From Acidimicrobiaceae bacterium (GTDB lineage: Bacteria; Actinomycetota; Acidimicrobiia; Acidimicrobiales; Acidimicrobiaceae): DNA of 35,600 nucleotides. The position numbers were made by a program, and so were the translations under genes. The stretch's first letter is position 1, and each line of letters starts with the position of its first letter. Positions 1 to 35,600 of this stretch are shown here, piece by piece. The DNA is taken from NCBI GenBank assembly GCA_013044385.1, contig JABEUN010000014.1, forward strand, positions 1 to 35,600, read 5' to 3'. The notes under the pieces were generated by a model that did no database searches, was not told the DNA's origin, and worked only from the letters and a program-made list of their open reading frames with translations.

Positions 1-87
1 AGCTGCTGCAGGCTCTCATAGAGTTGCGAGACCCTGCCCTAGTCGACGCGGACGCCTGGAATATATCTTTATCTTCTCGAAGTACAG

Positions 88-1116
88 GTGAATATTTGGA
101 AACTTCTGAATCGACTGCGCCAGAGTCTTGATGTGGTTCACTACCTTGGTGACGTGAACCATCTGAACTTTGTAGTGGACAATACGGTGCCAGGCTCCAG
201 GTTGCATGTACATCAGTACGACCCGAAAATACAGTGGCCAGATGATTTGAACGTCTCGGTTAATGACCCTGCTGTCCAGTTGGGCGGGCGTGTCGAGTTC
301 GCCCTTGGCGATTTTGGTCAGATCTCCGTGGACGTTCCGGACGCTTCGGTTACTCCGCGTTTTCACCTTAACTCTGACTCAGGGCCGAGTCTGGGTGTGC
401 GGTCGAGGAGGGTCTATCTTAAAGGGGTCACTAATCTCAGAGACATCGGTGGTTATAGGACTGCGGCGGGAGTCTCTAGCTGGGACCAGACGTTTCGTTC
501 AGACAACCTCTCGAGTTTGACCGCTGAGGATTGGGTACACCTCCGACAATTGGGCGTGCGGAGAATAATCGATCTGCGCAACGATGACGAGGTTGCCGCC
601 CTTCCCACGAAACTACCTGAGCATGACGATGAGTTCGAAATTATTCGAATTCCTATGAAGGGCGAAATTCTCGGTACCACCGACGCGCTCGACCTGATCT
701 TCAAGGGTGCCATCGACTCAATTACGACAGCGGATATGTGTTCGATGTACGTCGAGTTACTCGAATCGCATGAAGCGGACATTATGGATGCATTGGAACT
801 GTTAGAGGCAGATGATCGACCCCCGACCCTCGTGCACTGCACGGCCGGCAAGGACAGGACCGGCCTTGTAGCCGCCTTTTACCTGTTGAGAATGGGGGTG
901 ACACTTGAGGACGCACTATACGACTACAACAGGTCAAACTTGCTCCGGACTCCGGCGAGGATAACGGCTTTGAAGCCGAAATTTGAGGAAGCAGGCATTG
1001 ACTTGGCTCAAATCTTGCCTTTTCTGTCTGCGCCGCCGGCCGCCTTTTTTGCTGCGGTCGACTGGGTCCGACTCAATAAGCCGGAACTTGTTGGCGGAAT
1101 GTTCAATGCGCAATGA
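88..1116 (+). CDS. Tyrosine/serine protein phosphatase (Y_phosphatase3 family)
   Basis: Predicted cytosolic protein phosphatase, 342 aa. The C-terminal two thirds carry the family signature: TNLRDIGGYRTAAG near residue 115, a conserved Arg-Ser-Asp (FRSDNLSSL), IIDLRNDDE, and the catalytic P-loop HCTAGKDRTG near residue 250 with nucleophilic Cys and phosphate-binding Arg. Related actinobacterial proteins often have a small beta-rich domain before the catalytic part, and residues 1-105 (rich in V/D/N, ending in TPRFHL) could be that. The GTG at 88 is the first usable start after an in-frame stop at 40-42, but no good ribosome site precedes it, so the true N-terminus may lie further in. The substrate is unknown. 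It stands alone, 317 bases before acsA. Confidence 0.85.
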   Translation: MNIWKLLNRLRQSLDVVHYLGDVNHLNFVVDNTVPGSRLHVHQYDPKIQWPDDLNVSVNDPAVQLGGRVEFALGDFGQISVDVPDASVTPRFHLNSDSGPSLGVRSRRVYLKGVTNLRDIGGYRTAAGVSSWDQTFRSDNLSSLTAEDWVHLRQLGVRRIIDLRNDDEVAALPTKLPEHDDEFEIIRIPMKGEILGTTDALDLIFKGAIDSITTADMCSMYVELLESHEADIMDALELLEADDRPPTLVHCTAGKDRTGLVAAFYLLRMGVTLEDALYDYNRSNLLRTPARITALKPKFEEAGIDLAQILPFLSAPPAAFFAAVDWVRLNKPELVGGMFNAQ

Positions 1117-1433
1117 GGAAGTATTGGATCGACCGCAGGCGACTGCGGTGCAGATCGTCGTGATTCCCAATCAGGTGTCGCTCGTCACGTAGTTCAATGG
1201 GAATAATTTGGCACTCTGAGTGGCGAATATGTGCAGAATGAAATTGATTCTCATCGGTGGCGCGGCAATAAAGCGCTGCTGGGATACATATCTTGGCCGT
1301 GCATTTATTTTTTGAGGGCAGTAATGGAATACAATCGCTACTAGGTGTAACGTGACAAGATCTTCACATTGTGAATTTAATCACAGTTGCACAGGTTTGT
1401 TCAGTCAATAATCAAATTGCAAAGGGGTTGGCA
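1117..1433. other. Intergenic region before acsA
   Basis: No convincing gene is visible here. The stretch is AT-richer than its flanks and probably holds the acsA promoter. TACAAT at 1330-1335 is a good -10 hexamer match, but I see no matching -35 at 16-18 bases. An in-frame GTG at 1371 would extend acsA by 21 residues of low-similarity sequence and is not preferred. No hairpin terminator for the phosphatase gene is seen. Confidence 0.4.
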
Positions 1434-3428
1434 GTGGCAGACGATGCTAATGAAGTCTCGCAGACGATCGAAGCACTCATGGACGAGCAGAGGAAGTTTG
1501 CGCCCCCCGCTGCATTCCTAGCTCAGGCAAATGAAACGTCACCTTCGATCTACGAAGCTGCATCTAAGGATCGCCTTGGCTGGTGGGCTGCGCAGGCCGA
1601 GCGACTTGTCTGGAAAAAGCATTGGGACCAGGTGTTGGATTGGACCAATGCGCCATTTGCCAAGTGGTTTGTTGGGGCGACTCTCAATATTACTGAGAGC
1701 TGTCTCGACCGGCACGTCGCCACTCAGCCAGACAAAGTGGCCTTTCATTTCGAGGGCGAGCCAGGTGACTCAAGAGATATCACTTACAAGGATCTCTATG
1801 AGGAGGTGTGCCAGCTGGCAAACGGTCTAGCTGGACTCGGCGTTACCAAAGGTGATCGGGTGGCTATCTACATGGGTATGGTCCCCGAGCTGCCGATTGC
1901 CCTGCTCGCCTGCGCCAGATTGGGTGCTCCACACTCTGTGGTCTTCGGTGGATTCAGCTCAGACTCTCTCCGTGATCGAGTAAATGACGCGGAAGCAAAG
2001 GTGCTTATCACCTGCGACGAGGGCTGGAGAAATGGAAACCGGATAGAGCTGAAACTCTACGCCGACAAGGCCCTTGAGGAGAGCCCCAGCGTCGAGAAGG
2101 TTGTCGTGGTCCAACGGACAGGCGGCGACGTTCCGATGCAGGCTGGCCGTGACATCTACTACCACGACCTAGTTGCTTCTCAGGCCAAGGATCGTCCGGC
2201 AACGGAAACCTCCAGCGAGGACATGCTGTTCGTCCTTTACACCTCGGGCACCACTGCGAGGCCGAAGGGAATTGTCCATACAACCGGAGGGTACCTCGTA
2301 GGGGCCGCTACAACCCATAGGCTCGTATTTGACATCAAGCCCGACGACGTATATTTCTGTACTGCCGATATTGGGTGGGTCACAGGCCACAGCTATATCG
2401 TGTACGGTCCGCTGGCAAATGGGGTTACTTCCGTAATATATGAGGGCGTACCCAACTACCCCGACAAGGATCGTTTCTGGGAGATCGTCGAAAAGTACAA
2501 AGTTACCCAGCTCTATACAGCTCCGACTGCGATTCGAACCTTCATGAAATGGGGAACCGAATATCCCGACCGGAGGGACCTCTCCTCATTGCGGGTCATC
2601 GGTACAGTCGGGGAACCGATCAACCCTGAGGCGTGGATCTGGTACAACGAGACGATTGGAAAGGGACGCTGCCCGATCGTTGATACTTGGTGGCAAACCG
2701 AGACTGGCCATATCATGATCTCACCGATTCCTGGAGTAACTACTACAAAGCCCGGCTCGGCGACTATACCTCTTCCCGGCATGTCAGCTGACATAGTCGA
2801 CGATGAAGGCAACTCGGTACCTAATGGATCGGGTGGTTATCTCGTGTTGACTGAGCCCTGGCCAGGAATGTTGAGGACTATCTACAAGGATCCTGACAGG
2901 TTCAAGGATGTGTACTGGTCGCGGTTCTCCAAGCCAGACGAGAAGAAGTGGGTCTACTTTGCTGGAGATGGTGCGAAGAAGGATCTCGACGGCTACTACT
3001 GGCTACTTGGTCGTGTCGATGACGTAATGAATATATCTGGTCACCGAATCTCGACGCTTGAGGTCGAGTCTGCGTTGGTCGATCATCAGGCCGTTGCCGA
3101 GGCTGCCGTCGTCGGACGGGCTGATGCAACCACAGGTCAGGCGATTGCTGCGTTCGTGACCTTGAAGGGTGGCAATCCAGGAGGACCTGAGCTTATCGCT
3201 GAACTGCGAGAGCATGTAGCGGTGAAGATCGGCAAGATCGCTCGTCCAGCATCGATCGTTTTCACGGACGAGTTGCCTAAGACTCGTTCCGGAAAGATCA
3301 TGCGCCGACTCCTTCGAGACATCTCGGAGCAGCGAAAGCTGGGAGATGTAACAACTTTGGCCAACGCCGATGTGGTCAATGAGATTGCTCATAGGGCTGC
3401 CAGCGCCGCAAGCGCGCAGGCCGATTGA
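1434..3428 (+). CDS. acsA: Acetyl-CoA synthetase (acetate-CoA ligase, AMP-forming)
   Basis: Converts acetate, ATP and CoA to acetyl-CoA in the cytosol. The 664-aa length from GTG 1434 is normal for Acs; this start is preceded by AAAGGGG, unlike the GTG at 1371. Visible ANL-superfamily motifs: the adenylate-binding loop YTSGTTARPKG starting at residue 269, ADIGWVTGHSY, the WWQTETG motif, the GDGAKKDLDGYYWLLGR hinge region, and PKTRSGK near the C-terminus. Lys621 of that last motif is the residue that protein acetyltransferases acetylate in known Acs enzymes to switch off activity. The SatP-type transporter follows 136 bases downstream, supporting acetate as the substrate; propionate cannot be excluded. 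The loop has Ala where Gly is more usual (TSGTTG). Confidence 0.93.
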   Translation: MADDANEVSQTIEALMDEQRKFAPPAAFLAQANETSPSIYEAASKDRLGWWAAQAERLVWKKHWDQVLDWTNAPFAKWFVGATLNITESCLDRHVATQPDKVAFHFEGEPGDSRDITYKDLYEEVCQLANGLAGLGVTKGDRVAIYMGMVPELPIALLACARLGAPHSVVFGGFSSDSLRDRVNDAEAKVLITCDEGWRNGNRIELKLYADKALEESPSVEKVVVVQRTGGDVPMQAGRDIYYHDLVASQAKDRPATETSSEDMLFVLYTSGTTARPKGIVHTTGGYLVGAATTHRLVFDIKPDDVYFCTADIGWVTGHSYIVYGPLANGVTSVIYEGVPNYPDKDRFWEIVEKYKVTQLYTAPTAIRTFMKWGTEYPDRRDLSSLRVIGTVGEPINPEAWIWYNETIGKGRCPIVDTWWQTETGHIMISPIPGVTTTKPGSATIPLPGMSADIVDDEGNSVPNGSGGYLVLTEPWPGMLRTIYKDPDRFKDVYWSRFSKPDEKKWVYFAGDGAKKDLDGYYWLLGRVDDVMNISGHRISTLEVESALVDHQAVAEAAVVGRADATTGQAIAAFVTLKGGNPGGPELIAELREHVAVKIGKIARPASIVFTDELPKTRSGKIMRRLLRDISEQRKLGDVTTLANADVVNEIAHRAASAASAQAD

Positions 3429-3564
3429 GGGTAAAGGAAGTTGGCTCCGGGGGGTAGGTTTCCAACGGGGTCAATTGCCTGGCGTAGCTGGACTCGCCGG
3501 GAAATGATGGCCTGCGCTCATTGAGCGCGGGCTCGGGGGAATCAACGAAAGGAAAAGAGCGTAT

Positions 3565-4188
3565 ATGTCGGATACCGCCGTCAAGCCGCAAGAGGTAGTG
3601 GTCTCTTCGGTGGCGAATACCGCTGATCCCGGACCGCTTGGTCTCGCTGGGTTTGCACTCACCACGTTCTGTCTTAGTGTGTTCAACGCTGGAATCCTCA
3701 ACGCGGATCTACAGGGAGTAGTACTTCCGCTTGCTCTGTTCTATGGTGGGCTGGGCCAGCTGTTGGCTGGAATGTGGGAGTTCAAGAAGAACAACACCTT
3801 CGGTGCTGTCGCTTTCACTTCGTACGGTGCATTCTGGATGTCATTCGCGGGATTCGTGTACCTGATCGTTCCGAAGCTGGTGGAAGCTAAGGCTGCCAAC
3901 ATCAACGAGGCGGTTGGACTGTTTCTGTTGGCTTGGACGATCTTCACCCTTTACATGACAATTTCTTCATTTGGCGTCAATGGAGCTGTAAATGCGGTGT
4001 TTATTGTCCTCTTCCTTACTTTTGTCTTCCTGACAATCGGGAACTTCGCGAATAACGCGTCGATGATAAAGGTCGGAGGATACCTCGGCATCCTGACTGC
4101 ACTACTTGCGTGGTACACGTCGTTTGCAGGTGTCGCTAATGCAACCTTCGGGCGAGTGGTCGCACCAGTATTCCCAAAGAAGAGGTAA
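3565..4188 (+). CDS. satP: Acetate transporter, GPR1/FUN34/YaaH (SatP) family
   Basis: Inner-membrane acetate/succinate uptake channel or symporter, 207 aa, the usual length for the family. The hallmark N-terminal motif is present as DPGPLGLAGFALTTF at about residues 24-38, followed by six hydrophobic segments; GGLGQLLAGMWEF and NTFGAVAFTSYGAFW are typical of the family. AAAGGAA lies upstream of ATG 3565. Its place behind acsA suggests uptake coupled to acetyl-CoA formation. The unit ends in the strong terminator at 4227-4285. Confidence 0.92.
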   Translation: MSDTAVKPQEVVVSSVANTADPGPLGLAGFALTTFCLSVFNAGILNADLQGVVLPLALFYGGLGQLLAGMWEFKKNNTFGAVAFTSYGAFWMSFAGFVYLIVPKLVEAKAANINEAVGLFLLAWTIFTLYMTISSFGVNGAVNAVFIVLFLTFVFLTIGNFANNASMIKVGGYLGILTALLAWYTSFAGVANATFGRVVAPVFPKKR

Positions 4189-4226
4189 CTACTTCCTCAC
4201 CTTTGCGGTGAGAAATGCCTGATCTG

Positions 4227-4285
4227 GCCCTAGTGGCCGAGTTCACTCAACTTGAATGAGAGTGGATTCGGCCCTAGGGCTTTTT
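4227..4285 (+). terminator. Strong rho-independent terminator after satP
   Basis: The left arm GCCCTAG (4227-4233), a bulged T, then GGCCGAGTTCACTC (4235-4248) pairs with GAGTGGATTCGGCC (4260-4273) and CTAGGGC (4274-4280). That is a 21-bp stem with two G-U pairs and an 11-base loop, directly followed by TTTTT (4281-4285). The T-run is only on the + strand, so it ends the acsA-satP transcript. It overlaps the 3' end of the convergent ORF at 4230-4520. A weaker 6-bp hairpin (CTCACC/GGTGAG, 4196-4212) precedes it. Confidence 0.9.
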
Positions 4286-4520
4286 CAGTCTCAAGTATCA
4301 GCTCGGCTGTCCTTTGGTCAGTGCGATCCCCGCCTGATGAGAGGTGTCCGGTCAGGGCACGAAGTGGGGGAGTTACTTCAGTGAAAAGGCCGGCGCCGTC
4401 CAGTGCCTCCACCTTGTCTAGGAGTTCGATGGCCCTTGGGTAGCGAGAATCGATGACTGCTCCGATCGCCCTCTCAAGTGCCTCAAGTGCCTCCCGCTGC
4501 TTTATGCCGTCGAATCCCAC
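4230..4520 (-). CDS. Small hypothetical protein at the tail of the Tad operon
   Basis: A 96-aa protein of unknown function with GTG start and no membrane segment. It is predicted mainly alpha-helical and charged (EALEALERAIGAV, AIELLDKVEAL, TAELILETEKAL); the helical pattern resembles a TPR-like or helical-bundle protein, but no family is recognised. It lies 47 bases behind the last Tad pseudopilin gene in the same direction and may be co-transcribed. The start has no good ribosome site. The last 17 or so codons lie in the opposing terminator stem, which constrains the C-terminal sequence and lowers confidence. Confidence 0.5.
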   Translation of the reverse strand: MGFDGIKQREALEALERAIGAVIDSRYPRAIELLDKVEALDGAGLFTEVTPPLRALTGHLSSGGDRTDQRTAELILETEKALGPNPLSFKLSELGH

Positions 4521-4567
4521 GAAGCTAGGTTAGCCCCGAGAAACCATTTGCGTGTGACGGTAGCGGC

Positions 4568-5080
4568 TCAAGGTGGACCTTGCCCAGTTTCGCTCAGTTC
4601 CTGGGCGACTGCGTGGGCTGTGACTTGGAAGGACCTTCCGAAGAGCCAAGCTGGTAGTCCGATCGGCAGCTGTACGTCAGCACTGAGATACACAGATACC
4701 TGTGAATCGTTCGTCGAAGTCGAGTAGGCGAGAATTCGATAGCTGTTCCAGGTGCCCAATGAAACTATGTATGTCGAAACCGCCGATGCAGCAGATGCGG
4801 GATTGACGCTCAGGGTGCCGGTTAGATAGAAATTTGATTGAGAGATCTCACGAGCACCAGATAAAGCAGCGTCTTGTGCGATGTGGTCGGTGCGGGTTTG
4901 GTACACAGAGATCGCCGCGGCATCGATTGTGACCATAGCGAATAGTACGGCAACTAGGACAACGGTCGGCACTAAAAACAGCGTCGAGCCCGAGTCACCA
5001 AAACCATACTGGCCGGCAGACTTCGGCGAAACAGTTGACCTGAGTGTGTTGAAAATGCCACTGAATCGACTACGGGGCAA
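4568..5080 (-). CDS. TadE/TadG-like pseudopilin, Tad operon
   Basis: A 170-aa protein with one N-terminal membrane segment (STLFLVPTVVLVAVLFAMVTIDAAAI) right after a GDSGS turn. The layout matches TadE/TadG-like proteins and the TadE-like proteins of actinobacterial Tad loci; the downstream sequence YQTRTDHIAQDAALSGAREI is typical of the helix that follows the anchor. The rest is beta-rich, probably outside the membrane. I choose TTG 5080 because GGAGGGG lies 9 bases upstream and it leaves only an 11-base overlap with the preceding gene. A longer form starting at 5164 would overlap that gene by 95 bases. Likely a minor pilus subunit or assembly factor. Confidence 0.7.
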   Translation of the reverse strand: MPRSRFSGIFNTLRSTVSPKSAGQYGFGDSGSTLFLVPTVVLVAVLFAMVTIDAAAISVYQTRTDHIAQDAALSGAREISQSNFYLTGTLSVNPASAASAVSTYIVSLGTWNSYRILAYSTSTNDSQVSVYLSADVQLPIGLPAWLFGRSFQVTAHAVAQELSETGQGPP

Positions 5081-5549
5081 CGCAGCTGACCCCTCCGCCC
5101 ATGGCGTATCTGTACGCGTCGGTTGGTATTCGACTTTGACTCTGTAACGATACGGGCACGCCAAGGTGCGCGGGCCAATCCAAAAAGGAGACCTGTGTCG
5201 ATGCCGAGGCTGATACCGCTAGAACTCCGCACGGCCCTCCAATGTTCACCACGTTGATCTGCCAGGTTCCGACAGGTAGTCCGAGATTTGGTGCCAAAAA
5301 GGCAGCGATCTGTTGGGACTGTGACAGGGCATCTGCTGATGGGTTGAGTACAAGTTCTCTTGCGACGGAGTTCGTAAGTTCCTCGAGCCGCTGCTTAGTC
5401 TCGACGATCTTGAGGGTTGACAGGAGCAGTGCGGCAATGATCAGGATTGTTGCTGTGCCAAAAATTACGATATCCAGACCGGCAATCTCCCCAGAGCTAC
5501 TCATCAAGATGGCTTTAAGGCCTTCGAGTGAGCGCCTAAGTGAGTTCAT
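5070..5549 (-). CDS. TadE-like membrane protein, Tad operon
   Basis: A 159-aa protein with a single strong membrane helix (LDIVIFGTATILIIAALLLSTL) at about residues 27-48, followed by a charged helix (KIVETKQRLEELTNSVAREL) and a beta-rich C-terminal part. This is the usual pattern of TadE-like pseudopilins; no closer assignment is possible. ATG 5549 is placed 7 bases after GGAGG; ATG 5552 is a close alternative. The start overlaps the stop of the gene before it, indicating translational coupling. Two cysteines (near GGPCGV and VSCVAP) could form a disulfide outside the membrane. Confidence 0.68.
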   Translation of the reverse strand: MNSLRRSLEGLKAILMSSSGEIAGLDIVIFGTATILIIAALLLSTLKIVETKQRLEELTNSVARELVLNPSADALSQSQQIAAFLAPNLGLPVGTWQINVVNIGGPCGVLAVSASASTQVSFLDWPAHLGVPVSLQSQSRIPTDAYRYAMGGGVSCVAP

Positions 5550-5956
5550 CATGGCACCTCCAACGGCCAGAAACCCGATGAGGTCAGGGTCCCGTTCCCA
5601 AAGAGCCATCCGACGCTCGAACCGACGATGGAGCGGATCGGTACCGATATCTGTACCCGAACTTCGTTCTGGCTGACTCCCTCTATCACCGAAGCTCTGC
5701 TGTCGAGTTGACCAAGTAGTAAGACTGCCCGGCTGCCTAAAATTGCTGTTGGGTTTGAACCACTCGTTTGCGCCGCCGACACGCTGCGTGCTAGGTCTGC
5801 AGAGACACGGTCAATACGAGCCTGGGTCAGTCCGATCAGGCATACCTCAGCCATTACCCAAATGCAGACGACTGCCATGAGTGTTCCGGAGATAGCTGAG
5901 ACAACTCCGGAACCGCGTTCATCTGCCATCTTGGGCGCACTTGTCTTACTGCCCAA
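5549..5956 (-). CDS. TadE-like pseudopilin, Tad operon
   Basis: A 135-aa protein. ADERGSGVVSAISGTLMAV is the RGSG-type turn plus membrane helix seen in the small TadE-like proteins of actinobacterial Tad clusters. After the helix (to about residue 43) comes the charged segment TQARIDRVSADLARSVSAAQ and a variable C-terminal part. The start may be TTG 5956, overlapping the previous gene by 11 bases, or ATG 5929 at Met10; neither has a strong ribosome site. Probably a minor pilus component inserted in the cytoplasmic membrane before assembly. Confidence 0.68.
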   Translation of the reverse strand: MGSKTSAPKMADERGSGVVSAISGTLMAVVCIWVMAEVCLIGLTQARIDRVSADLARSVSAAQTSGSNPTAILGSRAVLLLGQLDSRASVIEGVSQNEVRVQISVPIRSIVGSSVGWLFGNGTLTSSGFWPLEVP

Positions 5957-6188
5957 GCTGAGACACCTGGGTGCTGACCGTGGTCGTCGCCTGGTGCATG
6001 ATGGCCTTGAATGCGACCCAGAGGGCGACCCCGAGGAAGGCCATGATCATGACTACAATCGCAGCGGAGACGGGACCTTCACCGCGCTCATCTGATGCGA
6101 CATCTTTCAGGAGTTCGACTAGTTGTGTGACAAGGTTCATCATTTTGATGGTTGCGCTGTCGAAATAGCCGATCGTGGACTGAAACAT
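5946..6188 (-). CDS. Small pilin-like protein (candidate Flp-type major pilin)
   Basis: An 80-aa protein with a 35-residue polar/amphipathic leader, the turn SDERGEGPVSAAI, and one hydrophobic helix (VVMIMAFLGVALWVAF). Size, position right after tadC and the Gly-Glu before the helix fit a Flp-like pilin or the smallest TadE-like protein. A classical Flp prepilin site (Gly followed by Glu-Tyr at +5/+6) is not present, so the pilin call is an inference. ATG 6188 is preceded by AAAGGAAAA, one of the better ribosome sites in the operon, consistent with high expression. There are 45 bases between tadC and this gene. Confidence 0.65.
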   Translation of the reverse strand: MFQSTIGYFDSATIKMMNLVTQLVELLKDVASDERGEGPVSAAIVVMIMAFLGVALWVAFKAIMHQATTTVSTQVSQLGQ

Positions 6189-6233
6189 TTATTGTTTTCC
6201 TTTCATGCTGCTTGAATTGCAAGGCCGTAAAGT

Positions 6234-7109
6234 TCAGATCTGTCCAAAGGTGCGGAGTGCACCAATGAATGGAATCAGTACAAAGATGATTCCGGGTACT
6301 AGGGCAGCTACTGTGACCGGAATCCACACTGACTGGGCGCGCTTTTCAAGTGTTGCCGTCAGGTCGAACTGCTGATTGAGCCGAAGCCACCGGGACTGCT
6401 CATCGATGAGTTCTGGAAGTTCCGGCGACGCATAATGTTTGGAGAGGAGGCGGGGAAACTGGTCCAGATCGCGGATGTTGTTCTGCCGGAGGAGCTCTTC
6501 TAAGACCGTTCCCGGGTTAGACCCCCTACGCATCTCGATGCTCATCTGCTTGGCGAACTCCTGCCACGGTCCGAATCCGAGTCTGGAGAACCTGTCCACG
6601 GCGGCAGAGAACGACAGGCCCGATGCCACGAAGGCGCTCAACTGTTCGACGAATTGGGCCAGGGTGCCACGAATGGCCTCCATCTTGCGTTGTTCTTGCC
6701 GAACCGCTCCCAGTAGGCGAGGAATTACGACGATTGAAACAGTGGCAAATGCTGCGCCGATTGAGTAATCGATATTTCTGGTCAATACCGCTACGGCGGT
6801 GAGTGTGGATAGGGCAGCCAGGGTGTCTGACCGACGAAGCAGGCGATTCGGGTCTATCTGAGCTAGTGGGGCAATCCTCCTAACGATTTCAGCGTTCACC
6901 TTCTGGTTGAGTCGATCAGCAGAATTGCGAAATGTAGCTGCCGTGATTGCAATCGGGTCACGTTCCTTTGTGCCGGGTCCAACCCGGTAATCCAGAACTC
7001 GCTCGTGTCCACTCCTTCGTGTGAGTGGGCGGATGGCACTAAGTAGGGTTATAGCTCCGACGGCTGCGACGATCGCGGAGAGTGTGGCGACCAACCTATA
7101 TTCGTTCAC
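6234..7109 (-). CDS. tadC: TadC-like inner-membrane platform protein (T2SS-F domain)
   Basis: A 291-aa polytopic membrane protein of the type II secretion F (GspF) family. It has an N-terminal helix (VATLSAIVAAVGAITLL), central helices around TLTAVAVL and AAFATVSIVVI, the cytoplasmic F domain (GTLAQFVEQLSAFVASGLSFSAAVDRF is the typical helical hairpin), and a C-terminal helix pair (VWIPVTVAALVPGIIFVLIPFI). With TadB it forms the platform on which the TadA motor acts. GTG 7109 is chosen: GAGGAGAAGG lies just upstream and it starts 14 bases inside the end of tadB. A longer frame to 7286 is only an overlap with tadB. Confidence 0.82.
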   Translation of the reverse strand: MNEYRLVATLSAIVAAVGAITLLSAIRPLTRRSGHERVLDYRVGPGTKERDPIAITAATFRNSADRLNQKVNAEIVRRIAPLAQIDPNRLLRRSDTLAALSTLTAVAVLTRNIDYSIGAAFATVSIVVIPRLLGAVRQEQRKMEAIRGTLAQFVEQLSAFVASGLSFSAAVDRFSRLGFGPWQEFAKQMSIEMRRGSNPGTVLEELLRQNNIRDLDQFPRLLSKHYASPELPELIDEQSRWLRLNQQFDLTATLEKRAQSVWIPVTVAALVPGIIFVLIPFIGALRTFGQI

Positions 7110-7977
7110 TGGCCTTCTCCTCATTCTCGGTCCCAAAGAGGCTGGACAGTCCGGTTTCGGTCTCGGGTACTCCAAGCAGCTTGGAAGACCAGATCCAACA
7201 CAGTAGGAGTACCAGGAGAGCAAAAGCGGAGAGGGTAAGGCCCACCGTCGTGGAGAATGCCGCTCTCCCGCCTCCAATTGCTGCACCAGCTAGCGCCATG
7301 CCGACGGGGACGATGAGTACGAAGCGCCTCGCAAAAACCGCACCGGCCAGTTTCGATTCAACCTCCTTGGATGTCTCGAGGTCCCAGGTCCGGTCACTGC
7401 GCAGCCTGTCTATGCGTGCTTCGGTGGAGATTGACGGCATCTCGTGGCAGAGGAGCAGAGTCTGGATCACAGACTGCGATCGGGCATCATCGAGGTCCTT
7501 CTGGAGTGATAGTGCGACGGTTGCAAAGTCTCCGCTTAGATTCCAGCCCACGCGGTTGGAATCGAAGATCGCAGCGGCTTGTGGTTCGAAACCCTTTGCC
7601 GACTCGAACATGGCTTGGGGAATTGGCTCGCCGAGGGTTGCAACTCGTATGCGAAGTTCGTCGAGTACTCTCGGCCAGCCCGAGAGCAACTGCCTCCTCA
7701 GCAATGTAGTCTTCGACTTTTTGCCGAAGGAGACAACTGCGAGCGTGAATGCGGTTGAAAGTGCTGCAAGGATGATCGATCCTGTTGCGAGCCAGCTCAG
7801 CACGGCTGTTATGGATGTCAAATAGATCAGCTTTTTATTCTCGCTACGCAGCTTCTTATTTCGTGGCCTTCCTGGCCTAGTACTTATCGCTCGACCGGTA
7901 GGTATTGATGCCAGGATCAGTGCTCCCAGAGCGCACAGTCCTATTGAGGTAACTCGGATTGGTTCAGCCAGCGACAT
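7096..7977 (-). CDS. tadB: TadB-like inner-membrane platform protein
   Basis: A 293-aa membrane protein. It has an N-terminal helix (IGLCALGALILASIP), two helices around residues 55-85, a cytoplasmic F-type domain (LLSGWPRVLDELRIRVATLGEPIPQAM is the TadB/TadC-like first hairpin) and two C-terminal helices. Order tadA-tadB-tadC is the standard Tad order. ATG 7977 follows GGAAAAG and overlaps the tadA stop by 14 bases. A frame reaching 8148 lies wholly inside tadA and is rejected. Confidence 0.82.
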   Translation of the reverse strand: MSLAEPIRVTSIGLCALGALILASIPTGRAISTRPGRPRNKKLRSENKKLIYLTSITAVLSWLATGSIILAALSTAFTLAVVSFGKKSKTTLLRRQLLSGWPRVLDELRIRVATLGEPIPQAMFESAKGFEPQAAAIFDSNRVGWNLSGDFATVALSLQKDLDDARSQSVIQTLLLCHEMPSISTEARIDRLRSDRTWDLETSKEVESKLAGAVFARRFVLIVPVGMALAGAAIGGGRAAFSTTVGLTLSAFALLVLLLCWIWSSKLLGVPETETGLSSLFGTENEEKASERI

Positions 7978-9337
7978 GTGCTTTTCCAAATTGGGTCTCG
8001 TGCTCGCCGCACATTTGGAGTAGGAGAGATACGTCGTATCCGTGTTCACTGAGTAGCGAACGTAAGCGGATAGGGGTAGAACCCGTCGTACGGCAGAGGT
8101 TTCCCTCCAGAGACCTTCCGAGAATGGGTGTGGTTGTATAGGACCCAAACTCCTTTGACTGAGGATCCTCTACGGCGATGACTTCAACTATCCTTGGAAT
8201 CCCCTGAATCCGCCGAACGAAGACGACGACGTCCACTGCCTCTGATATCAGAGAGGTCATAGCACCTTGGCTGAGCGTGGATGAATTCAGCTGAGCTATG
8301 ACTCCCATTCTTTGGAGAGCCTGTCTAGCAGATGAAGCATGGATAGTCGTCATGCCAGGAACTCCTGACGAGGTGGTCAATAGGAACGGGAGCGATTCTC
8401 GGTCCCTCACTTCGCCTACAACGGCAAGATCGGGGGCCATTCTAAGAAATCCCGCCACCAGTCGGCGAAGCTCGATCGCAGGCCGATCTTGACGTTCAGG
8501 ACGTGTTTGAAGGTGAGCAACGTTCTCGAGGTCGATCTGAGTCTCTGGCACCTCCTCTGCTATGACCACGCGGGAGGACGGATCAATCTCGCGAGCAAGA
8601 CATCCGAGCAGGGTGGTCTTGCCAGACCCCGGAGGACCGGCAAACAGGATCGTGGCACCCGATCGAACTGTTGCCTTAAGAAGTTCGGCTGCTGACGCAG
8701 TGAGCATGTCTCGAAGGACCAGCTGTTCCAGCGAGCGGTTAGGCAGACCGGTGAACTTCCTGATATTGACTGCGAGCTGCGCCGATTTGGTCAGGTCGGG
8801 GTGGACGATATGAACTCTTGAACCATCGGGCAGTTGGGCGTCTTGTAGACCCGCTATCGGATCCAGCTTCCGGTGTGAGCCGACGCTCCTCTCAAGTAGC
8901 CTCGCAACCGTACGGCTTAGATGGTCTTCGTCATAGAAGTGGTTCCTCAGGCGTTCCGACGGGTGGCCGTGGCTCTTTGTGAAAATCTGGTCTGGACCGT
9001 TGATTATGATCTCCCAAACGCTGGGGTCTCTCATGGGGAATTCGATCGGGCCAAGTCCGCAAACTGAACGGAAAACAATTTCGGTGGACTCGGCATCCAT
9101 GGGCCGGCCAATGGAATCTGAAAAGGCTGATACCTGCTCCGATATGACCTCGAAGATTCCATTTGTATCGCTCGGATTACCGGGATCGAGGTTTGCACTC
9201 CTGCACTTTGCAGAGACTCGATCCTCCAAGAGCTTGAGATTGGCATGCATCTCGTCTTCATCCCGGTGGTACCGGGAGCTAGGGTCCGTCTCATTTCCAT
9301 GACCGGACGGTGTGAGACGTCGAATCCGTTCGACCAA
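7964..9337 (-). CDS. tadA: TadA/CpaF-type secretion ATPase
   Basis: Hexameric cytosolic motor of the Tad pilus, 457 aa from TTG 9337. It has the N-terminal CpaF-like part (GPIEFPMRDPSVWEIIINGPD, the family GPLE/EIMVN region), the Walker A loop GPPGSGKTTLL (Lys about 240), the Asp/Glu box VVIAEEVPE, Walker B DLAVVGEVRDRE and the His box GMTTIHASSARQAL. TTG 9337 sits 5 bases after a perfect AAGGAGG. An in-frame TTG at 9397 coincides with the -35 hexamer of the promoter, so it lies upstream of the transcript. First gene of the seven- or eight-gene operon. Confidence 0.92.
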   Translation of the reverse strand: MVERIRRLTPSGHGNETDPSSRYHRDEDEMHANLKLLEDRVSAKCRSANLDPGNPSDTNGIFEVISEQVSAFSDSIGRPMDAESTEIVFRSVCGLGPIEFPMRDPSVWEIIINGPDQIFTKSHGHPSERLRNHFYDEDHLSRTVARLLERSVGSHRKLDPIAGLQDAQLPDGSRVHIVHPDLTKSAQLAVNIRKFTGLPNRSLEQLVLRDMLTASAAELLKATVRSGATILFAGPPGSGKTTLLGCLAREIDPSSRVVIAEEVPETQIDLENVAHLQTRPERQDRPAIELRRLVAGFLRMAPDLAVVGEVRDRESLPFLLTTSSGVPGMTTIHASSARQALQRMGVIAQLNSSTLSQGAMTSLISEAVDVVVFVRRIQGIPRIVEVIAVEDPQSKEFGSYTTTPILGRSLEGNLCRTTGSTPIRLRSLLSEHGYDVSLLLQMCGEHETQFGKAHVAG

Positions 9338-9368
9338 CGTAGCCTCCTTGGCTGTCCTACTGTCAACG

Positions 9369-9397
9369 ATTATTACCACGAGCGTTTCACTTGTCAA
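9369..9397 (-). promoter_or_regulatory. Promoter of the tad operon
   Basis: On the minus strand TTGACA (9397-9392, 6/6 match) is followed by a 17-base spacer and AATAAT (9374-9369, 5/6 match). Transcription would begin near 9362, leaving a leader of about 25 bases that contains AAGGAGG before TTG 9337. It looks like a strong housekeeping-sigma promoter. The divergent MFS gene starts 143 bases away. Confidence 0.8.
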
Positions 9398-9539
9398 GTG
9401 GAATTCTCATTGAAAGGGAATTACTATCAAATGAGATATTGTTGTATTAAGCAACAAATTTCCGTTCCCGGTTCACGTGTGCTGGTCTGCCAATCTGTCT
9501 TCGGATATGCGCGGTTGTCAGCCGTTCGGAGGTATCGAC

Positions 9540-11282
9540 TTGAGTTTGAAGCAGAAACTGGACGGCCTTAAGAACGACCCTGTCAAGTATCAGTACGTTG
9601 TTTTATCGAACACGACCCTCGGTTCGTTCATGGCTTTCCTAAACACTTCCATCCTCATAATCGCACTGCCGGCGATCTTTAGGGGGATTGGTCTGGCGCC
9701 GCTTGCCCCGGGCAACGTTGGATACCTGCTATGGACGCTCGTTGGATTCCAAGTCGCCTCAGCGGTCCTCGTCGTTACCTTCGGTCGGCTTGGTGACATT
9801 GTTGGGAGGGTGAGGCTTTATAACCTCGGCTTCTTGGTCTTCACGGTCGCTGCGATCGCATTGGCTTTCGTGCCAGGCAAAGGTGGGGCAGGCGCCATCC
9901 AGATCGTGATCCTCAGAGTCATCCAGGGTGTCGGTGGTGCGTTCATATTTGCCAACTCGACGGCAATTCTGACAGATGTGTTTCCATCGAATAGGCGAGG
10001 AGCGGCTTTAGGTATAAATCAGGTCGCTGGATTGGCTGGTGCTTTCATCGGTTTAATCGTCGGTGGTGTACTGGCCGACATAAATTGGCGGTTCGTATTC
10101 TGGATATCTGTGCCATTCGGACTCATTGGCACGGTTTGGGCGTACTTCATGCTGAAAGATGAGTCGCCGCGACTAAAGGCAAAGGTCGATCTAACCGGTG
10201 GCGTGCTTTTCGCACTGTCGTTGGTTTTGATCCTCATTGCTATCACCTACGGCGTCCAGCCGCACGGCGCTCAGACGATGTCATGGGGCTCGACCCCGGT
10301 TTTAGGAGAGCTTGGTCTTGGTCTGCTCCTGTTGGTCGTCTTCTTCGTATACGAATCGAAGACAAACCATCCAATGTTGAATCCTAAGCTATTTCTGAAC
10401 CGGGCTTTCTCGGCCGGTGCACTTTCAAACCTTCTAGCATCGATCGGCCGTGGCGGTCTGCAGTTCATGCTGATCCTGTGGCTTCAGGGCATTTGGTTGC
10501 CCCTTCACGGATACCGCTTCGATCAGACCCCGCTCTGGGCCGGTATCTACATGGTCCCTTTAACCGTTGGTTTCCTCGTTTCTGGCCCGCTGTCGGGGTA
10601 TCTTTCTGACAGATTCGGTGCCCGCTACTTCTCCACACTTGGCATGATCGTCGCCTCGATCTCCTTCATAAGTCTTGTGCTGTTGCCCGTCAATTTTGCA
10701 TATCCGTTCTTCGCTATGATTATTTTCCTGAATGGAGTCGGGTTCGGACTTTTTGCCGCACCGAACACCTCCGCTGTGATGTCGTCTGTTAAGCCGACGG
10801 ACCGAGGTGCTGCTTCGGGAGTTATGGCGACATTTACGAACACCGGTCAGGTGCTATCCATCGGGATCTTCTTTTCGTTGATGATCACAGGTCTGGCGTC
10901 GACTCTGCCTCAGAGCCTCTATTCGGGCCTGTTAAGCAATGGCGTACCGGGGTCTGTGGCGCTGCGGCTTTCACACGTTCCACCGGTCGCTTCGATTTTC
11001 GCAGCGTTCCTCGGCTTCAACCCTCTCAAGCTCCTCATCGGACCGAGCGCTCATTCGATAGCCCCTGCCAAGCTCGTGCATATCTACGGACAGAAGTTTT
11101 TCCCCTCGCTCATCTCAGCACCATTCAAACACGGTCTGGTGATCGCCTTTTCGGTGGCAGTCGCGCTATGTGTTATAGCTGCAGTCATATCCTGGCTCAG
11201 GGGCGGGGGCCGTCCGGTGCACATGGACCAGACAGTGACAATGCCAGACGAGATCCAGATAGAGCCAACTGGCGTACAGTAG
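9540..11282 (+). CDS. MFS multidrug-type exporter, DHA2 (14-helix) family
   Basis: A 580-aa drug:proton antiporter-type membrane protein. Helix 1 carries NTTLGSFMAFLNTSILIIALP, close to the DHA2 consensus with Asp replaced by Asn (LNTSI rather than LDxTIV). Loop 2-3 has FGRLGDIVGRVRLY (motif A), and helices 4-5 have RVIQGVGGAFIFANSTAIL and GINQVAGLAGAFIGLIVGGVL (motif C-like). About 14 helices are visible. The last 110 residues hold a long extracytoplasmic segment before the final helix. TTG 9540 is preceded by GGAGG at 7 bases; GTG 9477 is rejected. The substrate is unknown. The next gene follows at once on the same strand. Confidence 0.85.
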   Translation: MSLKQKLDGLKNDPVKYQYVVLSNTTLGSFMAFLNTSILIIALPAIFRGIGLAPLAPGNVGYLLWTLVGFQVASAVLVVTFGRLGDIVGRVRLYNLGFLVFTVAAIALAFVPGKGGAGAIQIVILRVIQGVGGAFIFANSTAILTDVFPSNRRGAALGINQVAGLAGAFIGLIVGGVLADINWRFVFWISVPFGLIGTVWAYFMLKDESPRLKAKVDLTGGVLFALSLVLILIAITYGVQPHGAQTMSWGSTPVLGELGLGLLLLVVFFVYESKTNHPMLNPKLFLNRAFSAGALSNLLASIGRGGLQFMLILWLQGIWLPLHGYRFDQTPLWAGIYMVPLTVGFLVSGPLSGYLSDRFGARYFSTLGMIVASISFISLVLLPVNFAYPFFAMIIFLNGVGFGLFAAPNTSAVMSSVKPTDRGAASGVMATFTNTGQVLSIGIFFSLMITGLASTLPQSLYSGLLSNGVPGSVALRLSHVPPVASIFAAFLGFNPLKLLIGPSAHSIAPAKLVHIYGQKFFPSLISAPFKHGLVIAFSVAVALCVIAAVISWLRGGGRPVHMDQTVTMPDEIQIEPTGVQ

Positions 11283-11314
11283 AGGTTTGACGCATGAGCT
11301 AGTGGAGGTTGGAA

Positions 11315-12208
11315 ATGCTCGACCCTAGATCTGGAAAGGTCCCAGGATTTGGGGAGCTGCCGAAAGTTACTGAGCTGTCGCCCCATGTTGTCAGGCTCCT
11401 AGCTCCGAATGGATCGGCGATGACGCTAGACGGAACCAATACATACCTCGTTGGGGGAGATGGCGGAGGTTGCTTGGTGGTGGATCCGGGTCCGGTATCG
11501 CAATTGCACCTTGACCAGATCGAGATCGAGGCTGCCTCACGAGGCTGGTCGATTGGTGGGGTACTGCTAACCCATCACCACTCCGACCACTCTGAATCGG
11601 CATTCCAGTTCGCCCAGAAGTTAAATGTCGAGGTATATGCCCACGCAGACTCATTTAGGTTGCGTCATTATCACCATCTCTCAAACTCTGGTGACACAGT
11701 TATCGCTGGAGTTGCCTTGGACGTGGTACCCACCCCAGGCCACAGTCAGGACCACCTCTGCTTCAGCCTTCCTGATGGCACACTTCTGACGGGAGATCAC
11801 GTGTTGGGCAGGGGGACCTCGGTTGTCGCCTATCCGGATGGTTCACTATCTGACTATCTGGATTCGCTCGACCGCATTCGGGTTCGCGACTTCACCGTAC
11901 TTGCTCCAGGGCATGGACCCGATATCGAACGGGAGTTGGCCCAAGAGACCATCCTGTATTACTTGGGTCACAGGCGGGAACGGCTCGATCAGATTCTGGA
12001 TTTCATTGGCCGATTTCCCGGTATTGATCAGGAGCAGTTGGTGGACTTGATCTATACAGATCTTCCAACTCCTATGATCAGATTTGCCGCCGCTGCTTCA
12101 ACACGAGCCGGACTGGAGTATCTCATTCAGGCTGGCGATATCCATTCTGACAGGGAGGAGCTGGAGAAATTCAGAGTCGTAGTTGGGCTCGATTCCGATG
12201 ATCTCTAG
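11315..12208 (+). CDS. Metallo-beta-lactamase-fold hydrolase (LACTB2/glyoxalase II-like)
   Basis: A 297-aa zinc hydrolase. Motifs: LTHHHSDHSE (the HxHxDH metal site, about residue 88), PGHSQDHLCF (third metal His), TGDHVLG (bridging Asp) and APGHGP (last His). NGSAMTLDGTNTYLVG near residue 33 and the C-terminal winged-helix-like region (YLGHRRERLDQILDFIGRFPGID) resemble LACTB2-type RNA endonucleases and related thioesterases. The substrate cannot be decided from sequence. ATG 11315 lies 6 bases after GGAGG. It may share a transcript with the MFS gene 32 bases upstream. Its stop overlaps that of the convergent CpaE-like gene by 4 bases. Confidence 0.85.
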   Translation: MLDPRSGKVPGFGELPKVTELSPHVVRLLAPNGSAMTLDGTNTYLVGGDGGGCLVVDPGPVSQLHLDQIEIEAASRGWSIGGVLLTHHHSDHSESAFQFAQKLNVEVYAHADSFRLRHYHHLSNSGDTVIAGVALDVVPTPGHSQDHLCFSLPDGTLLTGDHVLGRGTSVVAYPDGSLSDYLDSLDRIRVRDFTVLAPGHGPDIERELAQETILYYLGHRRERLDQILDFIGRFPGIDQEQLVDLIYTDLPTPMIRFAAAASTRAGLEYLIQAGDIHSDREELEKFRVVVGLDSDDL

Positions 12209-13821
12209 CCCACGTACCTGTCGTCCGTAGAGTATTTCTCACTGGTTCTGATTCCGAGACGCTTTGTGGTCATGTTTTGAATCTCGGAGGCCACTCCTGC
12301 AAGGGAAGTACGGATGGGACCGCAGAGCCAATCGGGCATCGCCTCGACTTCGCAGTGTGTCCGCTCGAGACTTCGGTTCGGAATTGATACCAGTGAGTAC
12401 TTTAGAGGAGCCTTTGAGCTGCTTGCGGATTTGATCGAAGTTTCCAGAAACGACTCCAACTGACGCTCTGCCAGGTGTCTTTTCAACCTCGACGGCTCTG
12501 TCCTATTGATCACAACCAGGCTGGCTTTATCCCCAAAGCCGGCCCTATGGAGTTCCTGGATCATCTCGGTGAGGGAGTAGAGACCCTTAGTGTCGGGGCC
12601 AGCTACGATCACCACCAGATCGGATCTGTCGAGGCACGCCTTTGTCAGGCCCTCCATGGATGCAGTGTCTGAGCACCCAGTCTCCTCCAAGTTGAAGATT
12701 GAGCCATTCAAATCCGCGACTAAGTGTCTTGTGGAGCGGCTTAGCGAATCTAGTGTCGTATCGATTGACTCCGGATCCCAGCCGAGCCAAGCGTGAGGGT
12801 TCGAGGATGCTTTTAGCAGCCTGTACTTTCGGCTCGGTACAAACTCCAGGTAGCTCCCGACCTCTTCGACATTTAGCGAATGCACCCGGCTGGCCGAGAT
12901 GAGTTCGTTCACAGTGAGGCGGTGTTTTCCTGCTTCATTGAGGAATGCCAGCTCGCCTTTTGTTCGACCGTCTAGAAGTATTGATGGCCCTGAGCCTTGA
13001 CCGAGTACCTGAGCGATCGACATAGCTACAGTGCTCGAACCGGTTCCTCCTGGACCTAGCACAGAGACCACGCTGAGGTAGGAGATGGGGTGGTTGGGTT
13101 CGGGAGTACCGCTCTTATTAGTCAATGTTGATTTCGCTCGAGTCTTGGACTTGGCCCGCTGGGTTCCGCGGGCCATACCTGCTGCTGTTCGCCAGCCGAT
13201 CTGTCTAACCTGCTGTCCTTTAGGGTGCTCGTCTTCATGTACAGATGAATTCAGTATCGGTGGCTCGACCTTGTCTGGCCCAGCTTTAGACCTGACCGAG
13301 TTTCCAAGGCGGTCGAACGCGACATTGAGTCCGGGTGATTCAACTGCTTCGCCAGCCAGTTTCACATTTGTCGCATGTGGGGATCTGTACTCTAAGGTTG
13401 CCTCAAGACCAGGCGATCCGCTTTCTAGCCAGCCACTGTCCTGTAGTTGGGACCATGAACCACGCTTTTCTGATCGACTTTCGAGTTTCGCATCAGCAGG
13501 CGTGATTGCCTCAAGCAGTTGCCGAAGCTGCAGGGGAAGCGGGACCGCTACGAAGTTTGCAATCCGGTTCTCTCCTACAACCACTACCCTTTCGGAACTT
13601 TGAGGTTGACTGGATAAATCGTGGGTCCGACCCTGGAGCACCTTCAGTAGTGCAGATGCTAATCCGCTTGATACAAGTACGTAATCGTCCGGTCCGAGCT
13701 GTGCGAGCAGCGCTGGATGGGTGTAAGACAGAACTCTGGAGTCAATTGAGCCATCTCCTATCCAGCGCATGACAGACATGGGCCAGTCGGTGCCGTTCTC
13801 GGCTATGAGATGCAGAATCAT
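12205..13821 (-). CDS. CpaE/TadZ/Ssd-like P-loop ATPase of the Tad system
   Basis: A 538-aa protein with three parts: residues 1-105, a receiver-like N-terminal domain; about 106-245, a low-complexity polar and basic linker; 248-538, a MinD/ParA-like fold with SVLGPGGTGSSTVAMSIAQVL, LLDGRTKGELAFL, HLVADLNGS and DLVVIVAGPDTKGL. Such proteins place the Tad apparatus at a cell site. The P-loop (G256-PGGTGSST-264) lacks both the signature Lys and the catalytic Lys of ParA/MinD proteins; related actinobacterial Tad/Ssd proteins as I recall also have GGxGAS-type loops, so nucleotide binding may be weak or absent. It starts by ATGA overlap with the CpaB-like gene. Confidence 0.78.
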   Translation of the reverse strand: MILHLIAENGTDWPMSVMRWIGDGSIDSRVLSYTHPALLAQLGPDDYVLVSSGLASALLKVLQGRTHDLSSQPQSSERVVVVGENRIANFVAVPLPLQLRQLLEAITPADAKLESRSEKRGSWSQLQDSGWLESGSPGLEATLEYRSPHATNVKLAGEAVESPGLNVAFDRLGNSVRSKAGPDKVEPPILNSSVHEDEHPKGQQVRQIGWRTAAGMARGTQRAKSKTRAKSTLTNKSGTPEPNHPISYLSVVSVLGPGGTGSSTVAMSIAQVLGQGSGPSILLDGRTKGELAFLNEAGKHRLTVNELISASRVHSLNVEEVGSYLEFVPSRKYRLLKASSNPHAWLGWDPESIDTTLDSLSRSTRHLVADLNGSIFNLEETGCSDTASMEGLTKACLDRSDLVVIVAGPDTKGLYSLTEMIQELHRAGFGDKASLVVINRTEPSRLKRHLAERQLESFLETSIKSASSSKAPLKYSLVSIPNRSLERTHCEVEAMPDWLCGPIRTSLAGVASEIQNMTTKRLGIRTSEKYSTDDRYVG

Positions 13822-14621
13822 GGAACGCTCTGCGTGGCTGTTGAGGCGAAGTTCTGACCCGGAAGTGGTGCAAGGGTCGTGCCTGGAGGATAAATCAACT
13901 GCGCATTGGTCGGTTTGGCTGATCCAGTAGATCGGACAAGGGTTACCTTGGCTGCGATCTGCGCCTGGGCTATGGCCATTGCTTCGGTGTAGCTAGTCGC
14001 TGCGAGTGTGATGGAAATGGTTCGACTTCCACCGGTGGCGAACGATCCTTGCAGGGCCTGCGATGTCAACACTAGGACCGACTGACCAGCGGTGATCGTA
14101 GTGGCCGATGCCCCGGTACCGTAGGTCGCAAGTACGTCCACTCTGTCGCCAGGTATAAGTGCGCCCTCCACCGCCTGTGCTGACGGCACTTCTAAAGTGA
14201 GTACCCTGTCGGCGTTCGGTGGTGCGATACTGAGTTCCTGTGGTTCAACCGGTTGGCCCTGCTTTAGCATCGAGAGACCGACCTTGCCGACCAGCTCTGA
14301 CGGGTCAGCAATGAATGAACCTGCCAGTGTCTTAGGTAGAGCGAGTTTGAGCGAAGTAAAGTCTGACGGCACTAGTGCTTGATCTGGCGGTATATCTGCC
14401 GAAGGAACTAACACTGCAGTTGTCACCGTGCGGGAGGTGGCAGAAAAGGCGTAGGTGAGGCCGACTACCGCTACGGTTATGAGGGATGCGCCCAACATTA
14501 CTCTTGGTAGGGCCCTTCTCGAGTTCTTGGGTTGAGCTATCGAATGTGAGGTTACGTCTTCAGAATTCGGCCGCACTCCACCGAGGGGTCGGGGCCTCTC
14601 TGACAGTCTTAGAAAGGCCAA
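13818..14621 (-). CDS. CpaB/RcpC-like SAF-domain protein of the Tad system
   Basis: A 267-aa protein with a cytosolic N-terminus (1-38), one membrane helix (MLGASLITVAVVGLTYAFS, about 42-60), then a SAF/CpaB region: VLVPSADIPPDQALVPSDFTSLKLALPK, LVGKVGLSMLKQGQPVEPQEL, and LTLEVPSAQAVEGALIPGDRVDVLATYG, the typical 'GDRVDVL' strand. In Gram-negative Tad systems CpaB works with the secretin; here, with no secretin, it probably acts in the cell wall space. TTG 14621 follows AGGAGG at about 10 bases. It heads a two-gene unit with the CpaE-like gene and is read away from the HTH gene at 14778. Confidence 0.8.
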   Translation of the reverse strand: MAFLRLSERPRPLGGVRPNSEDVTSHSIAQPKNSRRALPRVMLGASLITVAVVGLTYAFSATSRTVTTAVLVPSADIPPDQALVPSDFTSLKLALPKTLAGSFIADPSELVGKVGLSMLKQGQPVEPQELSIAPPNADRVLTLEVPSAQAVEGALIPGDRVDVLATYGTGASATTITAGQSVLVLTSQALQGSFATGGSRTISITLAATSYTEAMAIAQAQIAAKVTLVRSTGSAKPTNAQLIYPPGTTLAPLPGQNFASTATQSVP

Positions 14622-14764
14622 CTCCTCGCTACCTCCTGTAGTTGTTCAAGAACATCCAGTTCGTCACCGACGATAGCAGAGTCGTGTAGTAAACGCCACA
14701 CTCGTAGAACGTATACGTCGGGAAAGTATGACCCGTTTCCATATGTTCTGATTAGTTATCAAGT

Positions 14765-14777
14765 TATACTGTTGTGA
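14765..14777 (+). promoter_or_regulatory. Probable leaderless promoter of the HTH gene
   Basis: TATACT (14765-14770) ends 7 bases before ATG 14778 and no Shine-Dalgarno sequence is present, so transcription should begin at or next to the start codon. No clear -35 is seen. The 156-base divergent region to the CpaB-like gene also holds its AGGAGG (minus strand). Confidence 0.55.
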
Positions 14778-15035
14778 ATGAGGGATGAAAAAGCCAGAGC
14801 TTCAGAGTGGTTGGGTACAAAAGAGACTGCAGAGAGGCTCGGCGTTTCCCTTCGAACGGTTTACAAGTTGATCGATGATGGTCAGCTTCCTGGGTACCAG
14901 ATAGGAAGAGTCATTCGGTGCAAGGAGCAAGAGGTCGACGAATTCATATCGTCCGCTCGGATCAAGCCCGGAGAGCTCAGGCACCTCTATGATCTGGGTA
15001 GTCAGCGGATAGTGCATGAGTTGGGGCCCAATTGA
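14778..15035 (+). CDS. Excisionase-fold (HTH_17) DNA-binding protein
   Basis: An 85-aa protein with a MerR/excisionase-type winged helix: LGTKETAERLGVSLRTVYKLIDDGQLPGYQIGRVIRCKEQEVDEFI, about residues 12-57, then IKPGELRHLY. Small stand-alone HTH_17 proteins of this shape are common in Actinobacteria; BldC is a well-known relative in fold. It is probably a transcription factor rather than a phage excisionase, as no integrase or att site is nearby. It diverges from the cpaB-cpaE unit, so control of Tad genes is possible but not shown. Confidence 0.75.
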   Translation: MRDEKARASEWLGTKETAERLGVSLRTVYKLIDDGQLPGYQIGRVIRCKEQEVDEFISSARIKPGELRHLYDLGSQRIVHELGPN

Positions 15036-15054
15036 TCTTTCTGGTTTGTCCGAT

Positions 15055-15630
15055 TCAAAGCACGTGGATTTCGGAGATCTGAGATTCCGGCACCCACATC
15101 TCTGCTCTAGTGGCGTTTCTGCATATCAAATGGTCTTCGGAGACTGAGGCGAACGTGATCATTTCAGCCCGATCGTAGGTGCCATAGCGTAGCGCCAGCG
15201 GTGTGCCGGGCGGTATCGTGGAGTCGAGACAACCCAATAAGGATGTGTTTTCCAATTCAACCGGGTCATGGTTCGAGATCCCAACTGTTATGAGCGCAGA
15301 GACAACCCAAGTTGGTGAGATGAAGCCGGTAGGGATCTTTGTGGTAGCTACGTCTCCCAGGCAGATCACACCTGTTTTGACTGCCCAAATTTTGGAAGCT
15401 ATCTGGCGTCCTGAGGAGAGTCGAAGGGATGCTTCCGTCGACGTTTTTGCGGCTAGGGCGAGCTTTTCTAGCCAAGGAAGCGAATCGACGAGGCGACTAT
15501 TCAACCGTGACTTTCGCAGATCTGATGCCCGACCGGATATCTTCGGGTCCCCGCTCCAAAGTTGCAGTTCCTCCCAGAAGACGTCGGTTGGGACTGCGTC
15601 ATCCTGTTCAGGCAGATCAGATTCTTCCAT
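15055..15630 (-). CDS. Hypothetical protein
   Basis: A 191-aa soluble protein that I do not recognise. It has an acidic N-terminus (MEESDLPEQDD), a central helical part and a predicted beta-rich C-terminal half (SSGRQIASKIWAVKTGVICLGDV; LALRYGTYDRAEMITFASVSEDHLICR) ending in WVPESQISEIHVL. There is no signal peptide or membrane helix. ATG 15630 is chosen because GGAGG lies 7 bases upstream; an upstream ATG (15663 frame) is weaker. Convergent with the HTH gene (19 bases between stops) and divergent from phoH. Confidence 0.65.
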   Translation of the reverse strand: MEESDLPEQDDAVPTDVFWEELQLWSGDPKISGRASDLRKSRLNSRLVDSLPWLEKLALAAKTSTEASLRLSSGRQIASKIWAVKTGVICLGDVATTKIPTGFISPTWVVSALITVGISNHDPVELENTSLLGCLDSTIPPGTPLALRYGTYDRAEMITFASVSEDHLICRNATRAEMWVPESQISEIHVL

Positions 15631-15749
15631 AACATTACCTCCGCTCATTCGAGGGACCCGCATCTCAGCCGTTGGAGTCGGACCGGACGACAGTACTGCG
15701 GTCGCAACGCTGGAGCCAATCGATAGAAATTATTTTGAAGGGATGCCAC

Positions 15750-16727
15750 TTGGCTGAAACCATCCAACTCGTAGTACCAGGTAACCACCTGATGCTGGGT
15801 CTACTTGGACAGCACGACGAGATGCTGAGAAGTATCGAGTCATCTTTCCCCACGACCCAGATAGTCGTGCGGGGGAATCAGATATCACTTTCGGGCGGCG
15901 ATACCGAGAAGGTGGCTTCTCTGTTTGAGGAGTTGATTCTGCTTCTTGAGCGTGGTGAGAGAATCAATCAGGACAATCTGGTCCGGGCTATAGACATGAT
16001 TAGGGCGAATGAGAGGCCGTCCGAGATCGTGACATTGGAGCTTCTGAGGTCGTCGCGGGGTCGATCGGTTCGTCCAAAGACGGCAGGCCAGAGGTCGTAT
16101 GCGGAGGCGATATCCAAGAACACCATCACCTTTGGCATCGGGCCGGCTGGAACTGGAAAGTCCTATCTGGCTGTTGCCCTAGCACTCCAGGCACTGCAGG
16201 CTAAGACAGTCAATCGAATAATTCTCACGAGGCCTGCCGTTGAGGCCGGTGAGCGGCTGGGCTTTCTTCCTGGAGATATGATGGCCAAGGTTGACCCTTA
16301 CCTCCGTCCGCTCTATGACGCGCTTTACGACATGCTGGATCCAGAAGTCACACAAAGACTGATGGAGCGCTCAACAATTGAGGTGGCGCCGCTCGCATTC
16401 ATGAGGGGCCGGACCTTGAATCAGAGCTTTATAATCCTGGACGAGGCGCAGAATACCACCCCGGAGCAGATGAAGATGTTCCTCACCAGAATCGGTTTTG
16501 GTTCAAAGGCAGTCATAACTGGGGATACCACTCAGGTAGACCTAGCCGGACGCAGGTCCGGCCTTGTGGGCCTAGAGCGAATGTTGAAGGGTATTGACGG
16601 TATCAGCTTCATCAATCTCACCAGCAGAGATGTCGTGCGGCATCCGATTGTGTCCCAGATCGTCGATGCATACGAGCGAGCCGACCTCGAAAAGAAACAC
16701 CGCGACGAACAGAGGGCTGGTAGATGA
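15750..16727 (+). CDS. phoH: PhoH family ATPase
   Basis: A 325-aa cytosolic P-loop ATPase of the PhoH/PhoL group, linked in bacteria to RNA metabolism and ribosome maturation together with YbeY. It has an N-terminal small domain (IQLVVPGNHLMLGLLGQHDEMLRSIE), Walker A GIGPAGTGKSYLA near residue 131, ILTRPAVEAGERLGFLPGDM, Walker B FIILDEAQNTTPEQMKMFLTRIG and VITGDTTQVDLA. TTG 15750 is preceded by GAAGGGA and begins just before the conserved domain; a frame from 15672 adds 26 unlike residues with no ribosome site. It overlaps ybeY by 4 bases, the conserved operon order. Confidence 0.92.
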   Translation: MAETIQLVVPGNHLMLGLLGQHDEMLRSIESSFPTTQIVVRGNQISLSGGDTEKVASLFEELILLLERGERINQDNLVRAIDMIRANERPSEIVTLELLRSSRGRSVRPKTAGQRSYAEAISKNTITFGIGPAGTGKSYLAVALALQALQAKTVNRIILTRPAVEAGERLGFLPGDMMAKVDPYLRPLYDALYDMLDPEVTQRLMERSTIEVAPLAFMRGRTLNQSFIILDEAQNTTPEQMKMFLTRIGFGSKAVITGDTTQVDLAGRRSGLVGLERMLKGIDGISFINLTSRDVVRHPIVSQIVDAYERADLEKKHRDEQRAGR

Positions 16728-17269
16728 GTTCCCCAGAGGTATTTCTCGCTAATGAGCAGGAAAAGGTGAGTATCGATGAGGAGTTCTGGGCTGCGTTGGC
16801 CCGTTCGGTGTTGGCTGCGGAGGGCGTGAATGGTGCGGCGGAACTCTCGGTGCTTTTCGTCGAGCCAGCGTCAATAGCTTCGTTGAATCAGCGATTCATG
16901 GGCAAGACTGGCCCTACCGACGTTCTTTCATTCCCAATTGAAGAGCAGGAAGAGATGTCAGGGCGAGATCCTGATGGAGGCGGACGTGGGCCGAAAGGTT
17001 GGGGGCCCCGGCCATCCAACGTTCCGTTCCTCCTCGGTGACGTGGTGATCTGCCCAGAGGTAGCAGTCGAGGCCGCCGCTGAACATATCGGCGACCGAGA
17101 CCACGATGGTAGTTTCGAAGATGAGATAGCACTTCTACTGATCCATGGAATCCTCCATCTTCGTGGAATGGATCACGAGGAAGACGATGAGGCAGAGGTG
17201 ATGGAGGCGCGAGAGGATGAACTCCTGAGGAAGCTCTACAGGCCACTAAAGGGGACGCTACGGAGGTGA
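16724..17269 (+). CDS. ybeY: Endoribonuclease YbeY (rRNA maturation)
   Basis: A 181-aa zinc metalloprotein that acts in 16S rRNA 3'-end maturation and ribosome quality control. The signature HGILHLRGMDHEEDDE (near residue 140) holds the three zinc-binding His. LNQRFMGKTGPTDVLSFPI is the conserved central motif and LLGDVVICPEVA follows it. Between these two lies a Gly/Pro-rich insert of about 25 residues (MSGRDPDGGGRGPKGWGP), longer than in many homologues. Coupled by ATGA to phoH and by GTGA to the CBS protein. Confidence 0.93.
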   Translation: MSSPEVFLANEQEKVSIDEEFWAALARSVLAAEGVNGAAELSVLFVEPASIASLNQRFMGKTGPTDVLSFPIEEQEEMSGRDPDGGGRGPKGWGPRPSNVPFLLGDVVICPEVAVEAAAEHIGDRDHDGSFEDEIALLLIHGILHLRGMDHEEDDEAEVMEAREDELLRKLYRPLKGTLRR

Positions 17270-18606
17270 GTGGCATACAACTGGGCGCGGTGTCTGGATC
17301 GATACTTGGTGTCGTCGCGCCCGGATTCACTTCGAGCGATCTGATCCTCATTGCCGTTGCAGTCATACTGGTGGCGTTCTCGGCGTTTCTGGCCTATGCC
17401 GAGACTGGTCTGACTCGTACTTCTAGGATCAAGGCTTCGGCAATGGTTGAACAGCAGCGCAAGGGGTCACAAAAGCTGGTAGAGCTGCTGGAGGCGCCTT
17501 CGGGATTCTTGAACCCGATACTTCTGCTAACTCTCGTGAGTCAGTTGGTTGCTGCAACCCTGGTTGGAATCGTGTCCGAACATACCTTTGGTGGAGTCGG
17601 AGTCGTGGTTGCGACCATCTTCGAGGTGCTGGTGATATTTGTATTTGGAGAGGCCCTCCCTAAGAACTGGGCTGTAAGGCGACCAGAAGTGGCAGCCCTC
17701 CGAAGCGCACCTATAGTTGTCGGGATCCTCGCCATCTGGCCCATTCGCGCCCTCTCGAACGGTGTCCTTGGCCTAGCTCGTCTCATCTCCAGATCTAGCA
17801 GGGGGTCGATCTCCTCCTCTGTGTCAGAAGAGGAGTTACTCGCAATGGCTGACGCTGCGCTTGAGGGCGATGTGATCGAAGGTGGAGAACGGGAGTTAAT
17901 ACATTCGATCATCAGTTTCGGAGACACGGTGGCCCGAGAGGTTATGGTGCCCAGGCCGGACGTCGTGGCCCTTGAGAACACAGACTCAGTCGGCGAAGCA
18001 ATCGACACAGTGCTTGCAAAGGGATTCTCCAGAGTTCCCGTATTCGAGGAGAGCATAGACAACATCATCGGACTGGTATTCGCCAAGGACCTGCTGTCTG
18101 CCCTTGCCGAAGGTAGAACGACTGTCCCTCTCGAGGAGATCGTGCGCCCCACCCACTACTTCCCAGAGACCAAGCCCGTATCCGAACTACTGCGGGAGAT
18201 GCAGGTAGGGAAGTTCCACCTAGCCGTCCTTTTGGATGAGTACGGTGGAACCGCCGGAATAGTCACTCTGGAGGATCTGATCGAGGAGCTAGTCGGGGAC
18301 ATAGTTGATGAATACGATCAGGAAGTACCCGAATTTCAGGCAGTTGAAGGGGGCGGGTATCTGGTCGATGGCTCCTTATCGATAGACGAGTTGGGAGATC
18401 TGCTCGAGGTTGAACTGCCCGAAGGTGACTGGGACACCGTTGGGGGTCTGGTTCTGGGCCTACTTGGACACCTGCCTGAGCAGGGCGAGGCGGCAGAGAC
18501 CGACGGCTTTTTGTTCATTGCCAATGAGATTGTAGGACGCCGGGTAACCCGGGTTATGGTGGAGGCGAAGCCGTCCAACTGGGATCAGGAGGACACTCAG
18601 GCATGA
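17266..18606 (+). CDS. CNNM/CorC family membrane protein with CBS domains
   Basis: A 446-aa HlyC/CorC-type protein, probably in Mg2+/Co2+ handling. The N-terminal CNNM domain has about four helices (SSDLILIAVAVILVAFSAFLAYAE; LLLTLVSQLVAATLVGIV; VVVATIFEVLVIFVFGEALPKNWA) with the family motif GEALPK. Two CBS domains follow (VMVPRPDVVALE... and YFPETKPVSELLREM...VLLDEYGGTAGIVTLEDLIEELVGDI), then a C-terminal CorC/HlyC transporter-associated domain (GGYLVDGSLSIDELGDLL). The GTG start overlaps the ybeY stop, and its own stop overlaps era. Position between ybeY and era is typical of Actinobacteria. Confidence 0.9.
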   Translation: MSGIQLGAVSGSILGVVAPGFTSSDLILIAVAVILVAFSAFLAYAETGLTRTSRIKASAMVEQQRKGSQKLVELLEAPSGFLNPILLLTLVSQLVAATLVGIVSEHTFGGVGVVVATIFEVLVIFVFGEALPKNWAVRRPEVAALRSAPIVVGILAIWPIRALSNGVLGLARLISRSSRGSISSSVSEEELLAMADAALEGDVIEGGERELIHSIISFGDTVAREVMVPRPDVVALENTDSVGEAIDTVLAKGFSRVPVFEESIDNIIGLVFAKDLLSALAEGRTTVPLEEIVRPTHYFPETKPVSELLREMQVGKFHLAVLLDEYGGTAGIVTLEDLIEELVGDIVDEYDQEVPEFQAVEGGGYLVDGSLSIDELGDLLEVELPEGDWDTVGGLVLGLLGHLPEQGEAAETDGFLFIANEIVGRRVTRVMVEAKPSNWDQEDTQA

Positions 18607-19448
18607 TAGACCATTCTGGATTTGTCACAATCGTCGGTAGACCTAATGTTGGCAAGTCGACGCTGCTGAATGAGATCGTCGGTCAGAAGATTTCGATAGT
18701 CTCAGCGATGCCGAACACTACCAGGTCCCGTGTGCGTGGCATCGTAAATCGAGGAAATACGCAGATGGTCATGGTTGACACGCCGGGGCTGCATAGGCCG
18801 AAGTCCCTGCTTGGTGAGAAGATGAACGCGGCTGCCAGTGACTCGATCAACGAGGTGGATCTCGTCCTAGTAGTAATCGATGCGCACGCCGGCCTTGGCA
18901 AGGGCGACGACATGATTCTCAGTTCGTCGCCGAAGGAGAGCTTCGTAGTCATAAACAAGTGCGATGCGGTAAGGCCCGCAGAGATAGCCAAGGTGCTTGC
19001 TCAGATTGGCTCATACGACAAGGCCGAATACTTTCCAATATCTGCACGGACAGGTGATGGCATCGGCGAACTCGTTGATGCGATGTTCGCCAAGATGCCC
19101 GAGGGACCGGAGATGTTCCCATCGAACATGCTATCCGACACCCCCAAGCAGCTCTGGGTTGCCGACTTGGTGCGTGAACAGCTTCTGAAGGTAGCCAAAG
19201 AGGAGCTCCCTCACTCTATTGCAACGGTCGTGTCCGAGTGGGATCCACCACTCATCAGGGTCGAGATCCTTGTGGAGAGGGAGTCGCAGAAACCGATCGT
19301 GATAGGCAAAGGCGGAGCGGTCCTCAAAGAGGTTGGTACTCGAGTCCGTCAACAGCTTCCAAAGGGCACCCGGATCGAACTTTTCGTCAAAGTTGACAAG
19401 AATTGGCAAGGCAGTGAGCGGGCATTGACCAGGCTCGGACTTTGGTGA
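18603..19448 (+). CDS. era: GTPase Era
   Basis: A 281-aa ribosome-associated GTPase that binds the 3' end of 16S rRNA during 30S assembly. It has G1 GRPNVGKSTLLN, G2 region NTTRSRVRGI, G3 DTPGLHRPKS, G4 NKCD and G5 SARTG, then the C-terminal KH domain (RVEILVERESQKPIVIGKGGAVLKEVGTRVRQQL). The length is slightly under the usual 290-300 but all motifs are present. Translation is coupled to the CorC-like gene by ATGA. Confidence 0.95.
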   Translation: MIDHSGFVTIVGRPNVGKSTLLNEIVGQKISIVSAMPNTTRSRVRGIVNRGNTQMVMVDTPGLHRPKSLLGEKMNAAASDSINEVDLVLVVIDAHAGLGKGDDMILSSSPKESFVVINKCDAVRPAEIAKVLAQIGSYDKAEYFPISARTGDGIGELVDAMFAKMPEGPEMFPSNMLSDTPKQLWVADLVREQLLKVAKEELPHSIATVVSEWDPPLIRVEILVERESQKPIVIGKGGAVLKEVGTRVRQQLPKGTRIELFVKVDKNWQGSERALTRLGLW

Positions 19449-19512
19449 GCTACTCCATGCACTCAAGTGGACGCTGGTAATCTAGCCTCGGCTTTAGTAA
19501 GGGGGTGAGGAC

Positions 19513-19998
19513 TTGCCTGAGGACGAATACGTCCAGGTTTTGAAGCGTGCACTGATCGGCAGATGGTCAGGGTGGGGACGTGGGATCTATCCAACCATTG
19601 ATACGTTCGAGTACACGGAGAAGCTGACTTTCTGGGATGCGAAAAAGCCATGGCTCGGAGTTGAGCAGAGGACGACACGCAGGGAAGACGGATCTCCACT
19701 TCATTCGGAGTCGGGCTATCTGAGATTCGTGGGTGGGACCAGCGTTGAGATGGTAATGGCGCACCCATTCGGTTCGGTTGAGACCTACACTGGCGAAGCC
19801 ATTTACGATGCTGGACAGATCGAGATTGGTCTCGTCTGTCGCTCTGTTTTGTCTACTCCGACTGCAAGACAGATTGGTGCCACTGAGAGGCGGATCACCG
19901 TTTCTGGTGAAAAGTTGCAGTACCGGTTCTACATGGCCATCGACGAACTGCCACTTCAGCTGCACCTTGAGGCGTGGCTTGATCGGGTGGAGGGATAA
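19513..19998 (+). CDS. Nitrobindin-family heme protein
   Basis: A 161-aa beta-barrel protein of the nitrobindin (THAP4-like, DUF1794) family. Members bind ferric heme and interact with NO and peroxynitrite. The signature GRWSGWGRGIYP is at residues 15-26, and the C-terminal LQLHLEAWLDRV holds the likely proximal heme ligand His151. TTG 19513 follows GTGAGGA. It is followed 5 bases later by uppS and is probably co-transcribed with it. Family assignment rests on these two motifs and the length. Confidence 0.85.
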   Translation: MPEDEYVQVLKRALIGRWSGWGRGIYPTIDTFEYTEKLTFWDAKKPWLGVEQRTTRREDGSPLHSESGYLRFVGGTSVEMVMAHPFGSVETYTGEAIYDAGQIEIGLVCRSVLSTPTARQIGATERRITVSGEKLQYRFYMAIDELPLQLHLEAWLDRVEG

Positions 19999-20003
19999 TC
20001 CTG

Positions 20004-20747
20004 ATGGCAGAGTCGGCAGACGGAAAGGGAATCGAAGGGATCGACCTGAGCAAGGTTCCACTTCACATCGGTTGTGTTATGGATGGGAACGGACGTTGGG
20101 CGAAACGGAGGGGTCTGCCAAGGACCGAAGGGCATGCCGCTGGAGAGGTGGCCCTTTTGGATGCGGTCGAGGGCGCGTTGAGACTAGGAGTGAAGTGGTT
20201 GACGGTTTACGCCTTTTCAACTGAGAATTGGCGGAGGCCGCCGGACGAAGTCAGGTACTTGATGGGCTTCAATCGAAATCTGCTCAGAAATCGGAGGGAC
20301 GAGCTCAATGAGAAGGGTGTCCGGATCAGATTCTCGGGCAGACGCGACTGGAGGGTTCCTAGGAGCGTTCTGCGGGAGATCGACATAGCGTCGGAACTTA
20401 CGAAGGCTAACCGTCGCCTCACGTTGACCATAGCGTTCAACTACGGAGGACGTGCCGAGATCATCGACGCGGTCAAAGCGATCGTCCAGGATGGCGTATC
20501 GGCTCGATCTGTTGATGAGAAGATGATCTCGTCCCACCTCTACTACCCAGATGCCCCAGATCCGGACTTGGTCATTAGGACTTCAGGAGAGTACCGAGTG
20601 TCGAACTTCTTACTGTGGGAGATCGCATACTCCGAACTCGTGTTCCAAGACGTGCTTTGGCCGGATTTTCGGGCCGAGCATATGTACGACGCGGTCAGGG
20701 AGTTCCAAGGCAGGAGCCGACGTTTCGGCGGTCTGGACGACGATTAG
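20004..20747 (+). CDS. uppS: Isoprenyl (undecaprenyl) diphosphate synthase
   Basis: A 247-aa cis-prenyltransferase that makes the long-chain polyprenyl diphosphate carrier for cell-wall synthesis. It has HIGCVMDGNGRWAKRRGLPR (catalytic Asp27), GHAAGE, YAFSTENWRRPPDEV, FNYGGRAEI, and RTSGEYRVSNFLLWEIAYSEL near the C-terminus. GGAGG precedes ATG 20004 by about 10 bases. Product chain length cannot be told from sequence. It sits before recO, as in many Actinobacteria. Confidence 0.94.
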   Translation: MAESADGKGIEGIDLSKVPLHIGCVMDGNGRWAKRRGLPRTEGHAAGEVALLDAVEGALRLGVKWLTVYAFSTENWRRPPDEVRYLMGFNRNLLRNRRDELNEKGVRIRFSGRRDWRVPRSVLREIDIASELTKANRRLTLTIAFNYGGRAEIIDAVKAIVQDGVSARSVDEKMISSHLYYPDAPDPDLVIRTSGEYRVSNFLLWEIAYSELVFQDVLWPDFRAEHMYDAVREFQGRSRRFGGLDDD

Positions 20748-20749
20748 AA

Positions 20750-20917
20750 GTGCGAACCATAGCAATTGTCGCCTTCGGAGTTCTGTTGGTCATCATGGTG
20801 GTCCTTATCGCAGCTGGCGCCCACCAGTTCATCTCTGTTGTCGTTCCACTCATCGTGTTTCCGGTTCTGATAGGTATTGGTGGCTTGCGAAAGATTGTGA
20901 GGAACAGGAATAGGTGA
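20750..20917 (+). CDS. Small two-helix membrane protein
   Basis: A 55-aa peptide from GTG 20750, three bases after the uppS stop: two hydrophobic helices (IAIVAFGVLLVIMVVLIAA and VVVPLIVFPVLIGIGG) and a basic tail (RKIVRNRNR). No family is recognised. Its stop overlaps the GTG of recO by GTGA, which supports it as a real coupled gene despite a weak ribosome site. The longer frame to 20615 only overlaps uppS. Confidence 0.65.
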   Translation: MRTIAIVAFGVLLVIMVVLIAAGAHQFISVVVPLIVFPVLIGIGGLRKIVRNRNR

Positions 20918-21630
20918 CGCTTCTCAGGGATCAAGCCATTGTGATTCGGAGTTGGAAATTGGGAGAAGCGGACCGGATCGTCTCCCTTTTTTCCCGAGAG
21001 CACGGCAAACTGAGGGCTGTTGCAAAGGGTTCAAGGCGACTGAAGAGTCGAGTTGGCGCCAGGATCGAGCCGCTGGTCGTCCTGAATATCCAGCTCTGGC
21101 TCGGCCGAGACCTGCATGTGATCTCTCAGGTGGAAACCATTGAGAGCAATTTCGAGCTACGTCGGGACCTGACCGTAATCCAGAGGGCTATGTCAATCTT
21201 AGAGCTCGTTGATCGATTGGCCCACGATGATCACGAAGACCCTCCACTCTACGACGCCACGATCAGGGCCTTCCGGTCGCTGGCGAGCTCGAACTCACCG
21301 CTTTTTGTACCGGCTTTCTACCTGAGGGCAATGCAGTTGGAGGGCTTCCAGCCCAGCCTTGATCGATGCAGGGACTGTGGAGCTACAGAAGGCATCACGG
21401 GCTTTGATGTCAGGTCCGGCGACGTCATATGTCGCGACCACCCTTCGGGCCTCGACGTCAGCCCTGGGGTTCTCTCGGCGATGCGGGGTGTTCTTGGTGG
21501 TAGGACTTCGCAGGTGCTCGCCGAAACCTCACCTCAAGATGCAGCGAGAGTCGAGACCTTGGTGGTTGGGTTCTGTGAATCGATGATCGAACGTCGGCTT
21601 AGAGCCATAAGGCCGATGGGTGGAAACTGA
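20914..21630 (+). CDS. recO: DNA repair protein RecO
   Basis: A 238-aa recombination mediator that helps load RecA on SSB-coated DNA. It has an N-terminal OB fold (DQAIVIRSWKLGEADRIVSLFSREHGKLRAVAKGSRRLKSR), then a helical domain and a zinc-binding element (CRDCGATEGITGFDVRSGDVICRDH, Cys-Cys...Cys-His). Length and motifs fit Gram-positive RecO proteins. GTG start by 4-base overlap with the small membrane gene. Confidence 0.92.
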   Translation: MTLLRDQAIVIRSWKLGEADRIVSLFSREHGKLRAVAKGSRRLKSRVGARIEPLVVLNIQLWLGRDLHVISQVETIESNFELRRDLTVIQRAMSILELVDRLAHDDHEDPPLYDATIRAFRSLASSNSPLFVPAFYLRAMQLEGFQPSLDRCRDCGATEGITGFDVRSGDVICRDHPSGLDVSPGVLSAMRGVLGGRTSQVLAETSPQDAARVETLVVGFCESMIERRLRAIRPMGGN

Positions 21631-21715
21631 CCCACGCAGCTGAATGGTCTATCGGATCTTGCGTTAGCTGACCGGTTCGACCGCCCTGCTGGCCTGCCAA
21701 GGCTCCCGGTCCGGC

Positions 21716-21727
21716 TATTCTGCGGCT
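21716..21727 (+). promoter_or_regulatory. Probable leaderless promoter of glyS
   Basis: TATTCT (21716-21721) ends 6 bases before ATG 21728 and no Shine-Dalgarno sequence is present. The transcript probably begins at the A of the start codon. No clear -35 hexamer is visible. Confidence 0.5.
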
Positions 21728-23032
21728 ATGCCTGAGCCAGAATTGATGGAAAAGATCGTGAGCCTCTCCAAGCGAAGGGGTTTTATCTTCCAGTCGGCGG
21801 AGATCTATGGCGGATTTAGATCTACTTATGATTATGGTCCACTCGGAATCCTGATGCTCAGAAACGTCCGGAATGCATGGTGGAGGGCCATGGTGCAGAC
21901 AAGGAGGGATGTCGTCGGACTTGAGGCATCTATCCTGTCCACGCCGAAGATCTGGGAGGCCTCTGGCCACCTTGCCAACTTCACGGATCCGCTGGTTGAC
22001 TGTAGAAACTGCAAGGAACGTTGGCGCGAAGACCAGATCGGTGGCGTCTGTCCCAAGTGCGGCTCCACCGACCTAACAGAAGCTCGAGCATTCAACATGA
22101 TGTTTAAGACCTTTGTTGGTCCGGTCGAAGATGACGCATCTGTCGCCTATCTGCGACCTGAGACTGCACAGGGGATGTTCGTTAACTTCAAGGCCGTCCA
22201 ACAGGCGCTCAGACTCAAACCGCCTTTCGGTATCGCTCAGATCGGAAAGAGCTTCCGCAACGAGATCACGCCCGGAAACTTTGTATTTCGTACCCGCGAA
22301 TTCGAGCAGATGGAGATGGAGTTCTTCGTGCCGCCACTTGAGGCGCAGGGCTGGTTTGAGTATTGGTACAAGGAGCGGTACGCGTGGTATCTCGGCCTGG
22401 GAATACCTGAGTCGATGATCAGGCTGCGTCACCATGAAGCGGAAGAGTTGTCACACTACTCCGCAGGCACGGTCGATGTGGAGTTCGACTTTCCTTGGGG
22501 TTGGGGAGAGTTGGAGGGAATCGCCAACAGGACGGACTTCGACCTCAACGCGCACGCAACGGGCTCTGGGGAGAAGCTGGACTACTTCGATCAGGCGACC
22601 GGTGAGCGCTATACGCCATATGTAATTGAGCCCGCAGCAGGCGCCACTAGGGCGATGATGGCATTTTTGATTGCCGCTTATGACGAAGATGTCGTGGCCG
22701 ACGAGAAGAGGTTGCTTTTAAGACTCCATCCCCGGCTAGCTCCCTATAGCGTCGCCATCCTTCCACTGTCAAAAAAACCCGAGCTGAGTGAGGTGGCCGA
22801 TCGGGTATTTCGTATCGTGGCCGAATGCTACTCTACTGATTATGACGATACGCAGGCGATCGGCCGTCGTTACCGTAGACAGGATGAGATAGGTACTCCT
22901 CTGTGTGTAACGGTGGACTTTGAAACGCTCACTGACCAGGCCGTGACAATCCGGGATAGGGATACAACCGAACAGGTGAGGGTGCCAATCTCGGAGTTAA
23001 TGCCAAGTCTCTCAGCGAAGCTGGGATTCTGA
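21728..23032 (+). CDS. glyS: Glycyl-tRNA synthetase (dimeric type)
   Basis: A 434-aa class II synthetase of the alpha2 type that charges tRNA-Gly. It has an N-terminal catalytic part: SRRGFIFQSAEIYGG-like motif (KRRGFIFQSAEIYGGFRSTYDYGPLG), a zinc-knuckle-like insert (CRNCKERWREDQIGGVCPKC), RPETAQGMFVNF (motif 2 region), GKSFRNEITPGNFVFRTREFEQMEMEFF and the C-terminal anticodon-binding domain (LAPYSVAILPLSKK...GRRYRRQDEIGTPLCVTVDF). It is complete and close to the length of other bacterial members. Probably expressed from its own promoter just upstream. Confidence 0.95.
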   Translation: MPEPELMEKIVSLSKRRGFIFQSAEIYGGFRSTYDYGPLGILMLRNVRNAWWRAMVQTRRDVVGLEASILSTPKIWEASGHLANFTDPLVDCRNCKERWREDQIGGVCPKCGSTDLTEARAFNMMFKTFVGPVEDDASVAYLRPETAQGMFVNFKAVQQALRLKPPFGIAQIGKSFRNEITPGNFVFRTREFEQMEMEFFVPPLEAQGWFEYWYKERYAWYLGLGIPESMIRLRHHEAEELSHYSAGTVDVEFDFPWGWGELEGIANRTDFDLNAHATGSGEKLDYFDQATGERYTPYVIEPAAGATRAMMAFLIAAYDEDVVADEKRLLLRLHPRLAPYSVAILPLSKKPELSEVADRVFRIVAECYSTDYDDTQAIGRRYRRQDEIGTPLCVTVDFETLTDQAVTIRDRDTTEQVRVPISELMPSLSAKLGF

Positions 23033-23187
23033 GTCCAGAGCAGCCCATTCGGGGATAATGCCGCCGTAGGGGTGGATTAGACCTACTTGGTGGCAACTAT
23101 CATCAAATAGTTACTCTTCGCCCTATCTTCACTTCGTGTTTGAGTCGATCGGAAGAGTGTTCAGTCGGTCGACCCATAGGAGGACGC

Positions 23188-25803
23188 ATGCAGCTGGTAT
23201 TCGCCTTTGATTTCCCGCATTCGGCCCAGCCGAAGGATCTCAAGGATCTGTTGGGTGGCAAGGGGGCAAATCTGGCAGAGATGACCTCCGTTCTGGATCT
23301 TCCTGTTCCCCACGGCTTTACAATTAGCACCGACGCATGTCGGCAGTATCTGTCAGACGGCTGGAGTGATGAGTTGGAATCACAGGTCAAGGTGGCCCTA
23401 TTGGCTCTGGAGGCCAAAATGGGAAAGACCTTAGGCGACCCTGCAGATCCTCTACTGGTCTCGGTCCGCTCGGGAGCAAAGTTCTCCATGCCGGGAATGA
23501 TGGATACGGTTCTCAACTTGGGTCTGAACGACCTAAGTGTCGAAGGCCTCGCCCGCCAGACCAACGATCATCGATTCGCCTACGACTCCTACCGAAGATT
23601 TATTCACATGTATGCACGAATCGTGCTCGGTGTCTCTGGTGAGGAGTTTGACCGTCTCTTCGAGGCCGCTAAAGAGCTTGCCACCGCCCGTTCAGACGCA
23701 GCGGTCCCGACAGAACTACTCAGATACCTGATCGGTTCCTTCAAGGAGTTGGTACTCGAACACACCGGCTCCCCATTTCCCCAGGATCCTGCTGTTCAGT
23801 TGCAGGGAGCCATCGAGGCCGTCTTCAAGTCGTGGAACGGTTCGAGGGCAATCGCATATCGCCAGCGCGAGGGAATACCTAGTGACCTTGGCACTGCGGT
23901 GAATGTCCAGGCCATGGTCTTCGGTAATCGGGATGACAACTCCGGTACTGGAGTGGGATTCACTAGAGATCCGGCCAATGGGGCCAAAGGTGCCTACGGC
24001 GATTTCCTGGTCAATGCTCAGGGCGAGGATGTGGTCGCTGGTGTACGCAACACTGAGCCGCTTTCGGCGTTGAAGGACAGATTTCCCGATGTCTACGCCG
24101 AGCTCATGGAGATCTTCGATCGGCTGGAGGGTCACTATAGAGACATGTGTGATACCGAATTCACGATTGAACAGGGCAAGTTGTGGATGCTGCAGACACG
24201 GGTGGGAAAGCGAACAGGCGTCGCCGCGTTCAAGATGGCGGTTGACATGACCAAAGAACCCGTGATCTCACTCTCGAAGGAGGAGGCACTGCTGCGGATC
24301 ACCTCAGACCATATCGACCAAGTACTCCATCCCCAGTTTGCCACCAAGAACCTGGAGGTTCTTGCTAAGGGACTCGGTGCGTCACCCGGCGCGGCGGTCG
24401 GCAAGGTCTACTTCAGTGCCGACGAGGCGGTCGAAGCTACCAAACGTGGCGAAAAGGTGATACTCGTGCGCAAGGAGACCTCCCCCGAAGACGTGCATGG
24501 GATGTTGGTCGCTGAGGGAATCCTGACCACCCGTGGAGGACTTGTGAGTCACGCAGCCGTGGTTGCCAGAGGTTGGGGTAAGCCGGCGGTTGTGGGCGCG
24601 GATTCGATCAAAATTGTCGATAGAACTTTCGTGGCGTCGGGTGTAACTGTCATCGAAGGTGATGAGATCTCGATAGAGGGAAGTACCGGAGAGGTGGTTC
24701 TGGGGGCAATCGAACTGACCTCTGCGACGCCGCCTGCTGAGTTCCAGACGTTACTGTCATGGGCGGATGAGCTTAGAAAAGACAGGATCAAGGTCCGGGC
24801 AAACGCTGATACGGGGGCAGATGCTGCCCTTGCGAGATCCTTTGGTGCAGAGGGAATCGGACTTTGTAGAACCGAGCACATGTTTCTCGCAGAAGACCGC
24901 CTTCCAATCGTTCGCAGGATGATCCTGGCCGAAGATGGAGAGGAGGAGGCGAGTGCCTTAGAGGAGCTGAGGGTCGCCCAGAGGGACGACTTCGTGGCAA
25001 TTCTCAGGGCGATGGACGGTCAACCTGTGACCGTGAGGCTCTTGGATCCGCCGCTGCATGAGTTCCTACCTGACACCGAGGTGCTGGCGGTGAAAGAGGC
25101 TGCTGAGGGCCTTACAGAGGAAGAATCCAAGCTCTTTCAGGCGGCCAAAGCTTGGAAGGAAGTTAATCCGATGCTCGGGACCAGAGGGGTCCGGCTCGGC
25201 GTAATCAAGCCGGGACTGTACTCGATGCAGGTAAGGGCGCTCATGGAGGCCGCTGCAAAGTGTGTGAAGGAGGGCCGAAAGCCAATCGTTGAGATCATGA
25301 TCCCTCTTACGGTGACCAAGGAAGAGCTCTTCTTGGCTCGCCGTTGGGTGACCGATGCGATAGCTGAGGTTGGTGCGTCAGGACTCGACGTCTCTATCGG
25401 TACCATGATCGAGACTCCGAGGGCAGCGCTCAGGGCCGATGAACTCGCCGAAGCAGCGGATTTCTTCTCCTTCGGGACGAACGACCTAACACAGATGACC
25501 TTCGGATTTTCCCGGGACGATGTCGAGGGAAAGATGATGGCCAGGTATATCGACGAGGGCTTATTGCCCTCGAACCCGTTCAAGACCATCGACCAGGCCG
25601 GAGTGGGCGAGTTGGTGCGAATTGGTGTTGAAAGGGGTCGCAAGACCAAACCTGATTTGAAGATCGGTGTATGTGGCGAACACGGTGGAGATCCCGCCTC
25701 AATAGACCTCTTCGTCAAGGCGGGACTTGACTACGTAAGCTGCTCGACTTTCAGGGTTCCAATTGCCCGACTTGCCGCAGCCCAGGCACTCATCACGCTC
25801 TGA
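23188..25803 (+). CDS. ppdK: Pyruvate, phosphate dikinase
   Basis: An 871-aa enzyme that interconverts pyruvate, ATP and Pi with phosphoenolpyruvate, AMP and PPi. It has an N-terminal ATP-grasp part (GGKGANLAEM; GVGFTRDPANGAKGAYGDFL), the phosphohistidine domain with GGLVSHAAVVARGWGKPAVVG (His455) and a TIM-barrel PEP domain (ARSFGAEGIGLCRTEHMFL; FGTNDLTQMTFGFSRDD; CGEHGGDP with catalytic Cys829). His455 falls at the same number as in the Clostridium symbiosum enzyme. Residue 453, a regulatory Thr in plant enzymes, is Val. ATG 23188 follows AGGAGG; a frame from 23140 is rejected. With acsA it fits gluconeogenic growth on acetate or reversible PEP metabolism. Confidence 0.95.
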   Translation: MQLVFAFDFPHSAQPKDLKDLLGGKGANLAEMTSVLDLPVPHGFTISTDACRQYLSDGWSDELESQVKVALLALEAKMGKTLGDPADPLLVSVRSGAKFSMPGMMDTVLNLGLNDLSVEGLARQTNDHRFAYDSYRRFIHMYARIVLGVSGEEFDRLFEAAKELATARSDAAVPTELLRYLIGSFKELVLEHTGSPFPQDPAVQLQGAIEAVFKSWNGSRAIAYRQREGIPSDLGTAVNVQAMVFGNRDDNSGTGVGFTRDPANGAKGAYGDFLVNAQGEDVVAGVRNTEPLSALKDRFPDVYAELMEIFDRLEGHYRDMCDTEFTIEQGKLWMLQTRVGKRTGVAAFKMAVDMTKEPVISLSKEEALLRITSDHIDQVLHPQFATKNLEVLAKGLGASPGAAVGKVYFSADEAVEATKRGEKVILVRKETSPEDVHGMLVAEGILTTRGGLVSHAAVVARGWGKPAVVGADSIKIVDRTFVASGVTVIEGDEISIEGSTGEVVLGAIELTSATPPAEFQTLLSWADELRKDRIKVRANADTGADAALARSFGAEGIGLCRTEHMFLAEDRLPIVRRMILAEDGEEEASALEELRVAQRDDFVAILRAMDGQPVTVRLLDPPLHEFLPDTEVLAVKEAAEGLTEEESKLFQAAKAWKEVNPMLGTRGVRLGVIKPGLYSMQVRALMEAAAKCVKEGRKPIVEIMIPLTVTKEELFLARRWVTDAIAEVGASGLDVSIGTMIETPRAALRADELAEAADFFSFGTNDLTQMTFGFSRDDVEGKMMARYIDEGLLPSNPFKTIDQAGVGELVRIGVERGRKTKPDLKIGVCGEHGGDPASIDLFVKAGLDYVSCSTFRVPIARLAAAQALITL

Positions 25804-25934
25804 GAATTCAAGGAACTTCTGGATTCACAACTCTGACACATTGAACCCTTCAGTGGTCCCCAGTGGCGGTCGATAGATTCAACGGTGATCGAGCAGGGCA
25901 GCTGTTCGCAGTTTGAATTGGTGGAGGCTAGTAG

Positions 25935-26534
25935 GTGAACTCTGGGGGTTTCGTCGAGCCATTGGTCGCAGAGTCATTCATGCGGGCACTTTCGGATCAC
26001 GACGGTATCACCCACGCCCACAGCAGCCGGGTCGGTGTCCTTGCGAGGACTTTGGGTTCACACTTGGGTATGTCCGGGGACGCACTGGATGAGCTGGGTC
26101 AGGCCGCGGAGTTACACGACTTGGGGAAACTAGTGATTCCACTGGCCATACTGCAGAAGGTTGACCCGCTGTCCGAGGTCGAACTCTCCTTGGTCAGGAG
26201 GCACTCCGATGTTGGTGCTGACATACTTCTTTCGGTCTCAAAAGACCAGGGCCGAATTGCTGAAGCGGTTCGCCATCATCACGAGTGGTTCAATGGACAG
26301 GGCTATCCTTCTTCGCTCTCGGGTGCACAGATTCCCAAGCTGTCACGGATAATCGCAGTAGTGGATGTATTTGATGCGATAACTCACCAGCGCCCCTATC
26401 GAAACGGCCACCTGACGTCGAGAGATGCAATGACGCATCTCGAGATGCGGTCAGGCGTACAGTTCGATCCCGAGGTAGTTGTGGCAATGTCAGAACTGAC
26501 CAGAGAGCTTGGGCTGATCGGGTCGAGCGTCTGA
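25935..26534 (+). CDS. HD-GYP domain phosphodiesterase
   Basis: A 199-aa protein made up almost wholly of an HD-GYP domain, the module that hydrolyses cyclic di-GMP. The metal and catalytic motifs are present: HAHSSRV, AAELHDLGKLVIP (HD at 61-62), RRHSDVGADIL, HHHEWFNGQGYPSSLSGAQIP (the GYP motif) and RIIAVVDVFDAITHQRPYR. There is no receiver, PAS or membrane region, so it is a bare cytosolic enzyme, or its partner is encoded elsewhere. GTG 25935 follows GGTGGAGG. It is convergent with the B12-binding regulator. Confidence 0.88.
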   Translation: MNSGGFVEPLVAESFMRALSDHDGITHAHSSRVGVLARTLGSHLGMSGDALDELGQAAELHDLGKLVIPLAILQKVDPLSEVELSLVRRHSDVGADILLSVSKDQGRIAEAVRHHHEWFNGQGYPSSLSGAQIPKLSRIIAVVDVFDAITHQRPYRNGHLTSRDAMTHLEMRSGVQFDPEVVVAMSELTRELGLIGSSV

Positions 26535-26565
26535 GTTAGCTGGAGGGATCTTTCAGCCGGCTGTC

Positions 26566-27324
26566 TCAGACTCTTCGAGAGGCGATGTCAGCTAGGGACC
26601 GCAGAGGGGTGCCCGGCCCTCCCATCATGACTCGAATGCCCGCTCGAGACACTAGGTCTTCGATCACCTCACCTTCTGGAAGAGCTGAAGGGTGGGTCAC
26701 ACTTATGACCACGAGGTCGGCTCCGACGTCGGTGACCAGCTTTAAGAAGTCCTTTGGGGGCACCTGAGTACCGAGGTGATGCACCTGCCATCTCAGACTG
26801 CGTAGAACAGCGGTTGCCATTGCGCTTGGTAGCGAGTGCTCATCGCCTGGTGGTGTACCTATCACCGCAACACCCCTAGGCCGCCCTCGTGGGTTCTGCA
26901 TAAGTGCTGCGAGGGTCCGTTCACAAATTGCCGAGGCACGGTGTTCTTCGGCGATAGTCAAACTGCCTTCGGCCCAGAATTCGCCGATCTGAAATAGGAC
27001 AGGACTAAAGAGGTATTCGCAGATGTCAACGACCTCTACGCCGCCTTCGAAAAGGCGGAGCACCATCGCACGGGCTTCGATCTCTTTACCGCTGAGGAGG
27101 AATTCACTGAATCGAGTCTGCTGATGTTCCCAGTTTCTGACTTGAGTCTTTGATGGCGGAGCAGTTGGGCGATTGCGCTCCTCGAGAAAGTTCACCACGT
27201 CCGCTTCATCAACCGAATAGGTGGTTCCTATCTTGTGGGCGCGCAACTCACCGGTCCTCACCCATCGATATGCGGTTTGATAATGTACTCCCAGGCGCTC
27301 AGCCGCCTCTTTTAATTCCACCAC
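26566..27324 (-). CDS. CarH/LitR-like B12-binding HTH regulator
   Basis: A 252-aa regulator. Residues 3-50 form an excisionase/MerR-type winged helix (LKEAAERLGVHYQTAYRWVRTGELRAHKIG); 70-145 form the helical B12-binding-2 bundle; 150-252 form the Rossmann-like cobalamin domain. The W-x9-EH motif of CarH photoreceptors, which caps adenosylcobalamin, is present as W117...E127-H128. The lower axial ligand is H163 in PPGDEHSLP, where the family has ExHxxG; here Pro replaces the final Gly. Probably a light- or B12-sensing repressor; known targets are carotenoid and photo-stress genes. Starts at tandem GTG codons. Targets are not visible here. Confidence 0.82.
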   Translation of the reverse strand: MVELKEAAERLGVHYQTAYRWVRTGELRAHKIGTTYSVDEADVVNFLEERNRPTAPPSKTQVRNWEHQQTRFSEFLLSGKEIEARAMVLRLFEGGVEVVDICEYLFSPVLFQIGEFWAEGSLTIAEEHRASAICERTLAALMQNPRGRPRGVAVIGTPPGDEHSLPSAMATAVLRSLRWQVHHLGTQVPPKDFLKLVTDVGADLVVISVTHPSALPEGEVIEDLVSRAGIRVMMGGPGTPLRSLADIASRRV

Positions 27325-27428
27325 TACAGGTTAGGCAGTCTTTACCCGGATTTTCTCACCACGTTGCAGCTGCGATAAGTCTCCTAGAATGGAGCGGCAT
27401 TATTCACGTTTGGACTGAGGTGTGTTAG

Positions 27429-29276
27429 TTGGCCGATGATGTCGCCAGGGTGCTTGATGCAACGGATATTGTCGCTCTGATATCTGAGCACGTATCTCTC
27501 AGGAGGAGTGGGCGGCGTTGGGTTGGTCTGTGTCCTTTTCACTCGGAGGATACCGCATCTTTTTCGGTCAATCAGGAGGACGGACTCTACTACTGCTTTG
27601 GATGTCAAGCGAAGGGCAATGCCCTAAGTTTCGTCCGCTCGATAGAGCACGTCGACTTTCTCGAGGCTTTACAGATCCTTGCAAACAGGGCGAATATCGA
27701 ACTTAGCCGTGATGGCGGATTCGACTCGAAATCGGCGGAAAAGAGGGGTCAGCTCCAGTCGCTTATGAAGAGGGCGGAGGAGTACTTCTATCGGATGCTT
27801 CGCGACGAACAAGAGGGTAAAGAGGCCAGAGACTATTTGAGTTTGAGGGGCATAACCACGCAGTCCTGGGACAAGTTCAGGATCGGGTGGGCTCCGACGG
27901 GTCAGAACCTGTTATCTAGGGCTCTGAAGGCCCCCGCAGACATCATGGTAGAGGCGGGACTCGGCTACCAGGACTCCTCTGGAAGACTGCGCGACCATCT
28001 GCAGGGAAGGATTGTGTTCCCGATTCGGGATACATCAGGTTCCGTGATCGGATTCGGGGGGAGGATTCTGCCATCGATCAGTGAGGCGCGCTCACCCGAC
28101 CAGGCCTCTTTACCGAAGTACAAGAACTCGCCCGAGACGCCGCTCTATTCCAAAAGGCGAGTACTCTACGCACTGGATTTGGCGAAGTCCGAGGTAGTGA
28201 ATCGTGGCGAGATAGTCGTTTGTGAGGGTTACACAGACGTCATAGCTATGTTTCAATCGGGGGTGACTAATGCGGTAGCAACCTGTGGAACGGCTCTGTC
28301 ACCTGAGCACTTCGAGCGCATCAAGAACTTTGCCAAGAGGGTGGTGCTTGCATTCGATGCCGACTCCGCCGGGCAGTCAGCGGCCGAGAGGCTATACCAG
28401 TTCGAGAGGAAGCATCAGCTCGAGCTGATGGTCGTAGATCTGCCTGGTGGAAAGGATCCAGGCGAACTCGGCGTAAGTGATCCAGACGCACTGGCCACAG
28501 CGGTCAGAGAGGCCCGACCATTTCTAATGTTCCGTATCGAAAGGGAGCTCGCCCGTGCCGATCTTTCCTCTAACGAGGGCAGAGCCACCGCAGCCGAGGC
28601 TGGTCTCCGGATGGTGGCAGAGCACCCGAGTCCTCTGGTTAGGTCCAACTACGTCCCCTTTATCGCGGATCGGACCGGGATGGATATCAAGGTTGTCGAG
28701 TCAAGATTGCGTGAAATCGGACGGGGTATCTCAGTTGGTGGACGAGGGGCAACGACATCCGAACAATCAAAGAGCTTAGGTTCGGCTCGCCACCGGTCAA
28801 ACAGGCCTGCCCACGAGGCGCTGCGGCTGCTCGTTGCTGATCCGGGCCTCTACTCGGAGTTTATAATTCCGGAGCTTTTTGACGAGGATGAGCAAGTGAT
28901 GTTGGCAAGACTGCTCCAGGAGGTGGAGAATACCAGAGAGGGTGCGATAATTGTGGAGGAGATAGGCGGCGAAGTAGCTCGCCTCTTCTTCGAGCTTGCA
29001 AGTGAGCAGAGAGAGGTTGATCCTTTGGACGTTGTCGCACGCCAGGTTGAGGTCGCCTCGTCCCGGAGGATACGTCTCCTTTCTAGTCGGCTGAGGTCGC
29101 CGTCGTTTCCTGTCTCTGGTCAGTCAGACTTGGTGCGCGAAGTTGGCGGCGCGAAGAAGTGGGTTGAGGAGCTTAGGGATCTCACAAGTAGAGACAGGGC
29201 AGCTGGCCAACTAATAGCATGGTTAAAGCAGAGTGACACCTATTCAGACGAACTCGGCCAAGAGAGTCGATTATGA
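27429..29276 (+). CDS. dnaG: DNA primase DnaG
   Basis: A 615-aa replication primase. The N-terminal CHC2 zinc domain has Cys35, His38, Cys56, Cys59 ([31 protein letters not shown]). The catalytic TOPRIM domain has [32 protein letters not shown] and GGKDPGEL. The C-terminal third is the helicase-binding/unknown-function region and is less conserved. TTG 27429 is preceded by GAGGTG. It overlaps sigA by ATGA, a compact version of the dnaG-rpoD macromolecular synthesis pair. Confidence 0.94.
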
Positions 29277-30199
29277 CATATTCAGGAACAGACCGCTACT
29301 TCAATGACGACACGATTCGCTCCTATCTCAAGGAGATAGGAGAAACGTCGCTGCTCAGCGGTCCTGAAGAGGTAGAGCTCGCAAAAGCGATCGAGGCGGG
29401 TCTGGAGGCGAAGGAGCGTATAGCGGCTGGATCTGGTACTCCTTTGGACTCTGCAGTTGTCCGTGCTGGTGATGATGCACGGGAGCGGTTGACCAAGGCC
29501 AACCTAAGGCTCGTGGTCTCTATCGCAAAGAACTACCGTGGTCGGGGACTCAGCTTTTCTGATCTGATCCAGGAGGGGAACATCGGCCTGATGAGGGCCG
29601 TGGAGAAGTTCGACTACGCCAAGGGATTTCGGTTTTCGACCTATGCGACCTGGTGGATCCGCCAGGCGATCGTGAAGGGTCTCGGCGAACAGGTCAGGCC
29701 GATTCGTATGCCGGCGCACGCGGCCGAACTGCTGAATGAGATATACCGGGCACGACGTCAGCTGCTTCAAGAGCTCGAGCGTGAGCCAAGCCCGGAGGAA
29801 CTTGCCAGGATGGTGGGGGCCGACGTCCATAAGGTGAATGAGCTTTTGCAGCTCTCTCGCGACACGCTGTCGCTCGAAGCGCCAGCGGGATCGAGCTTCG
29901 ATTCACAGTCCTTAGGTGACACACTGAAGGACGAAGATTCCGAGGATCCATTCATGATGTTGGACCGGGAAGTTGTTTCATCGGTTGTGAACGATGCTTT
30001 GGGATTCCTGACCGACCGAGAACAGGAGATTATGCGTTACCGATTTGGGGTGGGTAGCGATAGGCCGCACTCCATCGATGAGACGAGCGAGCTTCATGAG
30101 ATCTCCAGAGAGCGTATCCGGCAGCTTGAACAGAAGGCGATCATGAGGCTCCGGGATCCACGCATCAACAAGGAACTCAAGGGTCTCTTAGAGGGCTGA
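29273..30199 (+). CDS. sigA: Principal sigma-70 factor (RpoD/SigA/HrdB type)
   Basis: A 308-aa sigma factor with region 1.2 ([32 protein letters not shown]), region 2 ([38 protein letters not shown] and [13 protein letters not shown]), region 3 ([35 protein letters not shown]) and region 4.2 ([20 protein letters not shown]). It lacks a long region 1.1, so it is short for a principal sigma factor and nearer to SigB/HrdB-like short forms. Being the only sigma gene linked to dnaG, it is still likely to be the housekeeping or a primary-like factor. Coupled to dnaG by a 4-base overlap. Confidence 0.9.
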
Positions 30200-30244
30200 A
30201 AAGTGTCGGTCGATGTCGCTTGAGCGGCTAGCATCCTTTGAGAT

Positions 30245-30317
30245 TCCGGGGTAGCTCAATTGGCAGAGCACGCGACTGTTAATCGTGTGGTTGAGAGTTC
30301 GAGTCTCTCCCCCGGAG
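30245..30317 (+). tRNA. tRNA-Asn(GTT)
   Basis: It folds as a full cloverleaf: acceptor TCCGGGG/CCCCGGA (30245-30251, 30310-30316), D stem GCTC/GAGC, anticodon stem CGCGA/TCGTG (last pair G-U type wobble tolerated) with loop CTGTTAA and anticodon GTT at 30278-30280, T arm GAGAG-TTCGAGT-CTCTC, discriminator G. CCA is not encoded. Confidence 0.95.
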
Positions 30318-30356
30318 CTTTTGATTTTGCTGCTGCCTTTTTGGTTGTAGCACATC

Positions 30357-30430
<74 letters not shown>

Positions 30431-30681
30431 TATATATTTATGCTGGTGAAAACCAATTAAGTTATAGGGTTTGGATTTCCCTGACCTCGGAGAACCCGAC
30501 TTTACAAGTCTCCTGGGTATGCATGTGGGATCCGACCACCCTCTGGTTCTTGAGCCATGATTTTCAGTTATGCCCGAAATTTGGTCTACCAGAGTGGAGT
30601 TTAAAGCTCAACTCAGTGCTTGGAGTCATTTGTTGGCTCACTTACTCTGACTTATATGCGCGCGGGGTGGACAACTGATTC

Positions 30682-30743
30682 GTTCGTTAATATGGACGAA
30701 AATGGCACTCTATGCAATAAATATGGTAAAAGAGTTCGTTATT
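30682..30743 (+). promoter_or_regulatory. Candidate AbiEi operator repeats
   Basis: GTTCGTTAAT (30682-30691) and GTTCGTTATT (30734-30743) are near-identical direct repeats 52 bases apart, about five helical turns. The first also forms the inverted pair TTCGT/ACGAA across 8 bases. AbiEi antitoxins are known to repress their own operon by binding repeats upstream. That these are the sites is inference. Confidence 0.4.
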
Positions 30744-30746
30744 TGG

Positions 30747-30758
30747 TACACTATTGTC
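30747..30758 (+). promoter_or_regulatory. Probable leaderless promoter of abiEi
   Basis: TACACT (30747-30752) ends 6 bases before ATG 30759, with no ribosome binding site between them. The spacing is the same as at glyS and the GntR gene in this window. No clear -35. Confidence 0.45.
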
Positions 30759-31325
30759 ATGACGGCGCTGGATGTGCTCTTGGAAGTTGCTATTCAGCAA
30801 CACGGATATGTGACAGTAGGGGATGCTCGAAGAGTCGGAGTTGACCCTCAACGACTTCGGGCGCTTGCACTGCGGGGTCGCGCTGAGCAGCGAGCACGAG
30901 GTCTATACCGTATTTCCTTAGTGCCGCATCGCCCTCACGACGACTATGCTGAGGCAGTTCTTCTAGCTGGAGACCATGGTGTTCTCGCTGGCGAAGCTGC
31001 TCTTGACCTTTGGGACCTTGCTGACGTTAATCCACACCGGATCGAAGTCATAGTACCCCCGGGTCTGCGAATACGACGAATTCGAAAGGACGTCGTCTTC
31101 TTGAGGAGAGATATTCCAACAGACCAAATTGACGAAGTAGATGACATCCGGGTCGTCTCCCCTTTTCTCGCCATCGAGGTTGCCATGGACGAGGGTGTTG
31201 ACGGCAGCCTTATAGAGCAGGCCATTACAAAGGCCAGTCGGCGTGAACTAATAGGGACCCGTCGAGCGGCAAGGCTTTTGGCAGCTCTTGATGATAAGGA
31301 GAGGGGGCTAAGTGAGCGAAAGTGA
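30759..31325 (+). CDS. abiEi: AbiEi-type antitoxin (type IV toxin-antitoxin)
   Basis: A 188-aa protein with an N-terminal winged helix (ALDVLLEVAIQQHGYVTVGDARRVGVDPQRLRALALRGRAEQRARGLYRI, about 2-51), the hallmark of the AbiEi antitoxin family, then a C-terminal antitoxin part (GDHGVLAGEAALDLWDLADVNPHRIEVIVPPG...VVFLRRDIP...VSPFLAIEVAMDEG). In this family the N-terminus represses the operon while the C-terminus counters the toxin without a stable complex. ATG 30759 is chosen; earlier in-frame starts (30702) lie upstream of the -10 box. It overlaps abiEii by 14 bases in the order antitoxin-toxin. Confidence 0.85.
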   Translation: MTALDVLLEVAIQQHGYVTVGDARRVGVDPQRLRALALRGRAEQRARGLYRISLVPHRPHDDYAEAVLLAGDHGVLAGEAALDLWDLADVNPHRIEVIVPPGLRIRRIRKDVVFLRRDIPTDQIDEVDDIRVVSPFLAIEVAMDEGVDGSLIEQAITKASRRELIGTRRAARLLAALDDKERGLSERK

Positions 31326-32175
31326 TCGGATTCCAGGCGATAGACAGCACTTGGAACGACTAATTGATGTGTGGGCACGAGAAGGATCTGAACTCGGACA
31401 GAGTCGCTTGCGACGTCTTTTGGGATTTACGGCTATCGCGGCCATGCTTGACGGACTACCTGGAGAAGATGGCAGGGCAAGACTCGTCATTAAGGGTGGG
31501 GCAGGACTGCAGTTGCGTCTTGGCGCTCGGGCGCGTACTACCAGCGATCTTGATACCGCATTTCGCGGAGATATCATTGAAGCGCGTGATCTTCTTCGGT
31601 CTGCGCTTAAGAGAGGTTGGTCTGGGTTTGAGGGCGTGCTCTCTGACGAAGCAGAGATCACCCGCGCTGGCATAACTCCTCCGCCATGGAGGGGAAAGAT
31701 AAAGTTGGCGTACAATTCCAAACCCTTTTCGACTGTAGCATTCGAGATGTCGGCAGCTGAAGGCGCTAGCTTAGATTCCCCGGAATATCACAGGGTGGCG
31801 ATTTCCCTAACGCCGGTTCAATTGCCTGATCCTGGTAAGATTGCATTTCTGCCAGCAAGGTACCAGATTGCTCAAAAATTGCATGCGTGCACCGAGCCAC
31901 CCACAGACGGTCATCCGAACATTAGAGTCAGGGACCTTTACGACATTCTGTTGATCGCGGAATTAGTTGATTTGGAGGAGTATCCGGCTCTGTCAGCTGC
32001 TTGTAGGGAGATTTTTGAACTCCGAGGCAGGCATTCCTGGCCGCCGGTACTTTCAGAGCAGCCGTCGTGGCGAGAAACCTGGCGACGTCTTGCAGAGGAT
32101 GGGCAGGTCGAGTTGACATTTGACCGGGCATTTGCTGACGTCGTTGATTTGGTCGCGAGAATCGAGACGGCCTAG
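31312..32175 (+). CDS. abiEii: AbiEii-type nucleotidyltransferase toxin
   Basis: A 287-aa toxin of the DNA polymerase-beta-like nucleotidyltransferase fold. The four family motifs are recognisable: KGGAGLQLRLG with TTSDLD (motif I, catalytic acidic pair), FSTVAFEMS (motif II strand), ARYQIAQKLHACTEP (motif III Lys) and VRDLYDILLI (motif IV Asp). Toxins of this family act on tRNA acceptor ends or other targets to stop growth, giving phage abortive infection; the precise target here is unknown. The GTG start follows GGAGAGGGGG. The reading frame is intact, so the pair may be functional. Confidence 0.87.
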   Translation: MSESDRIPGDRQHLERLIDVWAREGSELGQSRLRRLLGFTAIAAMLDGLPGEDGRARLVIKGGAGLQLRLGARARTTSDLDTAFRGDIIEARDLLRSALKRGWSGFEGVLSDEAEITRAGITPPPWRGKIKLAYNSKPFSTVAFEMSAAEGASLDSPEYHRVAISLTPVQLPDPGKIAFLPARYQIAQKLHACTEPPTDGHPNIRVRDLYDILLIAELVDLEEYPALSAACREIFELRGRHSWPPVLSEQPSWRETWRRLAEDGQVELTFDRAFADVVDLVARIETA

Positions 32176-32487
32176 GCTTACCCAACTCGTCAGTGCGAGA
32201 ACACGACTACAACTATAAATATGATGGAGACGGCATTTCCGACTTGTTCTTACCTGAATGTGGGTCAAGAAGTTTCGATTGAGAGGTAGTTGACTTGCCG
32301 AATTTGCATCTCCTCGGGTGACTGATAAAGCAACCCTGTCCACCCAACAATCCACCCAACAAATGTGTCCGAATGCGTCCCATCCAGTCTCACTGGGTCG
32401 CAATGGTCTTTATATTGCGAAACCGGGAGCTGCAATTATGGGACAGGCTGCGCACTTTGACTACCAGTTCGGACACTTTCAAGCCAT
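32176..32487. other. Non-coding right arm of the island
   Basis: No gene is seen. It holds a tandem 12-base repeat (32339-32362) about 125 bases before the right att copy, and a short inverted repeat (TCGCAAT ... ATTGCGA, 32398-32423). This is the position where an integrase gene or its arm sites would be expected, but no integrase domain is visible in any frame. Confidence 0.4.
32339..32362. repeat. Tandem 12-base repeat near the right att copy
   Basis: TCCACCCAACAA is present twice head-to-tail (32339-32350 and 32351-32362). Paired short direct repeats 100-200 bases from an attachment core resemble arm-type integrase sites; the function is inferred from position only. Confidence 0.6.
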
Positions 32488-32530
32488 CTCATAATCCCTT
32501 GGTCGTGGGTTCGATCCCCACCGGGCCCAC
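32488..32530 (+). repeat. Direct repeat copy 2 (attR-like), orphan tRNA-Met 3' half
   Basis: Exact 43-base copy of 30388-30430. No 5' half of a tRNA precedes it. The next bases make ...GGGCCC-ACCA, i.e. a discriminator followed by an encoded CCA; copy 1 reads ACTA. This suggests that copy 2 is the original chromosomal 3' end. Confidence 0.9.
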
Positions 32531-32652
32531 CATTTACGCTGGTCATACTTCATGAAGTCCTAATTTGCAAACAGCGGCTGCTCGGAGAGACCCAACATTG
32601 CAACAATCATGGCCCAGAATCCGAGGAAAGAGTCGGTCTAGGAGGTCCGCTT

Positions 32653-32880
32653 CTATTCGGGCGATATCGATATTCGCTCGAAAACCCAGTCGGTGAGTGT
32701 TTCGATACTGACCTTGTTGTTTGCTATTGCTACCATCAGCTCGACGGTTTGGTCGCCGCCAGGGTCACCAATTGGCGGAACCCAAATATTACCGTTGCGC
32801 TCGACAAATTCCGTTCCCCCGAACGTTCTTTGGGATCCCTCCCTTTCTGTCTTCGATCGTGGGGCGCCCGAGGTTACCCA
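32653..32880 (-). pseudogene. C-terminal fragment of an unknown gene
   Basis: An open frame of 75 codons on the minus strand with no usable start, ending at TAG 32655-32653. The part NGNIWVPPIGDPGGDQTVELMVAIANNKVSIETLTDWVFERI reads like genuine protein sequence (alternating helix/loop, no low-complexity bias), not like a shadow frame. It is probably a gene tail cut by the arriving IS sequence near 32830-32860. I do not recognise the family. Confidence 0.35.
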
Positions 32881-32908
32881 TTATGACCAGTTGCTGGAGG
32901 TCCGCTGA
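32840..32908 (+). pseudogene. Remnant of IstA transposase (C-terminus)
   Basis: The plus-strand frame ending at TGA 32908 closes with RGAPEVTHYDQLLEVR, which resembles the usual C-terminal end of IstA transposases (a YDxLL motif). Its stop overlaps the ATG of istB in the TGATG pattern normal for istA-istB. The frame is open back to 32693, but upstream of about 32840 it no longer looks like IstA (no DDE region), so the transposase is lost. The left limit is approximate. Confidence 0.5.
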
Positions 32909-33675
32909 TGAAAAGCGACGCTGGGGCCCTGGCCTCCATTGATATAAGTGCACGCTCGCTGAGACTGCCGAGCGTTCGTAGAAGGGCCCAATCCCAAGCC
33001 GGCGAGGCCGAGCGAGACCATGCCACCTATCTCGAGTTCCGCGCCAACGTGCTGGCAGCAGAGTTCGACGATCGCGAGGAGCGCAGGCGCCAGCGCAGGA
33101 TATCAGCTGCAGGTTTCCCACGCTTGAAGTGCCTCAGCAACTTCGACCTGTACGCTGCTACAAATGTCAATGCCGCCACCATTGCGATGCTCAGCTCCGG
33201 CGGCTACTTGGAGCGGGGTGAGCCGGTGGTCATGCTCGGCGACTCGGGAACCGGCAAGAGCCACCTGCTGATAGTCCTCGGCCTAAAGGCCTGCGAACAA
33301 GGCCACTCGGTTCGCTACGTGACATGCGCGCAACTGGTAAACGAACTAGCCGAAGCCGCCGATAAGAGGCGCCTCTCCAAGCTCGTGGCGCGCTACGGAC
33401 GCGTAGACCTACTGTTGCTCGATGAACTGGGCTACGTGGCCCTAGATGCAAGAGGGGCCGAGCTTCTCTTTCAGATTCTCACCGAACGCGAGGAGAAGTC
33501 CTCGGTCACCACCGCTTCCAATCTGCCGTTCTCGGAGTGGGGCAAGGTCATAAGTGACGTTCGACTGGTAGCCGCCATTATCGACCGGCTCACATTCAAC
33601 GCGACGATCATCGAGACCGGCTCCGACAGCTATCGTCTTTGCGCTACCAAAGCCAAGCAGGCGCTAAAGTCCTGA
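32908..33675 (+). CDS. istB: IstB-like ATPase of an IS21-family element
   Basis: A 255-aa AAA+ helper protein of IS21-type transposition. It has an N-terminal helical part (AERDHATYLEFRANVLAAEFDDREERRRQRRI), Walker A VMLGDSGTGKSHLL near residue 112, Walker B VDLLLLDELGYV, and the sensor region TTASNLPFSEWGKV, then LTFNATIIETGSDSYRL. It is of full length and intact. IstB loads and directs IstA on target DNA; with istA reduced to a tail it cannot transpose this copy alone. The start overlaps the istA stop. Confidence 0.92.
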   Translation: MKSDAGALASIDISARSLRLPSVRRRAQSQAGEAERDHATYLEFRANVLAAEFDDREERRRQRRISAAGFPRLKCLSNFDLYAATNVNAATIAMLSSGGYLERGEPVVMLGDSGTGKSHLLIVLGLKACEQGHSVRYVTCAQLVNELAEAADKRRLSKLVARYGRVDLLLLDELGYVALDARGAELLFQILTEREEKSSVTTASNLPFSEWGKVISDVRLVAAIIDRLTFNATIIETGSDSYRLCATKAKQALKS

Positions 33676-34251
33676 CTATCGGATACGCTGGAGTCCGACA
33701 TTCGTCAGGGCGAGATTGAAGGCCTCTGGGTCGAAGCTGCCCCCAGCCCACACTAGGTAGTCCTCGTGCTCTTCGTGCGATACGTCGCCTATGGCTTCGA
33801 GGAAGTACTTGTAACCTGGCGTACCGCCCACGTCTTCGGGAGGGCAGGCGCGCTCGCCCCCGAGACAGACGGCGTGGAGCAGAGCTGAGTCTACCGATGA
33901 GATGTCTTCGAGCACAACGAGGTGCTCCCAGCCGTCGCCGTAGTCGTACCGATATAAGAAGGTGTCGCCGACGTCTAAGAGATTGGCGATCTTTATGCCG
34001 TCTTCGATGATATCGTCTGGGAAGTCACCCCAGTCGTCGATGCCGGACATCACGTAGCGCTTGTCCTTGATATCAAAGGCGTGAAGGTGCGAATCCTGCC
34101 AGCCCATCACCTCCTGAAGGACTCGGTGAAGCCGGGGAAGCGCAAACGAAGCCGGCACCAGGATCCGACGCCAGATTGGCGGGTCAACATCGAGCAGAGT
34201 GATCTTCAGCTGAAGCACAGTATTCGAGAGTTTCAGAGAGGGTCCGCCCAT
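33676..34251 (-). CDS. Plasmid pRiA4b ORF-3-like protein
   Basis: A 191-aa protein of the PRiA4_ORF3 family. Typical sequences: LQLKITLLDVDPPIWRRILVPASFALPRLHRVLQEVMGWQDSHLHAF, FLYRYDYGDGWEHLVVLED, GERACPPEDVGGTPGYKYFLEAI and WAGGSFDPEAFNLALTN. The biochemical role of the family is unknown; members are often plasmid- or mobile-element-borne. Its stop abuts the istB stop with no bases between (convergent). It lies between istB and an IS-end-like segment, so it may be a passenger of the element. Confidence 0.88.
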   Translation of the reverse strand: MGGPSLKLSNTVLQLKITLLDVDPPIWRRILVPASFALPRLHRVLQEVMGWQDSHLHAFDIKDKRYVMSGIDDWGDFPDDIIEDGIKIANLLDVGDTFLYRYDYGDGWEHLVVLEDISSVDSALLHAVCLGGERACPPEDVGGTPGYKYFLEAIGDVSHEEHEDYLVWAGGSFDPEAFNLALTNVGLQRIR

Positions 34252-34259
34252 CCCTTCAG

Positions 34260-34342
34260 CCTAGGAGCCACCGTCAAGTTGTGGGTGGGGCCATTTTCGA
34301 TGCGCGCGGTGGGGCCAAATTAACTTGACATTCCTAGGAGCC
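34260..34342. repeat. IS-end-like segment with inverted repeats and 10-bp flanking direct repeats
   Basis: CCTAGGAGCC occurs at 34260-34269 and 34333-34342. Between them lie GTCAAGTT (34273-34280) and its inverse AACTTGAC (34322-34329), and inside these two direct copies of GGTGGGGCCA (34284-34293 and 34308-34317). Repeated GGTGGGGCC blocks near TTGACA are, as I recall, common at the ends of IS21-like elements. TTGACA (34325-34330) could act as an outward -35. The direct repeats look like a target duplication around a mini-element. Confidence 0.55.
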
Positions 34343-34361
34343 CAAAGAGATGTACTATGCT

Positions 34362-34400
34362 CGCTTGGTGGAGACCTACCGGGTCTCCTAAATCCAAGCG
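34362..34400. repeat. Long two-stage hairpin
   Basis: CGCTTGG (34362-34368) pairs with CCAAGCG (34394-34400), and inside it GGAGACC (34370-34376) pairs with GGTCTCC (34382-34388): 14 bp in two stems with small internal bulges and a 5-base loop. No T-run follows, so it is not a typical terminator. Its role is unknown. Confidence 0.7.
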
Positions 34401-35075
34401 CAACAGTCTCCATCGAATCTAGGGTGGTTCAATGGCTCAAATCGAGGTCCTAACGCATTGCCGACTCGACTGACGCTGCGAATGCCGGGGACTTGCATTT
34501 GGCATAATGAGGTCACCCCCGTTGCAGTGACGGGCAGGATCGCGAGGGTGCGCTGCACTAGGCGTTCCAGAATTCCCTGAATTGGCAAGTCGGTCACCAT
34601 GGTCTAGGCGAGCTCGCTAAGCACCGTCGAGAGTTGACGTTCGGTCGTCATTGGCGCGTAGGCTCCAATCGAGTCCTGCTGGGTGGCCTGACTGGAACAC
34701 CGCTGAACTGGTGCCAAAATAGGTCTTATGTTTTCATGCCAGAAGGCCCGCTAGAACCTTCCCGTGGGTTTGAAAAACTGGCTGCCAACGTTGGGCTGAC
34801 ATCTGGACTCTTTTGCATCTCCAATCAGGCTCACTAGTGGGCGAGATGCTCTGGTGATAGACAGGGTGTTGCCTTCAACCATGAAAGTCCATTTCTGGTG
34901 GGGCCCAGGACATCGGAATAGGTCGGCCACCCACTGCGGTCAGCCACCTAGCAGACATCTGGGTACTCCGATAGGGTTCCCGGCTTCGACAAAGCTCGCC
35001 GATCAGACTGGCTATACGGCTGCTGGTCTCATTCATTGCACGTTCTCGACTGGCGCGTTACATTCAAACTGCTAA
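34401..35075. other. Region without convincing genes
   Basis: About 675 bases. Only short frames are present (up to 73 codons), none with a domain, good start or consistent codon use. It may be decayed IS or plasmid sequence; I cannot assign any fragment. The right end holds the promoter of the GntR gene. Confidence 0.45.
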
Positions 35076-35087
35076 TATGCTATAGGT
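35076..35087 (+). promoter_or_regulatory. Probable leaderless promoter of the GntR gene
   Basis: TATGCT (35076-35081) ends 6 bases before ATG 35088; an overlapping alternative -10 is TAATAT (35073-35078). No Shine-Dalgarno sequence is present. Confidence 0.45.
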
Positions 35088-35510
35088 ATGACAGAGGGAA
35101 AGATCCAGTTTTCCGTTGATCGGACTACCGGCATCCCCCCCTACCTCCAAATAGTTGAGCAGGTCAAAGAGGCATTGCATATCGGGAAAGTCGCTGTGGG
35201 AGATTACCTGCCGTCAGTCAGCGAAGTGGCTCGAGTAACCGCGATCAATGCTAATACGGTCATGAAGGCTTATAGAGAACTTGAGTACGCTGGAATCGCT
35301 CAAGCACTCCAAGGCGTTGGAACCGTAATTGTTGGCCTTCCTCAAGGTACGAATCCTGAGCTATTTGAGGCCTACCGACAAAGGTTCGAAGACCTCGTGA
35401 CCCAGGCAAGACAGGACGGACTTGCCTGGGAATCTCTGTCACACCTTACGAACACAGCCATTCGCTCTATCAAAGCTAAGGAGGCGGCAAGTGGTTGCAA
35501 TATCAGCTAA
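35088..35510 (+). CDS. GntR-family regulator, YtrA type
   Basis: A 140-aa protein. The N-terminal GntR winged helix (PPYLQIVEQVKEALHIGKVAVGDYLPSVSEVARVTAINANTVMKAYRELEYAGIAQALQGVGTVI) is followed by only a short helical tail, which defines the YtrA subfamily. Such repressors usually control the ABC transporter genes directly behind them, as here. The usual 'LPSVRELA' is LPSVSEVA. It overlaps the next gene by 20 bases. Confidence 0.88.
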   Translation: MTEGKIQFSVDRTTGIPPYLQIVEQVKEALHIGKVAVGDYLPSVSEVARVTAINANTVMKAYRELEYAGIAQALQGVGTVIVGLPQGTNPELFEAYRQRFEDLVTQARQDGLAWESLSHLTNTAIRSIKAKEAASGCNIS

Positions 35511-35600
35511 GGGTCTGTCGAAGCGTTACCAGGAAAATGCCGCTTTGGACCTAGCCACCTTTGAGGTCCCTAAGCGCTCCGTGTCGGCTCTGGTTGGAAA
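35491..35600 (+). CDS. ABC transporter ATP-binding protein (start only)
   Basis: Partial: 36 codons, cut by the end of the window. GTG 35491 follows a perfect AAGGAGG at 6 bases. The sequence AISAKGLSKRYQENAALDLATFEV...SVSALVG is the standard beginning of an ABC ATPase (the A-loop Tyr in KRYQ, then the strand before Walker A). With the YtrA-type regulator it forms a usual GntR-ABC operon; substrate unknown. Confidence 0.8.
   Translation, partial: MVAISAKGLSKRYQENAALDLATFEVPKRSVSALVG

Follow-up and report, generated by a model that had tools for sequence, protein, structure and literature searches.

A stretch of 83 bases at positions 34260–34342 of the window (the whole stretch of DNA analysed here, 35,600 nucleotides) raises the question of whether a miniature mobile element, composed of nothing but its own ends, can persist with its target duplication still visible. 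Within these bases CCTAGGAGCC occurs twice, at 34260–34269 and 34333–34342 (a spacing of 73, checked on the letters of the window), GTCAAGTT at 34273–34280 is complementary in 8/8 positions to AACTTGAC at 34322–34329, with 41 bases between the two, and GGTGGGGCCA lies at 34284–34293 and again at 34308–34317, at a spacing of 24. A sequence-only reading had pointed out these repeats, and all of its letters and coordinates were verified in the window; it took them for a collapsed insertion sequence (IS) or mini-element made only of ends, framed by a 10-base target duplication. The evidence below indicates that the 83 bases almost certainly form the right-hand end region of one IS21-family IS copy that is truncated on its left and carries a pRiA4b ORF-3-like passenger gene.

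How unusual the repeats are was gauged against 100 dinucleotide shuffles. Exact direct repeats of at least 10 bases within 100 bases number 7 in the window; the shuffles average 3.2 and reach 7 at most, so that a 10-base direct repeat alone is at the upper limit of what chance produces. A 10-base repeat set tightly around an 8-base inverted repeat was found once in the window (mean of 0 in 100 shuffles), by a test of the combination that was devised only after the case was known. It is this exact 10-base repeat, symmetric around an exact 8-base inverted repeat and absent as a combination from the shuffles, that speaks for an independent 63-base MITE, bounded by 8-base inverted ends, which would have entered at this site and generated a 10-base target duplication.

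The sequence to the left of the 83 bases places them in a larger structure. An IS21 remnant spans approximately 32786–34336 and contains, in this order, the last ~40 codons of istA, an open istB, a convergent passenger and the right end. The istA remnant (32786–32908, forward strand), whose translation ends in YDQLLEVR*, overlaps the istB ATG with its TGA stop. In a tblastn comparison with the whole window, the IstA of L050, the nearest relative found (IstB 90% and passenger 74% identical), matched 32786–32902 with its residues 471–509 (49% identity, E 7e-6) and gave no other significant match. The istB frame (32908–33675, forward strand), which encodes the IS21 helper ATPase in 255 aa, was assigned by Pfam IstB_IS21 (PF01695, E 5.6e-59) and by NCBIfam NF038214 (242.8 bits, cut-off 200). 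The passenger (33676–34251, reverse strand) encodes a plasmid pRiA4b ORF-3-like protein of 191 aa (Pfam PRiA4_ORF3, E 4.4e-60), the sequence of which matches the solved structure 2i1s (E 2.6e-34). L050 DNA aligns unbroken to window positions 32832–34336 (blast, 81% over 1507 columns), and the left breakpoint of the remnant falls at ~32786–32832, the latter being the base at which this alignment begins. The window is also matched by L127, a decayed fragment from a genome belonging to the same family, in an alignment (78% over 758 columns) that starts at the end of istB, takes in the passenger and reaches into the right end. Thus, the recognition of IS21-type ends with internal repeats and of an IS that had partly collapsed was sound, and the idea of an element made only of ends was not, as there is a single right end with istB and the passenger immediately upstream.

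To the right end itself we applied an alignment of the window with nine relatives picked from passenger-bearing loci. The first CCTAGGAGCC (34260–34269, forward strand), between the passenger start and the subterminal repeat R2, falls inside the element in 10/10 rows; its counterpart is CTTAGGAGTC in L050 and ATTAGAAGT-like in several of the other eight relatives, and L127 reads CTTAGGATCC at the same place. The left arm of the inverted pair, GTCAAGTT (34273–34280, forward strand), belongs to a variable linker and is absent from all nine aligned relatives, L050 having about GTCGAGCT there. Further to the right, the conserved R2 (GGTGGGGCCA onwards; 34284–34307, forward strand) follows a 24-base period to the terminal repeat R1, which together with the right IS terminus occupies 34308–34336 (forward strand) and reads GGTGGGGCCAAATTAACTTGACATTCCTA. 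The R1/R2 region with its GGTGGGGCCA blocks is nearly invariant in the 10-row alignment, and ACTTGACATTC is invariant. Similarity ceases after ATTCCTA, at window base 34336, which is also where the pairwise alignment with L050 stops. With the terminus placed there, AACTTGACATTCCTA is the terminal sequence of the IS, and the second CCTAGGAGCC (34333–34342, forward strand) is made up of 4 terminal bases (CCTA) and 6 bases of flank (GGAGCC). Hence CCTAGGAGCC does not represent a target duplication: its left copy belongs to the element and has counterparts in the relatives, and its right copy straddles the terminus. The part of the arrangement shown to be non-random, by its conservation among the relatives, is the GGTGGGGCCA pair together with the terminal sequence.

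By analogy with IS21 elements, the two GGTGGGGCCA blocks would be R2 and R1, the sites bound by IstA; passages of published work describe IS21 ends as consisting of two direct repeats, neither of which IstA can do without, and report a terminal CA as well as 5-base duplications for IS5376 (PMC10122671). The terminus reads ATTC(C/T)CA in 8/9 aligned relatives and ATTCCTA in L050, and the window copy likewise ends in TA rather than the usual CA, a dinucleotide that we do not take as defining the IS21 family. This TA terminus is common to the window (34336) and L050 (3858), though their flanks differ. The TA end counts against the IS21 reading to some degree, and a functional IS21 end is not claimed for the window copy.

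Searches for further copies point the same way. The 34200–34400 stretch occurs once in its own genome (2.8 Mb, ~95% complete), where the sequence-only reading had suggested looking for multiple copies with differing flanks, and GTGGGGCCA is not enriched there (17 sites versus 22 for a reversed control pattern). Single-copy, ordinary intergenic DNA had been named as the finding that would speak against a mobile element; the sequence is indeed single-copy, and it is an IS end. The reading had also proposed to look for a full IS21-family element with the same ends; L050 has both ends and the same terminus. Across 397 genomes of the order, an end-pair pattern was found at 25 places in 18 genomes and its reversed control at 15 places, each in a different genome, so that some of the 25 places may be due to chance. 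At 15 of these loci, the retrieved flank contains a match to istA or istB at a threshold of E 1e-4. On the inner side of the remaining 10, one inverted pair lies at 878 bases (in L116) and none within 300, with the reservation that contig edges restrict L113 and L115 to 75 and 219 bases and that L108 and L120 overlap in one locus. In IMG/VR, 39 stretches fit a pattern and none encodes an IstB relative, in a search that reaches close relatives only.

A mini-element or MITE was accordingly rejected on two grounds: (i) the unbroken alignment of L050, together with the homology of the other relatives; (ii) the single copy. The L050 alignment crosses both the left CCTAGGAGCC copy and the left inverted-repeat arm, and relatives carry homologous sequence through the stretch at the same place. 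Given also that the left inverted arm is not conserved, that no second copy exists in the genome and that 0/10 end-pair loci with no istA/istB match in the retrieved flank have an inner-side inverted pair within 300 bases, we attach next to no probability to the independent 63-base MITE, notwithstanding the symmetry of its repeats.

The architecture of the relatives provides the frame for reading the window copy as an IS21 right end. An IstB scan of genome contigs yielded 39 loci, and a passenger relative is present in 19 of them in the same place and orientation, many of the loci without one being cut by contig ends. The relatives have istA-istB-passenger between ends whose GTGGGGCC blocks are mutually inverted. 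A pair of GTGGGGCC-type blocks marks their right end; wherever both blocks are exact in a passenger-bearing locus, they stand 24 bases apart, and in several loci one such block is altered. Full-length istA matches were found in L050 and in other relatives. Single-passenger elements with both termini placed measure 3040–3090 bases in 10 loci (L054–L058, L060, L061 and L064 placed by script, L050 and L068 by hand; contig edges mark the start of L061 and L064), two-passenger elements 3729 (L051) and 3737 bases (L052), and passenger-free elements 2426–2488 bases (L065, L067, L072). Target duplications of 6–7 bases flank 8/12 scorable relatives and are lacking in 4/12, L050 included, where scoring leaves out L052, L061 and L064 (contig-edge starts) as well as rows whose ends the script pattern missed. 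Among script-placed loci with both termini and flanks, 7/10 have a duplication (six of 6 bases, one of 7), and L051, L057 and L058, with both flanks present, have none; of the two loci placed by hand, L068 is flanked by a duplication of 6 bases, whereas L050 is not. The right flank is identical in L055 and L056, which may represent one event.

In having istB, an overlapping istA stub and two direct repeats in its end, and in the short target duplications of its relatives, the window copy resembles the IS21 family (IS21, IS5376); it differs by the missing left end and most of istA, by a terminus of TA and not CA, and by a passenger that did not turn up in the remoter IS21 relatives analysed. 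L050 (MAG Actinomycetes bacterium WY1.bin2; IS21-type, 3069 bases) has the same terminus position and the same TA end, but shows a full-length istA match and both ends where the window copy comprises the right part only. Membership of the window copy in the IS21 family is by descent, as a decayed remnant.

If the 10-base direct repeat is not a target duplication, its origin has to be explained otherwise. Coincidence most likely accounts for the direct repeat as well as for the left arm of the inverted pair, although a GGAGCC flank matching the interior has, by counting, a chance of ~1 in 4096 for one given site, which counts against this reading. A local event involving the inside of the element and its edge (recombination, conversion or slippage) is in our view an unlikely source of the CCTAGGAGCC pair: the six flank bases do equal the interior directly after the shared CCTA, and the L050 interior already reads CTTAGGAG, but there is no intermediate among the aligned relatives, and the 7 such repeats in the window, above the mean as they are, lie inside the shuffle range. 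No empty site was found in four other genomes of the genus, none of which matched the stretch adjoining the IS; one of the four gave a match of 165 bases (84%) at 35064–35228, around the gntR start.

As for the history of the IS21 copy, it presumably arrived by IstA/IstB transposition and would later have been stripped of the left end together with almost the whole of istA. Since both are gone, the remnant is presumably immobile by itself, and IstA supplied from elsewhere, with another end, might mobilise it. That istB and passenger frames are both open despite the loss of istA could be taken to mean that this remnant was retained as useful to the host (domesticated), the right end being left over. 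We consider domestication very unlikely, in that there is one copy in one genome, nothing points to selection after the truncation, and a young deletion would look identical. The window copy is an ordinary decayed copy of a known IS21 kind, its passenger-bearing lineage being a mild extra.

The surroundings of the remnant have features of their own. To its left, at 30357–32536, a tRNA-Met precedes a 2.1-kb segment that contains AbiEi/AbiEii-like genes, ends in a second copy of the tRNA-Met 3' end (49 bases, 96%) and looks like a small tRNA-targeted insertion; in a Pfam scan of the two AbiE-like frames, neither was an integrase. Directly outside the right end of the IS, at 34337–34420, lies a stable hairpin (z-score −3.5, DNA parameters). 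A search of Rfam over 30000–35600 at the gathering threshold returned only two tRNAs and no match at this hairpin.

The distribution of the passenger was related to IstB phylogeny in a tree of 36 rows, comprising the window and those of L021–L025 and L050–L088 with a match of at least about 190 residues (L026–L049 were left out, and the passenger-bearing L075, L078 and L088 were dropped for their short istB). The 17 passenger-bearing rows require 2 changes versus a shuffled mean of 12.2 and sit in an 18-row group with support of 91/82, below the tool's star; L062, the sole passenger-free row of this group, has its istB match in two distant pieces, the second at the end of the stretch. The istB of L021, from a genome of the window's order, is identical in the tree to that of L066, from a contig titled Acidimicrobiia, which makes it likely that the window's host belongs to this class. 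A tandem second pRiA4b ORF-3-like passenger was observed in L051, L052 and L053, in two pieces in L052. The window's own genome gave a single match to the pRiA4b ORF-3 family and, apart from the istB of the window, a single distant IstB piece (36%). Among 60 related genomes, an IstB match at E 1e-20 was obtained in 22, own genome counted, the best other being 64% identical, and the loci taken from this search gave no passenger match. On plasmids, three examined regions from 2780 records with passenger relatives contained no istA/istB matches. L136, on Rhodococcus jostii pRHL1, is the best IstB relative in the plasmid table; it has istA and istB, and its GGGGCC pair starts 26 bases past the istB match, which leaves no room for a passenger. 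Literature searches on pRiA4b ORF-3 with IS21, insertion sequences or transposase, in a scope short of subscription papers and ISfinder, returned by title none on an IS21 passenger, and the passengers shown in the parts of PMC7371123 consulted sit on Tn3-family transposons.

In light of this distribution we tentatively propose that a distinct IS21 lineage, residing mainly in actinobacterial MAGs (many titled Acidimicrobiaceae), has gained a pRiA4b ORF-3-like gene in the interval from istB to the right end and has kept it. Should the passenger indeed have been kept, with a second copy in three loci, the protein may help the element, be it in regulation, host interaction or counter-defence. For the locus itself, a false mini-element is removed, and an IS21 end, with the pair of repeat sites in it, emerges as a structure that can mimic a stand-alone element once the left half is lost. 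For the widespread pRiA4b ORF-3 family, the passenger-bearing IS21 lineage provides a modest lead on its role.
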